A DNA stretch of 64,000 bases from Victivallis lenta (GTDB lineage Bacteria; Verrucomicrobiota; Lentisphaeria; Victivallales; Victivallaceae). The stretch lies in the NCBI RefSeq assembly GCF_009695545.1, contig NZ_VUNS01000003.1, positions 186,001-250,000 of the forward strand, in the 5' to 3' direction. The notes beneath the pieces were generated by a model. That model did no database searches, was not told the origin of the DNA, and saw only the letters and a list, made by a program, of their open reading frames with translations. A program made the position numbers and the translations under genes. Shown one piece after another: positions 1-64,000 of the stretch (its first letter is position 1; the number at the start of each line of letters is the position of its first letter).

Positions 1-1
1 A

Positions 2-463
2 TATTTTCAGGCTCACCGGGATGAATTCGTGAAGCCGGAGAAAATCGAGCTCGCCATGATCATGCTGCGGCCTTCGGACCCGGAACTTGAGGAGAAAAGC
101 CGGATGATCGCGGAAAAGCTTTCCGCTTCGCCGGACGCTTTTGCGGAACTCGCGAAGAAATACAGCATCGGTCCGGATGCGGAGAACGGCGGGAATCTCG
201 GTGAAATCGAGCGGAAACGACTGCGTTCCGAATTTGCCGCGGCGATGCCGGAATTTGAAGTCGGCAAGGTTTACGGTCCGATCCGGACAGCGGATGGAGT
301 CTCTTTTCTGCGGATTCTGGCTCATACGCCGGAGGTCAGGGGGGATTTTCGAACGTTGAGTCCGGAAATCCGGCGCCGGATTGATTTGAAGCAGCGCGAG
401 GAGATCAAGGAAGCTTATCTTTCCGGTTTGCGTAGTAAAGCGATTATCCGGTACTTCTTCTGA
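2..463 (+). CDS. PpiC/parvulin-type peptidyl-prolyl isomerase, 3' part
   Basis: The reading frame is open from the window edge, so the 5' end lies outside; the GTG at 29 need not be the start. The visible 153 residues contain a rotamase domain: an N-terminal strand reading IELAMIMLR, a helix with FAELAKKYSIGPDAENGGNLGEI (the GGxLG loop typical of parvulins), then the VYGPIRTADGVSFLRIL strand and a charged C-terminal helix. Parvulins of the SurA/PrsA type catalyse cis-trans isomerisation of prolyl bonds and act as chaperones for exported proteins. Whether this copy has a signal peptide cannot be seen here. The gene ends 106 bp before a kinase gene on the same strand. The domain assignment is firm; the exact member of the family is open. 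Confidence 0.8.
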   Translation, partial: YFQAHRDEFVKPEKIELAMIMLRPSDPELEEKSRMIAEKLSASPDAFAELAKKYSIGPDAENGGNLGEIERKRLRSEFAAAMPEFEVGKVYGPIRTADGVSFLRILAHTPEVRGDFRTLSPEIRRRIDLKQREEIKEAYLSGLRSKAIIRYFF

Positions 464-569
464 AAACATTTCCCATATGTTCTGAAAGATTTGTATTTTC
501 GCCGTTCGGAGTATATATTCCCCCTTATAGCTTATGTGGTTCATACATGGAAAATGTTAACGATATGGT

Positions 570-3389
570 ATGGTGATGAAGATTTACTGCGAGAAATGCA
601 AGAAGGTGTTTGAGGCGGAAAAACCGGAGGAGGGAAATCAGGTTTCCTGTACGTTCTGCAAGGAAAAGGTTGATTTTCCGGAATCTCCGACCTCCCCCGG
701 CGCGGTTATCGGTGATTTTCTGATTGAAAAGGAGATCAGCAAAGGCGGCATGGGGGAAGTTTATCTCGCCAGACAGCTTTCGCTGGACCGGCCGGTCGCC
801 CTGAAGGTTCTGCAGGCGAAGTTCCTGAACGACAAGGAGTATGTCGAATCTTTCTTCCGGGAGGCGCGTGCCGCCGGCCGGATCAGCCATCCGAACGTTG
901 TGCAGGCTTACGCCGTCGGCGAAGAAAACGGAATCTTCTATTTCGCCATGGAGTATATCCGCGGCAAGACCATGAAGGAGATTCTGAAACAGGAGAAAAC
1001 GATCGAATTCCGCAAGGCCGCGAAAATCATCCGCGAAGTCGCCAGTGCGCTTGAATGCGCATGGCGGGATGAGAAGCTGGTACATCAGGATATCAAGCCG
1101 GATAATATCATGCTTGACGCGAACGGGTTTGCAAAACTGGCGGACCTCGGGCTCGCACGGGTGGCGGGCATCAATGACAAGGAGGCGTGTGAAGGGGACG
1201 AGGTTCTCGGCACACCGCAGTATATCAGCCCGGAACAGTTGACCGGCATTCCGACTGATGTGCGCAGCGACATATACAGTCTCGGCGCAACCTTCTATCA
1301 GTTTGTGACCGGCCGTTTTCCATATGTGGCCGATTCGGCGGAAGAGATTGCCAAGATGCACGTGGCCGGCAATCTGCAGCCGCCGAAAGAGGTGAATCCG
1401 GAGTTGCCGGACGAACTGAACACCATCATCATGAAAATGATGGCACGCAATATCGAAGATCGTTATCAGACTCCGGCTACGCTGATCAAGGCGCTGGACT
1501 TATATTTGCAGAACAGCGTCCATGCCGGAGCCGGCGCGGTACCGCAGCTGAAATTCCGGTTGCCGGGAGCGGGACAGAATGCCGGTGCTCCGCGGACGCC
1601 TTTCGGCGGAGGAGCTGCAAAGACTCCGTTCGCCGCCGCAGGCGCCCGGACTCCGTTTGCCGCCAGGGGACCGGCCGCCGCGATGCCGAAAGCCAATCCG
1701 CCGAAACCGGCGGTTCCATCCGCCGTGCCGAAGGCGGTGCCGCCGAAAGCGGTAACTCCCGTTGTTGCGCCGAAAGTGGCGGCTCCCGTTGCCGCGCCGA
1801 AACCGGCGCCTTCGGTTGCTGCGGAATCATCCGGAAAAGTGACGGATGTTAAAAAACTTGATGATAAAGAAGTTAAGAAAAATAACGAAAAAAAGTCGGA
1901 TGATGATGCGCTTGCTTTGAAAGTTGTTCCAAAAGCGGAAAAACCGGCAGCTCCCCCCGTCGAAACGCCGGAAGAATCCGGCAAAGGCAAGAAAAAAGAA
2001 AAAAAGAAGAAGGAAAAGGAAGACGGAGAGCGCAACATCGGAAAAACGGTTATGATGGCGATCGGCACGCTGATTATGCTGCTGATTACGCTGGGCTGTC
2101 TGGGAGGAGCGTTCTATTTTCTGGCGGCGGGGAACAAACTGCCGTCTGCCATCCAGCCATATGGCGACAAACTGGTGGCCATGATTCAGGGTAAGGAGAA
2201 TAAGTTGCCGACTCTGAATCTGCCGTCCGATCCGGGTCAGAGGAAACCGGATGACAAGACGGCCGGTCCGGCGGACCTGTCGAAAACGCCGAAACCGGCG
2301 GAAGGTCAGAAACCCGAGGAACAGCCGAAGCCGAAAATCGAAACGCGCCGCGAATATCTGGCGGCGATCGACAAATTGATGGAACGGATCAGGAGCAATC
2401 CGGATGACCGTGTCGGATTTCTTGAAGAGTCCGATCGTTTCTTCCGGCAGTTCCCGAATTTTCAGACTCCGGAGGAAGAAACCGCACTGCGTCCCTTCCT
2501 GAATGCGTTTCACCGAGTGGACGAAGTTGCCCGCGTGGCGCCGGCCCGTGCGGCGGCGCATGCGGAATTTACGACGGCTCTCGGCAAACGCCATGCTGCT
2601 GCGGAAGCGGCGGAACGGGAGCTGGCGGAAAAGCAGGAAAGGGAGCGGCAGCAGAGAGAACAGGCCGAAGCGGAAAGAAAGCGTCTTGCCGAAGAGAAGG
2701 CCAAACGGGATGCTGAAGCGAAAGCGGTTGCGGCAAAACGTCTTGCCGAAGTGATGCCGAAACTGCGGCCGCTGTTTGGAAAAGTGGCGAATTCATTTCT
2801 GGTCGCGGCCCGCACCGGCAATACGATCGGTTTCAATCGCGATCTCTCTGAATTGCGCATGTTCCCGTTTGTCCCGGGAGAGAGTGCGGAGGAGATGCGG
2901 ATTCTGAATCAGCTCAACACGTTCGGCAGCGACCTGCCGAATGAATTGAAGAATCTGCGCGCCTTTGTCGAACGTCTCGGCAAAATTACGCCGGACAACG
3001 ACAGCTTTTCGATTGAAATGCCGAACCGCGATCTTTTGACCATCACCGGAGTAAAGCCGGATTCCATTACCGCGGTGGACGGTCTGGGAAAGCAGGTTCC
3101 GTTCGATCTCTCCGATTCGCGGGTCCGAACCATTTTCATTCAGCGTCTCGAACGGCGATTGAAGCTTCAGAAGCCTGGATTTTATCTTGATATGATGACC
3201 GGCAACTTCACGCCGGAAACGGAGCGGGAAGCCGCGGATCATGCATTTTGGAAAACTTATTACAAGCCGTTTATGACCGCCTATTTCTTTGACCGGCTCA
3301 CTGCGGCGGACGCTGCTGCGAAAGCTGCTTTGGAAAAACGTTACGGAAAACTTCCGGAGTTCCAGGCGGCGTTGGAAGCGATGAAATAA
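570..3389 (+). CDS. Membrane-anchored Ser/Thr protein kinase with N-terminal zinc ribbon
   Basis: 939 residues. Order of parts: a CxxC...CxxC zinc ribbon (about residues 6-32), a Hanks-type kinase domain (about 47-320) with glycine loop SKGGMGEVY, VALKVL lysine, catalytic loop VHQDIKPDN (HQD instead of the usual HRD), DLG metal motif and GTPQYISPEQL activation segment. A long Ala/Pro/Lys-rich linker follows (about 330-490), then one membrane helix (about 492-520). The outer part contains a coiled coil rich in Glu, Arg and Ala (about 680-735) and a C-terminal domain that I do not recognise. The kinase therefore lies in the cytoplasm with a sensor-like part outside the membrane. Start chosen at 570 (M-V-M-K); 576 is equally possible. 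A strong hairpin terminator follows, so it ends its transcription unit. Substrates are unknown. Confidence 0.88.
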   Translation: MVMKIYCEKCKKVFEAEKPEEGNQVSCTFCKEKVDFPESPTSPGAVIGDFLIEKEISKGGMGEVYLARQLSLDRPVALKVLQAKFLNDKEYVESFFREARAAGRISHPNVVQAYAVGEENGIFYFAMEYIRGKTMKEILKQEKTIEFRKAAKIIREVASALECAWRDEKLVHQDIKPDNIMLDANGFAKLADLGLARVAGINDKEACEGDEVLGTPQYISPEQLTGIPTDVRSDIYSLGATFYQFVTGRFPYVADSAEEIAKMHVAGNLQPPKEVNPELPDELNTIIMKMMARNIEDRYQTPATLIKALDLYLQNSVHAGAGAVPQLKFRLPGAGQNAGAPRTPFGGGAAKTPFAAAGARTPFAARGPAAAMPKANPPKPAVPSAVPKAVPPKAVTPVVAPKVAAPVAAPKPAPSVAAESSGKVTDVKKLDDKEVKKNNEKKSDDDALALKVVPKAEKPAAPPVETPEESGKGKKKEKKKKEKEDGERNIGKTVMMAIGTLIMLLITLGCLGGAFYFLAAGNKLPSAIQPYGDKLVAMIQGKENKLPTLNLPSDPGQRKPDDKTAGPADLSKTPKPAEGQKPEEQPKPKIETRREYLAAIDKLMERIRSNPDDRVGFLEESDRFFRQFPNFQTPEEETALRPFLNAFHRVDEVARVAPARAAAHAEFTTALGKRHAAAEAAERELAEKQERERQQREQAEAERKRLAEEKAKRDAEAKAVAAKRLAEVMPKLRPLFGKVANSFLVAARTGNTIGFNRDLSELRMFPFVPGESAEEMRILNQLNTFGSDLPNELKNLRAFVERLGKITPDNDSFSIEMPNRDLLTITGVKPDSITAVDGLGKQVPFDLSDSRVRTIFIQRLERRLKLQKPGFYLDMMTGNFTPETEREAADHAFWKTYYKPFMTAYFFDRLTAADAAAKAALEKRYGKLPEFQAALEAMK

Positions 3390-3406
3390 GCGGATTTCGT
3401 TTTCTT

Positions 3407-3447
3407 CTGCCGGCGTTGTGCGATCGTGCGGCGCCGGCAGATTTTTT
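3407..3447 (+). terminator. Rho-independent terminator after the kinase gene
   Basis: Perfect 9-bp stem CTGCCGGCG (3407-3415) / CGCCGGCAG (3432-3440), followed by ATTTTTTG. It lies 18 bp after the kinase stop codon. Confidence 0.8.
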
Positions 3448-3515
3448 GTCTTCATTGAAGAAGTTGATGGAATTATAATGATTCACTTTCCGCTATTTTT
3501 CGTATCTTTTGGGGA

Positions 3516-3544
3516 TTGAATTTTCTTCTGACCGGAGCTATATT
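3516..3544 (+). promoter_or_regulatory. Sigma70-like promoter of glyoxalase copy 1
   Basis: TTGAAT at 3516-3521, 17-nt spacer, TATATT at 3539-3544, 30 bp before the ATG at 3575. The intact second glyoxalase copy has a matching promoter (TTGATT-17-TATATT at 18506-18534), which supports the call. Confidence 0.6.
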
Positions 3545-3574
3545 GCGTCAAACAACCTCTGGAGGGTGCCTGCT

Positions 3575-3952
3575 ATGAAATTCCGAATGATCCACAATAA
3601 TTTCAATGTTCTCGATCTTGACAAAAGCCTCAAGTTCTATGCGGAAGCGCTGGATATGAAGGAAACGAGGAGAATTTCCGCTCCGGACGGCTCTTTCATC
3701 ATCGTCTACCTGAAATGCGACAAAGGCGATCACCTGCTGGAATTGACCTGGATGCGGGATATGGACCGTCCCTACGACCTCGGCGACAACGAATTTCACC
3801 TCGCTTTCGAGACGGACGACTACGAGGCAGCCCATGCCAGACACAAAGCCATGGGCTGCATCTGCTACGAAAATCCCGAAATGGGAATCTACTTCATTTC
3901 CGATCCCGAGGGCTGTGGGGTCATAAACAAATCATACCGTCGTGCGGCATAA
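3575..3952 (+). pseudogene. Glyoxalase/lactoylglutathione lyase-like gene, 3' end replaced by element DNA
   Basis: Start ATG 3575 has the ribosome site GGAGG at 3561-3565. The first about 110 residues are a vicinal-oxygen-chelate fold protein (start MKFRMIHNNFNVLD; metal-ligand regions HNNF, LLELTW and EFHLAF). They are very similar to the intact copy at 18584. After ISDPEG the frame runs into unrelated DNA and ends CGVINKSYRRAA. The expected last strand, YWLE(V/I)xPEKR in copy 2 and in the orphan fragments, is missing, and with it the conserved glutamate of the metal site. The gene is therefore probably inactive as an enzyme. The break coincides with the left end of the serine-recombinase element. 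The family includes glyoxalase I and related isomerases and dioxygenases; the true substrate is unknown. Confidence 0.8.
3898..3930 (+). other. Candidate attL: left junction of the integrated element inside the glyoxalase gene
   Basis: Glyoxalase coding sequence continues to CCCGA at 3905-3909, then changes to GGGCTGTGGGGTCATAAAC, which has no similarity to any of the other glyoxalase 3' ends. Read in reverse complement, this right arm (GTTTATGACCCC, then GCCC) mirrors the sequence left of the orphan fragment at 20868 (TTTATAACCC, then GCCC). This is what one expects for the two half-sites of an attP used by a large serine recombinase, with GA as the crossover dinucleotide. The recombinase gene starts about 340 bp to the right. 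Confidence 0.65.
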
Positions 3953-3993
3953 CTTTTTTCTGATATACATTCCTCCTCCTTTTGTCTGCGCTT

Positions 3994-4028
3994 CCCGACA
4001 GGGTAAATTCCCTGTCGGGGATTTTTTT
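3994..4028 (+). terminator. Rho-independent terminator near the left element end
   Basis: Perfect 10-bp stem CCCGACAGGG (3994-4003) / CCCTGTCGGG (4010-4019), loop TAAATT, followed by GATTTTTTT. It ends transcription coming from the truncated glyoxalase gene before it enters the recombinase gene. From 4029 to 4246 I see no further gene. Confidence 0.85.
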
Positions 4029-4246
4029 GCAAAAAAATAAAAAAATTATAACCAGCTGCATACGAGGATAATACTGTGTTCATTAGCTAGTGTTTTCTTG
4101 TCTGAAGACTCGAAAAACGGTAGAAAAAAACCGGAAAAAATTCCGGAAAATTTCTTAACGCTTCATAAAAAGGTGGGACAGGCGCCCGGGGACAGACCAT
4201 GGTGGTTCAGTTTCCAGCGCCGAAACACAAGAAAGGTTGTGAAGCG

Positions 4247-6172
4247 ATGAGCAAGGAAGTGAAGGCGATTATCTACGCTCGCCAGTCGTCGGGAGATGAT
4301 GATGTCTCTGCAAGTGTGGAACAGCAGGTGAAAAATTGCCAGCAGTTGGCGAGGGAGTGCGGCTATTGCGTGGTGGGAATCTTTCGGGATTTGAATATAT
4401 CCGGCAAATTCTACCCCGATACACCAGGCGCAAACACCATTTGCAATTTTGATATGGCACTCCGCAACTGGGCGGCTTCCACCTCGTCGATGCAGATTCG
4501 CTTCCGGCAGGGATTGGGAGAGGCATTTGCCATGCTTAAGGAAATAGATTTCATTCTTCTGGATGATTTCACCCGGCTGATGCGTCCTCTGCCGAACAGT
4601 TATCTGGAAGGATACATGAAGCAGGAATTGATCTGCAACAAAGTCAAGCTGCATTGTGTCAAGGGGGGAATCGCTGATCCGAATTCTTTTGGGGACAATA
4701 TCGTCTCTTCTCTGATCTCCATGATCAACGCCAATCAGCTTGAGATCCAGCGGCAGAAAAGCAAGGCGGCATTGAAAAAACTCAAGGACGACGGTTACAG
4801 GCCTTCGGGCGCTAACATGCGGGGGTATCGCAGGATTGGCAAGCATAAGTATGAAATCGTTCCGAAAGAGGCTGATTTCATCCGGGAGGCTTTTGCAATG
4901 GGAGTCGCCAACTTCTCCTACATGGCGATCTGCCGTAAACTCAGCAAGAAATACGGGATTCATGATCTGCACTATGACACCCTGATCCCGATCTACCAGC
5001 GCCCTGAATACGCAGGGTATTGCTATAACTCGGAGGGAGAATTGATCGAGTCAAAATGCTTTGGTTCCATCCCGATCGTTACCCTCTCCCAATTTCTCCA
5101 GATGAAAGAGCGGCTCCGGAATAAACGTATTCACAACCACGACCGGAAGCACATCTATGCCTTTACTGGATTGTGTTACTGTGGCTACTGTGGAGAGCGG
5201 ATGCAGATTGTGTCCTGTAACGCAATGCCGCATTCACTGGAAGCCGGATGTCGGCTGTACTACTTTGGATGTGTCAGGAACATTTATCGAGAGCATTCCC
5301 GTGATTGTGGAAAATCGCGAATCCGTTACAGTTACCCGTTCCCTTTCGGCTGGCGAGTTCCGCCGGAGCGCTGGCCTGTAACGCAGAAAACATTGGACTC
5401 ACCCAGGCCGCCAGTTCCTCCCGATTTGTACAATATCGGATTACGGGAATCTCTGCTGGCGTTGATTGTAAAACCGTTGCTCGAAGAGCAGAAGCGGTTA
5501 TTGTACGGCAGCAGTAATCTTGACGTTAAGATAAACCGTCTTGAACAGGAAAAAGAGCGTATCATGAGCCGTCAGAAAACGCTCGCGAATATGTTTCAGC
5601 GGGGCAGTATTCCGGACGAGCAATTTGAGCAGCTGTCAAGAGATCTGAAAAACTCCATGGAAAAGATCAGGAGTGAGCTCCTTGAACTGACCGCGACAGC
5701 CTGTGTTGACCAGAAAAAAGTGCTGGAGGAACTGAAGTTGCAACTTCATATGCTTCAGGCTGTCAAGAATGTTGAAGACAATCTGTATAAGAAACATGCG
5801 CAACAGCTGATCGAACGGATCAATATCTTTGCATATCACATTGAAATCTTTTTCCGGAACGGCAAGTCTTTTATTCTGGAACGGATTCCCAGATGGGGGG
5901 CAAGGATTATGCCGAACTGGAACTTTGTCATGCGGAGAAACAAGGCTTACATCAAATACTACTACAAGAGCTTTTATCAGGGGGACGAGCGAGAACGGGT
6001 TCTCTACGATGACAAGACGATGAATATTGTTGCGGTAGGGTGTAATCCTCGTCCTAAAGCATGGGCAGATTCTCCGAGTCGCCGTTGGAACTGGCGCACG
6101 CAGGAGATAAGTGACACCTTCCCTCTTGAGAGCACCGGAGGCCAGTCGTTTGAGGATTCGCATACCGAATAA
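4247..6172 (+). CDS. Large serine recombinase (integrase of the element)
   Basis: 641 residues from ATG 4247; an in-frame ATG at 4199 would add 16 residues without homology. The N-terminal resolvase domain (about 1-150) has the catalytic serine context IIYARQSSGDDD followed by SVEQQ, and the arginine-bearing DDFTRLMR. Next comes the recombinase domain (about 195-300; RPEYAGYCYN), a zinc ribbon (CYCGYCGERM and later cysteines, about 325-350) and a long coiled coil (about 425-530), the arrangement of phage and ICE serine integrases. Such enzymes join attP and attB through a 2-bp staggered cut and need a directionality factor to excise. Its position at the element border inside a split target gene fits this role. 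No obvious directionality factor is visible beside it. Confidence 0.93.
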   Translation: MSKEVKAIIYARQSSGDDDVSASVEQQVKNCQQLARECGYCVVGIFRDLNISGKFYPDTPGANTICNFDMALRNWAASTSSMQIRFRQGLGEAFAMLKEIDFILLDDFTRLMRPLPNSYLEGYMKQELICNKVKLHCVKGGIADPNSFGDNIVSSLISMINANQLEIQRQKSKAALKKLKDDGYRPSGANMRGYRRIGKHKYEIVPKEADFIREAFAMGVANFSYMAICRKLSKKYGIHDLHYDTLIPIYQRPEYAGYCYNSEGELIESKCFGSIPIVTLSQFLQMKERLRNKRIHNHDRKHIYAFTGLCYCGYCGERMQIVSCNAMPHSLEAGCRLYYFGCVRNIYREHSRDCGKSRIRYSYPFPFGWRVPPERWPVTQKTLDSPRPPVPPDLYNIGLRESLLALIVKPLLEEQKRLLYGSSNLDVKINRLEQEKERIMSRQKTLANMFQRGSIPDEQFEQLSRDLKNSMEKIRSELLELTATACVDQKKVLEELKLQLHMLQAVKNVEDNLYKKHAQQLIERINIFAYHIEIFFRNGKSFILERIPRWGARIMPNWNFVMRRNKAYIKYYYKSFYQGDERERVLYDDKTMNIVAVGCNPRPKAWADSPSRRWNWRTQEISDTFPLESTGGQSFEDSHTE

Positions 6173-6317
6173 CATGGTTTCCCGCATCGTGGAGGTGGTG
6201 TTTCCGTTTCTCTTGGGGAATTTAGGGGAACAGCCGTAAACGCATGCAGAAGCCCTTTTCTGACGTTTTTTGAAAACTGATAGAGGATCTGGACTTGTCG
6301 AAAAAACGATAGCCTCA

Positions 6318-6507
6318 TGGGACGGATGAAAGCTCAAACAACTACGCCAAAACCCGCCGTCACGATGTGCAGGATTTCAATGTGATTCTTGCCGCTGCGG
6401 GAGGTCGGTACGACTGGATGACGCCCGGAGTTGCTGATCTGAAAAATCCTCTGCAGGCAGACGAATCCGCCTTTCTCGCAACTCTTGAAGAGAAAGGTCA
6501 AATCTGA
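6318..6507 (+). other. Possible decayed gene fragment in the 6173-6904 intergenic stretch
   Basis: After an in-frame TAG the frame is open for about 65 codons without a start and ends at TGA 6505-6507; the translated end reads FLATLEEKGQI. Composition is GC-rich like the recombinase gene rather than the AT-rich DNA from 6.7 kb on. I do not recognise the protein. It may be the 3' remainder of a gene cut by rearrangement. The rest of 6173-6904 holds the GC hairpin at 6619-6659 and otherwise no gene that I can support. Confidence 0.2.
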
Positions 6508-6618
6508 AAATGGCAAGCAGGCAGGAAACGTTCCTCTCTCTTCCGATAGATGCCCGGAGGAGGTACGCTGAATTGTACTGTCGCAAAGGGATGCGGGCGA
6601 AGGTGGGACGGTGTCGGC

Positions 6619-6659
6619 AATCCCGGGGGGGGGGGGGTTTGCCCCCCCCCCCCGGGATT
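6619..6659. repeat. Homopolymer G/C inverted repeat (hairpin)
   Basis: AATCCC followed by 13 G, then TTTG, then 12 C and GGGATT: a nearly perfect 41-bp palindrome with a 4-5-nt loop. It sits where composition changes from GC-rich to AT-rich. There is no U tract after it, so it is not a standard terminator. Confidence 0.8.
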
Positions 6660-6904
6660 GAGAGATCTTTAAATCAAGCGGTTCCAACAGAAAGATTAGT
6701 TTTTTCGGGACTTGTAATCAGTAAGCAATGGGCTATAGTAATTCAAATGCTTTTACTGCAATCTTTTAATAGCATGTTGTCCAAGAGGGAAGAGGTGTAG
6801 AAACGTCGTTTTTCTATCTTTTTCAAAGTTTTTAAGCCTGTTTTAAGTTCAATTATAGTTCCAAACGGGGAAAAACTGAAAATAAATTCAAGCAGGGGTG
6901 TACA

Positions 6905-7462
6905 ATGGGGTACACGACAAGAAAGTCATTATTAGAAGAAATTCGTAGCGGAAACAATATTTCCTGGTTTGAGTTTGAACAAACTTATCGACCGCTTATT
7001 CTTTTAAGAGGCCAAGATTATAAACTCTCCGACTTGGAAAAAGAAGAACTTTGTCAACAAGTGTTACTCGACGTTTTTAAAGGAAGTTCGAATTTTCAAT
7101 ACAATCCCGAAAAAGGGCGTTTCCGGGACTATCTGCGTCAGTTAATTTCTCACAATGCCATTGATATCATTCGACGACGAAAGCCTTCAGAATGCCCCGT
7201 CTTTACGGAAACCGAAGACCTTTCATTGGAGTCGCAATGGGATCAAGAATGGACTCAGCACATTTTGAGTCAGGCATTGTTTAAACTTCGTGCGGAAATG
7301 AAACCTTCGCTTTATCAGGCCTTTCATTTGTACGCAATCGAAGGCAAAACCGCCGGAGAAGTTGCACACTTCTTAGGGATAAGAAAAAGTACCGTTTACG
7401 TAATAAAGAGTCGTGCCGTTGCCCGGTTGAAGCAAATCATAAGTAAAATTCAAGACGCATAA
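6905..7462 (+). CDS. ECF-type RNA polymerase sigma factor
   Basis: 185 residues. Region 2 is visible as WFEFEQTYRPLI and GRFRDYLRQLISHNAIDIIRR; region 4 as GEVAHFLGIRKSTVYVIKSRAVARL, the helix-turn-helix that reads the -35 box. No region 3 lies between them, which is the ECF layout. It heads a tight operon: 2 bp before a small Cys-rich protein that has the place and size of an anti-sigma remnant, which in turn overlaps a kinase gene. By analogy with planctomycete and lentisphaeral ECF/kinase pairs, the kinase may control the sigma factor. Target promoters are unknown. Confidence 0.88.
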   Translation: MGYTTRKSLLEEIRSGNNISWFEFEQTYRPLILLRGQDYKLSDLEKEELCQQVLLDVFKGSSNFQYNPEKGRFRDYLRQLISHNAIDIIRRRKPSECPVFTETEDLSLESQWDQEWTQHILSQALFKLRAEMKPSLYQAFHLYAIEGKTAGEVAHFLGIRKSTVYVIKSRAVARLKQIISKIQDA

Positions 7463-7464
7463 CC

Positions 7465-7671
7465 ATGAAGCATTATACCACGTATGAACTCGATCAGTTC
7501 CGAAATAGGAATGGCTCCTTGTTGGGGCGAATTCGGTGTTGGTTTCATTTGCTGCATTGTTCAAAGTGCCGAAAGCGACTTGTATTATTGCAGAAGGACG
7601 ATAAGCTGATTCGTGATTTGAAAAGGGTGCTTCAATTATTCGAACCGAAGGAAAAAGCCTTACGCAAATGA
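7465..7671 (+). CDS. Small Cys/His protein, possible anti-sigma zinc-finger domain
   Basis: 68 residues with start ATG 7465. A single HLLHCSKC segment (about residues 30-37) resembles the H-x3-C-x2-C core of zinc-finger anti-sigma factors (ZAS/zf-HC2). The rest is basic helical sequence, with no membrane helix. It starts 2 bp after the sigma gene and its stop overlaps the kinase start (ATGA), so the three genes are translationally coupled. The order sigma, zinc finger, kinase suggests that the ZAS domain was separated from a membrane anchor now supplied by the kinase. This role is inferred from order and motif only. Confidence 0.6.
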   Translation: MKHYTTYELDQFRNRNGSLLGRIRCWFHLLHCSKCRKRLVLLQKDDKLIRDLKRVLQLFEPKEKALRK

Positions 7672-9296
7672 AGATTTTCGATTATGAACTGATTCAAAAA
7701 TGCGGTTCCGGTGCATACGGAGAAGTCTGGGTTGCTCGTACCCGCACCGGAAAGCTTGTTGCGCTGAAAATCATTGAAAAATCCGCGCAAATTTCCCGGG
7801 AGTTTGCCGGTTTGCGTAATTACTCCAGAGTTTCGGAGTTTCGATACTTGATTCGGGTTTTTCACGTAGGGGAGTCCGAAAACAAGTTATACTACATCAT
7901 GGAACTGGCCGATAATCTCGGTACTGCGGAAGAGTACGTTCCGGCAACGCTTGAAAACGTATTGAAAAAGAAAGGTCGCCTTTCTCCTCAGGAAATCATT
8001 TCAATCGCGCAGAAAATCCTTCGGGGAATCTCCGTATTACACAACGCAGGATTGGTACACCGCGATATCAAGCCGGAAAATATTTTGTTCGTAAACGGAA
8101 TCCCCAAGCTTTCCGATATTGGGCTGCTTCGTTCGGTTTCGCAAACGCTTACGGTAGGCGGTACGCTTGGGTTCATTCCCCCGGAAAGGATTTCTTACGC
8201 TTCATCGGAGAGAACCACCACCGACGATTTGTATGCTTTGGGAAAAGTGCTTTATTGCTGTCTTACTGGGAATAAGGTTGAAGAATGGCCTACGTTTCCC
8301 GGCACTCTTGTAAACGATGATTACCGGAAGCTGAATCGGGTAATTCTTACGGCTTGTGCAAAGAGTCGGCTTCAACGGTTTAAATCTACGGAAGAATTTG
8401 AAAACGCTCTGAACTGGGGAGTCCCGAAACGGAAATATATTTTTGCATGGTTGCGGTATTGGTACTGGATTGGCGGAGCAATAATTGGCGCAGGGTTTTT
8501 CTTTTCCGGAATTATGTTTCAAAACCAACACGAAACCGCTCCCCCACCGGAAGAAAAGCCTCTTGTTCTCGGAGAAATTGCAAATCGCGTAAACTTTGAC
8601 TTTGTTGTTTCTGATGGCACGGATGAACATAACACCGGCTCTTTTGAAGACCCCGTGTACCGGAAATACTCTCCGTTTAAACTGGATAAGGAACCACGCT
8701 TACGAGAAACCGTCTTTATTGATGATTTTGACCGCTGGACGCATTGGGAAAATGAAAACACTCATGGGTTCAATATTTACCGAAACGTTCTTTCGATCGG
8801 GAATCGCGGTACCATTTACTTGAAGCACCCGATTGTAAGCCCTTACGCAATCCGTTTTGAACTTGATTGTTCCAAACTGGTTGGGAGAGTTGGTTTTCGT
8901 GTATCCGCATTCGACCGTCAGAAGCGTGAACGTTCCTATTATCAATTTTCATTGAACGGTTCAGAGAATGGCGAAATAACGCTTCTCCCATTGGAGTACC
9001 AGCCAGAAAATGACCGCAAAATAACCTTCAAACCCATTCGGCAACCCGAAGTCCTTACCGGTTTCCGTACCGTCGAAATGGCGCAAACGGAGCATTTCTT
9101 TCGACTTTATATTGACGGGAAGCTGATGTTGCACGCACCTTCTTTCTTTTTTGGAGGGACGTTTGGAATAAGTGCGGAGCGTGGTTCTGTTCGAGAAGCG
9201 GTTCATATTCGAAATCTTCGAATCTTTCAAATCAAATTTACGCCGGGGTGTCCGGAGGAAAGACAGTACCATCTCCCCGACTTCAAAAAAAATTGA
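7668..9296 (+). CDS. Membrane Ser/Thr kinase with C-terminal beta-sandwich sensor-like domain
   Basis: 542 residues. Kinase domain about 5-255: CGSGAYGEVW loop, VALKII lysine, VHRDIKPENIL catalytic loop, DIG in place of DFG, GGTLGFIPPERI, and DDLYALGKVLY. One membrane helix at about 265-285 (WIGGAIIGAGFFFSGIMF). The outer part (about 340-530) starts with FIDDFDRWTHW and looks like the LamG/3-keto-disaccharide-hydrolase-type beta sandwich (DUF1080-like), a fold that binds sugars or proteins. Overlap with the preceding gene is 4 bp. The kinase presumably senses something outside the cell and acts on the sigma-factor branch. Past the stop, the +1 frame stays open to 9438 after an A8 run at about 9286, so a frameshifted longer product cannot be excluded. 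Confidence 0.85.
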   Translation: MKIFDYELIQKCGSGAYGEVWVARTRTGKLVALKIIEKSAQISREFAGLRNYSRVSEFRYLIRVFHVGESENKLYYIMELADNLGTAEEYVPATLENVLKKKGRLSPQEIISIAQKILRGISVLHNAGLVHRDIKPENILFVNGIPKLSDIGLLRSVSQTLTVGGTLGFIPPERISYASSERTTTDDLYALGKVLYCCLTGNKVEEWPTFPGTLVNDDYRKLNRVILTACAKSRLQRFKSTEEFENALNWGVPKRKYIFAWLRYWYWIGGAIIGAGFFFSGIMFQNQHETAPPPEEKPLVLGEIANRVNFDFVVSDGTDEHNTGSFEDPVYRKYSPFKLDKEPRLRETVFIDDFDRWTHWENENTHGFNIYRNVLSIGNRGTIYLKHPIVSPYAIRFELDCSKLVGRVGFRVSAFDRQKRERSYYQFSLNGSENGEITLLPLEYQPENDRKITFKPIRQPEVLTGFRTVEMAQTEHFFRLYIDGKLMLHAPSFFFGGTFGISAERGSVREAVHIRNLRIFQIKFTPGCPEERQYHLPDFKKN

Positions 9297-9388
9297 AAAA
9301 ATTTTCGATTTCATTGAAAGAAATCCCCGGATTACAACGCAATGTTCTTTGAAAGGAGGAAAAGTACATTTAAAAAAGCTGAATCCGG

Positions 9389-9416
9389 TTGACAAAGCTC
9401 TTTTTTATGGTAGATT
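9389..9416 (+). promoter_or_regulatory. Sigma70-like promoter before the structured leader
   Basis: TTGACA at 9389-9394, 16-nt spacer, TAGATT at 9411-9416. It lies between the kinase operon and the hairpin region 9491-9636 and could start a leader transcript that runs into the Nmad3 gene. Confidence 0.45.
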
Positions 9417-9490
9417 GATAAAAGGAAGTCGTTCGTAAACCTTAAAAAGAGATTTGGGAAAATGTTAAAGTAACATTTTTTACAACTGGC

Positions 9491-9636
9491 GTCGCTCAGA
9501 ACTACCACTCTACTATACGCCAAAAGATGAATGCCGTTGTAGGGCGCTTGCGTTTTGCAGGCGTACCTGCTCGCATGATTCATCTTTGGCTGTGGTAGGC
9601 CGTGAGCGACCGTGTGTAACAGGTACGCCTTCTTTT
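9491..9636 (+). ncRNA. Candidate structured RNA with nested stems and alternative terminator-like pairing
   Basis: Non-coding stretch between the kinase and Nmad3 genes. Nested pairings: GTCGCTCA 9491-9498 with TGAGCGAC 9603-9610; TACCAC 9503-9508 with GTGGTA 9592-9597; GCCAAAAGATGAAT 9519-9532 with ATTCATCTTTGGC 9578-9590 (one bulged A); GCAGG 9557-9561 with CCTGC 9566-9570. In addition AGGCGTACCTG at 9559-9569 is perfectly complementary to CAGGTACGCCT at 9620-9630, which is followed by the T-rich TCTTTTATTTTT. The second pairing excludes the inner hairpin or forms a pseudoknot with it, as in attenuators and riboswitches. No known family was recognised. It may regulate the following gene or be a free RNA. 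Confidence 0.55.
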
Positions 9637-9686
9637 ATTTTTAATGAGGGCGCACCGTAAACCATAGCAAGTAAAGGAGCTACGCT

Positions 9687-10493
9687 ATGAAGTTTGTCCT
9701 GAGTCGCAAAGGAGCCGATTCCCAGTTCGGAGGAAAGCCCAGTCCGGTCTTGCCTGATGGTACAATGCTTTCGCTGCCCATCCCGGAGCAGAACACTGCC
9801 GGTGTTATGTTTGATTCCAACAGAAAGTTTGAAGACCTTGCTTTGCGTGGTTTTTCGGGACTTTCGGGATATTACCACCTTGATCCCGATATTCGCAAAG
9901 AACTTTACAAGTCCGTTCCGGAAAACTGGGTACCGTGTTTTGGACAATGCGACGCAGCGCAAACTCACCTTTCCAACAACGAAATCGGGGCAGGGGACGT
10001 ATTTTTGTTTTTTGGTTTGTTTCAAAAAGTGGACGAGCACTTCAACTATACCGGAAAGCCGTTTCATGCGCTCTGGGGTTACATGCAAGTTGATAAAGTG
10101 ATTTCCGACCCGGAGGAAATAAAAGAGTATTCCTGGCACCCCCATGCACAGGAGCGTTATCAGGATAAAAGCGTTACCAACAACACCCTTTACGTCGGTA
10201 GCGAGTTCCTTTCGTTCGGAGAAGGTAAACTTCCCGGCTACGGAGTCTTTAATTGGGACGACCGACTTGCCCTTACAAAGAAAGATTCCGATTGCCTTAC
10301 GCACTGGGATTACGAATCGATTCCCTGGGTAAACAAGGAGTCGGGACAGTGCAATATGACTTACCATACTGCGGAAAGCAGTTTCTGCCCGGAATATTTT
10401 CAAAGCGCAAGCCGAGGACAGGAGTTTGTTATTACGGAAAGTGCAACTCCCGTGGTCGAAAAAAGATTGTTGGAAATTCTTTTGAAAGACTGA
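9687..10493 (+). CDS. Nucleotide-modification-associated domain 3 (Nmad3) family protein
   Basis: 268 residues, ATG 9687 with AAAGGAG upstream. The N-terminus MKFVLSRKGADSQFGG, then PSPVLPDGTMLSLPIPE, is the signature of the Nmad3 family as I remember it (a domain often found near DNA-base-modification and phage-conflict genes). Later conserved parts are FGQCDAAQTHLSNN and GDVFLFFGLF. No catalytic mechanism is established to my knowledge; a role in binding or processing modified nucleotides is a family-level inference. The next gene starts 5 bp after the stop, so they form an operon, downstream of the structured RNA. Confidence 0.75.
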   Translation: MKFVLSRKGADSQFGGKPSPVLPDGTMLSLPIPEQNTAGVMFDSNRKFEDLALRGFSGLSGYYHLDPDIRKELYKSVPENWVPCFGQCDAAQTHLSNNEIGAGDVFLFFGLFQKVDEHFNYTGKPFHALWGYMQVDKVISDPEEIKEYSWHPHAQERYQDKSVTNNTLYVGSEFLSFGEGKLPGYGVFNWDDRLALTKKDSDCLTHWDYESIPWVNKESGQCNMTYHTAESSFCPEYFQSASRGQEFVITESATPVVEKRLLEILLKD

Positions 10494-10498
10494 AAATA

Positions 10499-11017
10499 AT
10501 GTTCAGCGGTAGGCGTAATCCGGGACGAGTGGCTTATTACGATTATAAGCTCAGCGTTGTTAAAGAAATCGTATGCAAGTGGTTGCGAAAAGTTCCTGCC
10601 GAGAAATTCAGCAGTTACCAGTATACCCTTTACTACGAGAACGACGAGAAACTTTACTCTGATCCGTATGTAAAGCGATGTTTTCTGGCAAAAATTCGGG
10701 GTGCAAAAAATCCCTTCGAAATTGCCGACTTGCTTATTTCGCTTGATTTTTCAGGAAATGCGCTGGAAATATTTTTGTGTTCCCGCATTGCTTTAGAAAA
10801 CTGGCGTCATGCAAAAGTTTTAATCCAGTACGTTACGGATGAAGAAAAGGCAAAATCCTTGAACAAGGTTTACAATGATAGTCTTGACAAAGGGCTTGAC
10901 AATGTTGTTCGTTACTCTTCCGACAACGAACCGATTACGTTAACACAAAATAAGGTTTCCCCGGAGGATATTTTGAGCGTTCCGGAATATCCTCTAATTT
11001 TGTCTGAAAATACTTAA
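10499..11017 (+). CDS. Unknown protein, paralogue of the protein at 14901
   Basis: 172 residues from ATG 10499. The first residues are basic (MFSGRRNPGR) and the rest is mostly helical, with no membrane segment or signal peptide. The middle, from YVKRCFLAKIRG to LIQYVTDEEKA and GLDNVVRY, aligns with YIKTCYLRGLRE, LIDYIDNDEHA and GLEKLYWF of the 14901 gene, with FLCS conserved in both, so the two are diverged duplicates. It follows the Nmad3 gene by 5 bp. Function unknown; linkage to Nmad3 suggests a partner role. Confidence 0.6.
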   Translation: MFSGRRNPGRVAYYDYKLSVVKEIVCKWLRKVPAEKFSSYQYTLYYENDEKLYSDPYVKRCFLAKIRGAKNPFEIADLLISLDFSGNALEIFLCSRIALENWRHAKVLIQYVTDEEKAKSLNKVYNDSLDKGLDNVVRYSSDNEPITLTQNKVSPEDILSVPEYPLILSENT

Positions 11018-11061
11018 CGGCTTCATAAGTATTTGGCAAACTCAAATACAAGGAGATTAAC

Positions 11062-11100
11062 GTGGCTCATTTCAGTTTCTGTTGCCCCGTAATGTGGTGA
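11062..11100 (+). other. Truncated duplicate of a zinc-ribbon gene start
   Basis: AAGGAGATTAACGTGGC here is nearly the same as TAGGAGATTACCGTGGC before the gene at 11212. The GTG at 11062 opens only 12 codons (MAHFSFCCPVMW, stop 11098-11100), resembling the first residues MASFTFHCSQC of that gene. It is either a leader peptide or the remains of a tandem copy. Confidence 0.4.
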
Positions 11101-11121
11101 GTGCATTCGTTTGGAGGAAGA

Positions 11122-11202
11122 ATGGCGTGGTTTGAGAGCATATTACGCCTCTTTTTGAAATCTTTGATTTCAGCATGTTTTAAACTGAAAAAACGGAACT
11201 AG
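11122..11202 (+). CDS. Candidate 26-residue amphipathic small protein
   Basis: ATG 11122 has a good ribosome site (GGAGG at 11113-11117). The peptide starts MAWFESILRLFLKSL and ends FKLKKRN, a hydrophobic helix with a basic tail. Its stop TAG is part of the ribosome site (TAGGAG) of the next gene at 11212, so translation of the two is probably coupled. Membrane-active small proteins of this look can be toxins or regulators of a membrane partner; here that is speculation. Confidence 0.4.
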   Translation: MAWFESILRLFLKSLISACFKLKKRN

Positions 11203-11211
11203 GAGATTACC

Positions 11212-11766
11212 GTGGCGAGTTTTACCTTTCATTGTTCGCAATGCAATCAAATCCTTGAAGCACAAGAAGAATGGCGGGGTCAAGAAACTCGGTGCCCATT
11301 TTGTTCTGCAATGATCAAAATTCCAGCCATTGTACAGTGCTGCCCTATCAAACCGCAGTTTCTTGCTTCAAATGAACGGAAATGCCCGAAATGCGGTGAA
11401 ATCATAAAAAAAGAAGCTGTTTTCTGTCGTTGGTGCAAGCAGTATATTTCACCACAAAATTTTAACTCATACGCCAATATGCCCCCAAATGTTGGTACAT
11501 ACGGACAGGACACCAAAATTTCTTTGACAGAGCGCCTTTGCGGTCGCCATGCGGCACAAACGGGGAAATTTAGCGTTGGGGTTGTTCTTGGTTGTGCATT
11601 TGCAGTCATGATTATGCCTATTGTCGGTTGGTTGTTTCTGGTCTTGGGAATTATTCTTATTTGCAAAGGAGAGTCAAAATATTCTGCATCTTTAGGAACA
11701 GGGCTTATATGTTTCTGGATAGCTTCTCTTTTTGCATTGGGATTCTGGATTTCAATTTTCAAATAG
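11212..11766 (+). CDS. Double zinc-ribbon membrane protein
   Basis: 184 residues, GTG start with TAGGAG ribosome site. First ribbon: CSQC...CPFC (about residues 8-30) in the form FHCSQCNQILEAQEEWRGQ. Second ribbon: CPKCGEIIKKEAVFCRWC (about 62-80). The last about 70 residues form two or three membrane helices (VGVVLGCAFAVMIMPIVGWL; LFLVLGIILICK; LICFWIASLFALGFWISI). The same ribbon-plus-ribbon-plus-membrane plan occurs in the next gene, and the first ribbon resembles the N-terminus of the kinase at 570. The zinc parts would lie in the cytoplasm. Function unknown. Confidence 0.65.
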   Translation: MASFTFHCSQCNQILEAQEEWRGQETRCPFCSAMIKIPAIVQCCPIKPQFLASNERKCPKCGEIIKKEAVFCRWCKQYISPQNFNSYANMPPNVGTYGQDTKISLTERLCGRHAAQTGKFSVGVVLGCAFAVMIMPIVGWLFLVLGIILICKGESKYSASLGTGLICFWIASLFALGFWISIFK

Positions 11767-11895
11767 TTCTCTTTTTGATTATGGGAGGACAATAATTATT
11801 TATCGGTTACGATTACATTCCTAATAGCTCTGAAAATTTTTAATATAATATTACCAAATGGTAGTCGAAAATGAAGCCCACGAAAGGAAAAGAAA

Positions 11896-12837
11896 ATGGC
11901 TGAAATGAAATTTTATTGTCCAGTTTGTGGCAAACATATTGCTGCAGATGATTCTTTAAGAGGGGTAAAAGTGGACTGCCCGCATTGTAACAAAGAAATT
12001 ATTGTTCCGCAAACTATTCCGTTTGACGACAAAAATTCCTATGAGCTAAAAGAGATAAGACTGTCTGCACCTTTAAAAGATGTCAGAACGATCAAGTCGG
12101 GTGAAAAAGTATGTCCATTCTGCGGAGAGGCAATAAAGGAAGAAGCAATTTTCTGCAGATTCTGCAAAAAGGATTTAATTGAACAAAAGAAAATCAAGTT
12201 TATTTGTCAATACTGTGCAGAAGAAGTTGAAATTGAAGATAATCAAGATAAAGAAGCTTTTTGTCCCTTTTGCGGACAAAAACTATCAGTAAGGAATAGT
12301 TTTCCGCAGAATATAAGAGAAACGAATTCCGTGAAAATACAATCAATAAATTATTCCCCATTGAATCTTTCTCTCTTCCAATATTTCTTGCAAGCAGTTA
12401 CGAAGAAATATTGCAATTATAAGGACCGAGCACGTAGAAAGGAATTTTGGGGAACAATGCTTTTTTTAACGTTTTTTGGCGTTCTTTCCAGGCTATTTGC
12501 TATAGTCGGAACAGCCACTCATGACGAAACTCTTATTAATTTGGGGGCTGTTATAACTTTTCTATTTTCTTTGGCAACGATTGTTCCGCAAGCCTGTGTT
12601 TTGTCAAGGCGTGCAAATGATATTGGACTGAATGGTTTCACCCTTATGGTAGTTTCACTATGCATCGGAGGATTAACAATTTTGAATTCAATTATAACGC
12701 TTTGCGAAATAGAGAATAACATTCTTCCTGTTTTTTTAACTATTGTGGGATACTTATGGGGAATCGTTTTCATTGTAATTGGTTGTATTAGAGGACAAGA
12801 AGGCGAAAACAAATATGGAGCTGACCCATTACAATGA
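11896..12837 (+). CDS. Zinc-ribbon protein with DUF805 membrane domain
   Basis: 313 residues from ATG 11896 (GAAAGGAAAAG upstream). Three ribbons: CPVC...CPHC (about 9-35), CPFCGEAIKEEAIFCRFC (about 75-92) and CQYC...CPFC (about 103-130). The C-terminal 150 residues match DUF805: YKDRARRKEFWGTMLFL, then RRANDIGLNGF and four hydrophobic helices. DUF805 proteins are small bacterial inner-membrane proteins without a settled function. It is a relative of the protein at 11212. The next gene overlaps its stop by 4 bp. Confidence 0.75.
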   Translation: MAEMKFYCPVCGKHIAADDSLRGVKVDCPHCNKEIIVPQTIPFDDKNSYELKEIRLSAPLKDVRTIKSGEKVCPFCGEAIKEEAIFCRFCKKDLIEQKKIKFICQYCAEEVEIEDNQDKEAFCPFCGQKLSVRNSFPQNIRETNSVKIQSINYSPLNLSLFQYFLQAVTKKYCNYKDRARRKEFWGTMLFLTFFGVLSRLFAIVGTATHDETLINLGAVITFLFSLATIVPQACVLSRRANDIGLNGFTLMVVSLCIGGLTILNSIITLCEIENNILPVFLTIVGYLWGIVFIVIGCIRGQEGENKYGADPLQ

Positions 12838-13037
12838 ATCTCGTTAAAGTTTCCAATGCCTGGGGTGCGTTTCGGCGCAGTCTTGATGTTGTGATTCGTT
12901 GCGGTCGGTATGAAAATATCAACCAGCAGTTTGAATTGCACCCCGATTTTCGGCACAAGGACTTGAACGATATGATAAATTACCTTGACTCCGCAATCAA
13001 GAATCTTCAAAGTGTTCTGAAGGAATCGCAGAGATAA
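12834..13037 (+). CDS. Small unknown protein
   Basis: 67 residues. ATG 12834 overlaps the TGA of the DUF805 gene (ATGA), so translation is coupled. The sequence is soluble and helical (DLNDMINYLDSAIKNLQSVLKES at the C-terminus looks like a short coiled coil). No family recognised. Confidence 0.45.
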   Translation: MNLVKVSNAWGAFRRSLDVVIRCGRYENINQQFELHPDFRHKDLNDMINYLDSAIKNLQSVLKESQR

Positions 13038-13119
13038 TCTGCCCTCAAATAAGGGGAGGCCGATCTTATTGCAAAATGTCCCCTCAATGATTATCAACTG
13101 ATGATAGGAGTTTTTTGCT

Positions 13120-14619
13120 ATGAAAGCATTCTACTACATTATTGCGTTCAGCACAGCGATATTTACTGTCGTCAACAGTTATTCTGCTGATAAATTTTTC
13201 AGAAAACTTGGTAAATATGAAGATGTGACAATTATAGGAGTGGATCGGGAAGGTGTTCGTATTATGCACGCTTATGGGTCTACTCGTATTACAGAAGACG
13301 AATTAAACGATTCGGAAAAAACGCATCTTCAGGAAGAATTGGATGAAGTAAAGACATTGAAGCAGAAATATCAAGAAGAAAGGGAAGCATTTCTTAAATA
13401 TCAGAAAAAGCAAAGAAATGAATATGAAAAACAAGCTAAAGCTCAAACAGAAGAACTTACTGCATTGATTCAGAGAATTGAGCAAATGAACGCTGCTGAT
13501 GCACTTAAAATGCTTGGCGAGAAATTCGCTACTGAACCGTTTAGCAACAAGCTTTCTGTCAAAATGCTGAATAGCTACAAATTTGCCACAAATAGACAAG
13601 AAATTCCTGCATTGATTAAGAAACTCAAAGAATCATATAAACGAAAATTGGAAGAACAAAACGCCGCGGCGGAACAAGCTAGAAAACAGGAAAATGTAAA
13701 GAAGGCAATCATTGCATTAGATCAATTACTAACTGATTTCGATAGTACATCTGAACAGTATTCAACATGCGAATACACAGACACTTTTTCTCGCATGATG
13801 ACAGATTTTGAATGCAAGGCTAATGAAATCAAAGCATGGCACCCGGGGTTGAGTTCTGCTGAAAGCAATTTTTTAAATCAAGTCATTTTGGCTTACAGTT
13901 TTTTAAATAGCGGGTATAAATATCTTAGTTTGTCCAGTCGCTCATCCGACTTAGGGTTCTTTAGCGATGCAAGAAAATATTTAAATGAAGCTCAACGTTG
14001 CAAAGAAAAAGCTAATCAATATTATGAGAACGCTCAAGATTGGTTAAATACCGTTCGTTTTCAGCAGATGAAACAACGGTTTTTAACGATGAGAAACAAA
14101 GAAATAGATGAACCTAAACAACAAATACAGAAAGAGCCAGTAAAAAAATATGATGAAATGGCTGGTTGTACTTATTATTATAGCGACCTAGCTACTCATT
14201 CTAATGTTACCCAATTATTAGAAGAGACGAATTGGCGTAATCCATATTATTTTTCAATAGAAATTATTCTTGTAGAAAAAGATACATTGCGAATACCGCA
14301 GTTGCTTTTTCATACTAACATAGGAAATGTTCCTGTTAATGAATTGCTGATCCTTTTTGAATCTGGTACCTCAACTTCATTTCGCCCGAGCCAAGTTGAC
14401 GTACGAGAACAAAACAACCCTTTCGGTCGCGGGGTTGGTCATGCAAAGTACTTCATTCTTGCTTTAAAAAAAGACGACTATTTAAAATATTTTGTTGAAG
14501 ATGTCCCCCAAAAGATTCGATTTATTGCTGGCCTGAAAAAATATGAAGAGACACTTACGGCCTCTCAAAAAATCGCGATTCAGCAAATGGCTCACTTTTT
14601 CAAGGAAAGGCAATGGTAA
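13120..14619 (+). CDS. Exported coiled-coil protein of unknown function
   Basis: 499 residues, start ATG 13120 with AGGAG seven bases upstream. An N-terminal signal sequence (MKAFYYIIAFSTAIFTVVNSYSA) is followed by a small beta segment (YEDVTIIGVDREGVRIMHAYGSTRI) of the kind seen in lentisphaeral and planctomycete secreted proteins. Then come a long charged coiled coil (about 60-200), a helical middle with one YxxCEY element, and a globular C-terminal domain (about 350-495) with IEIILVEKDTLRIPQLLF. It is AT-rich like the rest of the island and probably belongs to the same operon as the zinc-ribbon genes. I do not recognise the C-terminal domain. Confidence 0.6.
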   Translation: MKAFYYIIAFSTAIFTVVNSYSADKFFRKLGKYEDVTIIGVDREGVRIMHAYGSTRITEDELNDSEKTHLQEELDEVKTLKQKYQEEREAFLKYQKKQRNEYEKQAKAQTEELTALIQRIEQMNAADALKMLGEKFATEPFSNKLSVKMLNSYKFATNRQEIPALIKKLKESYKRKLEEQNAAAEQARKQENVKKAIIALDQLLTDFDSTSEQYSTCEYTDTFSRMMTDFECKANEIKAWHPGLSSAESNFLNQVILAYSFLNSGYKYLSLSSRSSDLGFFSDARKYLNEAQRCKEKANQYYENAQDWLNTVRFQQMKQRFLTMRNKEIDEPKQQIQKEPVKKYDEMAGCTYYYSDLATHSNVTQLLEETNWRNPYYFSIEIILVEKDTLRIPQLLFHTNIGNVPVNELLILFESGTSTSFRPSQVDVREQNNPFGRGVGHAKYFILALKKDDYLKYFVEDVPQKIRFIAGLKKYEETLTASQKIAIQQMAHFFKERQW

Positions 14620-14804
14620 AACACTTAGATCACATCTATTATTGCTCCTACAGTTTAATACTTGTAACCAAGGCTATCTATGACAAAGGCTACATCGAGA
14701 TTTACCAGTGTGAGCAGTATCCCGAGACTTTCCGGAACTGCGACTATGTTTTCTGTTTCATCGGTGAAGAAGGCAACTCTGCAACGTTCCTCGGGTGTTA
14801 TTGA
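14613..14804 (+). CDS. Short unknown protein, possibly the N-terminal remnant of a larger one
   Basis: 63 residues, overlapping the previous gene by 7 bp. The sequence YDKGYIEIYQCEQYPETF, then NCDYVFCFIGEEG, looks like a complete beta-rich motif but stops abruptly at FLGCY. I have a weak memory of similar segments at the N-terminus of longer nuclease-associated proteins, so a truncation is possible. Nothing upstream other than the overlap supports translation. Confidence 0.35.
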   Translation: MVKHLDHIYYCSYSLILVTKAIYDKGYIEIYQCEQYPETFRNCDYVFCFIGEEGNSATFLGCY

Positions 14805-14900
14805 AACAGTTTACCGTAATATTTCAATAAAAAATTCCATCCGCTTCATATCAATGCAGGGCGTCAATCAGGATGCCTGCTAACATGAAGGGATGTTACC

Positions 14901-15524
14901 ATGGAGAAACGAAAACTGACTCCGGGGCCGTGGGGCGTAAGTGCGTCTCAATTCGAACAAATCAAGGATTTGCTGGTTCGTTGGATGAAATCCGCTCCGA
15001 CAGATGACTTTATCGGGTGTGATGAGGCTCCCTGTCTGGAAGACAATGAAAACGCATGGAAATATAAGCCGCGCTACATCAAAACATGTTACCTGCGCGG
15101 ACTGCGTGAATTGAGCCACATCAGCGAGATTCCATATTACCTGTCTTTCGTGAATCATTGCGACCTCCCGGAACTGCTGGTAACCTTTCTCTGTTCAAAG
15201 ACCGCGATGAAGAATGCCGGACTGGTTCAACCGTTGATTGATTACATTGACAATGATGAACACGCCATGCGAATCGCGTCCAATTACGAGGAACTGCTGC
15301 GTGGCGGTTTGGAGAAGCTCTATTGGTTCAATCCGTATTCTCATGAAAAGGAATCCTTGACAACGTTTTTTCAACGTGTCAAACCGGAAGAGCGGCTGCA
15401 TAAAGTCGAATGTTACTTTATGCTTGAACCCCTGTACAGCTTTGACTCGGATAAGCTGTTGCAGGAGAGAAACGGCAAAATCTCAAAAAAAGCGTTGTCG
15501 TTTCGAATGCTCAAGCAGAAATAA
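14901..15524 (+). CDS. Unknown protein, paralogue of the protein at 10499
   Basis: 207 residues from ATG 14901 (ribosome site AAGGGATG). The part from YIKTCYLRGLRELSH to GLEKLYWFNPYSHEK aligns with the 10499 protein. Additional N-terminal residues (TPGPWGVSASQFEQIKDLLVRW) and a C-terminal helix are specific to this copy. No membrane segments. The pair encloses the zinc-ribbon/coiled-coil genes, which suggests a duplicated component of one system. A strong terminator follows at 15622, so the operon ends here. Function unknown. Confidence 0.6.
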   Translation: MEKRKLTPGPWGVSASQFEQIKDLLVRWMKSAPTDDFIGCDEAPCLEDNENAWKYKPRYIKTCYLRGLRELSHISEIPYYLSFVNHCDLPELLVTFLCSKTAMKNAGLVQPLIDYIDNDEHAMRIASNYEELLRGGLEKLYWFNPYSHEKESLTTFFQRVKPEERLHKVECYFMLEPLYSFDSDKLLQERNGKISKKALSFRMLKQK

Positions 15525-15621
15525 GCTGTTATTTCTTGTGGCTATGATTCTGTGACGCAGTTTCAGATTATAAGGTGACGGCTTCCGTTTCTGCGAAAAA
15601 ATTTTTGCTCCCAGCGAAATA

Positions 15622-15668
15622 CAGGGCGGTTGATTCTTACAGGATCAACCGCCCTGCTGCTTTTTCTC
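15622..15668 (+). terminator. Rho-independent terminator closing the island operon
   Basis: Perfect 13-bp stem CAGGGCGGTTGAT (15622-15634) / ATCAACCGCCCTG (15644-15656), 9-nt loop, followed by CTGCTTTTTCTCTT. The rest of 15669-16250 holds G- and C-rich tracts (15829-15935) and the leader of the gene at 16251; I see no convincing gene there. Confidence 0.9.
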
Positions 15669-15828
15669 TTTCCGTCTAGACCGTCAGGAAGTTCTTTCGG
15701 CTTTCGATTCTCATAAGATGTTTTCCCGGCCGCCATAAAACAAGGGGGGCCGGGGGGCTCCCCGCCTCTTCATCCCATTCTCATCCAGAATCCAGGTTGT
15801 CCGAGTTTTACTATCCTGATGAATACTA

Positions 15829-15935
15829 GGGGGGAGGGGGGGAGTTTTTTTCCTCTTCTTTTGAAAAATAAGATGTTAAAAAAAAGAAAAAGCAAGAAAA
15901 TGAAAAGTATCTCCCCCCTCTCCCCCTCTCCCCCC
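15829..15935. repeat. G-rich tract and complementary C-rich tract
   Basis: GGGGGGAGGGGGGGAG at 15829-15844 and CTCCCCCCTCTCCCCCTCTC up to 15935 can pair, or the G-rich side can fold as a quadruplex. A related G-rich run lies at 15750-15770. The DNA between is A/T-rich. It lies in the gap between the island operon and the replication gene; purpose unknown. Confidence 0.6.
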
Positions 15936-16250
15936 ATATATTTTCATATAGCCCCCCTTTTGAATCAAAACATCTTTTTTGAATACTGCTTTAAGGGGAT
16001 TTTTGAAAAAAAACTAAAAAAAATTAAGAAAATTTTTTATGCCTTTATTGCCAGATTGTTATGCGATTGCAAAGGCCGGTTTTTATTAAAAAATCCCTCT
16101 TTAAATGCCCCAAAAAAGGGCTAAAAACGAGAGGAAAAATAGAAACCGCTTCATAGATACGCGTAAGAGGGCTCATAGGGAGTTCTCTGACGTGAATAGG
16201 AATGCCGAAACTTTTCACGTATTAACGCTCGGCAATAGGAGGTCATAAAA

Positions 16251-18425
16251 ATGACTATCGTCCCCAAAATGCAGAACAAAAAACTGACAGATGCAACCCG
16301 AGAGAGCAAAGGACGTATGACACCGGAGGAAATCATGCAAAAGATTCCTGTTGAAAAGTACAAAGACTATAATAACTGGCTTGCCATCGCTGGTCTTTGT
16401 AAAGCCGCGGGCTTTCCATTCGATGTTTTTCATGAATGGAGCAAAGGTGATTCTGAAAAGTATGAGAGTGAAGAGTCCTGCAAAAGTGCCTGGCAGTTGA
16501 CGCCTCACGAAACATCGGAGGAGGCGTATGAAAAACTTTTAAAGAGAGCCGAAAATAATTGGACACTTCCGGTGTTCAACCCTCTGCAGGCGATAACGGA
16601 TGCCTCCACCATCATCCATGAAATCCATCCAGACCTGAGTTTCGCCTGGTCACTCGGGGACAAGAAGGGGATTAACCGGAATGCTGAAATCTCGCAATAT
16701 ACCGAAGAGAAACTGCAGGAATTTTTATCAGAATTATCTTGCATGGATGATGATGAAGACTTTGAAGGGATCTATTGGCAGCTCAATAAGGTTAAACTCT
16801 CAGAAAAAAATTCTGTTCGGGCAGAAAATGTAAAGACGTTTACCTGGGCATTGCTGGAATCGGATGCGTTGCCTCTTGAGGAGCAGTATCGTCTGTTGAG
16901 AAGCGTTCCGTTACCTCTTTTCGCAGGCATCCATTCCGGTGGGAAAAGCATTCATGCACTTATCCATATTGGAGCAGATAACGCCGAAGAATACAGGAAA
17001 CGGACTGCATTGGTTTATCGCTACGCGAAGTCTTATGGAATTAGCGCTGATGAGAATTGCAAATCTCTTGGGCGTTGGAGTCGATATCCGCTTGGCAGGC
17101 GCAAGCAAGGGTATCAATACCCGGTATTTGTTATTCCAGATTATCTGCATTTTGACGAATGGTACCAGAAGTATGGTATTCAGAATTTGTCGCTTGACAC
17201 TGAAAGCTCGGATACCATGGTGACGCGCAATATCCCACTGGCAGCAGATGATCGGAAAGGGAAAAAGCCTGCCGTTCGTTTTCATCATGTGGAGGAGTTC
17301 ATTTCCAAAATACCGGGCGCAAAAGGAGAAATCAAATATAATGAGCTTACGAAAAAGTTGGAGGTTTCTGGCTTCCCCTGGATTGAAACGCCTCCCGGAT
17401 ATGACATGACGCGAATTTTGGCAGACGAACTTTGCGCTCTCATGCGGCCCAAGTATACGGGTTGTTCTTATGAATGCATGGTGAGGTTGATCAATGCGAT
17501 CGGTTATAGCCACTCATACAATCCTGTCAAAGATACACTGGAAGACGTCCAATGGGACGGGGTTGATCGCATCAGTGCCGTCTGCAATACCCTGAGCCCC
17601 CTCGATGATTTTTCAAGGATGCTTGTCAAAAAATGGTTGATTCAATGCTGGGCAATGCTGAATAATACCGAGGGCAGTTGGGGCAGTGAAGGCATTCTCA
17701 CTCTGCAAGGGCCGGAGGGAATAGGGAAGACATCATTTTTTCGATATTTAACTCCTATTCCTGAAACGTGCTTTTTGAGTGGCATAGCGATCGACACAGA
17801 TGACAGGGACTCTGTTCGAGTTGCGACAAGCCACTGGATTGTGGAAATTGGCGAATGCGACCATACGACCAAGAAACATCAGGCATTGCTGAAAGGTTTT
17901 ATCACCAAGGGCAAGGATTCCTACAGGCGTGAATATGAAACTCAGATCATTGATCATCCACGCATGACCTCATACTGTGCGACAGTGAATACCCCGCAGT
18001 TTTTGACAGAGGGAGAAAACCGTCGTTGGTGGTTGATTCCGGTCACGAATATTGATCTTCCTGCATTGCGGGAAATCCACAAAGAAATCTGGCAACTTTG
18101 GGCCCAGATTAAACGAGAGTGGGAGAAAGATAACAATGCTTTCCGGCTCAATGAGGATGAGATGAAGATTCTGATAGGCCGCAATAAGCCTGCTCAGGAG
18201 AACATCAAATACGAAGTGGAGATCGAAGAGTTCTTCGATTGGGAAGCCGCAGAAGAGGAATGGAACTTCAAAAGCCGCCGGGAGATCCGAGGCATGGTAG
18301 ACGAAAATTTTGACGCAAACCTTTTCGGAAGAGCCTTGACCAAGATCTCGAAAAAGCATAACTTGGCTACCAAGAAGGTTCGAGGGGTAGATATGATCAG
18401 GGTTCCTCCTCAACTCATGAAGTAG
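16251..18425 (+). CDS. VapE-type primase/helicase-like replication protein
   Basis: 724 residues, ATG 16251 with the ideal ribosome site TAGGAGGT. N-terminal PriCT-like helical domain (about 18-75, EIMQKIPVEKYKDYNNWLAI), a primase-like middle (about 130-330, with HSGGKSIHALIHI and GRWSRYPLGRR), and a C-terminal VapE/D5-like ATPase (about 395-620). The ATPase carries Walker A GPEGIGKTS, then WIVEIGECD (Walker B position) and TVNTPQFL, then ENRRWWLIPV. Proteins of this build start replication of phage satellites and integrative elements. With the serine recombinase at the other end, this marks the island as a mobile element with autonomous replication. A terminator follows directly. Confidence 0.88.
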   Translation: MTIVPKMQNKKLTDATRESKGRMTPEEIMQKIPVEKYKDYNNWLAIAGLCKAAGFPFDVFHEWSKGDSEKYESEESCKSAWQLTPHETSEEAYEKLLKRAENNWTLPVFNPLQAITDASTIIHEIHPDLSFAWSLGDKKGINRNAEISQYTEEKLQEFLSELSCMDDDEDFEGIYWQLNKVKLSEKNSVRAENVKTFTWALLESDALPLEEQYRLLRSVPLPLFAGIHSGGKSIHALIHIGADNAEEYRKRTALVYRYAKSYGISADENCKSLGRWSRYPLGRRKQGYQYPVFVIPDYLHFDEWYQKYGIQNLSLDTESSDTMVTRNIPLAADDRKGKKPAVRFHHVEEFISKIPGAKGEIKYNELTKKLEVSGFPWIETPPGYDMTRILADELCALMRPKYTGCSYECMVRLINAIGYSHSYNPVKDTLEDVQWDGVDRISAVCNTLSPLDDFSRMLVKKWLIQCWAMLNNTEGSWGSEGILTLQGPEGIGKTSFFRYLTPIPETCFLSGIAIDTDDRDSVRVATSHWIVEIGECDHTTKKHQALLKGFITKGKDSYRREYETQIIDHPRMTSYCATVNTPQFLTEGENRRWWLIPVTNIDLPALREIHKEIWQLWAQIKREWEKDNNAFRLNEDEMKILIGRNKPAQENIKYEVEIEEFFDWEAAEEEWNFKSRREIRGMVDENFDANLFGRALTKISKKHNLATKKVRGVDMIRVPPQLMK

Positions 18426-18450
18426 GCATTGAACTGAGCTCTGCAGAGCT

Positions 18451-18484
18451 GGAGCTGGCAATGGATTTGTCAGCTCCATTTTTC
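18451..18484 (+). terminator. Rho-independent terminator after the replication gene
   Basis: GGAGCTGGCA (18451-18460) pairs with TGTCAGCTCC (18468-18477) with one G-U pair, followed by ATTTTTC. Confidence 0.75.
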
Positions 18485-18505
18485 TTGCCTTAGCAGTAAA
18501 AGAGT

Positions 18506-18534
18506 TTGATTTCTTGAATTTTTTACGATATATT
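18506..18534 (+). promoter_or_regulatory. Sigma70-like promoter of glyoxalase copy 2
   Basis: TTGATT 18506-18511, 17-nt spacer, TATATT 18529-18534, 49 bp before the ATG at 18584. It corresponds in form to the promoter of copy 1. Confidence 0.6.
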
Positions 18535-18583
18535 ACGAATAGAGGATGTGATCTATCAAAGAGTAGCCAATGGAGGTATTGCG

Positions 18584-18955
18584 ATGAAATTCCGGATGGT
18601 ACACAACAACTTCAACGTGCTCGACCTTGCAAAGAGCCTGAAATTCTACCGTGACGCTTTTGACATGCACGAGGTGCGGCGGATCGAAGCGAAGGACGGG
18701 AGCTTCATCATCGTCTATCTGGAGGACGGGAACAGCTCTCACCAGCTGGAACTGACCTGGCTCCGAGACCGCAAGGAGCCGTACAATCTTGGCGACAACG
18801 AATTTCATCTGGCATTCAAGGTCGATGATTATGAAGCCGCCCACGCCCGCCATGAGAAGATGGGCTGCATCTGCTACGAAAACCCCGAAATGGGGATCTA
18901 CTTTTGCGAAGATCCGGATTCGTACTGGCTCGAGGTTCTTCCTGAAAAACGGTAA
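18584..18955 (+). CDS. Intact glyoxalase-family protein (element-borne copy)
   Basis: 123 residues, ATG 18584 with TGGAGG upstream. A complete small vicinal-oxygen-chelate protein: N-terminal HNNFNVLD, KDGSFIIVYL, QLELTW, EFHLAF and the C-terminal DPDSYWLEVLPEKR that copy 1 lacks. Candidate metal ligands are the histidines of HNNF and EFHLAF and the glutamates of LELTW and YWLE. About three quarters of the residues equal those of copy 1; the last 44 nt before the junction region differ at only two positions. It lies inside the element with its own promoter, so it could replace the gene that the element destroys. The corresponding core here reads CCGGAT rather than CCCGAN. The reaction is not known. 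Confidence 0.85.
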   Translation: MKFRMVHNNFNVLDLAKSLKFYRDAFDMHEVRRIEAKDGSFIIVYLEDGNSSHQLELTWLRDRKEPYNLGDNEFHLAFKVDDYEAAHARHEKMGCICYENPEMGIYFCEDPDSYWLEVLPEKR

Positions 18956-19055
18956 TTGACGGTATATGGTCTTTAGAGCAATGCGCAGTGATTTGTACTA
19001 AAGACATGATTGTAGCAGAAAAACAAAACATACAGAATATAATCAAGGGTGGAAA

Positions 19056-19826
19056 ATGTCAATAAATACTTACTTGGACAACCTTGCTAGTAGTCTCGTA
19101 CTTTCCGATGCCGAGAAGAGGGGTATTACGACATCACTTACTTCATTGTTTAGTAAAATAGATAATTATTTTTCTGGAGTATCAGGAAAAGCTGTATTTG
19201 GCTCTTATGCTCGTCATACAATATTACCCCGTAATGTCGATGAAAATTCAGATGTGGATATCATGATTATATTTGATAATCCAGAGAATCACAAACCTCA
19301 AGCATTTTTAAATAGAATCAAAAGCTTTGTAAACCAATCTTACTCTCGTTCTGAAATATATCAAGATAATCCGACTATTGTTTTGGAGTTAAGTCGAATA
19401 AAATTTGAATTGATTCCTGCATATTATGCTTATGGGACAATAAATATTCCTGATGGACCGAGTGACTGGCGTTATACTAATCCATATGAATATGATAAAA
19501 TGTTGAATGAATGTAATCAAGAGAATGGTTATAAAATTAAGCCGATCATTAGGTTAATAAAATTTTGGAACATCAAAAAAAATTATAGATTTTATGCATC
19601 TTTTGAAATAGAAAGAAAAATAGCTGAGGAACTTAGATTTGCACGCTACTCGTGTTCCTCATATACAGACTATTTGACTCGTGCATTTGAAGAAATAAAA
19701 AAGCTTCCTTCCATGACTAATACTCGTATAGACACGGCATTAAATCATATTGAAAAGGCCCAAATGTACGAATCAATGGCGCGTGACTACGATGCTGAAT
19801 GTGAAATAAAGAAGGTCTTTATATAA
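19056..19826 (+). CDS. CBASS CD-NTase (SMODS nucleotidyltransferase)
   Basis: 256 residues. The polymerase-beta-type active site is complete: GSYARHTILP (about 50-59), then SDVDIMIIF with the two metal-binding aspartates, and IKFELIPAY where a third acidic residue is expected. A helical C-terminal half follows (IKPIIRLIKFWN). Such enzymes make cyclic di- or oligonucleotides when phage infection is sensed and so switch on a linked effector. The following gene encodes a four-helix membrane protein, the usual partner. No Cap2/Cap3 or HORMA/TRIP13 genes are present, so this is a minimal two-gene type I layout. Codon use is AT-rich, unlike the glyoxalase gene just upstream. The nucleotide product cannot be told from the sequence. 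Confidence 0.85.
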   Translation: MSINTYLDNLASSLVLSDAEKRGITTSLTSLFSKIDNYFSGVSGKAVFGSYARHTILPRNVDENSDVDIMIIFDNPENHKPQAFLNRIKSFVNQSYSRSEIYQDNPTIVLELSRIKFELIPAYYAYGTINIPDGPSDWRYTNPYEYDKMLNECNQENGYKIKPIIRLIKFWNIKKNYRFYASFEIERKIAEELRFARYSCSSYTDYLTRAFEEIKKLPSMTNTRIDTALNHIEKAQMYESMARDYDAECEIKKVFI

Positions 19827-19843
19827 TACTAACCTTGCCAAAT

Positions 19844-20653
19844 ATGATTAATGAACGTCAAAATCAACCAGATTGCCTTGAATTATTGTATTGTCAGCGG
19901 TTTTTATATGACCAAGCAAGATTTCTTTGGGGTGTTTATTTTTTCGTTTTGGCTACATCAGTAATTATCTCGTATTGTACAGCAGAACATTACAAGGTGT
20001 TTGCTGGAACTTTTGTAACGATCATGACTATTGTAAATTTTTTTGTCGAATATTATGCTAAAAAAAATCACAGTCAAGCGGCAGAAATTCAAGCAGAGTT
20101 TGATAATCGGGTATATGACCTTGGAACAAGTAATCTACAAATATTGCTAAGCGACTTGGAGCGAGAGCAAATATTAATGATTGCAAATAAGAAAAAAAGA
20201 TTTGTTTTAAATAAAAAACACTTATCAGAATGTTCTTTGCAAAACTGGTACTCAGACGTAAGCGATGTGCGACGTAATACCGTAGCAATTTACTTATGTC
20301 AACTTGAATGTATTGACTGGGGAACTCGTCTCGTAAAGAAATTTTTAAATTGGAACTATGCTCTTCTGTTTTTACTAACGATAATAATTATGCTTTTCTT
20401 TGGAACATTAAAAATAGGCTTCCTTTTTAATCTTTTATTTACATTCCCACTGTTTTTTTGTATTGTTTGCTTGTTTCGCAAGTTAAGATCATATAAATTA
20501 AAATTAGATAAAATAAAAATGGCGGAGAAACTTTTTGAGCTTATTATCCAGAATCGGGACAAAGATATTACAATGGAAGACGTGACTTGTCTTCAAGAAA
20601 AAATAAATAGTTTTCGTAAAAATTCTTTTTTAATTCCCAATTGGTTCTATTGA
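19844..20653 (+). CDS. CBASS membrane effector with four helices (S-4TM type)
   Basis: 269 residues from ATG 19844; a TTG at 19835 would add three. Two pairs of membrane helices: FLWGVYFFVLATSVIISYC and VFAGTFVTIMTIVNFFVEYY near residues 30-75, and WNYALLFLLTIIIMLFF and FLFNLLFTFPLFFCIVCLF near 168-210. Soluble helical segments lie between and after them. This is the plan of the SMODS-associated 4TM effectors, which are thought to open or disrupt the inner membrane when bound by the cyclic nucleotide and so abort infection. It follows the CD-NTase gene by 17 bp. The match is on topology and gene order; no residue-level motif was checked. Confidence 0.75.
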   Translation: MINERQNQPDCLELLYCQRFLYDQARFLWGVYFFVLATSVIISYCTAEHYKVFAGTFVTIMTIVNFFVEYYAKKNHSQAAEIQAEFDNRVYDLGTSNLQILLSDLEREQILMIANKKKRFVLNKKHLSECSLQNWYSDVSDVRRNTVAIYLCQLECIDWGTRLVKKFLNWNYALLFLLTIIIMLFFGTLKIGFLFNLLFTFPLFFCIVCLFRKLRSYKLKLDKIKMAEKLFELIIQNRDKDITMEDVTCLQEKINSFRKNSFLIPNWFY

Positions 20654-20845
20654 CTATACCGTAATGATAACCAGAACATTGTAAGTAAATTGACAGCTAA
20701 TAGAATAGCACAACTAAAGCAATATCGCCCAGATCTTGTTGTATCACATGCTTCGAGATTTATAGAAGTTTAACTCTGCGGATATTTTGGCGTAAAATTT
20801 TATATAATTGTAAAGCATGGAGATGTAAAACAACAGACATGGAAA

Positions 20846-20909
20846 ACAATTCTTTATAACCCGGTTGCCCGATAACTACTGGTTGGAGGTTATTCCAGAG
20901 AAGCGGTAA
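20846..20909 (+). other. Candidate attR with orphan glyoxalase 3' end no. 1
   Basis: From CCCGA (20868-20872) on, the sequence encodes PDNYWLEVIPEKR and a stop (TAA 20907-20909), the exact missing end of glyoxalase copy 1. Left of it, TTTATAACCCGGTTGCCC (20853-20870) mirrors the element sequence at attL. Joining copy 1 up to 3909 with this fragment gives an uninterrupted protein ending ISDPDNYWLEVIPEKR. The 350-bp gap 20654-21003 holds no other gene that I can support. Confidence 0.7.
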
Positions 20910-21003
20910 AGAGAAATTCTCTTGCCTGGATTATGCAAGGACATATCATATTATATGATTGTAAAAAAACAATCGAGTTCCTAAAAGGCGTTTTTTCTGT
21001 AGT

Positions 21004-21840
21004 GTGATCACGCTTCAAAATACCAATACTTTGGAGGATTTTATTTTGAACCTTGAAACAAGAAATCGTATTTTATCGAAAAACGGTAGACCTTTAAGAT
21101 TCTTGCTTTTAGCGCTTATAGATGAGATTGAGAAAAAAATGCCGAATGGTTTCGTAAAGGCTACAGAAAGATATTTTGGCGTTTATCCACCTTTGTCTCG
21201 CAAAATCATTGCACGAATTGATCTTCAAGTTGAATCTATTCAGATTTACATTGACAATAAGTATGTGAATTATGCGAGCTCATTGAATTTTTCGATAGGA
21301 AAAGCTCCCGATTGGAAAGGCCAGCCAGATAAACTATTCGGGATATCTTTGACTGAAAAAGAGAATGTTCCAAATGTAATAAATTTATTTTTATATATTT
21401 ACGGAGAGCAGACTGGTACAGTTCCTCCATTATATACAAATGATTTGTTTGAGGATAGTGTAGATACATCTTCTCATGCTTCCAAAGTAGTCACCTCCAT
21501 TGAAAACAATTATGAAGAAGGCGATCTCATATATCGCCTCAGCAAGCAATACGAAAGAAATCCTCAAGTAAAAGGGGCAGCAATAAGAATACATGGTTTA
21601 AAGTGTAAAATATGTAATTTCGACTTTAAAAAGGTGTATGGTGAGTACGGTGACGGCTATATCGAAGTACATCACCTGACCCCTTTGGCATCAGGAGAAG
21701 GGGTTAGAAAAATCGACCCACGCAACGATTTAATCACTATTTGCGCAAATTGCCACAGAGTAGTTCACAGAAATCGCAAAAAACTATTATCTCCAGATGA
21801 ATTGAGAAACGCATTGAAGGAACAATTTGCATTAAGTTAA
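21004..21840 (+). CDS. HNH endonuclease, probable defence nuclease
   Basis: 278 residues with GTG as the only plausible start near the N-terminus. The first 150 residues contain no family that I recognise. The C-terminal HNH domain (about 195-265) has CKICNFDF, then YIEVHHLTPL, NDLITICANCHRVVH: two CxxC zinc pairs and the HH...N...H catalytic frame. The layout (specificity part plus C-terminal HNH) is that of McrA-like and other restriction nucleases. It stands alone between two orphan glyoxalase ends, so it looks like the cargo of an earlier insertion. A methylase partner is not present, which favours a type IV-like or stand-alone role. Confidence 0.75.
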   Translation: MITLQNTNTLEDFILNLETRNRILSKNGRPLRFLLLALIDEIEKKMPNGFVKATERYFGVYPPLSRKIIARIDLQVESIQIYIDNKYVNYASSLNFSIGKAPDWKGQPDKLFGISLTEKENVPNVINLFLYIYGEQTGTVPPLYTNDLFEDSVDTSSHASKVVTSIENNYEEGDLIYRLSKQYERNPQVKGAAIRIHGLKCKICNFDFKKVYGEYGDGYIEVHHLTPLASGEGVRKIDPRNDLITICANCHRVVHRNRKKLLSPDELRNALKEQFALS

Positions 21841-21928
21841 ATGCTTTTGAAAGCAGTCCCTGATCAGATACTATTTTCACGAACAATGGAAATATGGTTG
21901 TCGTATAAAATGATGTTAACAAGAATAT

Positions 21929-21962
21929 CCCGACAACTACGGGCTTGGGGTGTTGCTTATAA
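21929..21962 (+). other. Orphan glyoxalase 3' end no. 2, degenerate
   Basis: CCCGACAACTACGGGCTTGG and the following bases read PDNYGLGVLLIK where the intact form would be PDNYWLEVLPEK; a few substitutions have removed the reading. It begins at the same CCCGA as the other two fragments, and the DNA on its left is unrelated to theirs. Confidence 0.6.
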
Positions 21963-21975
21963 AGTCGAAAAGTAT

Positions 21976-22006
21976 GGTAGGGCTGTCTGTCCTCAGACAG
22001 CCGTTC
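21976..22006 (+). repeat. REP-like hairpin (first of an inverted pair)
   Basis: GGTAGGG, stem CTGTCTG / CAGACAG around TCCT, then CCGTTC. The same layout in reverse orientation is at 22087-22117. Confidence 0.7.
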
Positions 22007-22039
22007 ACTTATGAATGACAATCGGTTAAAAGATTCACA

Positions 22040-22585
22040 ATGCGGAAATTTGTTGTAAAGACTAAACCTGAAGCTCAAAATAAAGCGAACGGCGCTCTGG
22101 GGACAGAGCGCCCTACCCAAGCGTTCTCTTTGAACAATGAGTTATTTCCAGTAAGAAAAACGACTTCTCATGTAATTCCGGATTGGATTCGGCTTGAAGA
22201 GGAGTTATACTTTATTACAATCAATTGCAAAGAGCGTGGAAGTAATCAGCTTTGCACGCCAACTATAAGCAAAGGCATATTTTCGGCATTGGAGTTTTAT
22301 GCTCAAAAGCAGATGATTTTTTCAAGATTGGTTTTGTTGATGCCGGATCATATGCATGGAATATTTTCTTTTTCTGCAAAAGATGGTATTGATAAATCAA
22401 TTTCAACTTTGAAAAAGTATCTTGCAAGAAATTACCGAATCAATTTTCAAGACGGCTTTTTCGAACACCGTATACGAAATGATGAACATCTGAAACAAAT
22501 AGAGGACTATATTCTTAATAATCCTGTTCGCAAAGAACTTATCGATTTTCATGAACAATGGAAATTCGTTTGGCGTCCCCAATAA
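22040..22585 (+). CDS. REP-associated tyrosine transposase (RAYT, Y1/HUH family)
   Basis: 181 residues. The HUH motif is in LMPDHMHGIF (about residue 110); the tyrosine candidate lies in the helix KKYLARNYRINFQ. The family-typical FFEHRIRNDEHL and YILNNPVRKELI follow. RAYTs are single-stranded-DNA transposases of the IS200/IS605 superfamily that cut at REP hairpins and are thought to spread them. Here one REP lies just upstream of the gene and an inverted partner lies inside the first codons, so the N-terminal stretch NGALGTERPT is REP sequence read as protein; translation may really begin later. The gene stands between two orphan glyoxalase ends. Confidence 0.85.
   Translation: MRKFVVKTKPEAQNKANGALGTERPTQAFSLNNELFPVRKTTSHVIPDWIRLEEELYFITINCKERGSNQLCTPTISKGIFSALEFYAQKQMIFSRLVLLMPDHMHGIFSFSAKDGIDKSISTLKKYLARNYRINFQDGFFEHRIRNDEHLKQIEDYILNNPVRKELIDFHEQWKFVWRPQ
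22087..22117 (-). repeat. REP-like hairpin (second of an inverted pair)
   Basis: GAACGG, stem CGCTCTG / CAGAGCG around GGGA, then CCCTACC. On the reverse strand it has the same GGTAGGG...CCGTTC frame as the copy at 21976; the stem has changed with compensating bases. Confidence 0.7.
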
Positions 22586-22610
22586 TACATTTATGTACTA
22601 ATGAAAGTAG

Positions 22611-22652
22611 CCCGACGGCTACTGGCTTGAGATCATTCCGGGGCAGCGTTGA
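22611..22652 (+). other. Orphan glyoxalase 3' end no. 3
   Basis: CCCGACGGCTACTGGCTTGA and the following bases encode PDGYWLEIIPGQR and a stop TGA (22650-22652). The frame is intact, but the sequence differs from the other two fragments and from copy 2, so it derives from another glyoxalase allele. Right of it the locus passes to the CRISPR-Cas system. Confidence 0.7.
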
Positions 22653-22807
22653 CCCTCAACCGCATTATTTCAGGCAAATGATCACATTCTCTGTGACCAT
22701 TTAAGGGGGCGATTCGTCCAAACGGAAATAAAATGAAGACTACCGTGTATATCAATTGCTCTCCGCATTCGGCAGAACTTGAGAAAAGCTTTTTGAAAAT
22801 CATGTAC

Positions 22808-22900
22808 AAAAAAAAGAGGCCGGCGAACCGGTCTCACAGGTGTAATCACCTTCGGCATATAGCCTTGTTGTGATAAGATGATATTAACTTATCACAACAA
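22808..22900 (-). ncRNA. tracrRNA of the type II-C system
   Basis: On the minus strand, upstream of and opposite to cas9. The anti-repeat CATCTTATCACAAC (22880 to 22867) pairs with the first 14 bases of the crRNA repeat (GTTGTGATTTGATG) except for an internal AA/TT mismatch, the usual bulge. Then come a small nexus-like hairpin GGC-TATAT-GCC (22864-22854), a hairpin AGGTG-ATTA-CACCT (22851-22838) and a terminator hairpin GAGACCGG-TTCG-CCGGCCTC (22835-22816, one mismatch) followed by eight U. The 5' end is not certain; the extended pairing suggests a start near 22890-22915. Confidence 0.87.
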
Positions 22901-22942
22901 AATAATTTTGCAAATTCCATTTTTGAGAAAAGGAACAAAATC

Positions 22943-25900
22943 ATGAGTCGTATCCTCGGACTTGATGTCGGAACGAATTCTCTTGGCTGGGCAATTCTGG
23001 ATCCTTTTCAAAAGGTGTTTGTTGACACGGGAGTGGTCGTATTCCAACAGGGGATTCCTGAAGAAAAAGGGAGGGAGGCAGAATGTTCCCCGGCTGCCGA
23101 GCGGCGGAAATTCCGGGCTGCACGTCGCTTGAAATACCGTCGCCGTCTGAGAAAATATCATACCTTGAAGGTACTGATTGAAAATCAGATGTGCCCATTG
23201 ACCATACCTGAATTGCAAAATTGGATTCGGAATGGAAAATTTCCCATTGAAAACCGAGAATTCATCGCCTGGCTCAGCAGCACGAAAGAAGACAATCCCT
23301 ATTATTTTCGGGCTAAAGCCGCCGAACGGAAGTTGCCGCCACTCGAATTGGGACGGGCGTTTTATCATCTGGCGATTCGGCGGGGCTTCAGGAGTTCCCG
23401 CAAAGAGACCTCCGGTTCGAACGAAAAAGAATTGACCAGTTTTAAGCAGGAGATCAACCGCCTGACTGAAATTCTGCAAAGAAAACAGTGCACTTTGGGG
23501 CAGTATTTCTATGAACTGTTCCAGAAGTCTGAAAAAATCCGGAAAATCAACCGTTGCGGAAGAAAAGAGCACTATGAGCCGGAATTTGACAAAATATGCG
23601 AAGTGCAGAATCTTCCGGAACCCTTTGTCTCTGAAATGAGAAAGGCCATTTTCCTGCAACGCCCCCTGCGTTCGCAGAAATATCTTGCAGGGCATTGTTC
23701 TCTGGAGAAAAAACGAGTTCGCTGTCTGATCGGCCATCCGCTGTTTGAACGCTATCGGATGCTTTCGTTCATCAACAGCATCAGAAAGAATGGCGTTCCT
23801 CTGAATGAACGGGAACGGCAGAAAGCACAGGCTGCTTTTCTGGTCAGCAAGCCAAGTTTTGAATTTGAAAAACTGGTTCGGAAATTATACCCCGGATATC
23901 CGAAGAATGAATGGTCAGAGTGGAATTATCCCCCGGATAAATCGATCGCATCATCTCCCGTCACGAACCAGTTGCAGAAAATACTGGGAACTGAAGATCT
24001 TTTCGCCTGGCACCATGAATACATCGGGCGCGACAACAAACCGAAAAGCATGGATTACCAGATCCTGTTTGACGCTCTTACATTTTTCGATGACGACGGT
24101 ATGCTGAAAAATTTTGCCATCGAACGAGCCGGTTTGACTGTAGATCAGGCGGAAAAATTTGTCAAGATTCGAATTCCGACAGGGTATGCGAATTTCAGTC
24201 TTTATGCGATCCGGAAGATTCTGCCTTTCCTTGAAGCAGGGCATATTCAGACCCGAGCGGTGTTTCTGGCAAAACTACCGGATGTACTTGGGAAAGACGT
24301 TTTTCAGAAAAACGGGGAGAAAATTATTGCGGATATGGAACAGTTGGAGGCCGACTGGCGTATGGAGCGGGAATCGGCGTCGGAATCCGGCGAACGGGCC
24401 GCATTTCTTTCCCTGACGGAACGGATCAAACACTATCTGGAGGATGAATTTCATGTGACACCGGATCGTTTTGAATTGCTGTACCGCTACAACAGCCGTT
24501 CCGACTATCAGGATCACACCCGATCCGGGATTCTTCCGGAAGTGAATTTGGGAATGATCTACAATCCGATGGTGTACCGGTCGCTTAACGTTCTCCGACG
24601 TCTGGTCAATCATCTTCGCAAAACGGGGAAAATCAATGCAGATACCGAGATTCATGTGGAACTCGCCCGTTCGGTAAATGACAAAAATACGCGTATGGCT
24701 GTTGCGAACGATCAGAAAAAACAGGAAAATCTGCGCAAACAATATAAGGAAGCGATCGAAGCAGAGGGATTTGAAGCGACCGAAGAGCGGATTTTACGCT
24801 ATGTCCTCTGGATGGAACAGAACAAACACTGTCTTTACACCGGGAAAGCAATCGGGCTGGCGGATTTGATGAGCGAAAACGACCTTGTTGAGCTTGAACA
24901 CACCGTTCCGCGTTCCCGGGGCGGGGACAGCAGCAGGGAAAATTTGACTCTCTGTTTCACGGATTACAACCGCTACACCAAGAAAAACGGTCTGCCGACG
25001 GCTTGTCCGAATTATGACGTAAAATGGAAGGAATACAACTCGATCCGGGAGAATATCAAAGTTGCCGGTTGGGAGGAAAAGCGGGAAAATCTGCGTTCGC
25101 GTCTGGAAAAGCTCCGTTCTGCCGCCAGAGGCAATCCGCAGAAACGGGTCGAAATGCTCGAATGCAGAAGAGAATTCGAATACTGGTGCGCCAAACTGGC
25201 CGCCTTTGAAATTACGGATGAGGAGTTGCGCCGGAAAGGATTTTCCAGACGGCAGCTGGCGGATACCGGAATCATCGCCCGGCATGCGGTTTTTCTGCTG
25301 AAATCCGTTTATGGAAATACCTACTCCAGAAACGGGCGCGTGACGGAATGGGTAAGAAAAGCGTGGGGTGTGCAGGGAATCTATGAAAGGAAAGACCGCT
25401 GCGATCACCGGCATCATGCCATCGATGCCATGTGCATTGCGGCCTTGACGGAGGATTTCTTCCAGAAGATCAGCGCGGCATATCGGGCTGACGAGGAAAA
25501 GGCGATGGCATACGCCCGATACAACAGTACTTTGCCCGACGCCTATCCGTGGCGCTCGTTCCCGGAAGATGTATTTGAAAAATCAGAAGAGATTCTGGTC
25601 ACCCATTTTATCCGGCACAATGAAACGAAGCAGGCTAAAAAACAAGTTCATCTTGTCACGCCGTACAAAACGGCGGATGGCGGACTCCGGCGGGTGGTAA
25701 CTGCCGGCGGCGACACAGTCCGCGGGCAGCTGCATAAAGAAAGTTATTTCGGACGGATCAGAGACCCGGAATCCGGTGAAAAAAAATCCGTCCTGCGCAA
25801 AGAGTTGAACTCTCAAAATTTCAAAACTGAATCCGCTCTCGCCGCAATTGTCGATCCTGCGATTCGGGAGGCCGTATCCGCTCAGCTTCGTCTCCGCATG

Positions 25901-26581
25901 AGTTCAGGGAAAAGCTTCAAAGAAGCGATGGATGAGGGTGGTTTTCGCATGAGATCCGGGGACGACGTCTTCCAAGGGCCGCCGATCCGCAAAGTCCGGA
26001 GTTTCGTCCGAACTGCAGAGCCGTTGAAAATCCGGAGACACGCCTATGCATCCGAAGCGGAATACAAAAACTACATTTATGCCGATACGGCCAAGGGCGG
26101 CAATTTCAAAGCGGCGCTCTTCCGGGCGCCTCGGGGAAAACTCTGCTATTGTCTGCAATCGCTCTGGAACTGGGCGAACGCACATAAGCGGCCAGACTAT
26201 GTTCCTCCGGAAAAACAGCCGGGGGTGGGCGAATTCCTCGGTTTCATTGCGCCGGGAACCATGGTGCTCGCCTATGAAAATACGCCTGACGAATTGAAAA
26301 AACTATCTCGGCGGGAACTCAATAAGCGGTTGTATAAAATTATTGTGATAGAAAAGGATATTCAACGCTTGAGTCTTCGTTATCATTGCGAGGCCAGGGC
26401 CAAATCCGAGGTACAGGAGGAAATGAAAAAAACGCTGGGAGTCGAAGAGGCGTCAACCATTTTTTTCCAGGAGCCGGCAAAGCTGTTGAAAATCACCAGT
26501 GGAGAATTTTCGAATCATTTGATCTTCGAAGGAATTGATTTTGTCATGTCCATTGACGGCGAAATACGTTTTCTGAAATAA
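22943..26581 (+). CDS. cas9: Cas9 endonuclease, type II-C
   Basis: 1212 residues, ATG 22943 after AAAAGGAAC. RuvC-I with D8 (LGLDVGTNSLGWAI), arginine-rich bridge helix (about 54-80), RuvC-II with E573 (IHVELARS), HNH domain with H653 (LVELEHTVPRSRGGD), RuvC-III with H825 and D828 (HRHHAIDA). All catalytic residues are present, so both strands of target DNA should be cut. The length is above the common 1000-1100 of compact II-C enzymes because of extra sequence in the C-terminal third (about 900-1212, PAM-interacting side). Neighbours are cas1 and cas2 only, without csn2 or cas4, which defines subtype II-C. The PAM cannot be read from this sequence. Confidence 0.97.
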   Translation: MSRILGLDVGTNSLGWAILDPFQKVFVDTGVVVFQQGIPEEKGREAECSPAAERRKFRAARRLKYRRRLRKYHTLKVLIENQMCPLTIPELQNWIRNGKFPIENREFIAWLSSTKEDNPYYFRAKAAERKLPPLELGRAFYHLAIRRGFRSSRKETSGSNEKELTSFKQEINRLTEILQRKQCTLGQYFYELFQKSEKIRKINRCGRKEHYEPEFDKICEVQNLPEPFVSEMRKAIFLQRPLRSQKYLAGHCSLEKKRVRCLIGHPLFERYRMLSFINSIRKNGVPLNERERQKAQAAFLVSKPSFEFEKLVRKLYPGYPKNEWSEWNYPPDKSIASSPVTNQLQKILGTEDLFAWHHEYIGRDNKPKSMDYQILFDALTFFDDDGMLKNFAIERAGLTVDQAEKFVKIRIPTGYANFSLYAIRKILPFLEAGHIQTRAVFLAKLPDVLGKDVFQKNGEKIIADMEQLEADWRMERESASESGERAAFLSLTERIKHYLEDEFHVTPDRFELLYRYNSRSDYQDHTRSGILPEVNLGMIYNPMVYRSLNVLRRLVNHLRKTGKINADTEIHVELARSVNDKNTRMAVANDQKKQENLRKQYKEAIEAEGFEATEERILRYVLWMEQNKHCLYTGKAIGLADLMSENDLVELEHTVPRSRGGDSSRENLTLCFTDYNRYTKKNGLPTACPNYDVKWKEYNSIRENIKVAGWEEKRENLRSRLEKLRSAARGNPQKRVEMLECRREFEYWCAKLAAFEITDEELRRKGFSRRQLADTGIIARHAVFLLKSVYGNTYSRNGRVTEWVRKAWGVQGIYERKDRCDHRHHAIDAMCIAALTEDFFQKISAAYRADEEKAMAYARYNSTLPDAYPWRSFPEDVFEKSEEILVTHFIRHNETKQAKKQVHLVTPYKTADGGLRRVVTAGGDTVRGQLHKESYFGRIRDPESGEKKSVLRKELNSQNFKTESALAAIVDPAIREAVSAQLRLRMSSGKSFKEAMDEGGFRMRSGDDVFQGPPIRKVRSFVRTAEPLKIRRHAYASEAEYKNYIYADTAKGGNFKAALFRAPRGKLCYCLQSLWNWANAHKRPDYVPPEKQPGVGEFLGFIAPGTMVLAYENTPDELKKLSRRELNKRLYKIIVIEKDIQRLSLRYHCEARAKSEVQEEMKKTLGVEEASTIFFQEPAKLLKITSGEFSNHLIFEGIDFVMSIDGEIRFLK

Positions 26582-26603
26582 AATCCTCAGAGTGGAGATG
26601 GTC

Positions 26604-27509
26604 ATGCTGAAGCGGACGCTGTTTTTCGGATCTCCCGGCAGGTTGTTTCTCGAACATTCTCTGCTGGCTTATGAAATGCGAAATGCAAACGATGCTTCGG
26701 AGAAGCGGACATTTCCGCTGGAAGATCTTGGTTTCATCGTTCTGGAGTCTCTGCAGCTTGCCGTGACAACGGCATGTCTCAATGCACTGGCGAAAGAGAA
26801 TATTGCCGTTGTCGTCTGCGATCATGCGCACATGCCCTCGGCAATGCTTCAGCCGTTTTCCGGGAACACGCTGGCGCAACGGCATACGGAAGCGCAGCTG
26901 CGGGCCACCGAGGCGCTGAAAGCCCGTCTCTGGCGGCAGACGGTCAAGGCCAAGATCATCAATCAGGCTGAATGCCTGAAGCGCCTGGGCTTGCCGGATC
27001 GACGGTTGCGTGTGCTGGCGGAATCAGTTAAGGCGGGAGACTCCGACAATGCGGAAGCCGTGGCTGCACGATATTATTTTCAGCAGCTCGCCGAACCGGA
27101 AGCATTTTCCCGTTGTCGGGACGGGATTCCTCCGAATCCCGCGCTGAATTACGGATACGCCATTTTGCGGGCGGCAGTGGCCCGTGCCTTGACGGGTTCC
27201 GGGCTGCTTTGCGTGGCGGGGATTCACCACTCGAATCAGTACAATCCTTTTGGGCTTGCGGACGACATCATGGAGCCGTTCCGTCCGTTTGTGGACGAGA
27301 TGGTTTTCTCCTCCCGTGATTTTTTTGTCGTGCCGGAATTGGGAAAGGTTCAAAAAGCACAACTGCTCCAGCTTTTAACGGCGGATGTCATATCGGGAAC
27401 GGAAAGGCGTCCTCTTCTGAACAGCATCAGCTGTACTTCCGCATCGCTGGTTCGTTGTTTTCTGCGGGAGGAAACGGTTGTAAAATATCCGGAATTTGTG
27501 AAAAAATGA
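26604..27509 (+). CDS. cas1: CRISPR integrase Cas1
   Basis: 301 residues from ATG 26604 (GGAG six bases upstream); GTG 26592 or ATG 26598 are alternative starts. Typical type II Cas1: beta-rich N-terminus (MLKRTLFFGSPGRLFLEHS), then the helical catalytic domain with NAEAVAARYYF (metal-binding glutamate), GIHHSNQYNPFGLADD (histidine and aspartate) and PFVDEMVF. Cas1 and Cas2 together insert new spacers at the leader end of the array. It starts 22 bp after cas9 and overlaps cas2. Confidence 0.95.
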   Translation: MLKRTLFFGSPGRLFLEHSLLAYEMRNANDASEKRTFPLEDLGFIVLESLQLAVTTACLNALAKENIAVVVCDHAHMPSAMLQPFSGNTLAQRHTEAQLRATEALKARLWRQTVKAKIINQAECLKRLGLPDRRLRVLAESVKAGDSDNAEAVAARYYFQQLAEPEAFSRCRDGIPPNPALNYGYAILRAAVARALTGSGLLCVAGIHHSNQYNPFGLADDIMEPFRPFVDEMVFSSRDFFVVPELGKVQKAQLLQLLTADVISGTERRPLLNSISCTSASLVRCFLREETVVKYPEFVKK

Positions 27510-27850
27510 GTGCGGAATATCAAGCTGTCAGCAGGTATGCGGCGATGTGGATCTATGTGATGTTCGATTTACCGACCAATACGAAGGCGCAACGGAAAGC
27601 CGCTGCCGGATTTCGTCATGATTTAATCAAGGACGGATTTCAAATGATGCAGTTTTCCGTCTACATCCGGCACTGTGCTACCGGAGAGAATGCTCTGGTG
27701 CACATCAACCGGGTTGAAGCAATGGTTCCGGCGGAAGGTATTGTCACGGTTTTGAAAGTGACCGACCGTCAATTCAGCGACACGCGGACTTTTGTCGGTA
27801 GAAAAACCACTCCGCCGCCGCCCGCACCTCTTCAATTGGAGCTTTTTTAA
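27506..27850 (+). CDS. cas2: CRISPR adaptation protein Cas2
   Basis: 114 residues. ATG 27506 overlaps the cas1 stop (ATGA). Ferredoxin-like small protein with WIYVMFDLPTNT at the N-terminus, where the aspartate is the conserved one, then FQMMQFSVYIRH. The tail QLELF is a common end for II-C Cas2. It forms the scaffold of the Cas1-Cas2 integrase. The array starts 58 bp after the stop. Confidence 0.94.
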   Translation: MSAEYQAVSRYAAMWIYVMFDLPTNTKAQRKAAAGFRHDLIKDGFQMMQFSVYIRHCATGENALVHINRVEAMVPAEGIVTVLKVTDRQFSDTRTFVGRKTTPPPPAPLQLELF

Positions 27851-27908
27851 AAAAAACTCTGAAAAATATCAAAGATGTTTCTCATACTAAAGGAGTTGCA
27901 ACCCCAAT

Positions 27909-28802
27909 AATATAACCCACCTTCAAATTACATCAAATCACAACATCCAACGATATCTCCGATGAATATCAGAAAATATAACCCACCTTCAAATTACATC
28001 AAATCACAACATTCGTCGTCGAACAGCATATTGCGGAAATAATATAACCCACCTTCAAATTACATCAAATCACAACGTTGCGCAGCATCTCGTAGCCGTA
28101 CCACGGAATATAACCCACCTTCAAATTACATCAAATCACAACTCTCGGACGTCTGGGAGTACCGCCTCGAACAATATAACCCACCTTCAAATTACATCAA
28201 ATCACAACACCCTGCCGTCATTTAGCCGCACTTCATATAATATAACCCACCTTCAAATTACATCAAATCACAACTCCGGTAATGCTAGATCATTTGGTTG
28301 TAGAAATATAACCCACCTTCAAATTACATCAAATCACAACGCACAACGCCGGTGAACACGTACAGCGTCTAATATAACCCACCTTCAAATTACATCAAAT
28401 CACAACCGGTACGACCTCCAGCACCCGGAACAGGCGAATATAACCCACCTTCAAATTACATCAAATCACAACCCTAAAGGCAATGGGCAACACCCTCGGT
28501 TTAATATAACCCACCTTCAAATTACATCAAATCACAACATCAAAAACGCGGTCGAACTCAAGGACGGGAATATAACCCACCTTCAAATTACATCAAATCA
28601 CAACTGCCAGCCTCTAATGAAGACCAAATTGATAAATATAACCCACCTTCAAATTACATCAAATCACAACAAACGGCCAGCGAAAGAATCACAACCGAAA
28701 AATATAACCCACCTTCAAATTACATCAAATCACAACCAGAACATTGAGGAATTGGCTCATTGTTTAAATATAACCCACCTTCAAATTACATCAAATCACA
28801 AC
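27909..28802 (-). CRISPR. Type II-C CRISPR array, 14 repeats and 13 spacers
   Basis: Fourteen identical 36-bp repeats (plus strand from AATATAACCCACC to CAAATCACAAC) at exact 66-bp spacing, with thirteen 30-bp spacers. The anti-repeat of the tracrRNA and the GTTGTGATTTGATG start typical for II-C show that crRNAs are read from the minus strand, towards cas2. In that direction each repeat contains TTGATG, 16 nt and TATATT, i.e. a sigma70-like promoter whose start point would fall inside the next spacer. No degenerate end repeat is seen at either side. No spacer was recognised as matching the rest of this window by eye. Confidence 0.98.
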
Positions 28803-29008
28803 TTTTACCGGGTAGTGCCCGGTGCAGAGAATAGTTCTGATGTGATCTAGGTCAAATGAAAAGTCGGCAACCTTACTCTGATTTTGCAATACCATACGAA
28901 TTCTTCAAATTTTACAATACCTGATTCTGGATGAAGTTTTTCTTTGAGCTTGCGATATGGTTTCCGGCGGATGCTTTGGAGTATCGAAAGTGCATCCGCC
29001 GGATTTTT
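28803..29008 (-). other. Flank of the array, probable leader side
   Basis: A/T-rich stretch between the last repeat and the end of the glycosidase gene. With crRNAs read on the minus strand, this side would be the leader. It contains a short inverted repeat CCGGGTAGTGCCCGG (28808-28822). No gene is seen. Confidence 0.4.
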
Positions 29009-32000
29009 TTACTTTGCAAGAAGCGAGGCTCCGGCGAGGATCAGGAGGGATTCGCCGGTTGCTTCCAGTTCTACGGCGGCGATATCTGCCGTCGGATCGG
29101 GATTGTCGATTTCCACGAGAAAAAGGCCGTATTCGAGCATACGCGGCGTGACAAAACGGAAGGCAGGCGGAATTCCGCGGCTGTCCGCGGCCAGGAACCA
29201 GTCGCGCAGCTCCCGTTTGTTGCACAGTTCCGCCGGAGAAGTGCGGCTGCCGTCGCGGCGGACAAAATGGACGCGGCCCAGCGTCTCCGCTTGTTCCGGT
29301 ACATAAGCGGCGGTCAGCAGGAGAAACAGCTTCTCCGGCCGGACATCGACCGGAAGCGTCAGCCGGGAGCCGTGGATTCCTTTCCATGCAGCGGCGGAAA
29401 GCAGTACCGGAGCAGAGGAAAAGCGAAACGGAATCCGATGGATCAGCTCTTTCCCGTGCAGCGCTTTGCCGAGCTCCTCCGTGCCGACGTGTTTCTCTCC
29501 GAGGGAGGCGCGGGGAGCGCCGGCCGGCAGCGGGAGCGGCGTGCAGCCGGGGATCGGTGTATTCGACACTCTCTCCAGCGCGATGTCATCCATGACCAGT
29601 GTGCCGGGCCGCTCGATTCCGACGCAGAAAACCAGCGTCGCATCGCTCGCCGGGATCTCGACTTCCACGCTGCGCCGGACGAAACCGTCTCCCGGCGCAA
29701 CCGGAGCGGTATGATAGCGTTTGAAGTAACCGCTGTTCCGGTCGAACACATCGAAGTAGGGAGAAACGGGTTTGGCGCCGGTATTTTTAAAACTGCCGCT
29801 GAAGAGACAGCGCTCCGGCCCCGGCACGCGGGCGTCGAAGAAGGCGTAAACCCGTCCGGCTCCGGACGAAGTCAGTTCCAAGGCGTAGTTTCCTGTCGCC
29901 GCATCGGTGGTTACCGCAATGCGTCCCTGCGGATCGAACTGCCTGTCGCGCAGCTGCCACTGCATTGCGGCGGCGTTTTTGAGACCGCCGGTCGCCACGT
30001 CGCCGGAAATTTCTTCAAAGGAGTAATTCGGACAGAAGTTGGTCGTCTCCGCGATCTCTTTGAAGCCGGTGAGCTTCTGCCTGCTGACGACATAGATGAT
30101 TTCCGTCGGACGCAGCGTCCGGTATTTTCCGGAGGCGCCGGAGAATTTCACCTCGCGTCCGTAGAGATCGTAGACGGCGTCGACTTCGCCTTCGAGTTCC
30201 CAGACCGCTGTAGCGGCGGTCCGGCCGAGGACAGTCAGGATGCTTCCGTCGGTGCGGCGGAAGCCGTGACGGAGATCGAGCGGAGTTTGCGTCACCTGTC
30301 CGGTGTAGCGATCGCATTTGCGCAGCATCGCCTGGGCGAACGCGAGCGCCGGCAGCGACGGAATCGGCGAAAGCGTCTGGTGCGAAAAGAAGAAATCCTC
30401 TCCGAAGCTGAAGTATTTTTCGAACCCTTCTTCGATGAACCAGAATTGAATCGCCGCAGTCAGCTTCGCCTGCATCGCGGGGTCGGCGATGGTGTGCCAC
30501 ATCTGTTCGGTCTGCCAGAGCTTCATGCCGGGCCGGGCTTGTTCGACTGCCCGCTTCAACTCCGCGATTCCCTTGAGCCCCTGGTAGGAGTGGACGTTAT
30601 AGAAGTCGCAGTAAGAGGCGGCTCCGAGAGTCAGCAGCTCGAACGGCATGGCGTTGTCGCAGGCGGCTCCGTAACCGAAACCGCTGACCAGGATCTTCGC
30701 TTCGGGATCGGCGGAACGGATGGCCCGGTGCGCCCTTTTCAGGAGCTCCAGATAGTCGGCGGTGGAACCGGAAAAGCTTGCGGCCGGGGCGGGCGGGTGC
30801 CAGTCGACTTCGTTCCAGATCTCCCAGGCGGCAACCTTGCCGCGGTAACGTTCCGCGACGGCACGGACGTAGCGCTCCCAGTCGTCCGGGTCGGCGGGCT
30901 TGCGCCGGGCGGACATGTCGGCGTTTTTGTGGGTGGGGACGATTGCGGAATCCGCCGCCCAGACCGGCGGAGAGCCGAGAATGCCGAGCATGCGGATGCC
31001 TGCTTCCCGGTTTCGCTCCACGATGGCATCGCTCCAGCGCCAGTCAAACTGTCCCTTTTCCGGCTCCACGATGAACCAGTGGAAGGCATCGCTGCGGCTG
31101 TTGCGGATTCCGGTTTTCGCAAGCACGTGCGGGAGGTCGAAAAGATGGTGGCCGATGTAGTCGGCGAAACGGCCGTCCGGCAGTTCCTCATCGGGCCGGT
31201 TCAGTTCAGCATGCGAGAAGACATAACGTTCGCCGCCGCACTCCAGCGTGAAGCTGTAATGTCCCGGGGTTCTGACCGGCAGTTCGATCTGAAACTCTTT
31301 CTGCCGGGTCCGGGCCGGAATGCGGATTGTTTCGCGCACTTCCGGCAGTGCGGCGCCGTCGGTCTCTCTGCCGGTGAGGCGCAGGAGGAAGTCCTGTTCC
31401 GTATCGGAGAAATTGGCGCCGGAGAGACGCAGCACCGCTTTTTCACCCGGAAGAGAGAGCGAATCGTCGAACGACCATACCGGCAGCAGGGTGGCGCCGC
31501 TCTGCCCGGCGGCGGTCAGAAGCTCCGTTTTGCCGGAGCGGAGGTCCGCCAGCAGCGTTGTGGATTCTCCGGGCGGGAAGGGCGTATCCGGGGTCGAGTC
31601 GAGTTCCGCGCCCTGCAGCTGCCGGGCGGAGACCCGGATGGCGCTTGCGAAGAACGGCGGTCCCGCCGAGACGGAGAAACTGCCCGGCATCGGAGAGAGT
31701 TTTCCGGAGAAAGGCGCCTGCGAAAGTTCCCGGCCGTCGACGCTGAGGATCAGCCCCGCTTCGCCCCAGCTCAGGGCGACGTTGACCGGTCTGCCCTTGA
31801 CGAATATCTGTTCGCGGGGGCCGGAGACGCGGGCAGTCTGCTTTCCGCTCCGGGCGACGCCGAGCAGCGCGCGCTGGCCGTTTTCTCCGCTGGAAATGCA
31901 AATTCCGAGAAGAGTGCGGGCCGCTTCTTCTCCCTCGATGGCCGGAACCATCGAAAACGCAAAAGCCCATTCGTTCTCAAATTCCGAGGCGGGCTTGGCC

Positions 32001-32146
32001 GGGTTCAGGGTCAGTTCGACGGTGCCGGCGGCAGCGGCGATTGTGCCGGGAACCGGGAATTCCCGGAATTTCCCTTTGTAAAGCGGTTCGCCCGCAGACA
32101 GTACCGCCGCGGCCAGACAGACGCCGATGAGGATCAGTTTGCGCAT
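29009..32146 (-). CDS. Secreted GH-A clan glycoside hydrolase-like protein
   Basis: 1045 residues with a signal peptide (MRKLILIGVCLAAAVLSAGEP), start ATG at 32146. The first about 280 residues are beta-rich (concanavalin/carbohydrate-binding-like). A TIM-barrel domain (about 330-650) follows with WEIWNEVDW (E446, acid/base position) and LWQTEQMWH (E547, nucleophile position), the spacing of GH5/GH39-like enzymes. The remaining 400 residues are beta-sandwich domains, one with FDARVPGPERCLFSGSF resembling a carbohydrate-binding module. The substrate is not evident. It starts 1 bp after the pseudopilin gene, so the two are co-transcribed. The opposite strand has a long open frame that I regard as a shadow. 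Confidence 0.8.
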   Translation of the reverse strand: MRKLILIGVCLAAAVLSAGEPLYKGKFREFPVPGTIAAAAGTVELTLNPAKPASEFENEWAFAFSMVPAIEGEEAARTLLGICISSGENGQRALLGVARSGKQTARVSGPREQIFVKGRPVNVALSWGEAGLILSVDGRELSQAPFSGKLSPMPGSFSVSAGPPFFASAIRVSARQLQGAELDSTPDTPFPPGESTTLLADLRSGKTELLTAAGQSGATLLPVWSFDDSLSLPGEKAVLRLSGANFSDTEQDFLLRLTGRETDGAALPEVRETIRIPARTRQKEFQIELPVRTPGHYSFTLECGGERYVFSHAELNRPDEELPDGRFADYIGHHLFDLPHVLAKTGIRNSRSDAFHWFIVEPEKGQFDWRWSDAIVERNREAGIRMLGILGSPPVWAADSAIVPTHKNADMSARRKPADPDDWERYVRAVAERYRGKVAAWEIWNEVDWHPPAPAASFSGSTADYLELLKRAHRAIRSADPEAKILVSGFGYGAACDNAMPFELLTLGAASYCDFYNVHSYQGLKGIAELKRAVEQARPGMKLWQTEQMWHTIADPAMQAKLTAAIQFWFIEEGFEKYFSFGEDFFFSHQTLSPIPSLPALAFAQAMLRKCDRYTGQVTQTPLDLRHGFRRTDGSILTVLGRTAATAVWELEGEVDAVYDLYGREVKFSGASGKYRTLRPTEIIYVVSRQKLTGFKEIAETTNFCPNYSFEEISGDVATGGLKNAAAMQWQLRDRQFDPQGRIAVTTDAATGNYALELTSSGAGRVYAFFDARVPGPERCLFSGSFKNTGAKPVSPYFDVFDRNSGYFKRYHTAPVAPGDGFVRRSVEVEIPASDATLVFCVGIERPGTLVMDDIALERVSNTPIPGCTPLPLPAGAPRASLGEKHVGTEELGKALHGKELIHRIPFRFSSAPVLLSAAAWKGIHGSRLTLPVDVRPEKLFLLLTAAYVPEQAETLGRVHFVRRDGSRTSPAELCNKRELRDWFLAADSRGIPPAFRFVTPRMLEYGLFLVEIDNPDPTADIAAVELEATGESLLILAGASLLAK

Positions 32147-32147
32147 C

Positions 32148-32927
<780 letters not shown>

Positions 32928-33213
32928 TTCCTTTCAGTTAAAGCTGTTATGAAATAAGAGCGTCTGCATGGCATAGTTTCCTGCCGGCCGGCGAAACATT
33001 TGAAAAAACCGGTTCGCGGCTGGTTTTCCGATCGCATCGATTGTATCGTCTCCATAGTTAGTTGAACGTTCTACCTTTTAATTATGAATCATCCGGCGGA
33101 AAAATGCAAGCGGAAATCGAAAAAATTACTTTGGAAAGGTGAAAATTTTCCGAAAACCGCTGCGGAATTCCATGTCGGAAACCACAGATCGGCTGATTAT
33201 TGCCGGGCTGCCC

Positions 33214-33241
33214 TTTCAAAATCATCTTTTCGGGTTATATT
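33214..33241 (+). promoter_or_regulatory. Sigma70-like promoter of the mechanosensitive channel gene
   Basis: TTTCAA 33214-33219, 16 nt, TATATT 33236-33241, 37 bp before the chosen ATG at 33279. The divergent gap 32928-33278 otherwise shows only imperfect palindromes (for example around 33027-33045) and no gene. Confidence 0.45.
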
Positions 33242-33278
33242 ATTAGGAGACAAACAGGCGGTCCCGGGGGAGGAAAAC

Positions 33279-34571
33279 ATGATGAAATGGCTGGAACAAT
33301 TGCAGGCTTCGCTGGCTCCGTATCCGTGGGCTTACAGCGCGATTGTCGCCGGGGTTCTGATTCTGACCGCCTTTCTGGTGAACTGGATCACCAAACGGAT
33401 TCTGCTGCGCGGGCTGACGCGAATTCTGCGCGCCCTGCCGTCCGGGGAAAGCGAAGAGGGAAAGGTCCGCCTGGCGATTATTTCGCGCCTTGCGAATATC
33501 GTGCCGGCCCTGGTTCTGGCCTACGGCGCCGTCGCGATTCCGGATGTCCATGATACGCTCGAAACGATCATCCGCAATGTCTGCATCGCGTTCATCGTCC
33601 TGACTACGGCGCTGGCGCTGGGCAAATTGCTGGATCTGGTCGAAATCGCCTACCGCCGCCGTCCGGACGCGCCGAACAAGCCGATCAAGGGATATCTGCA
33701 GCTCGGCAAGATCGTGGTTTTCACCGTGGCGACCATTCTGATTGTGGCCACGCTGATCAATCGGAATCCGCTGATTCTGCTCTCCGGCCTCGGTGCGATG
33801 GCGGCGGTGCTGATGCTGATTTTCCAGGATACGATCCTCTCGCTGGTCGCGAGCCTTCAGCTCGGCTCGAACGATATGGTGCGGATCGGCGACTGGATCG
33901 AAATGCCGAGCCAGAATGCCGACGGCGATGTGATCGAAATCGCGCTGCACACCGTGAAAGTGCGCAACTGGGACAAGACGATCACCACGCTTCCGGTCCG
34001 CAAGCTCATCACCGATTCGTTCAAAAACTGGCGCGGCATGCAGGAAACCGGCGGCCGCCGGATCAAGCGCTCTTTGTACATCGATCAGCGCAGCGTCCGT
34101 TTTCTGGATGAAGCGGAGATGCAGCGGCTGGAGGATTTCGTGGTGCTTAACGACTACCTGGAGCGCAAGCGCAGGGAACTGGCCGAATGGAACCGCGAAT
34201 TGGAGCAGCAGGGGGCCAAACCGATCAATGAACGGCGGGTTACGAATCTCGGTACGTTTCGCGCCTACGTCGAGCAGTACTTGCGGAACAATGCCCATAT
34301 TCGTCAGGACATGACGCTGCTGGTGCGCCAGCTGCAGCCCGGTGCAACCGGGATTCCGCTTGAAGTCTACTGCTTTACGAACGATACGCGCTGGGCGGTC
34401 TACGAGGGAATCCAGTCGGACATTTTCGACCACCTGCTGGCGATTTTGCCGATCTTCGATTTGCGGGTGTTCCAGCAGTGCAGCGACACCTCCGGCATGG
34501 TGATTCCATCGCCTGCACTGTTGTCGCAGTCCGCTTTGAAGGCAGTGGAGCAGAGCGAATCTTCCAGATAA
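33279..34571 (+). CDS. Mechanosensitive channel of the MscS family, YbdG-like
   Basis: 430 residues from ATG 33279 (GGGGGAGGA upstream). Five hydrophobic helices in the first 190 residues (WAYSAIVAGVLILTAFLV; VPALVLAYGAVAI; VCIAFIVLTTALALGKLL; IVVFTVATILIVATLI; ILLSGLGAMAAVLMLIF), the last running into the pore region. The MscS beta domain (NDMVRIGDWIEMPSQNADGD, then TITTLPVRKLI) and a longer C-terminal cytoplasmic region follow. The sequence NWRGMQETGGRRIKRSLYID is typical of YbdG/MscM rather than MscS. Such channels release ions and solutes upon osmotic downshock. The gene begins a transcription unit with the next small membrane protein. Confidence 0.9.
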   Translation: MMKWLEQLQASLAPYPWAYSAIVAGVLILTAFLVNWITKRILLRGLTRILRALPSGESEEGKVRLAIISRLANIVPALVLAYGAVAIPDVHDTLETIIRNVCIAFIVLTTALALGKLLDLVEIAYRRRPDAPNKPIKGYLQLGKIVVFTVATILIVATLINRNPLILLSGLGAMAAVLMLIFQDTILSLVASLQLGSNDMVRIGDWIEMPSQNADGDVIEIALHTVKVRNWDKTITTLPVRKLITDSFKNWRGMQETGGRRIKRSLYIDQRSVRFLDEAEMQRLEDFVVLNDYLERKRRELAEWNRELEQQGAKPINERRVTNLGTFRAYVEQYLRNNAHIRQDMTLLVRQLQPGATGIPLEVYCFTNDTRWAVYEGIQSDIFDHLLAILPIFDLRVFQQCSDTSGMVIPSPALLSQSALKAVEQSESSR

Positions 34572-34584
34572 GGGGGAGGATGAA

Positions 34585-35103
34585 ATGAGTGACGGCAGAT
34601 TTTCCGGCTTGTTGAAGTCCGCGGCTGTTTTTCTCCTGCTTCTGTCTGCGGTTTCCGCCCAGGCGTGTCCCGGATGCGGTATGCCGACGCTTCACCCGAT
34701 GTTCGTGGAGCCGCACTGCCGTATCTGGGCATGGGTAATTGTGGCTGGCGCATTCCTGCTGCTTCTGGCCCCTTTCGCGTTCGGCTGGCGGCTGGAGCGG
34801 ACGGAAAAGCAGATGCCGCGCAGAAGGCGGGTGCTGCTTGCCGCCGTGATGACGCTGGTGTGGCTGATCTGTTTCATGATGCATGCTGTGACGTTCGGCA
34901 CCGTGCTGTGCAACTGGATCTTCTTTCCGCTGTACATTATTACGTTCTTCGGCATGACACTGGCTTTTTTCTGTCAATGGCTGGCATGGGTGGTGTTGCC
35001 GGTTTTCTTTCTGGTGATTCTATTCTTTTACTGCTATGGATTGTGTACGCTGCTGGGGCGTTACAGATTGGTCCGCCGCAGGAGGAATGAGGAGGAATCA
35101 TGA
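34585..35103 (+). CDS. Four-helix membrane protein of unknown function
   Basis: 172 residues, ATG 34585 with GGGGGAGGA. A signal-like N-terminus (VFLLLLSAVSAQACPGCG) is followed by a CPGCGMP motif. Then come three or four membrane helices (IWAWVIVAGAFLLLLAPFAF; VLLAAVMTLVWLICFMM; FFPLYIITFFGMTLAFF; LPVFFLVILFFYCYGL) and a basic tail. Fourteen bp separate it from the channel gene. I do not recognise a family. Confidence 0.65.
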   Translation: MSDGRFSGLLKSAAVFLLLLSAVSAQACPGCGMPTLHPMFVEPHCRIWAWVIVAGAFLLLLAPFAFGWRLERTEKQMPRRRRVLLAAVMTLVWLICFMMHAVTFGTVLCNWIFFPLYIITFFGMTLAFFCQWLAWVVLPVFFLVILFFYCYGLCTLLGRYRLVRRRRNEEES

Positions 35104-35158
35104 TCCGTTTTTTGTCCGTCATATTTCCGTCATTTAAAATATTGGACAGTGTAATATC

Positions 35159-37183
35159 ATGAGTTTGTTTCAGTTGCATGCTCCGTACAAACCGGCGGGA
35201 GATCAGCCTCAGGCGATTGCGAAGATGGTGGAGAATCTTCGCAATCAGCAGCGTTTTCAGACCCTGCTCGGCGTGACCGGTTCCGGAAAAACCTTCACGC
35301 TGGCCAATGCGATCGCGCAGTCCGACCGGCCGGTGCTGGTGCTCTCTCACAACAAGACGCTGGCGGCGCAGCTGTACAGCGAATTCAAGGCGTTTTTCCC
35401 GGAAAATGCGGTTGAATATTTCATCAGTTATTACGATTATTATCTGCCGGAGTCGTATATTCCGCAGACCGACACCTATATCGCAAAGGATGCGTCGATC
35501 AATGAAAATATTGAAAAACTCCGGCTGGCGGCGACGGCGAGCCTGGTCGAACGGCGCGATGTGATCGTCGTCGCCAGCGTCTCCTGCATCTACGGTCTGG
35601 GTTCGCCGGACGATTATGCGGACCTCTGTGTCCGGATCGAGGTCGGCGACACCACCGGCCGCGACGAAATCCTGCGCCGTCTCGTCGACATCCAGTACGC
35701 GCGCAACGACGCTTCGCCGGAGAAGGGCGAATTCCGCGTCCGCGGCGACGTGATTGATGTCTACGAGCCGCAGCGGGATGATTATATCCGGGTTTCGTTC
35801 TTCGGTGACGAGATCGAGTCGATCGAACGGCGCGATGTGGTCAGCGGCAAGGTCAAGACCCGGCCGAAATATGTCACGATGTTTCCGTGCAAGCACTTCG
35901 TTCTGCCCCCCGAACGGATTCAGAGCGCGTCGGATGCGATTCTCGCCGAAATGGCCGACCGGGTCGGCTATTTCGAACGGAACAACCTCCTTGTCGAGGC
36001 GCAGCGGCTCTACCAGCGCGTAACCTACGACCTCGAAATGATGAAAGAGATCGGCTACTGCAGCGGAATTGAAAACTATTCGATGTATCTGGCGAACCGC
36101 CGCCCCGGTTCGCGCCCGTATTGCCTGCTCGACTTTTTTCCGCGCGATTTCCTGACCGTGATCGACGAGTCGCATGTGACGCTGCCGCAGCTGCAGGCCA
36201 TGTACCGGGCCGACCGGAACCGCAAACAGGTCCTGGTCGACCACGGATTCCGGCTGCCGTCGGCTCTGGAGAACCGTCCGCTGCAGTTCGAGGAGTTCGA
36301 GCGCCTCACCGGAGATACGATCTTCGTTTCGGCCACGCCGGGAGAGTTCGAGCTGTCGCGTTCCGGCGCGCCGGTCGAACTGATCGTGCGTCCGACCGGG
36401 CTGCTGGATCCGGTCATCGAAATCCGTCCGCTGGAAGGGCAGGTGGACGACGTGATTGCGGAGGTCCGCCGCGCCGCCGCCGCCGGCGAGCGGACGCTGG
36501 TCACCACGCTGACCAAGAAAGCTTCCGAACGGCTGGCCGACTATCTGGCTGAGCTCGGCATCAAGGCCGCTTATCTGCACAGCGAGCTCGACGCGCTCGA
36601 ACGTGTGCGGGTGCTGAATAAACTGCGCGACGGCGATTTCGACTGTGTGATCGGCATCAACCTTCTGCGTGAAGGCATCGACCTTCCCGAAGTCGCGGTT
36701 GTTGCGATTCTCGATGCCGACAAGGAGGGGTTCCTGCGCTCCGAACGCTCCCTCGTGCAGACGGCCGGACGCGCCGCCCGGAACAAGGCCGGTCGGGCGA
36801 TTCTGTATGCCGACAATGTGACGCCGAGCATGCAGAAGCTCATCGACCAGACCAACGCGCGGCGCGAGCGGCAGATGGCCTATAACAAGGAGCACGGCAT
36901 CGTTCCCGAGACGATCAGGAAGGGGCGGAATTTCACGATCGGGGAGATCGTCGCGCCCGATTCCGGCGACCGGAAGAAGTCGAAAATGCCGAAGCTGGCC
37001 GGAACCATGTTCACGGATGCGACCGATATCTCCGAGCTCGGACTCTCCGAAACCGATCTCGATGCGCTGATCAATGAGCTGACCGGTGAAATGCGCTCCG
37101 CCGCCGAAGCGCTCGAATTTGAACGCGCCGCCGACCTGCGCGACCAGATCCGGAAGCTGCGTCCGCCGCGGAAAGATGCCTGA
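35159..37183 (+). CDS. uvrB: UvrABC system protein B
   Basis: 674 residues, full length for the family. Helicase motif I GVTGSGKTFTLAN, the beta-hairpin region YYDYYLPESYIPQTDTYI that clamps damaged DNA, motif II VIDESH, motif V GINLLREGIDLPEV, motif VI QTAGRAARN and the C-terminal UVR domain (LEFERAADLRDQI) that binds UvrC. UvrB verifies damage found by UvrA and recruits UvrC for dual incision in nucleotide-excision repair. No uvrA or uvrC lies nearby. Confidence 0.98.
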   Translation: MSLFQLHAPYKPAGDQPQAIAKMVENLRNQQRFQTLLGVTGSGKTFTLANAIAQSDRPVLVLSHNKTLAAQLYSEFKAFFPENAVEYFISYYDYYLPESYIPQTDTYIAKDASINENIEKLRLAATASLVERRDVIVVASVSCIYGLGSPDDYADLCVRIEVGDTTGRDEILRRLVDIQYARNDASPEKGEFRVRGDVIDVYEPQRDDYIRVSFFGDEIESIERRDVVSGKVKTRPKYVTMFPCKHFVLPPERIQSASDAILAEMADRVGYFERNNLLVEAQRLYQRVTYDLEMMKEIGYCSGIENYSMYLANRRPGSRPYCLLDFFPRDFLTVIDESHVTLPQLQAMYRADRNRKQVLVDHGFRLPSALENRPLQFEEFERLTGDTIFVSATPGEFELSRSGAPVELIVRPTGLLDPVIEIRPLEGQVDDVIAEVRRAAAAGERTLVTTLTKKASERLADYLAELGIKAAYLHSELDALERVRVLNKLRDGDFDCVIGINLLREGIDLPEVAVVAILDADKEGFLRSERSLVQTAGRAARNKAGRAILYADNVTPSMQKLIDQTNARRERQMAYNKEHGIVPETIRKGRNFTIGEIVAPDSGDRKKSKMPKLAGTMFTDATDISELGLSETDLDALINELTGEMRSAAEALEFERAADLRDQIRKLRPPRKDA

Positions 37184-37311
37184 AGCCGCTTTTTTCGAAC
37201 GGGTTTCCCGTGCCTTCGGTACTTGAAAAAAGCCGTAACCGGGTGTATATTATCCAGTTCATGTAAAAATTTCCGACTGTGAAACCATCTGATTCAAGGA
37301 GTGAAACAAAG

Positions 37312-37878
37312 ATGTTCAGTGCTTCCGACCTGAAGAAAGGCCTCAAGATCGAAATCGACGGCATGCCGTGGGTCATCACCGAGTTTGATTTCTGCAAGCC
37401 CGGCAAGGGGACCGCGCTCTACCGCTGCCGCATGCGCAATCTCGTCAACGGCTCCGGCATGGAAAAAACCTACCGGCCGACCGACAAGATCGACAAGCCG
37501 AACCTCGAAGAGCGCGAAATGTACTACTCCTACTTCGACGGGCACCACTACATTTTCAGCGACCCGAACACCTATGAAGAGATGGCCGTTTCGGCCGAAA
37601 CGCTCGGCAACCAGGTCTACTTCCTGATCGAGGAGAGCCTCTGCAACTTCCTGCTTTTCAACGGGGAGCCGATTGAGATCACGCTGCCGACCTTTATCGA
37701 AAAGGAGATCGTCGACACTGAGCCGGGCGTTCGCGGCGATACGGCGACGAACGTGACCAAGCCGGCGAAGATCGACAACGGCTACGAAATTCAGGTCCCG
37801 CTCTTCATCAACCAGGGCGACATCGTGAAGATCGACACCCGTACCGGCGCTTACGCCGAGCGCGTCAGCAAGGCCTGA
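37312..37878 (+). CDS. efp: Translation elongation factor P
   Basis: 188 residues, start ATG 37312 with AAGGAG. Three beta-barrel domains: KOW-like N-terminal part (MFSASDLKKGLKIEIDG, then CKPGKGTALYRCRMRNL with the loop lysine that can be modified), middle domain (MEKTYRPTDKI, EMYYSYFDGHHYIF) and C-terminal OB domain ending GDIVKIDTRTGAYAERV. EF-P relieves ribosomes stalled on proline runs. A bidirectional terminator follows. Confidence 0.97.
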   Translation: MFSASDLKKGLKIEIDGMPWVITEFDFCKPGKGTALYRCRMRNLVNGSGMEKTYRPTDKIDKPNLEEREMYYSYFDGHHYIFSDPNTYEEMAVSAETLGNQVYFLIEESLCNFLLFNGEPIEITLPTFIEKEIVDTEPGVRGDTATNVTKPAKIDNGYEIQVPLFINQGDIVKIDTRTGAYAERVSKA

Positions 37879-37893
37879 TCCTCAGACAAAGTT

Positions 37894-37913
37894 CCCCGGC
37901 CGGGAGGCCGGGG
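37894..37913 (+). terminator. GC hairpin after efp
   Basis: Perfect 8-bp stem CCCCGGCC / GGCCGGGG with loop GGGA, 15 bp after the stop codon. The T5 run comes only after 11 more bases (GGGGTTTTTG), so it may act together with the stronger hairpin that follows. Confidence 0.5.
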
Positions 37914-37932
37914 CGTTTCCGGGGTTTTTGTG

Positions 37933-37982
37933 AAAAAGGGGCTGTCGCATACCTTATGAGGTTTTGCAACAGCCCCTTTTTT
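37933..37982. terminator. Bidirectional terminator between efp and the RND pump gene
   Basis: AAAAAGGGGCTGT (37933-37945) / ACAGCCCCTTTTTT (37969-37982), perfect 12-13-bp stem with A and T runs on both outer sides. It serves both efp (plus) and the pump operon (minus). Confidence 0.88.
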
Positions 37983-37985
37983 CGT

Positions 37986-40900
37986 CTACTGCTGCGCCGC
38001 GCGCCGCCCGGCCATTCCTCGCAGACGACGCAGCAGCCGGTGCAGATAGCGCCGCCGCGGTTTCGCCGTATCGTGGACGAAGATGAAATAGAGCGCCGGA
38101 ATCACGTACAGTGTCAGGAGCGAGGCGATCGTGAGCCCTCCGACCACGCCCATGCCGCAACTGGAGCGGAGTTCCGAACCGAGCCCGGTTCCGAACGCCA
38201 TCGGCAGCATGCCGGCCACCGATGCGATGCTGGTCATCACGATCGGGCGGAATTTCGACTGGGTCGCCAGCAGCATCGCCTTGTGGGTCGTCACACCGGA
38301 TTTGACCAGAACCGCGCACTCGTCCATAATCAGGATCGCGTTGTTCACCACGATGCCGATCATCATGACGCCGCCGAGCAGGCCCATCATCGACATCGAC
38401 ATGCCGGTGAGCCAGAGCGTCAGGTACATGCCGAGGAAGCCGAGCGGAACCGTGAACATGATCAGGAACGGCCGCGTCCACGACTCCATGATCGCCGCGA
38501 TCAGCAGATAGGTCAGGATCGCTGCGAGGATGATGACCTGAACGAATTCCCGGGCCGTTTCGTTCATGAGCTCCACATTGCCGCTCATCCGCACATCGTA
38601 ACCGGGAGGCAGCGCCTCCTTCGCCATGGTTCCGATCGCGTCCGACACCGTTCCGAGCGCCATGCCGGGCGCCGTGTTGGCGTACAGCCACATGGTCCGC
38701 ACCTTGTCGTAGCGGTTGATCACCACCGGGCGGGTATCTTCGGTGATGACGGCCAGGGTTTCCGCGCCGAGCGGATTGCCGTCTTTCACGGCCGGAGCCG
38801 CCTGCCGGAGCTGCTCTTCGCCGAACTCTTTTTCGTTTTTGACCCGGATGTCGAAGGTCCGGGCGCCGTCGCGGTAATCGCCGACCTCGATGCCGTCAAG
38901 GGATCCGAGCATATACTCATACAGCTCATTGGCCGACATGCCGAGATTCTGCAGCACCGTCCGGCGCGGCGTGATGTTGATGTTCGGCTTGCGTTCGCGG
39001 CGGCTGGAGTCGAGGTCGCGGGTGAGCCCGAGCTTCGGCAGATTCTCCATGACTTCCATTTCGGCATTTTCGAGAACGTCGAGATCGGTTCCGTTCATCA
39101 CGCAGCGGATTTCCGCGCCGCTGCCGCCGAAGGTAGGCGGAATCGACAGCGTCACCCGGCAGTTGTCGAGATAAGAGAGTTCGCTGCGCAGCAGGGCCTG
39201 CAGCTCGTCGATGGTTTCTTCGCGTTCGAATTTATCGGTGGTGCGCAATGTGATCTGCCCGATATACACGGCTGAACTGACCTGTCCGCTGCCGCCGTCC
39301 GAATCGCCGACCGAGATCGACATGCCGCGGATGAAGTCGAATTTTTTCAGATGGTCGGCCGCTTCCTGGATCAGCCGGTTTGTGGTATCGAGATTGTAGT
39401 TGGTCGGAAATTCGAATTTGATCCGGATCTCCCCCTGGTCGCAGAAGGGCAGGAAGGAGAGCCCGACCTGCGGCACGACCAGAAAAAGCACCGCCAGGGA
39501 AAGGGCCAGCACCGCCGCGATCAGGGTCTTCGGATAGCGGGCGGTCCACTCGATGCTGCGGTCGAATTTGCGGCAGAGCCAGTCGTAGCCGGCGTCCCAC
39601 GGTATGAACAGCCGCTGGAGCAGGCTCTTTTTCTGCGGCCCGCGCTGTTTTTTCCGCTTCAGCAGCACGCAGGCCAGGATCGGCGTCAGCGTGAAGCTGA
39701 TGAAGAGCGAAACCAGCGTCGCGCCGACCATCACACCGGCGAACGGCACCATCATGCTGCCGATCCGGGAGCTCATCATCATGACCGGCACGAAGACGAC
39801 GACGTTGGTCAGCGCGCTGGCGGAAACCGCCGCGATCACCTCGCCGGTTCCGCGTTCGGCGGCGACCTTGACGGACTCTCCGCGGTCGAGATGCTTGAAG
39901 ATGTTTTCGATCACGACGATCGAGTTGGTGACCAGCACGCCGACGGAACAGCCGAGCGACAGCAGGGTCATGATATTGAACGAGTAGTTGAAATAGGCCA
40001 TTACCGCGAAGGTCACAATAACCGAGATCGGCATGGAAACCATGACGATGAAGGTGGATTTCGGTTCGTGCAGGAACAGGAAGAGCAGAACCGCCGTCAG
40101 GATGATTCCGGTGATGATGCTGCTCCAGGCGTCGTCGACCGAAGCCTGGATGAAGGCGCCGGAGTCGGTGAACCAGAAGAGCTGCATGCCGGTCGGCAGC
40201 TCCCCGTTTTTCACCATCGAGTCGAATCGCTGCCGAATGCCTTTGATCACCTCGATCGCATTGGCTTCGCCCTTCTTGACGATGCGGAACCGCGCAGCCG
40301 GCTGGCCGTTCACATACGCCTTGCTGCGGACCTCGCGGCTCATGAATTTCACCTCGGCCACATCGCGCAGGTAGATGCGCCGGTCTTTGAATTTGCCGAT
40401 TTCGAGCGCCTTGATCTGCTCGAAATCCTTGAAGTCTCCGTCGAAGGTGACGTTCTTCTCTCCTTTGTCGAACTGGATGCGCCCGAGCGGCTCGCGGACG
40501 TTGTTCTCCCTGAGCTTCGTGACGACATCGTTGATCGACAGGTTCATTGCGGTCAGTTTTTCGCGGTCCAGCAGGACGTGGATCTGCATCTCGTTCGCGC
40601 CGTAGACGCGGACCTCGCCCACGCCGGGAACCGAGGAAAACCGGTCTGCGATCACATCGTCGGCGTAGTCGTAGAGATCGTCCTGCGTGCGGTCGCCGAC
40701 CAGGAACACCTGCGCGACGGTGGTGGCGTTGGTGTCGATCTTGCGGATGGTCGGCTCGTTGGCGCCGTCCGGCAGGTCCTCGCGGATGCGGTTCAGCGCT
40801 TCGCGGATATCGGTGGCGGCCACATCGACATCGGTGCCCATGTTGAATTCGAGCTGGATGCGGGCCTCATCTTCCATCGACATGCTGGTGATGTGCTTGA

Positions 40901-41129
40901 TTCCGTCCAGCGAAGAGACCGCGTCCTCGATCCGCTTGACGATTTCGACCTCGATTTCCGTCGGGCTGGCGCCCTGGTATTCGCAGCGGACCAGCACCAT
41001 CGGAACCTCCATGTTCGGCAGCAGGTCGATGCTGATTCGCGGATAAAGCGTGATGCCGATCATCACGAGAACGATGATGAGGGCCGTCATTGCGATCGGC
41101 CGCCGGACGGACCATTGACTCAGAAACAT
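37986..41129 (-). CDS. RND efflux transporter, HAE1/AcrB type
   Basis: 1047 residues, the normal length. Begins MFLSQWSVRRPIAMTALIIVL with the first membrane helix, the large periplasmic loop (RCEYQGASPTEIEVEIVKRIED), helices 2-6 including NSIVVIENIFKHL (helix 4 usually holds the proton-relay acids), the second periplasmic loop and the last six helices (MGLLGGVMMIGIVVNNAILIMDE). Such pumps export drugs, bile salts or metabolites together with a membrane fusion protein and an outer-membrane channel. The fusion-protein gene is 15 bp upstream in the same operon. No outer-membrane channel gene lies nearby. Confidence 0.94.
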   Translation of the reverse strand: MFLSQWSVRRPIAMTALIIVLVMIGITLYPRISIDLLPNMEVPMVLVRCEYQGASPTEIEVEIVKRIEDAVSSLDGIKHITSMSMEDEARIQLEFNMGTDVDVAATDIREALNRIREDLPDGANEPTIRKIDTNATTVAQVFLVGDRTQDDLYDYADDVIADRFSSVPGVGEVRVYGANEMQIHVLLDREKLTAMNLSINDVVTKLRENNVREPLGRIQFDKGEKNVTFDGDFKDFEQIKALEIGKFKDRRIYLRDVAEVKFMSREVRSKAYVNGQPAARFRIVKKGEANAIEVIKGIRQRFDSMVKNGELPTGMQLFWFTDSGAFIQASVDDAWSSIITGIILTAVLLFLFLHEPKSTFIVMVSMPISVIVTFAVMAYFNYSFNIMTLLSLGCSVGVLVTNSIVVIENIFKHLDRGESVKVAAERGTGEVIAAVSASALTNVVVFVPVMMMSSRIGSMMVPFAGVMVGATLVSLFISFTLTPILACVLLKRKKQRGPQKKSLLQRLFIPWDAGYDWLCRKFDRSIEWTARYPKTLIAAVLALSLAVLFLVVPQVGLSFLPFCDQGEIRIKFEFPTNYNLDTTNRLIQEAADHLKKFDFIRGMSISVGDSDGGSGQVSSAVYIGQITLRTTDKFEREETIDELQALLRSELSYLDNCRVTLSIPPTFGGSGAEIRCVMNGTDLDVLENAEMEVMENLPKLGLTRDLDSSRRERKPNINITPRRTVLQNLGMSANELYEYMLGSLDGIEVGDYRDGARTFDIRVKNEKEFGEEQLRQAAPAVKDGNPLGAETLAVITEDTRPVVINRYDKVRTMWLYANTAPGMALGTVSDAIGTMAKEALPPGYDVRMSGNVELMNETAREFVQVIILAAILTYLLIAAIMESWTRPFLIMFTVPLGFLGMYLTLWLTGMSMSMMGLLGGVMMIGIVVNNAILIMDECAVLVKSGVTTHKAMLLATQSKFRPIVMTSIASVAGMLPMAFGTGLGSELRSSCGMGVVGGLTIASLLTLYVIPALYFIFVHDTAKPRRRYLHRLLRRLRGMAGRRAAQQ

Positions 41130-41144
41130 GACCGGTCCCTTCCG

Positions 41145-42317
41145 TTACTTTTCATCGACCGCACGAAGCAGCGACCCGTTGTTCACGAAGGTCTGGCCGG
41201 TGACCACGAAACGTTCGTTCAGCAGTTCCTGCGCGTTCACGATCTCGCAATAGGCTCCGTCCACGATGCCGCGGACCACATCGAAACTCTTCGCACGCTT
41301 TTCGGGATCGATCGCATAGGCGATATAGCGGTCGTTCGCCCGCAGCAGCAGCGCATCCGTCGGCAGGCCGTACGCCTCCTTCTCTTCGAGGATGATGTTC
41401 AGGTCGCACAGCGTGCCGCTGACCAGCGAGATGCCGGGAGGGACCAGCACCTTGAATTTGAAGGTCCGGCTTTCGGGGTCGATGCTCGGCGCTTTGTAGG
41501 TAACGACTCCCTTCCCCTTGTCGACACCGTCGAGCGCGAAATGCACCGGGGTGCTGCCGGCCTTCACCAGATCGTAATAAACGGCGCTGATATAGCAGAT
41601 CACCTCGAGCTTCTGCTGATTTTCGAGTTTCAGGATATTCTGCCCGGTGCTCACATACTCGTTTTCTTCGACATATTTGTCGGTGACGACGCAGTCGAAC
41701 GGGGCGTAGACTACCGAATCGTCCAGATTTTTCCTGGCGATGATGAGGTTTCCCTCCGCCTGCTTGAGCTGGGCTTCGGCATTGACGATGGCGGCTTTGG
41801 CGTTGTTGACGTCGGTTTCGGCTTTTTTGTAATTGGTCTCGTAGGTCTCCAATTCGCTCTGGCTGGTGGCTTTTGAGCTCCAGAGCGTCAGGGAGCGTTT
41901 GTAATCGATGGTCGCCTTCTCCTCAAGAATTTTCGCGCTTTCGAGCGCGATTTTCGCGCTCTCGAGTTCCGCCTGCTTGACCTTGATTTCGTCTTCGCGG
42001 AGCGTAACCTGATTTTTCAGGATCTGGCGGTCGATGCCGAACAGGAGGTCGCCCTTTTTCCGGACATCTCCTTCGTCGACTTTCAGCAGCTCGAGCGTGC
42101 CGCTGATCTTTGCGGAAATGGTGGCATATTCCACCGGCCAGACGGTTCCCTGCACCGGAATCCGGCGCTGGAAGATCCGTTTCTGAAGCGGCTGGAGCGT
42201 TACGCGGGTTTCCCGTTCCGCGACTTCCTTCTTCTGTTCTTTCCCGCAGCCGCCGGCGCTGCCGAGAATAATGCCGGCGGCTGCAATTGCGAGCGATATG
42301 CGCAGAGAGTGATGCAT
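41145..42317 (-). CDS. RND periplasmic adaptor (membrane fusion) lipoprotein
   Basis: 390 residues from the ATG at 42317 with GGAAGGAAA upstream. A lipoprotein signal (LAIAAAGIILGSAGGC) gives acylation of the cysteine. Then follow the biotinyl-lipoyl-like hairpin (VWPVEYATISAKISGTLELL, KVDEGDVRKKGDLLF), a long alpha hairpin coiled coil (about 100-190), the second lipoyl half (VVYAPFDCVVTDKYVEENEYVSTGQNIL) and beta-barrel parts. It links the inner-membrane RND pump to an outer-membrane channel. Confidence 0.93.
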   Translation of the reverse strand: MHHSLRISLAIAAAGIILGSAGGCGKEQKKEVAERETRVTLQPLQKRIFQRRIPVQGTVWPVEYATISAKISGTLELLKVDEGDVRKKGDLLFGIDRQILKNQVTLREDEIKVKQAELESAKIALESAKILEEKATIDYKRSLTLWSSKATSQSELETYETNYKKAETDVNNAKAAIVNAEAQLKQAEGNLIIARKNLDDSVVYAPFDCVVTDKYVEENEYVSTGQNILKLENQQKLEVICYISAVYYDLVKAGSTPVHFALDGVDKGKGVVTYKAPSIDPESRTFKFKVLVPPGISLVSGTLCDLNIILEEKEAYGLPTDALLLRANDRYIAYAIDPEKRAKSFDVVRGIVDGAYCEIVNAQELLNERFVVTGQTFVNNGSLLRAVDEK

Positions 42318-42466
42318 GGTTTCCTTCCTTGGTTCAAACGTGTTTTTCTGTAAAAATAACGTGATGGAAGGCGGTTGCAACAACCTTGACGGAATCCTGA
42401 CGAAAAATTGATTTTTTCCCGACAATCCGGGAGTGCGGAACCGGCCCGGCGCCCCGCCGGCGGCGT

Positions 42467-44209
42467 TCAGTATGGAATCCGGAGATGGAACTCCGCACCC
42501 GCGTCCGGTTCGGAAACGACCGAGACGTTTCCGCCGTGATAAAGTGCGATGTGCTTGACGATGGCCAGCCCGATTCCATTGCCCGGCCCGTTCCGGCTGC
42601 CGGGAATCCGATAGAAGCGCTTGAAGATCCGTTCCCGGTGTTCCGGCGCGATGCCGCAGCCGTAATCGCGGACAAGGAAATCGATCTGCTTTCCCTCCGC
42701 CGCGACGGCGGAGACTTCGATCCGTTTCGTTCCGCTGTGCAGAACCGCATTGGTGATCAGGCTGTTCAGCGCCTGCTGGAGCAGGAGAAAATCACCCGGA
42801 AATTCGATGGAGGAACACTCTCCGACGACCAGATCGATTCCCGCCGTTTCGGCCATGCTCCTGCACTCCTCCGCCGCTCCGCGGATGACTGCCGCCGGCA
42901 GGACCGGCAGAAAATCGTTTTCAGTTCCCTTCCGCATCGTTTCGAGGGAGCTCAGCGTCAGGAAGCTCTGCAGCAGGGTGTGCAGCCGTTCCGACTGGCG
43001 GGTCAGGGTCTGGATGCAGCGGGATTTGTACTCCTCGTTGTCGAGCGCGCCGTTGTTGATGGCGTCTACGGCGCCGACGATTCCGGTCAGCGGCGTTTTC
43101 ATCTCATGCGAAATCGCCGCGATGAATTCCGTCCGGTACGCCTCGAGTTTCCGGATGTCGGAGAGGTCGGTGATCGAAACGAGAACGTACTTTCCGCCGT
43201 CCCGGGTGAAGGAGACGGCATTCGCGAGGAGCTGCCGCTCTTTTTCTCCGCGCTTTACGGAAAGCTCTTCCGAATAGACGCCGGTTTCTCCGACTTTTTC
43301 GATATATTCTCTCAGCTCCGCCGGGCACTCCGGCAGTTTTGCCGCCGGTTCCAGGCCGGGGAACAGTCCGCAGGCAGTCCGGTTCCAGCGCTCGACCCGG
43401 CCGGAGGCGTTGACCAGAAGAATCGCTTCAGTCAATGCATCCAGGATGGCTTCCCGCTCGTACGCGTCGTCCCGGAGGGAGACGATCTGTTTTTTCAGCT
43501 GTTCCGTCAGGCTCTGCAGGCAGATTGCGATTTCACGCACAAGGCCGTAGCGCGGCACGTAGACCGGATACTCCAGCTCTCCCGCCGCAATCTTCGACAT
43601 GCTTGCGAAAAGCCGATTCAGCGGCGAACGGATGATGGAACAGAAATAAACGATCAGCACGATCGTCGACAGAATGCCGAGGATGGTCAGAATGATCATG
43701 CCGTCCCGGGTCTGCCGCATGAGCATGGTCATGCTGTTGCACTTTGCGGCCATGACCAGGATGTAGTCCTGCCCTCCGGCGTTGAAGTGGGCCGAATGGT
43801 ATACCATGAAGGAGTTCAATGTTTCGTCATATTTGACGAGGACATCCTCCTGGTCGTTTTTCTTGAACAATCCCCGGATTCTCGGGCTGCGGATATGTTC
43901 GGCGAGGTAGTCCGGGGCGTTTTCGGTTTCGGCCACGACTCCTCTGCTGCGGGCGATGATTTTGGCGACCACGGGATTCGGCCCGCTGGTGCGGAGCAGC
44001 CGGCGGATTTTCTCCGGATCGTTCGCTTCGAGCTGTTCCTTGCAGAACCGGATCAGGAAAAAATTGTTCCGCCTGGTTTCGTCGATCACCTCCCGGAAAT
44101 ACGCCTCCTGGAAGTCGGCAAGCTGAAGATCCAGCAGAAAAATGGAGACGACAATGATTCCGCCGATCAGCGCCGGGATGAAGAGCAGAACGGAGTCCTT
44201 TCGCGCCAT
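42467..44209 (-). CDS. Membrane sensor histidine kinase (PhoR-like)
   Basis: 580 residues. N-terminal helix (VLLFIPALIGGIIVVSIFLLDL), a periplasmic sensor part of about 140 residues, second helix (MIILTILGILSTIVLIVYFCSI), a HAMP-like stretch and a PAS-like domain (about 265-330). The kinase core has H box AAISHEMKTPLTGIVG, N box NSLITNAVLHSG, G1 DYGCGIAPEHRERIF and G2 GNGIGLAIVKHI. It phosphorylates the response regulator encoded 3 bp upstream. The pair probably controls the pump genes behind it. The stimulus is unknown. Confidence 0.93.
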   Translation of the reverse strand: MARKDSVLLFIPALIGGIIVVSIFLLDLQLADFQEAYFREVIDETRRNNFFLIRFCKEQLEANDPEKIRRLLRTSGPNPVVAKIIARSRGVVAETENAPDYLAEHIRSPRIRGLFKKNDQEDVLVKYDETLNSFMVYHSAHFNAGGQDYILVMAAKCNSMTMLMRQTRDGMIILTILGILSTIVLIVYFCSIIRSPLNRLFASMSKIAAGELEYPVYVPRYGLVREIAICLQSLTEQLKKQIVSLRDDAYEREAILDALTEAILLVNASGRVERWNRTACGLFPGLEPAAKLPECPAELREYIEKVGETGVYSEELSVKRGEKERQLLANAVSFTRDGGKYVLVSITDLSDIRKLEAYRTEFIAAISHEMKTPLTGIVGAVDAINNGALDNEEYKSRCIQTLTRQSERLHTLLQSFLTLSSLETMRKGTENDFLPVLPAAVIRGAAEECRSMAETAGIDLVVGECSSIEFPGDFLLLQQALNSLITNAVLHSGTKRIEVSAVAAEGKQIDFLVRDYGCGIAPEHRERIFKRFYRIPGSRNGPGNGIGLAIVKHIALYHGGNVSVVSEPDAGAEFHLRIPY

Positions 44210-44212
44210 CGC

Positions 44213-44899
44213 TCACTCTCCGGCCGCTTTGTAACCGATGCCGCGGACGGTTTCGATCCGGTCCGCCCACTCCCCGAGCTTTTTCCGCAGGTTGACGATA
44301 TGCATGTCGATGGCCCGCGCCGTGACGGAGTAGTTGTCCCCCTTGACCTCCCGGATGATCTGATTCCGGGTGAATACCCGGCCGGGATTTGACGTCAGCA
44401 GAGCAAGGGTCTTGAATTCATCCGCAGTCAGCATCAGCGGACGGCCGTTCAGCTCGGCCCGGTAGGCGATCAGGTCGATGGTCAGTGCGCCGAGCGTGAC
44501 GGTGCGCGTCTCCGGCGGCGCGGCGGATTTCTTGCGCAGCCGGGCTGCGATCCGGGCCGCGAGCACCTTGCTGCTGTACGGTTTGGTGACATAGTCGTCG
44601 GCGCCCATCTCAAGCCCGAGAACGATGTCGTTTTCTTCGCCCTTGGCCGTGAGCATGATGACCGGAATATCCGCCAGGGCGGGATTGTTCTTCAAATTCC
44701 GGCAGACGGTCAGCCCGTCGATTCCCGGCAGCATGATGTCGAGCAGGATCAGATCGGGGACGAGCCTGGCGGCCATCGCCAGCCCCTCTTCGCCGTCGGA
44801 GGCGCAGTAGACCTGCAGGAAGCCGTTCATATTGAGGTTCATCTTCGTCATGTCGCAGATCGACGCGTCATCTTCGATCATCAATATCCGTGGATTCAT
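44213..44899 (-). CDS. OmpR/PhoB-type response regulator
   Basis: 228 residues from ATG 44899. Receiver domain (MNPRILMIEDDASICD acidic pocket, LLDIMLPG phospho-aspartate, LTAKGEE, and DDYVTKPYSS lysine) followed by a winged-helix DNA-binding domain (ADEFKTLALLTSNPGRVFTR; VNLRKKLGEWADRIETVRGIGYK). First gene of the regulator-kinase-adaptor-pump operon on the minus strand. Confidence 0.95.
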   Translation of the reverse strand: MNPRILMIEDDASICDMTKMNLNMNGFLQVYCASDGEEGLAMAARLVPDLILLDIMLPGIDGLTVCRNLKNNPALADIPVIMLTAKGEENDIVLGLEMGADDYVTKPYSSKVLAARIAARLRKKSAAPPETRTVTLGALTIDLIAYRAELNGRPLMLTADEFKTLALLTSNPGRVFTRNQIIREVKGDNYSVTARAIDMHIVNLRKKLGEWADRIETVRGIGYKAAGE

Positions 44900-45073
44900 T
44901 TTGCCTGCCTCTTTCCGGAAACCGCTGCAACCGGCAAAGGGACGCAAGCCGCATCCCGCCGTCCTGTTCAATATAATCATGCTGCGAAAATAAATCAAGT
45001 GCGGTCCGGCTTTTCCGGAATGCGGACAGAAAAAAAACCGTTCAGCGAACTGAACGGCGACGATGCCGGTAAA

Positions 45074-45149
45074 TGGCATCCCCACGGGGATTCGAACCCC
45101 GGTTGCCGGGATGAAAACCCGGTGTCCTAGGCCTCTAGACGATAGGGAC
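45074..45149 (-). tRNA. tRNA-Glu (anticodon TTC)
   Basis: On the minus strand: acceptor GTCCCTA, D arm with CTAGAGGCCTAGGAC, anticodon stem CCGGG with loop TTTTCAT (anticodon TTC), T arm GGGGTTCGAACCCC and CCA encoded at 45076-45074. The first acceptor pair is G-U. Confidence 0.93.
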
Positions 45150-45279
45150 GTCTGATAACATGTTTCTAAATATATCACCTCTGTCTGGTTTTACAAGCGG
45201 GATTTGGAAATAAATTCATATTTTTTCCGGAAAAAAGCGGCGCCCTTTTGATTTTTTCGGGATTTTTTCCGCGAAAAGC

Positions 45280-45307
45280 TTGTAAAAAGGTAAAAATCAT
45301 CTATTGT
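45280..45307 (+). promoter_or_regulatory. Promoter of the tRNA pair
   Basis: TTGTAA 45280-45285, 16 nt, TATTGT 45302-45307, about 10 bp before the first tRNA base. Confidence 0.5.
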
Positions 45308-45317
45308 AATAAGGCGT

Positions 45318-45394
45318 GGCGGGTTAGCTCAGCTGGTTAGAGCGTCGGAATCATAATCCGCAGGTCTCGTGTTCGAATCACGAACCCGCTACCA
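45318..45394 (+). tRNA. tRNA with anticodon CAT (Met, or lysidine-type Ile)
   Basis: Acceptor GGCGGGT / ACCCGCT, D arm GCTCAGCTGGTTAGAGC, anticodon loop ATCATAA, T arm CGTGTTCGAATCACG, encoded CCA. The anticodon arm is identical to that of the next tRNA. Elongator Met and Ile2 (CAU modified to lysidine) cannot be told apart reliably by eye; the first acceptor pair is G-U. Confidence 0.88.
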
Positions 45395-45406
45395 CTTTTC
45401 ATAATT

Positions 45407-45483
45407 GGCGGCTTAGCTCAGTTGGTTAGAGCGTCGGAATCATAATCCGCAGGTCCCTGGTTCGAATCCTGGAGCCGCTACCA
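45407..45483 (+). tRNA. tRNA with anticodon CAT (Met, or lysidine-type Ile)
   Basis: Acceptor GGCGGCT / AGCCGCT, same D and anticodon arms as the tRNA 13 bp upstream, T arm CCTGGTTCGAATCCTGG, encoded CCA, then a T7 run that may end transcription. The two tRNAs differ mainly in acceptor and T arms. Confidence 0.88.
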
Positions 45484-45621
45484 TTTTTTTCCCCCTGATT
45501 TTTTCCGGGCCGGATTGTATTCCGGCAAATTCCGGATTGTTCTGCCTGAAACACGGAGAAAGCGGCGCGGAAGAGCGGACAATGCTTTTTACCTCGGCAT
45601 CGGAATTCCGAATTCGGGCCG

Positions 45622-47043
45622 TCAGCGGGCGTTTTCGGCCGGCTGCTCGATCATCCGGATCTTCCGCCATTTGCCGGAGCTGAACCGCCAGAGGAAGATC
45701 ATGGCGTCGATAAAGCCGCAGAAGGCGACGAAGGCCCAGACCTGGTGAATCGTCGCCGGATACCACTTGGTCAGCAGGATCATGCCCGGCACCAGGACTC
45801 CCCAGGCGGTCAGGCTGTTCAGCAGAAAGATCGCCAGCGTGTCGCCCGCGCCGCGCAGGCCGCCCATGAAGATGAACTTGATGCTGTCGCAGGCGTTGAA
45901 CATCGCGGCGGCGGTCAGTACGCCGGTGCAGATTTTCACGACTTCGTCGAAGTTGACGCCGGAATCCTGCTGCGGAGCGAAAAACGTCGCCAGCGCTTCC
46001 GGGAAGCAGATGTAGATCAATACACCGGCGAATGCGTAGATCGCCGAAATCCGCCAGGCGCGGTAAACCGCCTTTTCCGCGATTCCCTGCCGCCTGCGTC
46101 CGATGTACTGGCCGACCACGATCGCGGTCGAATCCGCCAGGCCCGTCAGCGGCACGAAAAAGATATTGTTGATCGAGAGCGCGATGACGCTCGCCGCAAG
46201 CGCGGTCGGTCCGAGGTCGCCGATCAGGAACGCCAGGAGCGTGAAGGCGCCGACATCCACCAGCGTCTGGAACCCGGCCGGAGCACCGTAGCGGAACAGG
46301 CGCAGCGCGAGGTCCGGGTGAAACTCCCAGCGACGGCGGGTCGGGATCTTCCGCTGGTTCTGGCTGTAAAAGTAGATGACGATCGCGATCATGCTCAGTC
46401 CCGCGCAGATGCTCGAGGCGATTCCGGCGCCGTAGATGCCGAGCGGCGGCAGGCCGCAATGCCCGAAGATGAACATCCAGTTCAGCGGGATGTTCAGAAG
46501 GCAGCCGCCGATGTTGATGACGGCGACCGGCAGCGTGCGTCCCTGTCCGGAGAAGAAAGAGTAGAACGGCGCGGCGGCGCAGACGAACACGCCGCTCGGC
46601 AGCAGCGAAATGAAATAGTCCATCTCGCGGCCGACCAGCTCGGGATTGTGGTTGGTCCCGCCGAGGATCGCAAGCCCGAGGACCGGGATTATGAATGTGA
46701 TGAAGAGGCCGGCGGCGACGGCGACCGTCTGCCCGGCCCACACCGCGCGCAGCAGGTTCTGCCGGTCGTGCGCCCCGTGGTACTGCGCAACCATGGCCGA
46801 CGTGAAATTGCAGGTGACCATGAAAAAGCAGAACAGCGTGAAGTACAGGATGCCGGCCGGCATGGCGGCGGCGACGTCGAGCGTCGAGTGATGCGCCAGG
46901 AACCAGCGGTCGACGAACTGCATGACGCTGTTGCTCGCGCTCATGATGATGAGCGGATAAGCGATCCGGCAGATTTCGAGATAGCCGCCGCGGCCGATGA
47001 AATTACGGCGGTTGAATGATTTGCGAATTCCGAACAGTTCCAT
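45622..47043 (-). CDS. MATE-family multidrug/metabolite exporter
   Basis: 473 residues from ATG 47043. Twelve hydrophobic helices with the family pattern: LEICRIAYPLIIMSASNSVMQ, FVDRWFLAHHS and GAHDRQNLLRAVWAGQTV in the first half, a second half starting RYGAPAGFQTLVDVGAFTLL, and GLRGAGDTLAIFLLN. MATE proteins export cationic compounds in exchange for sodium ions or protons. It stands alone on the minus strand; a long open frame in another phase (45440-46741) is a shadow. Confidence 0.92.
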   Translation of the reverse strand: MELFGIRKSFNRRNFIGRGGYLEICRIAYPLIIMSASNSVMQFVDRWFLAHHSTLDVAAAMPAGILYFTLFCFFMVTCNFTSAMVAQYHGAHDRQNLLRAVWAGQTVAVAAGLFITFIIPVLGLAILGGTNHNPELVGREMDYFISLLPSGVFVCAAAPFYSFFSGQGRTLPVAVINIGGCLLNIPLNWMFIFGHCGLPPLGIYGAGIASSICAGLSMIAIVIYFYSQNQRKIPTRRRWEFHPDLALRLFRYGAPAGFQTLVDVGAFTLLAFLIGDLGPTALAASVIALSINNIFFVPLTGLADSTAIVVGQYIGRRRQGIAEKAVYRAWRISAIYAFAGVLIYICFPEALATFFAPQQDSGVNFDEVVKICTGVLTAAAMFNACDSIKFIFMGGLRGAGDTLAIFLLNSLTAWGVLVPGMILLTKWYPATIHQVWAFVAFCGFIDAMIFLWRFSSGKWRKIRMIEQPAENAR

Positions 47044-47161
47044 GGCGATTGTCTTTCTGAAAAAAGTGCAAGATTTGTAATATAGCTGCTGCGGCGGAGA
47101 AAGCAAGCAGAAAGCCGGAATTTCGATTGATTTTTTCCGGGAGTGCGGTTATATTTATTTC

Positions 47162-47479
47162 ATGATGGAATATTGCAAGCTTGAAGTGTACGTTCCGGCG
47201 ACGCACGCCGGAGCTTTGAAAGAGGCGCTCGCGGCGGCCGGGGCCGGGAGGCTCGGGAATTACGACTCCTGCATCTGGGAGTGCGCCGGAACCGGGCAGT
47301 TCCGGCCGCTCGCCGGGAGCAGGCCGTTTCTCGGCACGGAGGGCGCGGTCGAGACGGTTGCGGAAACCAAACTCGAGATGATCGTGGAGCGCCCGCTTCT
47401 CGACGCCGTCCTGAAGGCTTTGCGGGCTGCGCATCCGTACGAAACGCCGGCTTTTCAGTATTGGCCGGTTCAACTCTGA
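47162..47479 (+). CDS. YqfO/NIF3-insert-like small protein
   Basis: 105 residues; M at 47162 or 47165. It resembles the CutA1-like domain of YqfO/NIF3 proteins: YCKLEVYVPATHAGALKEALAAAGAGRLGNYDSC, then GRF-like stretches and AAHPYETPAFQYWPV (the AHPYExPAF motif). No partner NIF3 domain is attached. The function of the stand-alone form is unknown. It is followed 12 bp later by a protease gene. Confidence 0.8.
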   Translation: MMEYCKLEVYVPATHAGALKEALAAAGAGRLGNYDSCIWECAGTGQFRPLAGSRPFLGTEGAVETVAETKLEMIVERPLLDAVLKALRAAHPYETPAFQYWPVQL

Positions 47480-47491
47480 TGGAATTTTTTC

Positions 47492-48124
47492 ATGAATTTG
47501 TTTATCACGCAATTGTTTGAAGATCCGCAGCGCTTTTTCATCTGGCTGCTGGTCGTGATTTTTTCGATCTGCTGCCACGAGTTCATGCACGCCTGGGCGG
47601 CGCTGAAGCAGGGGGACCCGACCGCGGCGGACGAGGGACACCTGACGTTGAACCCGATGAAGCAGATGGGGCCGTTTTCACTCGTCATGCTTGCCGTCTG
47701 CGGCATTGCCTGGGGGCGGGTTCCGGTCCGGCCGTGGCAGATGCGGCACCGCCACAGCGATGCGCTTGTTTCGCTGGCGGGACCGGCCACGAATTTCGGG
47801 CTTTTCCTGATTTTCGGCATCCTGTTCTACGTCTGTTACCGGGCCGGCGTCGAAAATCAGGCCGCGCTCATGCTTCTTGAGCTCGGCAGCGTTCTCAATA
47901 TCGTGCTGTGCCTGTTCAATCTCCTGCCGGTCCCGGGACTCGACGGCTTTGCGATCCTGAAGAGTTTCTTCCCGAAGCTCGGCGAGGTGAATTCGGAGTG
48001 GAGTTCAGGGGCGTTTCTTGTGGCCTTCATGCTGCTCTTCTTCGTCGGCTTCCGGTATGTGGCGCTGGCGGGCGGATTCATGTTCTACCTGCTGTGCGGC
48101 ACACTGGTCGGGATATTCGGCTGA
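47492..48124 (+). CDS. Site-2 protease family (M50) membrane protein
   Basis: 210 residues, starts MNLFITQLFEDPQRFF. The first helix has the zinc motif CCHEFMHAW (HExxH); the third metal ligand is in NLLPVPGLDG (NxxPxPxLDG). Five or six hydrophobic helices cover the rest. Stand-alone M50 proteins of this short type (YwhC/Rip3-like) cut membrane-bound substrates within the bilayer. The substrate is unknown. xseA starts 18 bp later. Confidence 0.9.
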   Translation: MNLFITQLFEDPQRFFIWLLVVIFSICCHEFMHAWAALKQGDPTAADEGHLTLNPMKQMGPFSLVMLAVCGIAWGRVPVRPWQMRHRHSDALVSLAGPATNFGLFLIFGILFYVCYRAGVENQAALMLLELGSVLNIVLCLFNLLPVPGLDGFAILKSFFPKLGEVNSEWSSGAFLVAFMLLFFVGFRYVALAGGFMFYLLCGTLVGIFG

Positions 48125-48141
48125 CGGGAGGGAACCGGAAG

Positions 48142-49371
48142 ATGGAAAATCCGCAGATCTGGAGTGTGTCGGACGTAAATCATGCGGTTCGCGAGATCGT
48201 CGAGGGCGCGCTGCTGCCGTTCTGGATGGCCGGTGAAGTCGGTTCGCTGACGCTGCACCGTTCCGGGCACGCCTACTTTACGATGAAGGACGCGAAATCG
48301 CAGATCCGGGCCGTCTATTTCGGCGGCGCCGCGGCCTGCACGCGGCTCGGCATTGCGAACGGCTCGATGATCGAAGCGTTCGGCAACCTCTCGGTCTACG
48401 AAGTGCGCGGCGAGTACCAGTTCGGCATCCGGCAGCTGCGGCCGGCCGGCGTCGGGGACCTTCGGATGCGTTTTGAGGAGCTGAAGCGCAGACTGGCCGC
48501 CGAAGGGCTGTTCGACCAGGAGCGCAAGCGGCCGATTCCGAAGCTGCCGGGGCGGATCGGGGTGGTGACGAGTCCGTCGGGGGCGGCGATCCGCGACTTC
48601 CTGCAGATCATCAACCGCCGCTTTCCGAATGTGAATGTGCGGATTTATCCGTGTGCGGTGCAGGGGGCCGGGGCGGCGGAGCAGGTGGCGCGCGGCGTCG
48701 AATTTTTCAACCGCACGGACGGGGCCGATGTGATTGTCGTAACGCGCGGCGGCGGCAGTATGGAGGATCTCTGGCCGTTTAATGAGGAAATTCTGGCCCG
48801 TGCGGTCGCATCCAGCCGGATTCCGGTGGTCAGTGCGGTCGGGCATGAGATTGACTTTTCGATCTGTGACTTTGCGGCCGATCTGCGCGTCCCGACGCCT
48901 TCGGCGGCGGCGGAGCTGGTGATCGGCCGCCGGGAGGAGATGGTCCGGGAGCTCGACCGCAGCGAGAAGGATATGCGCTATGCGCTCGAATCGGCGCTGT
49001 CACAGGCGCGCGCCCGGCTTGACCGTGCGGCGGGGAGTTTTGTTTTCCGCGAACCGGCGCATCTGGTGCGGATGCGCCGGCAGCAGCTTGACGAGCTTGA
49101 TACGCGCCTCGGAACGGCGGCGGAACGGTTCCACGGCCAGTTCCGGGCGCGGCTGGAGCGGCTGGAGAGTACGCTGCTTGCGCTTGATCCGCGCCGCCAG
49201 CTTGAACGCGGCTATGCGATTTTGTTCGACCCTGCGCAGGAGAAGCCGGTGACGAGCGCCGCGAATGTGGCGGCCGGAACCCGGCTCGTCGCCCGGCTGG
49301 CCGACGGCAGTTTGAATGTGACGGTTGACCGGCCGGGCAGCGTACCGCCGCCGCCTTTCGCTGCGGTCTGA
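48142..49371 (+). CDS. xseA: Exodeoxyribonuclease VII large subunit
   Basis: 409 residues from ATG 48142 (GGGAGGGAACC upstream). N-terminal OB domain (IWSVSDVNHAVREIVEG; FWMAGEVGSLTLHRSGHAYFTMKD), the catalytic domain (IGVVTSPSGAAIRDFLQII, RGGGSMEDLWPFNEE, AVGHEIDF, DLRVPTPSAAAEL), a long coiled coil and a short C-terminal part (LERGYAIL). With XseB it degrades single-stranded DNA into oligonucleotides. xseB is not seen nearby. Confidence 0.96.
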   Translation: MENPQIWSVSDVNHAVREIVEGALLPFWMAGEVGSLTLHRSGHAYFTMKDAKSQIRAVYFGGAAACTRLGIANGSMIEAFGNLSVYEVRGEYQFGIRQLRPAGVGDLRMRFEELKRRLAAEGLFDQERKRPIPKLPGRIGVVTSPSGAAIRDFLQIINRRFPNVNVRIYPCAVQGAGAAEQVARGVEFFNRTDGADVIVVTRGGGSMEDLWPFNEEILARAVASSRIPVVSAVGHEIDFSICDFAADLRVPTPSAAAELVIGRREEMVRELDRSEKDMRYALESALSQARARLDRAAGSFVFREPAHLVRMRRQQLDELDTRLGTAAERFHGQFRARLERLESTLLALDPRRQLERGYAILFDPAQEKPVTSAANVAAGTRLVARLADGSLNVTVDRPGSVPPPPFAAV

Positions 49372-49487
49372 ACGGCCGGTGTTTCGCCCGGATTCAATTT
49401 GAAGTGCCGCCTCGAGTCCCGCCGGGGGCAGGGAGCCCCCCCTCCGGGAACCTTTCAGGGCCGCGCTTTGGCGCTTTTCCGGTTTGG

Positions 49488-50846
49488 TTACAGCGTGAGC
49501 TTGACCCGCTGGTCCTGCGACATCATGGAGAGATGCCGCACCGTGTCGAGTTCAAGTCTCAGCGCATTCGCCACCCGGGTGCCGTATTCGCGGTCCGCCT
49601 TGTAGAACAGCGCACACTGACGGAGCTGAATGTTCTTCTTCGCATAACAGAGGTGTCCGGCGATGTTGGCGACGAGATGCGTTTTATCCTTGTCGCCGAG
49701 CACACGGCGGTAAAGTTCGCCGGGCTGCTCGAAGTCGATGTCCTCCGGATCGATGTCGTGGCGCGCGATACTGCCCGAGATGTCGATCGCGGGCGGCGTG
49801 AACGCCTGGCCGGGCTCCGGTCCGTCCTGCATGTCGCCGCCGGCGAACAGCCGCCCCAGCAGCAGCTTGTCGGGCGACGGACCGATGCCGGGAACGAAAT
49901 TCGCCGGATTGAAAGCCGCCAGCCCGACATTCTGGAAATAATGATCCGGATTGCGGTCGAGCACCATTTCGCCGAGCTCGATGAGCGGGAAGTCGGCATG
50001 GTACCAGACCTTCGTGACGTCGAACGGATCGAAGCGGGAGGCTTTGGCCTGCTCCGGCGTCATGATCTGCACATAGAGTTTCCATTTCGGGAAGTCGCCG
50101 CGCTCGATCGCCTCATAAAGCTTCCGTGCGGCGAGACCCGGGTCCGCTTTCGCCGGCTCTTCCGCCTGCCCGGCGTCCGGCGCCCGGAATCCGGTCGCGG
50201 CCTTGAAGTGATATTTGACCCACACATACTCGTTCCTGTCGTTGTACCACATGAAGGCGTGGCTGGAATAGCCGTCCATCTCCTGATAGGAGGCGGGCGT
50301 GCCGCGGTCCGAAAACAGGATCGTCACCTGATGCAGCGACTCCGGCGCCAGCGACAGGAAATCCCAGAACATGGTTGCGTCCTTGAGATTGCTGCCGGAA
50401 TTCCGCTGCCGGGTGCGGATGAAGTCCGGGAATTTGATCGCGTCGCGGATGAAAAAGACCGGCATGTTGCTGCCGACCAGATCATAATTGCCCTCTTCGG
50501 TATAGAATTTGACCGCGAATCCGCGCGGATCGCGGACTGGGTCGGCCGGGCTGCGTTCACCGCCGTCCGTCGAAAAACGGGCGAAAAGTTCGGTCTTTCC
50601 GCCGGCCTTGCCGAACAGGCGCGCCCGGGTGTATTTCGAGAGATCGTTCGTGACTTTGAAGTAACCGAACGCACCGGCGCCTCCGGCGCGGACGGCCCGC
50701 TCCGGAATCCGTTCACGGTCGAAGCGGGCGGGTTTTTCAATCGGGGGGCCATCCTGCACCAGGGTACAGCCGGTCGAACCGGAGACCGGGCCTCCGTACA
50801 CGGAATTTCCGTTTGCGGTCGTCAAAGTCTTCTGATTCTGCATCAT
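49488..50846 (-). CDS. Catalase-family protein lacking key catalytic residues
   Basis: 452 residues from ATG 50846 (GAGGAGGAG ribosome site); clade 3 catalases usually have 480-500. Most of the fold is well kept: FDRERIPER, GAGAFGYFKVTND, RFSTDGGERSPADPVRDPRGFAVKFYT, NYDLVGSNMPVFFIRDAIKFPDFI, DATMFWDFLSL. But the active-site histidine of the ERVVHAKG motif is arginine (ERAVRAGG, R53, codon CGC at 50690-50688). The stretch that normally follows GRLF and carries the haem-ligating tyrosine (SYxDxxRYRLG) is absent: GRLFAGG is joined directly to DMQDGPEPG, about 40-45 residues shorter than usual. The distal asparagine region is present. It is therefore unlikely to work as a normal haem catalase, although the frame is intact. 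Confidence 0.85.
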   Translation of the reverse strand: MMQNQKTLTTANGNSVYGGPVSGSTGCTLVQDGPPIEKPARFDRERIPERAVRAGGAGAFGYFKVTNDLSKYTRARLFGKAGGKTELFARFSTDGGERSPADPVRDPRGFAVKFYTEEGNYDLVGSNMPVFFIRDAIKFPDFIRTRQRNSGSNLKDATMFWDFLSLAPESLHQVTILFSDRGTPASYQEMDGYSSHAFMWYNDRNEYVWVKYHFKAATGFRAPDAGQAEEPAKADPGLAARKLYEAIERGDFPKWKLYVQIMTPEQAKASRFDPFDVTKVWYHADFPLIELGEMVLDRNPDHYFQNVGLAAFNPANFVPGIGPSPDKLLLGRLFAGGDMQDGPEPGQAFTPPAIDISGSIARHDIDPEDIDFEQPGELYRRVLGDKDKTHLVANIAGHLCYAKKNIQLRQCALFYKADREYGTRVANALRLELDTVRHLSMMSQDQRVKLTL

Positions 50847-51036
50847 CTTTCTCCTCCTCAAGTTGAAGCTGCATCGTCGGAAAGTCGGGCCGGAACGGGG
50901 GCTCTCCACTTCCGCCCGCTCCGGTACTGCATCTGGACTATATCACGTGTTTTCCCATATTTCAACTGGTTTTCGGGAAAAAGCATGCTATACTATCCCT
51001 GCGTAAAATCATATTTTGAAAAAGGAGTTCGGACTC

Positions 51037-51609
51037 ATGACGGAAAAAGTGATCGCACTGGATATCGGCAATGTCTGCATCGGGATTCATCCGGAGCGCT
51101 GTTTCGGGGCGCTCGGGTTCCGCAGCCTGGCGGATATTCCGCGCGAAGTGCTGTTCCTGGCCGGCGAACGGTTCGAACGCGGTGAAATTTCCGAAGCGGA
51201 ATTTCTGGACGGCTTCCGGCGGCTGACCGGTTCCGCGCTTTCGGATGCGGAGCTGCGCCGGGCGTTCTGCGCGATCATCGGGGAGCCGGTGCCCGGCATG
51301 GCGGAGCTGGTCTCCGGGCTGGCCGGGCGCGGCTACCGGCCGGTTTTCTTCTCCGATACGTCGGTCACCCATATGGAAGAGCTGCGCCGGAAATTCCCGG
51401 CCGCCTCCGCAGTTCCGGACGGCATTTACAGCTACCGGGTCCATGCGAAGAAACCGGAGCTCCCGATGTTCGAGGCGTTCGAGGCCCGTTTCGGTGTTCC
51501 GGCCTTCTACTTCGACGACCGCGCCGAACTGATCGAGGGCGCCCGGAAACACGGCTGGAACGCACATCGCTTCGTTTCAGCGGAAGAAGTCGACAAAATC
51601 CTCGGTTGA
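51037..51609 (+). CDS. HAD-superfamily hydrolase
   Basis: 190 residues from ATG 51037 (AAAGGAG upstream). Motif I is ALDIGNVCIGIHP (nucleophile D with G at +2, as in the YihX/epoxide-hydrolase-like branch), the cap domain is helical, motif II is FFSDTS, motif III lysine lies in HAKKPELPMF and motif IV in FYFDDRAELIEGA. Such proteins are small phosphatases for sugar phosphates or similar compounds; the substrate is unknown. It runs in the same direction as ftsK and lies 90 bp before it. Confidence 0.85.
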   Translation: MTEKVIALDIGNVCIGIHPERCFGALGFRSLADIPREVLFLAGERFERGEISEAEFLDGFRRLTGSALSDAELRRAFCAIIGEPVPGMAELVSGLAGRGYRPVFFSDTSVTHMEELRRKFPAASAVPDGIYSYRVHAKKPELPMFEAFEARFGVPAFYFDDRAELIEGARKHGWNAHRFVSAEEVDKILG

Positions 51610-51698
51610 ATCGGCATAACCTATTGCATTTGCGGCGGCTCCGGTTTATATTACAGCCGATGGAACTGTTACAACTGCTTTGAGGATATTTGAGCGAT

Positions 51699-54263
51699 AT
51701 GGCCAATTCGACTCCGGTCCGGGAAGAAGAGTCAGGCTTCCGGGTCCGCTACATCTTTTATATTGCGCTTCTGCTACTGGCGCTGCTGGCGATCTTCTCG
51801 TATTCGCCGGCCGACAGCGCCGCGATTTCGGGGGGTGTGGACGCGCCTCCCGCAAACTGGATCGGCAATGCCGGCGCATGGTTCGGTTTCTGGCTCTTCA
51901 ACCTGTTCGGGCTGGCGACCTATCTGCTTGCGCTGGTGACGCTGCTGCGGCTTCTGCGCGCGGTCCTGCCCGGCAAGGGGCGGCCGCTGCTGTTTTTCAC
52001 CGGGGAGGCGATGATCCTGCTCGGCTCGATCCTGCTGCTGGCGCTGTCGCCCTATCCGTTCGTTTCGATGACCGAACAGCTCGGCATCGGCCGCAGCGGC
52101 GTCCCGGAGCTTGCGCTGGCCGGCGGCGCTGTCGGACAGGTGCTCGCGGCCCCCGGCCTGGAGTCCCCGGAGCTGCCGGAAGGGGTGCTGCGCCAGCTGA
52201 TCGGCGCGGTCGGCACGACGATTTTCGGCTGGGCGCTCGTGCTCGGCGGCACGATCATCATCTATTTCTCCGACTGGCACGCTCTGCTGCGCGACCGGGT
52301 GTTCGTGGCCCGTCCCGGCGAAGAAGGTTATCCGGAGGAATCCGTTCCGCGCAGCCGCCGGGCCGCCCTTGCGGCCGAAGAGGATGAGGAGGAAGACGAC
52401 GATGACGGGCCGGAACCATCCCCCGCTTCCGGCGGCCTCTTCTCCGGCATGCGCGACGCGCTGAGCGCGCTGCGCGCCCGCCCCCGCGCGGCGGAAGCGG
52501 AAGAGGGGGAGGCGGACGAGGATGACGAACCGGTCGAGGCGACTCAGCCGGACCTGATTGCCGCGCCGGAACCGGAGCCGGAACCCGAAGCGCCGCTCCG
52601 GGCATCGGCCGTTGCGGCGGCCGAGCGGCCGGACTGGAAAAAGAACATTCCCCCCGCTGCGGCGGATGCGCGCCCGCCGGCCGCGCCGGAACGCGGCATT
52701 CCGGCCGTCAGCACGAAAGTGGTCGAACGGGGCGAAAAGGCGACGGCCAGCGGCCGGGAATATGTGCTGCCGCCGCTGTCGATGCTGAGCAGAGGCTCCG
52801 ATTCGGTCGGGGAGGCGCCGGAGGCGATCGCCCGTTCCCGCGAGATTCTGCAGCGGACGCTCGACAGCTTCAAGGTTTCCGGCAAAGTTTCGGGGTATAT
52901 TTCGGGTCCGCGCATCACCCGCTATGAAATCTCGCTCGACGAGGGAGTCAACGTGAAAAAGGTCGAGGCGATCGCCGACAACATTGCGATGAACCTGTCG
53001 GCCAAAACCGTCCGCGTGCTGGCGCCGATTCCGGGGCGCCCTGTGGTCGGCGTCGAAGTGCCGAACACAAAGACTGAAGCGGTTTTCATGCGCGCCGTGA
53101 TGGAGTCCGAAGCATGGCAGAAGGGGCACGCCGCGATTCCGATCGTGCTCGGCAAGGACGTGGCCGGCAACCCGGTCATGCTCGACCTGGCCAAGGCGCC
53201 GCACCTGCTGATCGCCGGTTCGACCGGTTCGGGCAAGTCGGTCTGCATGAATACGCTCATCATGAGCCTGCTCTTCAAGTTCCCGCCGGACGAACTGCGG
53301 CTCATCATGGTTGACCCGAAGATCGTCGAATTCGAAGACTACAAGAAGCTGCCGCATCTGATCACCCCGGTCATCAACGACTCGAAAAAGGTGCCGATTG
53401 CACTGCGCTGGGCCGTGACGGAGATGGAGAAGCGTTACCACATCCTCGCGAAAGCGGGCGTGAAGAAGCTGGCCGAGTACAACAGCCGCCGCGATCCGGA
53501 GCCGGTTTACGATGAAAACGGCGTGGCGGCTCCGGAAAAGATGCCGGTCCTCATCGTCATCATCGACGAGCTCGCCGAGCTGATGATGACCGATGCGCGC
53601 AAGGATTCCGAAGCGTACATCACGCGGATTGCGCAGCTCGGGCGCGCGGCCGGCGTGCATATCGTGGTGGCGACGCAGCGGCCGTCGACGCAGATCATCA
53701 CCGGCGTCATCAAGGCGAATCTGCCGACCCGCATTGCGTTCCGCGTCGGCCAGATGGTCGACAGCCGGGTCATTCTCGACCAGAACGGAGCCGAGAAGCT
53801 GCTCGGCTCCGGCGATATGCTGTTCCTCGCCCCGGGCGGCATGGATCTCGAGCGCGTGCAGGGCGCCTGGGTCAAGGACGAGGACATCAAGCAGGTCGTC
53901 AAATTCGTTTCGGACCAGGTTCCGCAGAGCTTCAATGCGCAGGTCGTGGCCGAAGAGGAGGCGATGGAGGAGGAGATCGACGACAATGCGGTCGATTACG
54001 ACGAGGACGACTACACCGATATCGCGCCGGTCATCAAGAAGTACATGCGTCCCGGAGACGACGACAACGTGCGCCGCGCGCTCGAAGTGGTCGTGCTGGA
54101 CCGCAAGGCGAGCACCAGCTATCTGCAGCGGCGGCTGAAGATCGGCTACAACCGGGCGGCCGAGATCATGGATCTTTTCGAAGAGCGCGGCATTGTCGGC
54201 GCCGCTTCGGGCAGCGGCAACAAGCGCGAGATCCTGATTTTCGACGGCATGGACGAAGAGTGA
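51699..54263 (+). CDS. ftsK: DNA translocase FtsK/SpoIIIE
   Basis: 854 residues from ATG 51699; TTG 51690 is an alternative start. Four N-terminal membrane helices (about 15-190), an acidic and proline-rich linker (about 205-340), the alpha/beta motor domain with Walker A IAGSTGSGKSVCMN and Walker B VLIVIIDELAELMM, and the C-terminal winged-helix gamma domain (STSYLQRRLKIGYNRAAEIMD) that reads polar DNA motifs. FtsK pumps the chromosome ends through the division septum and assists dimer resolution. The linker is shorter than in enterobacteria, as is common. Confidence 0.96.
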   Translation: MANSTPVREEESGFRVRYIFYIALLLLALLAIFSYSPADSAAISGGVDAPPANWIGNAGAWFGFWLFNLFGLATYLLALVTLLRLLRAVLPGKGRPLLFFTGEAMILLGSILLLALSPYPFVSMTEQLGIGRSGVPELALAGGAVGQVLAAPGLESPELPEGVLRQLIGAVGTTIFGWALVLGGTIIIYFSDWHALLRDRVFVARPGEEGYPEESVPRSRRAALAAEEDEEEDDDDGPEPSPASGGLFSGMRDALSALRARPRAAEAEEGEADEDDEPVEATQPDLIAAPEPEPEPEAPLRASAVAAAERPDWKKNIPPAAADARPPAAPERGIPAVSTKVVERGEKATASGREYVLPPLSMLSRGSDSVGEAPEAIARSREILQRTLDSFKVSGKVSGYISGPRITRYEISLDEGVNVKKVEAIADNIAMNLSAKTVRVLAPIPGRPVVGVEVPNTKTEAVFMRAVMESEAWQKGHAAIPIVLGKDVAGNPVMLDLAKAPHLLIAGSTGSGKSVCMNTLIMSLLFKFPPDELRLIMVDPKIVEFEDYKKLPHLITPVINDSKKVPIALRWAVTEMEKRYHILAKAGVKKLAEYNSRRDPEPVYDENGVAAPEKMPVLIVIIDELAELMMTDARKDSEAYITRIAQLGRAAGVHIVVATQRPSTQIITGVIKANLPTRIAFRVGQMVDSRVILDQNGAEKLLGSGDMLFLAPGGMDLERVQGAWVKDEDIKQVVKFVSDQVPQSFNAQVVAEEEAMEEEIDDNAVDYDEDDYTDIAPVIKKYMRPGDDDNVRRALEVVVLDRKASTSYLQRRLKIGYNRAAEIMDLFEERGIVGAASGSGNKREILIFDGMDEE

Positions 54264-54376
54264 CGCGGAAAACGGCATGAAGATCGGCCGGAAGCCGCGG
54301 TTTTCGGAAATCCCGATTGCAGAATGACGAAGAAAGTATTATATTGAAACAGGATGATCATCCCAATACGGTAAGG

Positions 54377-55099
54377 ATGCAGAAGATGGAAGACCTGAGA
54401 AACGGGCTGCTGCCCGGCCGGAAGAAGGAAGAAGAGCCCGGACTGTTCGCCGCGGAGCCGGATCAGGCGGCGGAACAGCGGCAGCGGCGGAATGCGGAGC
54501 CGGAAGAGCCGGAGCTGCCGCCCGGCCCGATCGACTCCGAAATCCGTGAAGTGCCCGGCGCTCCCGCGAAGAAGAATACGTTCTGCCGGGTGGCCGGGGA
54601 CGGTTCGTTCGGAAGCTGTCTTGCCGAATTGCGGCAGCGCCACAATTATACGATCCGGCAGCTGGCCGAGGAGACCAAGATCCGTGAAATTTATCTTGAG
54701 GCGCTTGAGGCGGAGGACTACCGGAATCTGCCGCAGCTGGTCTATGTGATGGGTTACATCCGCAAGCTTTGCGCGCTCTACGGCGTCGGCAAGGAGGATG
54801 CGGACGCCCTGACCGCCGGGCTGCGCGAGCGGCTGCAGTACGAACTGCCCGAAGATATTTCCAAAACGGTGGTGGACCATGAGGTCAGCGAGGAGAACGA
54901 GCGTAAGCTGCGGCAGCTGATTCTTTTGATTTCAGGGGCGGCGGTCCTGATCGTGCTGGCGCTTGTGGTCGGCGGCGTGCTGATTCTGATGGGGTTGCGG
55001 AGCAGCGAATCCGCCTCTTCCCCTGCGGACCCGTTTAATGAAAATCTGCTGGTTGACCTCCAGCCGAAGCCGAAGCTTGAAGTCCAGGAATTGAAGTGA
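54377..55099 (+). CDS. RodZ-like helix-turn-helix membrane protein
   Basis: 240 residues from ATG 54377; TTG 54317 and ATG 54386 are possible starts. A charged N-terminal stretch is followed by the RodZ/HTH_25 domain (about 75-150: FGSCLAELRQRHNYTIRQLAEETKI, YLEALEAEDYRNLP, YVMGYIRKLCALYGV). One membrane helix (LILLISGAAVLIVLALVVGGVLILM) and a short outer tail without the usual DUF4115 domain complete it. RodZ links MreB to the elongation machinery. The truncated outer part and the long N-terminus make exact function uncertain. It follows ftsK. Confidence 0.8.
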   Translation: MQKMEDLRNGLLPGRKKEEEPGLFAAEPDQAAEQRQRRNAEPEEPELPPGPIDSEIREVPGAPAKKNTFCRVAGDGSFGSCLAELRQRHNYTIRQLAEETKIREIYLEALEAEDYRNLPQLVYVMGYIRKLCALYGVGKEDADALTAGLRERLQYELPEDISKTVVDHEVSEENERKLRQLILLISGAAVLIVLALVVGGVLILMGLRSSESASSPADPFNENLLVDLQPKPKLEVQELK

Positions 55100-55172
55100 A
55101 AAAGCGCGATTTTTCACGGAAACGGTGCCCGGTGCTGGAAAAATCCGGAATGGAGTGCTATAGTAATTGGTT

Positions 55173-55622
55173 ATGAAAATACTGCTGATCAATGGGCCGA
55201 ACCTGCAGCTCCTGGGCGTCCGGGAGCCGGGGATTTATGGAAATGACACGCTGCCGGCGATCGTGTCGCGTCTCAGGACGCTGGCGGAGGAACTCGGGTG
55301 CGAGCTGGTCGACTTCCAGTCCAATCACGAGGGCGCGATCGTTGACCGGATCGGCGCCGCGCTGGAGGAGGGGGTCGACGGCATCGTCATAAATCCGGCC
55401 GCCTACACGCACACCTCCGTGGCGATCCGCGATGCGATTGCAGCCGTGAAGCTGCCCGCCGTCGAGGTGCATCTCAGCAATGTGCAGGCCCGCGAAGAGT
55501 TCCGCAACCATTCGCTGACCGCGCCGGTCTGCATCGGCGTGGTGGCGGGTTTCGGGGCGGATTCCTACGGTCTTGCGCTGCATGCCCTTTTTTCCTGCTT
55601 GAAAAAGCGGGGTCAGAAATAA
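55173..55622 (+). CDS. aroQ: Type II 3-dehydroquinate dehydratase
   Basis: 149 residues, M at 55173. Complete small enzyme: [22 protein letters not shown] (active-site loop arginine and tyrosine), [46 protein letters not shown] with the catalytic histidine. It dehydrates 3-dehydroquinate in the shikimate pathway and works as a dodecamer. It stands directly before accB, an order known from many bacteria. Confidence 0.96.
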
Positions 55623-55664
55623 AAGAGTTTCCAAACCCTAACAGTCCAGGGAGAGTTTTGTGCA

Positions 55665-56120
55665 ATGAAAATCGAAGAAATCAAGACGATAGTGAAGCTG
55701 ATGAGCGAGCATGATCTGACCGAGTTCAAGATCGAGGCCGAGGAGTGCAATCTCTGCATCCGCCGCGGCTGCAGCTCGCCGGCGCCGGTGGTGACGCAGA
55801 TTGCGGCTCCGATGCCGGCCGCTCCGGCCGTCGCGGCGGCGGCGCCGGCACCGGCCGCGGCTGCGGAGGCGCCGAAGGCCGCTCCGGCCGAGACGATCGA
55901 CTCTCCGCTGGTCGGCACCTTCTACCGTGCGCCCTCCCCGGAAGCGCAGCCCTACGCGAAGATCGGCGACAGGGTTTCCGCCGACACGGTGGTCGGCATT
56001 ATCGAAGCGATGAAGGTCCTGAACGAGATCAAGGCCGAGAAGAGCGGCGTCATCAAGGAAATCCTCGTCGAGAACGGTCAGCCGGTCGAGTACGGGGAAG
56101 CGCTGTTCGTAATCGAATAA
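55665..56120 (+). CDS. accB: Biotin carboxyl carrier protein of acetyl-CoA carboxylase
   Basis: 151 residues. N-terminal helices (KIEEIKTIVKLMSEHDLTEF), an Ala/Pro-rich linker, and the biotinyl domain with the biotinylation lysine in IIEAMKVLNEI (the usual EAMK(M/V) motif). It carries the carboxyl group from the biotin carboxylase to the carboxyltransferase at the start of fatty-acid synthesis. accC follows after 19 bp. Confidence 0.96.
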   Translation: MKIEEIKTIVKLMSEHDLTEFKIEAEECNLCIRRGCSSPAPVVTQIAAPMPAAPAVAAAAPAPAAAAEAPKAAPAETIDSPLVGTFYRAPSPEAQPYAKIGDRVSADTVVGIIEAMKVLNEIKAEKSGVIKEILVENGQPVEYGEALFVIE

Positions 56121-56139
56121 AAGGTGACGGAAAACGACT

Positions 56140-57513
56140 ATGTTCAATAAGATTCTGATAGCCAACCGCGGCGAAATCGCGCTGCGCATCATCCGGGCCT
56201 GCCGGGAACTCGGCATCCGGACGGTCGCGGTCTATTCGCAGGCGGATGCCGACAGCCTTCCGGTGCGGATGGCCGACGAAGCGGTCTGCATCGGCCCGGC
56301 CGCTTCGAGCCAGAGTTATCTGCTGATCGACCGGATTCTGTCGGTCGCCGCGATCTGCGACGTCGATGCGATTCACCCCGGCTACGGCTTTCTTTCTGAG
56401 AACGCCTATTTCGCCGAGGCGTGCCGCAAGCACGGCATCACCTTCATCGGGCCGACGCCCGAGGCGATGCGCGCGCTCGGCGACAAGGCGGTCGCCCGCG
56501 ACACGATGAAGAAGGCCGGGGTCCCGACCACGCCGGGCAGCGACGGCATTCTGCTTTCGGAGCAGGAGGCGCTCAAAATGGCCCACCAGCTCAAATATCC
56601 GGTCATCATCAAGGCCGTGGCGGGCGGCGGCGGGCGCGGCATGCGCATTGCGCGCAACGATGCGAGTCTGGTCCAGGGATATCACGCCGCGCGTTCGGAG
56701 GCCGAGAGCGCTTTTGCGAACGGCGCGCTCTACATGGAGAAATACCTCGAAAATCCGCGCCATATCGAAATTCAGATTCTCGCCGACAATTACGGCAATG
56801 TGATCCATCTCGGCGAGCGCGACTGCAGCGTGCAGCGGCGCAACCAGAAGCTGATCGAGGAAGCGCCGTCGCCGGCGCTGTCGCCGCGGCTCCGCGAGCG
56901 GATCGGCGCGGCGGCGGTCAAGGCGGCCAAGGCGGCCGGCTACACGAGCGCCGGAACGATCGAGTTTCTCTACACCGAGGACGGCAATTTCTATTTCATG
57001 GAGATGAATACGCGCATTCAGGTCGAGCACCCGGTAACCGAGGCGGTGACCCGCCTTGACCTGATCAAAGAGCAGATCCGGATCGCCGCTGGCGAACGGC
57101 TGAGCGTCCGCCAGAAGGATGTCCAGTTCCAGGGGCATGCGATCGAGTGCCGGATCAATGCGGAGGACCCGTTCAACAACTTCACGCCGAGCCCGGGGCG
57201 TCTCGAGCTGTTCATTCCGGCCGGCGGCCCGAATGTGCGGGTCGATTCGCATGCGTATTCGGGGTATCGGATTCCGACCTATTACGACAGCATGATCGGC
57301 AAGCTGATCGTCTGGGGAAGGACGCGCGAGGACGCGCTTTCGACCATGCGCCGCGCGCTTGACGAAATGACGATCGAGGGCGTCAAGACCACGATCCCGT
57401 TCCAGAAGCAGATCGTTTCCCACAAGAGTTTCAACGAAGGGAAGTACGATACCGGATTTGTCGAACGCTTCATGCAGGAGAGTTCGGCCAAGCACAAGGA
57501 GGACGGAAAATGA
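56140..57513 (+). CDS. accC: Biotin carboxylase of acetyl-CoA carboxylase
   Basis: 457 residues, normal length. ATP-grasp enzyme: [101 protein letters not shown]. It carboxylates biotin on AccB with ATP and bicarbonate. The last codon overlaps the ATG of the Asp23-type gene (ATGA). Confidence 0.97.
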
Positions 57514-57983
57514 AGGCAGCAGCGAACAGCAAGAAGGCAGAGGCTCCGCAGGTCGAGAACACGACGGCGGCGCTGGAGGGTTCCGAACTCGGTGAAGTGA
57601 AGGTTCATGAGAACGTGATCGCTTCGCTGGTGCGCCGTGCGGCGCTGTCGGTCGAAGGGGTTTCGCGCCTCGCCGGCAGCACGCTGGTGGACAACATCGC
57701 GGAAATCGTCGGCAGCCGCCGCATGCAGTCGCGGGCGATTACGATCGAGATGGCGGACAACAACCGTGTTTCGATTGAGATCAAGCTGATCCTGAAAGCC
57801 GACTTCAACATTCCCGAAGTTGCGGCGCAGGTGCAGAAGGCTGTGATCGAGCGGGTCGAGAAGGTGACCGGCATGACCGTGACCAAGGTCGGCGTTCTGG
57901 TTCAGGACATCGACGAAGTGACGCCGCCGGAAGAGGAGCCGGACGACGAGAATGCGGAGATCGATTCGATCCCGATGAATTGA
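57510..57983 (+). CDS. Asp23/Gls24-family protein
   Basis: 157 residues. A low-complexity N-terminus is followed by the Asp23 domain ([74 protein letters not shown]) and an acidic tail. These proteins lie beneath the membrane in many bacteria, often tied to envelope stress or to the accBC operon as here. Translation is coupled to accC by a 4-bp overlap. Confidence 0.92.
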
Positions 57984-57988
57984 AGAGC

Positions 57989-58013
57989 GGGGTGCGCCGG
58001 CAAGGCGCACCCC
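57989..58013 (+). terminator. GC hairpin between the Asp23-type and following gene
   Basis: Perfect 10-bp stem GGGGTGCGCC (57989-57998) / GGCGCACCCC (58004-58013), 5-nt loop, followed by only TTGTTG. It may be a weak terminator or an mRNA-processing site that lowers expression of the downstream genes. Confidence 0.5.
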
Positions 58014-58038
58014 TTGTTGCTGAAGAGGAGGTTTCGGA

Positions 58039-58575
58039 ATGTTTGAGCGGCTTTTCTCCGGTGAATTCTATCAGGAGTTGCTGAGCAGCGACTTCAACTG
58101 CGGCTATGTGACCGGCGCCGGCATTGTGCTGGGGCTTCTGGTCCTGCTTCTTATTGTCCGGCTCGTGCTGCGGATTCTGTTCCGCCGCCGCCGGTGCGGT
58201 GCGATCGTGGTGCCGAGTCCGAACGGGGATTTGACCATCTCGCGCAACGTTGTGGAGAAGGCGGCCCGGACGGTGCTGGACAAGGTCGGCGAACTTGATA
58301 TCCGCCGTATCCAGCTTTACCGGAAGGGGAAAAATTATTCGCTTCTGCTCTGCTGCACATTTTTCGACGGGGGGAACGGAGTTCCCGAGATCGCCGACGG
58401 AATCCGGGCGGATATTCAGGAGACTTTGCGGAAGCTGTTCGGCATTACGACGCTGAAACGGATTGATTTCCGGGTGGAAGAGCAGGGCGACGCGGCTCCG
58501 GCCGCTCCTGAGATCCGGGTCCCGGCCCGGCTGACCGATACCGGAGAGAAGCCCGATGCTGATTCTGGCCTCTAA
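58039..58575 (+). CDS. Membrane protein next to Asp23, AmaP-like in layout
   Basis: 178 residues, ATG 58039 with GAGGAGG. One strong membrane helix (GAGIVLGLLVLLLIVRLVLRIL) after a short N-terminal region, then basic residues and a soluble domain (SRNVVEKAARTVLDKVGELDIRRIQLYRKGKNYSLLLCCTFFDG) that resembles the Asp23 fold in its pattern of strands. In other bacteria the membrane protein AmaP anchors Asp23; the same arrangement seems likely here, though sequence similarity is only general. Overlaps the maf gene by 20 bp. Confidence 0.65.
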   Translation: MFERLFSGEFYQELLSSDFNCGYVTGAGIVLGLLVLLLIVRLVLRILFRRRRCGAIVVPSPNGDLTISRNVVEKAARTVLDKVGELDIRRIQLYRKGKNYSLLLCCTFFDGGNGVPEIADGIRADIQETLRKLFGITTLKRIDFRVEEQGDAAPAAPEIRVPARLTDTGEKPDADSGL

Positions 58576-59113
58576 TTCGCCGCGCCGCCGGGAGCTCCTG
58601 CTGTCGCTCGGAATCCCGTTCGCGGTGGAAGCCGCCGATATTGAGGAGATCGAATCGCTCGACGATCCGCGCGAGGTGCCGTTGCGCAATGCGGAGCGCA
58701 AGGCGGCGGCAGTCGCCGCCCGCCATCCGCACGACCCGGTTCTCGGTGCGGATACGGTCATCGTATTCCGCGATGCGGTCATCGGCAAGCCGCGGGACGA
58801 GGCCGACGCATTGCGCATTCTGCTCTCGCTTGCAGGCAAGACGCACGAGGTAGTCACCGGCCTTGCGTTGCTGCGCTGCGCGGACGGTTTCCGGCGAATC
58901 TGGCGTGAAACGACTCGCGTCACCTTCAAGCCGTTCGGCCGGGAGACGGCGGAGCGTTATCTGTCGCTTGTCTCCGTGCTCGACAAGGCCGGAGCCTACG
59001 CGATTCAGGAATCCGGCGAGTTTCTGGTCGAATCGGTCGACGGTTCCATCGAAAACGTGATCGGCCTGCCGCTCGAACGGCTTCAGGAAGAGCTGATGCG
59101 CCTCAACGACTGA
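58556..59113 (+). CDS. maf: Maf-family nucleoside triphosphate pyrophosphatase
   Basis: 185 residues. Begins with the Maf signature LILASNSPRRRELL; then VPLRNAERKA, DPVLGADTVIV (catalytic aspartate), GKPRDEADALRIL, SGKTH-like LAGKTHEVVTGLAL, and GAYAIQESGEFLVESVDGSIENVIGLP. Maf enzymes hydrolyse non-canonical nucleotides such as modified UTP, CTP or dTTP. The start lies inside the previous gene (20-bp overlap). Confidence 0.95.
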   Translation: MLILASNSPRRRELLLSLGIPFAVEAADIEEIESLDDPREVPLRNAERKAAAVAARHPHDPVLGADTVIVFRDAVIGKPRDEADALRILLSLAGKTHEVVTGLALLRCADGFRRIWRETTRVTFKPFGRETAERYLSLVSVLDKAGAYAIQESGEFLVESVDGSIENVIGLPLERLQEELMRLND

Positions 59114-59206
59114 TCCCACCGTAATAGGTCATGGGGCTCGGAGGGAGGGGCTTCATCTCTGCTTTTTCCCGGAAACGAGGCTGGATTATGCCGTCGGGCC
59201 ACGAAA

Positions 59207-60019
59207 TCAGAGTTCTGGGTCCAAAATCGTGACATCCTCCATTCCGGGTTCTTTTGCACCGGTTTCCAACGTAATGACTGCACGTATATGTTTAAAATTA
59301 GTATTAGTAGAAAATTCTACTTTTGATATGTTATCGGAAAGCAAAACAAAAACGGGATAGTCCGAAATCGATTCAGAGATAGTCAAAGTTTGACTCGCTG
59401 ACGTTGTGGTTTCCGCATGTGGTTCACGATATTTGTAATTTAAATCATTATTTCCCTCGAAGCACAACGGCCAAGACTCTTCGTTACTGATATAAATCTC
59501 AGAATCAGGAGTGGCAATCGCCATAGGAAGGGCACCTTCGAATATTCTCCACTTCGCATGCCCGTCTTCATCTTCTGTTAAAGCAAATTGTAAGGAACAA
59601 TACACTCTTTCACGTGAAGAAGCATGAAAGTGTTCATCATATACCGTCAAGGCACTGATATATTCCCAATATCCCCAAAAGTTCAATGAATAGACTTGAG
59701 ATGCTACCGTTCCGTCGGAAAATATTGACGGGCCGAGAGCCTTCCATTCCGGAACACCGTCAACTCCAACTAAAGATGCACTTGTGATCCATGAACTATA
59801 ATCGTGGACAGTGGAATCAGTGCATTTGATTCCCAGCTTGAAATATTCCGGTTCCAGCATCTGTACGGAGTTTTGGGTAATGGCGGTATCGTTGTCGTTG
59901 GCGGTTGCCAGTTCCGGCGCGGCAGAAAGGCATACCGGCGAAAATGCAATAGCGGCAAGCACTCCTGCAAAGAAATTCGTCCACATTCCCGAACCTGTCA
60001 TTCTGCGCTGTTCCATCAT
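59207..60019 (-). CDS. Secreted protein of unknown function
   Basis: 270 residues, ATG at 60019 with AAAAGGAGC upstream. Signal peptide (FFAGVLAAIAFSPVCLSAAPE). The mature part is beta-rich and acidic (MLEPEYFKLGIKCTDST; LTVYDEHFHASSRERVYCSLQFAL; TTSASQTLTISESISDYPVFVLLSD). No family recognised. AT-richer than the genes on its right, and placed alone on the minus strand beside the pseudopilin group. Confidence 0.6.
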   Translation of the reverse strand: MMEQRRMTGSGMWTNFFAGVLAAIAFSPVCLSAAPELATANDNDTAITQNSVQMLEPEYFKLGIKCTDSTVHDYSSWITSASLVGVDGVPEWKALGPSIFSDGTVASQVYSLNFWGYWEYISALTVYDEHFHASSRERVYCSLQFALTEDEDGHAKWRIFEGALPMAIATPDSEIYISNEESWPLCFEGNNDLNYKYREPHAETTTSASQTLTISESISDYPVFVLLSDNISKVEFSTNTNFKHIRAVITLETGAKEPGMEDVTILDPEL

Positions 60020-60217
60020 TTATGCTCCTTTTTTTAGCCACCGGAACTTTTCCGGTGATACCGAAGTGGTCAGGTGAAGGCGTCTGGAAAGCAATTTGAA
60101 AGAATTCAATTTATATGACGGAAAAAACGGAGTTCCGAGGGAAACGGAACTCCGCGGTATGAAAACGGGGATTGATCTTCGTGAAAGAAGGGAAGGCCCC
60201 GGACCTTTTTTCGTCGG

Positions 60218-60964
60218 TCAGTTCGGCAGCGAGCCGGTGATTCCCTGCTGGTAGGGTTCGTGCGCGTTGAAGGCGCTGTTGTTCGGGCCGTTGTTCGAGC
60301 CGTTGATCCAGTAGGAGCGGGCGATTCCGGCGGCGTGGCCGTCCGCGAAGAGCGCGCCGTTCGTCCTGCCGTGGGCGCCGAGACGGGTTGCCGGCGAAAA
60401 GCTGCTGTTCGCCGCGTCGTTCGCTTTCGGGCGGAAATAGAGCTGCATGCTGATGTTGCCCTTCTCCGTATCCAGCGTATCCATGAGCAGGATCTTCTTC
60501 GACACGTCCACCACCCGGGTCAGCTTCCGGCTGCTTTGGGCGTTTTTGGTCAGGTAGAGATAACCGTTCAGCCATTTGCTGCAGTAAAACGAGGTGGTCC
60601 AGCTCGTTCCGCTGTAACGCGGAATCAGCGGGCACTCCCAGAGCTTGTCCGGCTCTTCGTTCTTGCCGCCGTTGCGCCAGGAGGTTTTGCCGAGGTATTT
60701 TTCGAGAAGCTGCGGGATCGACTGCTTCGAGTTGGCGAACAGTTGCGACGCACCGTCGCTGCCCAGCGTCGAATAGGCGATGAAGTCCTGATTATCCCCG
60801 GCGTACATGATGTTGGCGTATCCGAGCTGTTTGGAACGGGCGATGCAGTCGGCGCTTTTCGCCCTGGTCCGCGCCTGATTCAGCGCCGGCAGCAGCATGG
60901 CCGCAAGGATGGCGATAATTGCGATGACAACCAGAAGCTCGATCAAGGTAAACGTTTTCTTCAT
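60218..60964 (-). CDS. Prepilin-type N-terminal domain protein (pseudopilin)
   Basis: 248 residues from ATG 60964 (GGGAGGTGC upstream). MKKT followed by the [20 protein letters not shown] helix; residue -1 is threonine. The exported part has [22 protein letters not shown] and the C-terminal [15 protein letters not shown]. It belongs to the same family as the proteins at 32148, 61067 and 61904. No partner catalytic gene is fused. Confidence 0.88.
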
Positions 60965-61066
60965 ACAGCACCTCCCGGATTTCAGAATTTCAGGAACTTT
61001 CAAGTAACCCAAGTATTTCTATAATCAGATCAGCCTCTCACTTCCGCTCTTTGCGGGCTTGGCGGT

Positions 61067-61792
61067 TTAACGGGGAAGATACCAAGTATTCCAAGCATAA
61101 TAGGGCTTCCAGATATTTCTGGAATTCTCTTCCGTCTTGGTCCGCGAAAGCGATGTGACATGGCCGTCGAACATGGCATAATTCGCGTTTCCGTTGTGAC
61201 GGAGAGCAACCGGATACCAGGTATCCATTTTCCCCTGTCCCCAGTAAGCGCCCGGCTGGATCATCCCGGTCATGTTCTGAAGACCTTTACTCAAATTCAT
61301 ATCAGGCTCACAATCACCAAAGTGGATCAATTGTGCGAGCCGGGCTCCTTTTCCAAGCAGGGTTGAAATTTTACGTGCCTGATTATATTTTGCATCACCT
61401 CTGTGATGTTCACCGGTTGCATAGTAATGAATGCCGTAAGTGTAAATCATATTCAGCTTTGTACCCGCCGGCGGATTGTCACGATATTTTTTCCACGGCA
61501 GGCTGTCCGCGACGCTCGGACAGAACATGGCTTTGTCATTGATGTTGTACCAGTCGTAAAACGCCGCGATCCAGGTGTCACCGCCCCAGCGCGGCTGGGC
61601 CGGCACCAGATAATCGTTATTATCATTTGTGTAGAGCATGGCCATCTGGCTGATGCCCTTGAGGTTCGAGGTGCAGTTGGCCGTCCGGCCGCGTTCCCGC
61701 GCCTGCTGAAGCGCGGGCAGCAGCATCGAAGCGAGAATCGCGATGATCGCGATGACGACAAGGAGCTCGATCAAGGTGAATGTTTTTTTCAT
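61067..61792 (-). CDS. Prepilin-type N-terminal domain protein (pseudopilin)
   Basis: 241 residues from ATG 61792, preceded by TTAGGAGATAGC. Same N-terminal helix as its neighbours (MKKT, then [20 protein letters not shown]). The periplasmic part is [20 protein letters not shown], with later [11 protein letters not shown]. It lies 103 bp behind the next pseudopilin gene on the same strand. Confidence 0.88.
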
Positions 61793-61903
61793 ATTGCTAT
61801 CTCCTAAATTTTCAGGAACTTACGAAAATTTCAAACTCTTATTTTTTTCGTGCCGAAATCGCTTTTCCACATTATCCTTTCAGATGGCGACTTGTAAAAA
61901 TTA

Positions 61904-62641
61904 TCAGTCTTTCCAGAACTGTTTGCCGCCGTCATAAGTATTATTGGCAGGAATATCGTTCCTGATTCGCATATTCGCATGACCATCTACATAGGAAATA
62001 TTAGCTCCCTGGCCATTACGATGCCGCCACAACGCGCCGTCACCAGAGTAAGCGCTGGCCACGCTGGAAAGATTCTGCTCCTGCCACTGTCCGACTTTAT
62101 CGATATCCATATACAGCATCCGACCGCTCGGGTACTTGACCTTGGAAGCTTTTGTCACCGGCATATCCCAGGATTTCGGATCGTAATTGCCATGTTTCTC
62201 GTTCATTCCATAATGGCGGGAACCGGCAGTTTCATTGCTTCCCAATACCATTTGGGAAGGACAGCCAAAAATCCCTTTAGGGCGTTTTTTAGTATTGTCC
62301 CAATGCTTCCAGTCTGTTAAGTTTCCGCCGTTTTGAAGAACATAAAGCCCATCCTGCCACTTCCCATTGCCCTGCCAGCAATGAGTACCGGGGTTCAATA
62401 ATCCGTTATATTTCGGAAACTGGCCGTTATTTGCATCGACATACATCTGCGATAACGTACCGATCTGCTTCATGTTCGAGAGGCAGGAGGTATCCCGGGC
62501 CCGGCCGCGCGCCTGATTCAGCGCGGGCAGCAGCATCGCGGCGAGAATTGCGATGATCGCAATCACGACCAGCAGTTCGATCAGGGTGAATTTCCGGCGC
62601 ATAATACCGAATATGTTGTGCGACTTCTGTTCGATTTTCAT
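61904..62641 (-). CDS. Prepilin-type N-terminal domain protein (pseudopilin)
   Basis: 245 residues. ATG 62641 was chosen because GAGGG lies 7 bases upstream, although the homologous part begins at MRRK (62602) which has no ribosome site; this gives a 17-residue leader before [20 protein letters not shown]. Residue -1 is lysine. The exported part has [20 protein letters not shown] and [10 protein letters not shown]. Probably co-transcribed with the hydrolase on its right. Confidence 0.87.
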
Positions 62642-62779
62642 TCTTTTACCCTCTTTTTTGTTCCTATGATGACTGAATCAAGTTTATAAATTTTACAGTG
62701 GCCTCACATATTCGGTATTATACGAAACGGCAATTATATTATATATGAATTACCCGATCTTTCAATCAATTTTCTTCCA

Positions 62780-64000
62780 TTATTTCATGGAGTTGTTGAG
62801 TTTGCCGTTCATTCTGTACGTATACATGTTCTCGCCGACTTCGCGGGAGGCTTTGATCATCTCCGGATACGGGGTGTCGGCGACGTCGACGAAACCGATC
62901 TGGTAGCCTTCGCCGTCCCAGCGGCCGGTCAGCGGCTGGTCGCGGAACTGGAACCAGTGTGCTCCGATCATGTTCGGGTGAACCAGCGCACCCTGCACGT
63001 ACCGCTGGTAGGAGGTCGCGCGCTCCTGCTGGTCCCCGACCGGGCAGAGGCTCGCGGAGAACATGCCGCGATCGTAGGTCCCGAAGTGGAATTCGCCGAT
63101 CAGGATCGGCTTTCCGCCGAACGATTTCGGATCGACGTTCGCCACGCTGTTGTGGTAGGTGTTGACGCTGACCACATCGCAGTACTTCGCAGCGCTCTCC
63201 TGGCACTCCTTCGACTGGCGGAAGCCGACGAACCGGCAGCCGAGGTAGAGCCGGTGCGGAGCCGCGCTCTTGATCCCTTTGCTGCAGAGTTCGAAGTAAC
63301 GGTCGATCATTTTCGCGTTGAATTCATTGGCGTCCTTCTTGTAACCGGCGCTCTTCGGTACGGTATCCCCGTCGGCCAGCTGCTTCCAGTCCTTATAGTC
63401 GGTCTCCCACGCCTTGTTGAGATCGCCGATCTTCTGGTATTTCGCCTTCAGGTCCTTGATGAACTCCTGCTTGGCGGGCTGATCCGCCTTCGCCTTCATC
63501 ACGCCCTCCATGATCCGGCCGAACTGAAGTTCGTTGTCGATGAAGTAACCGATGCACATCGGGTCGTCGATCGACTTGCGGGTCATCTCGTCCTCCTTCG
63601 CGCGGTCCCGCAGGATGTTGCCCATCTTAGCCTCGAACGCGGGGTCGAATACATCGTAGAATTTCACATTCGGCAGCCGCGGGAAGTTCCGCGCAAAGTC
63701 GGCCAGCTGCATCGTGTAGGGCTGTTCGCCCTTCAGCATGATGTTGCTTTTGGACCAGTTGCCGATCGTATTGATGCCCCACGCCTTCAGACGCCTGGAC
63801 ATGGTGTCGTAAAAATCGTCCTCGTAACGGCCCTTGCCGTATTTTTTCTGCAGATTCCAGTGAGTGAAGGGCATCACGCCGTCCGCCGGGACCTTGCCTT
63901 CGAACCACTTCTCATGGCCGCGACCGGTCGTCGCGTCGGTATGGGCCTGCAGGACGTCGATGCCGGTCGACCAGAAGAGACGCCCTTCCGGGTCGACGAG
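62780..64000 (-). CDS. Agarase-like GH-A glycoside hydrolase, 3' part
   Basis: Open to the window edge; the 5' end is missing. The visible 406 residues start LVDPEGRLFWSTGIDVLQ and contain GHEKWFEG, the TIM-barrel parts WGINTIGNWS, CIGYFIDNEL (acid/base glutamate position), LYLGCRFVG, VSVNTYHNS and PILIGEFHFG (nucleophile position), ending with GYQIGFVDVADTPY. The DPEGxLFWSxG opening and GYFxDNE motif recall GH50-type agarases; related beta-galactosidase families are possible. It starts a minus-strand group with the three pseudopilins. Confidence 0.75.
   Translation of the reverse strand, partial: LVDPEGRLFWSTGIDVLQAHTDATTGRGHEKWFEGKVPADGVMPFTHWNLQKKYGKGRYEDDFYDTMSRRLKAWGINTIGNWSKSNIMLKGEQPYTMQLADFARNFPRLPNVKFYDVFDPAFEAKMGNILRDRAKEDEMTRKSIDDPMCIGYFIDNELQFGRIMEGVMKAKADQPAKQEFIKDLKAKYQKIGDLNKAWETDYKDWKQLADGDTVPKSAGYKKDANEFNAKMIDRYFELCSKGIKSAAPHRLYLGCRFVGFRQSKECQESAAKYCDVVSVNTYHNSVANVDPKSFGGKPILIGEFHFGTYDRGMFSASLCPVGDQQERATSYQRYVQGALVHPNMIGAHWFQFRDQPLTGRWDGEGYQIGFVDVADTPYPEMIKASREVGENMYTYRMNGKLNNSMK

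Follow-up and report, generated by a model that had tools for sequence, protein, structure and literature searches.

The window, a 64,000-nucleotide stretch of a Victivallis lenta contig, contains an intergenic region between a protein kinase gene and a gene with an Nmad3 domain (Pfam accession PF18754). This region holds a promoter-like sequence, an A-rich leader, a rod-shaped fold, a downstream segment complementary to part of that fold, and a T-run (Table 1). The helices of the rod are named P1 to P4, counting up from its base, and the two complementary strands are named X and Y.

Table 1. Features of the Victivallis lenta locus (window coordinates; z values are from the swap test described in the text)
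Feature	Position	Strand	Basis and details
Intergenic region, 390 nt	between protein kinase gene (7668-9296) and Nmad3-domain gene (9687-10493)		
Sigma-70-like promoter, TTGACA-N16-TAGATT	9389-9416	+	sequence; -10 ends ~70 nt before the RNA
A-rich 5' leader with purine-rich GAAAGGA-like motif near the predicted start	9423-9486	+	sequence; a similar motif occurs upstream of homologues
Rod-shaped fold, followed by segment 9620-9630 and T-run	9491-9610	+	
P1 5' strand (partner 9603-9610)	9491-9498	+	fold; z 19.4
Conserved RAA 5' of P2	9499-9501	+	among 33 representatives, A at -1 in 33/33 and at -2 in 32/33
P2 5' strand CUACCAC (partner 9592-9598)	9502-9508	+	compensatory variants; z 11.3
One-sided bulge at P2/P3 junction, usually UUY first	9509-9518	+	fold; conservation counts
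P3 5' strand (partner 9578-9590)	9519-9532	+	fold; z 15.6
P4 apical hairpin (putative state A), X within its 3' arm	9539-9570	+	z 12.4
P4 arms	9539-9551/9557-9570	+	fold
X strand, common to P4 and the long-range helix	9559-9569	+	fold; family comparison
P3 3' strand	9578-9590	+	fold; swap test
P2 3' strand GUGGUAG and conserved GC	9592-9600	+	fold; swap test
P1 3' strand	9603-9610	+	fold; swap test
Y strand, partner of X in putative state B	9620-9630	+	perfect 11 bp; conserved family-wide
U-tract directly 3' of Y	9630-9642	+	Y-to-U-tract gap 0 or 1 nt in 119/124 elements
Shine-Dalgarno AAAGGAG	9674-9680	+	sequence
Nmad3-domain gene, first gene downstream of the RNA	9687-10493	+	PF18754, E 1.9e-55

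A sequence-only reading of this DNA had described four nested stems and a perfect 11-base complementarity between the innermost hairpin and a downstream segment. Both are present at the positions claimed: X (AGGCGTACCTG) is the exact complement of Y (CAGGTACGCCT), and TTCTTTTATTTTT then follows. The RNA (9487-9642) folds at -65.7 kcal/mol, compared with a mean of -45.3 kcal/mol (sd 4.1, z -5.0) for dinucleotide shuffles, none of which (0/200) folds as well. P4 alone (9539-9573) contributes a hairpin of -20.1 kcal/mol. In calculations that ignore pseudoknots and co-transcriptional kinetics, the rod has an energy of -61.2 kcal/mol with P4 and -37.3 kcal/mol without it, and X:Y has an energy of -19.8 kcal/mol; P4 is thus favoured over X:Y in the window by ~4 kcal/mol before any pseudoknot cost. 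Formation of X:Y while P1 to P3 are kept needs a pseudoknot. The minimum-energy fold also includes a closing stem, P0 (9488-9492/9626-9630), which we rejected as a chance pairing (swap test z 0 to 1.2).

The promoter-like sequence noted upstream in the sequence-only reading is likewise found, and comparable sites precede the homologous RNAs described below. These sites resemble TTGACA/TTGAAA-N17-TATATT and mostly lie 65-90 nt upstream of P1. A promoter score of at least 9 is reached by 60% of homologues and by 34% of mononucleotide shuffles. Many elements also carry a purine-rich motif (GAAAGGA/AGGAAAGG) near the predicted transcription start (window 9420-9432, also locus L153). No leader open reading frame was recognised by eye at this motif in the upstream sequences, and no consistent start codon follows it.

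Distribution of homologous RNAs

DNA similarity searches identified only the window copy in its own genome and none in relatives, phages or plasmids. Relatives were at first found by covariance models alone, for which the E-values are rough. A model built from the single window sequence identified divergent copies within the same family, including one directly upstream of another Nmad3 gene, where the order of sigma factor, kinase, RNA and Nmad3 is the same as in the window. With a model of eight sequences, we identified the RNA in at least 57 of 137 genomes of the window's order. A model of 42 sequences (in which one row repeats an included element read on the wrong strand) extended this to at least 105 of 388 sampled genomes of the phylum, representing at least 47 of 198 genera, and to at least 32 of 393 sampled genomes of Bacteroidales, the order of Bacteroides salyersiae. 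These counts are lower bounds, as few candidates per genome were scored. The window's own genome contains six copies. An exact-pattern scan recovered the RNA from Victivallis, other Lentisphaeria, Kiritimatiellaeota, Prevotella, Bacteroidales and B. salyersiae; viral contigs and phage and plasmid collections gave no match with the queries used.

The sequence-only reading recognised no known RNA family in the structure, and comparison with Rfam 15 agrees for the members tested. No family matched the whole window or the window locus (E up to 10), 14 homologous loci (gathering thresholds) or two homologues (E up to 1), the only hits being tRNAs or chance matches. Bacteroidetes or human microbiomes have been scanned for candidate structured RNAs (e.g. 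Weinberg 2010, PMC2864571; Fremin and Bhatt 2021, PMC8040213), and the RNA reported here is the same kind of object as the candidates catalogued there. A table in Weinberg 2010 lists one Acidobacteria/Lentisphaerae motif (PMC2864571), and the main text of Fremin and Bhatt 2021 does not mention Lentisphaerae, Verrucomicrobia or methyltransferases (PMC8040213). We found no description of the RNA in the open-access full-text literature, and supplementary motif catalogues may hold an earlier, unnamed prediction. The original observation is real and larger in extent than first noted. The RNA appears to represent a large, undescribed class of gene-control RNA in numerous bacteria, from the gut and from the environment, of two phyla. 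Roughly one in four sampled genomes of the window's phylum carries it, as do 8% of the Bacteroidales species sampled, among them the cultured B. salyersiae, in which one copy was found.

Genes downstream of the RNA

A same-strand gene typically starts 20-60 nt after the element (median 46.5 nt; within 80 nt for 85 of 132 elements; 48 nt in the window), with gene starts chosen by a simple rule and no gene finder. The downstream genes are mutually unrelated and share no common pathway. They encode SNase-type nucleases, membrane proteins with N-terminal zinc ribbons, ankyrin, Sel1 and MORN proteins, and DNA methyltransferases of the EcoRI, C5, Dam, type III and type ISP types. Restriction proteins of the GmrSD and HNH kinds, Nmad3 and a trypsin-like protein are encoded after other copies, as are UDP-glucose dehydrogenase, sulfatases and pyruvyl transferase; surface-polysaccharide genes are among the targets. 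Our impression, from a Pfam survey of the downstream genes alone, is that DNA-modifying genes are enriched. PADLOC classified several of the downstream genes as defence or restriction proteins and did not recognise Nmad3.

The sequence-only reading had presented the structure as the leader of an Nmad3 gene. Two of the four Nmad3 loci in the order do carry the RNA, at distances of 48 and 45 nt, and yet the remaining two lack it even with a sensitive model, and more than 100 copies precede other genes. These observations refute an exclusive association and make a leader specific to Nmad3 genes scarcely tenable; the Nmad3 link is incidental. Using Nmad3 relatives as search anchors gained few loci.

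Some neighbouring genes recur. In at least three loci, the RNA has as neighbours the genes for zinc-ribbon proteins, an ECF-like sigma factor and a Ser/Thr kinase, in differing order (window 6905-9296; L009 5987-8658; L024 3249-5934). A small cysteine-containing protein is encoded between the sigma factor and the kinase in the window and L009, and a similar one directly follows the RNA in L109. Downstream of Nmad3, the window encodes a DUF805 protein with N-terminal zinc ribbons (11896-12837); in L091 a comparable protein is encoded immediately after the RNA. A large serine recombinase gene upstream of the window locus (4199-6172) perhaps marks the end of an integrated element. Tandem duplications of an RNA and its gene were observed in L070 (4967-6872, reverse strand), L153, L114, L071 and L078; they include a recent 923-bp repeat with 99% identity, and one SNase copy is truncated.

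Covariation and mutually exclusive pairings

Alignments of RNAs this variable tend to be biased towards the model behind them, and we therefore assessed the pairings with an alignment-free swap test. This test measures how complementary the 5' strand of a helix is to its own 3' strand and compares the result with the 3' strands of other members, here among 33 mutually dissimilar members. All four rod helices scored well above swapped partners (Table 1), as did X:Y (z 14.1, and 16.9 in a second swap analysis; range 14-17). The 5' arm of P4 is also complementary to the exact X strand above swapped partners (z 7.7). A model that does without X:Y gave 51 further loci, and the pairing is present in 47 of them (z 16.4); the 51 are mostly new Bacteroidales loci and include a few members that had already been used in the 42-sequence model. 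A covariance search thus yielded homologues with compensating changes both in the stems and in the 11-bp pairing. Some members additionally have a weaker local hairpin that uses Y, upstream of the U-tract (z ~4.5).

P4 and X:Y exclude each other through their shared strand, and both are conserved. Since X pairs with both the P4 5' arm and Y above chance, both exclusive states have been kept, and the earlier proposal of alternative pairings of the attenuator, riboswitch or pseudoknot kind is strongly supported. Each of the X:Y pairs 3-7 occurs as five or six different standard pair types in family-wide counts. Under neutral scoring, X:Y contains 177 G.U pairs and 23 A.C mismatches. This excess of G.U over A.C implies that the transcribed strand, and not double-stranded DNA, is under selection.

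The P2 strands mostly read CUACCAC/GUGGUAG and have many compensated variants, including UUACGAC/GUCGUAA, CUGGUAC/GUACCAG, CUGCAAC/GUUGCAG and CUAGCAC/GUGCUAG. The unpaired bases around P2 are strongly conserved, with RAA before and UUY after its 5' strand and GCU before and GC after its 3' strand; the two A residues of RAA and the GC are near-invariant. The outer stem, P1, varies freely in sequence.

A DNA-level explanation, in which the structure is a mobile-element inverted repeat, a MITE or an attC-like recombination site, would account for a long imperfect palindrome with dispersed copies, some of them in tandem or at contig ends. We consider it very improbable. The strand-specific excess of G.U pairs, the lack of sequence conservation at the outer ends and the fixed position before genes all argue against it, as do the strong divergence of the other copies from the one found by DNA search and the absence of matches to the queries used in the phage, plasmid and viral collections. 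Three specific versions were rejected. Integron attC sites carry conserved outer R boxes and come in arrays of cassettes, whereas P1 varies freely here, and the copies are mostly dispersed, the tandems examined being duplications. A MITE or insertion-sequence end would require near-identical dispersed copies, in contrast to the single DNA-level copy in the genome. A broader cassette or mobile-element reading was prompted by the tandem and contig-end copies; the repeats that we looked at turned out to be promoters and ordinary tandem duplications of the RNA with its gene.

Expression platforms and possible regulation

Computation shows a conserved structure, exclusive covarying pairings, a promoter-like site, a U-tract and a position before genes. 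An intrinsic terminator consists of a GC-rich stem directly before a U-tract. X:Y has this arrangement, with mostly G-C pairs adjoining the U-tract, but its stem is long-range; no simple local terminator was found in the window. Across the family, the mean stabilities of P4 (-17.3 kcal/mol) and X:Y (-18.8 kcal/mol) are near equal. Pairing of X within the rod is firmer at its 5' end (0.8-1.0) than at its 3' end (0.56-0.7), and an emerging Y could start pairing at this loose 3' end.

Nine Bacteroidales members that lie close to methyltransferase or restriction genes have a second platform (six recognised from the computed fold and three from the sequence itself). In these members no U-tract comes after Y. 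Instead, its 3' half starts a second hairpin with a U-tract at its end, so that X:Y covers the 5' arm of this predicted terminator and would prevent termination. It is difficult to account for two opposite platforms that share X, Y and P4 unless the RNA is a switch. Alternatively, the local Y hairpin could be the true terminator in some members, with X:Y then acting as an antiterminator everywhere.

We consider it probable that the RNA represents a new class of cis-acting transcription-attenuation leader that controls the accessory gene that follows. The mechanism that we infer, including termination and switching themselves, the ON and OFF assignments and the presence and kind of an input, would operate as follows. 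The promoter would yield a ~215-nt transcript that folds into the P1-P2-P3 rod topped by P4, and the conserved unpaired bases around P2 (RAA, UUY, GCU and GC) look like a sensing site. In state A, P4 would be closed, with X hidden and Y single-stranded; in state B, X would leave P4 and pair with Y. In the window, as on the common platform in general, X:Y directly before the U-tract would act as a terminator, making state B OFF and state A ON. On the Bacteroidales platform, the 3' half of Y would form the 5' arm of the downstream terminator, making X:Y an antiterminator and state B ON. An input that binds the P1-P2-P3 core (a metabolite, a protein or another RNA) would bias the choice between the two states.

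The RNA could instead be a constitutive terminator with a pseudoknot, or a small RNA in its own right that simply stops at its terminator, the next gene being expressed by leak-through or from another promoter. This would also be consistent with a ~215-nt unit that has its own promoter-like site and a terminator-like end, and with conservation of X:Y beside the U-tract. This reading is unlikely, as the conserved P4 competes for exactly the X strand, the gene usually starts a short distance downstream, the downstream gene differs in most loci and the platform is inverted in some members. Because opposite platforms keep X:Y, a regulated switch fits better than a constitutive terminator.

The family shares with riboswitches a conserved structured domain in the 5' leader and mutually exclusive pairings, the latter as pairing potential and covariation only, and the RNA is possibly an orphan riboswitch. 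In a strict metabolite or second-messenger riboswitch, the core around P2 would be a small-molecule aptamer that needs no protein. The roughly ten conserved unpaired nucleotides flanking a covarying helix, the two opposite expression platforms, the occurrence in two phyla and the placement of two tandem elements before one gene would suit this reading, as would multiple copies with unrelated targets, which resemble those of signalling-nucleotide riboswitches. We put it forward tentatively, since the downstream genes suggest no ligand and a protein-binding leader would look alike.

Protein-dependent attenuation, in which an RNA-binding protein or an RNA-polymerase-bound factor reads the P1-P2 core and tips the balance between P4 and X:Y, draws on the same helix covariation and conserved core. 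Its unrelated accessory targets would resemble the regulons of specialised elongation factors. We regard it as conceivable rather than probable: no candidate factor was found, and among the RNA-rich genomes with a NusG match, five (G114, G025, G103, G111 and G101) contain a single one, so that a specialised paralogue is not required. The small-molecule and protein readings are sub-cases of the attenuation leader proposed above, and the confidence placed in each overlaps with that placed in the leader.

The GGUAG within P2 and the several polysaccharide genes among the targets prompted us to consider control by a NusG paralogue, as in ops/RfaH or LoaP systems. We rejected it on account of the covariation of P2 together with the single NusG match in several RNA-rich genomes.

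In the preQ1, fluoride, ZTP and similar classes of transcription-terminating riboswitch, a pseudoknot engages the expression platform. The RNA resembles these in its leader position, exclusive pairings, conserved unpaired core and a strand that overlaps a terminator arm. It differs from them in its architecture, in being an orphan with no known ligand and no Rfam match, in its unrelated accessory targets and in the occurrence of both polarities. Classical attenuators depend on a leader peptide or a protein. They also place a terminator against an alternative hairpin in the leader; in contrast, the family described here has no leader open reading frame recognised at the purine-rich motif and no regulatory protein found, and is common to unrelated genes. 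Processive antitermination leaders (ops/RfaH, LoaP hairpins, put RNA and EAR) similarly precede surface-polysaccharide and other accessory genes, and P2 can read GGUAG. However, P2 covaries here, and GGUAG is thus no invariant signal; NusG paralogues are not enriched, and the terminator-like end lies inside the RNA element.

If the attenuation-leader reading is correct, one RNA device would regulate unrelated accessory genes, including DNA methyltransferases, restriction enzymes and nucleases, the dosage of which can be dangerous. It may be, although we advance this with reserve, that the family is a new riboswitch class in at least two phyla that links restriction-modification, DNA-modification, nuclease and surface genes to one RNA-sensed cue, through the same sensor with opposite outputs. 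An orphan switch of this kind, with its alternative pairings known, is directly testable.

Two tandem RNA elements lie upstream of one gene in several Bacteroidales loci (L220 1135-1657, L219, L221, L224 and L264). In the tandem pairs before DNA methyltransferases, a first element of ~235 nt with a terminal U-tract is followed by a second one on the inverted platform.
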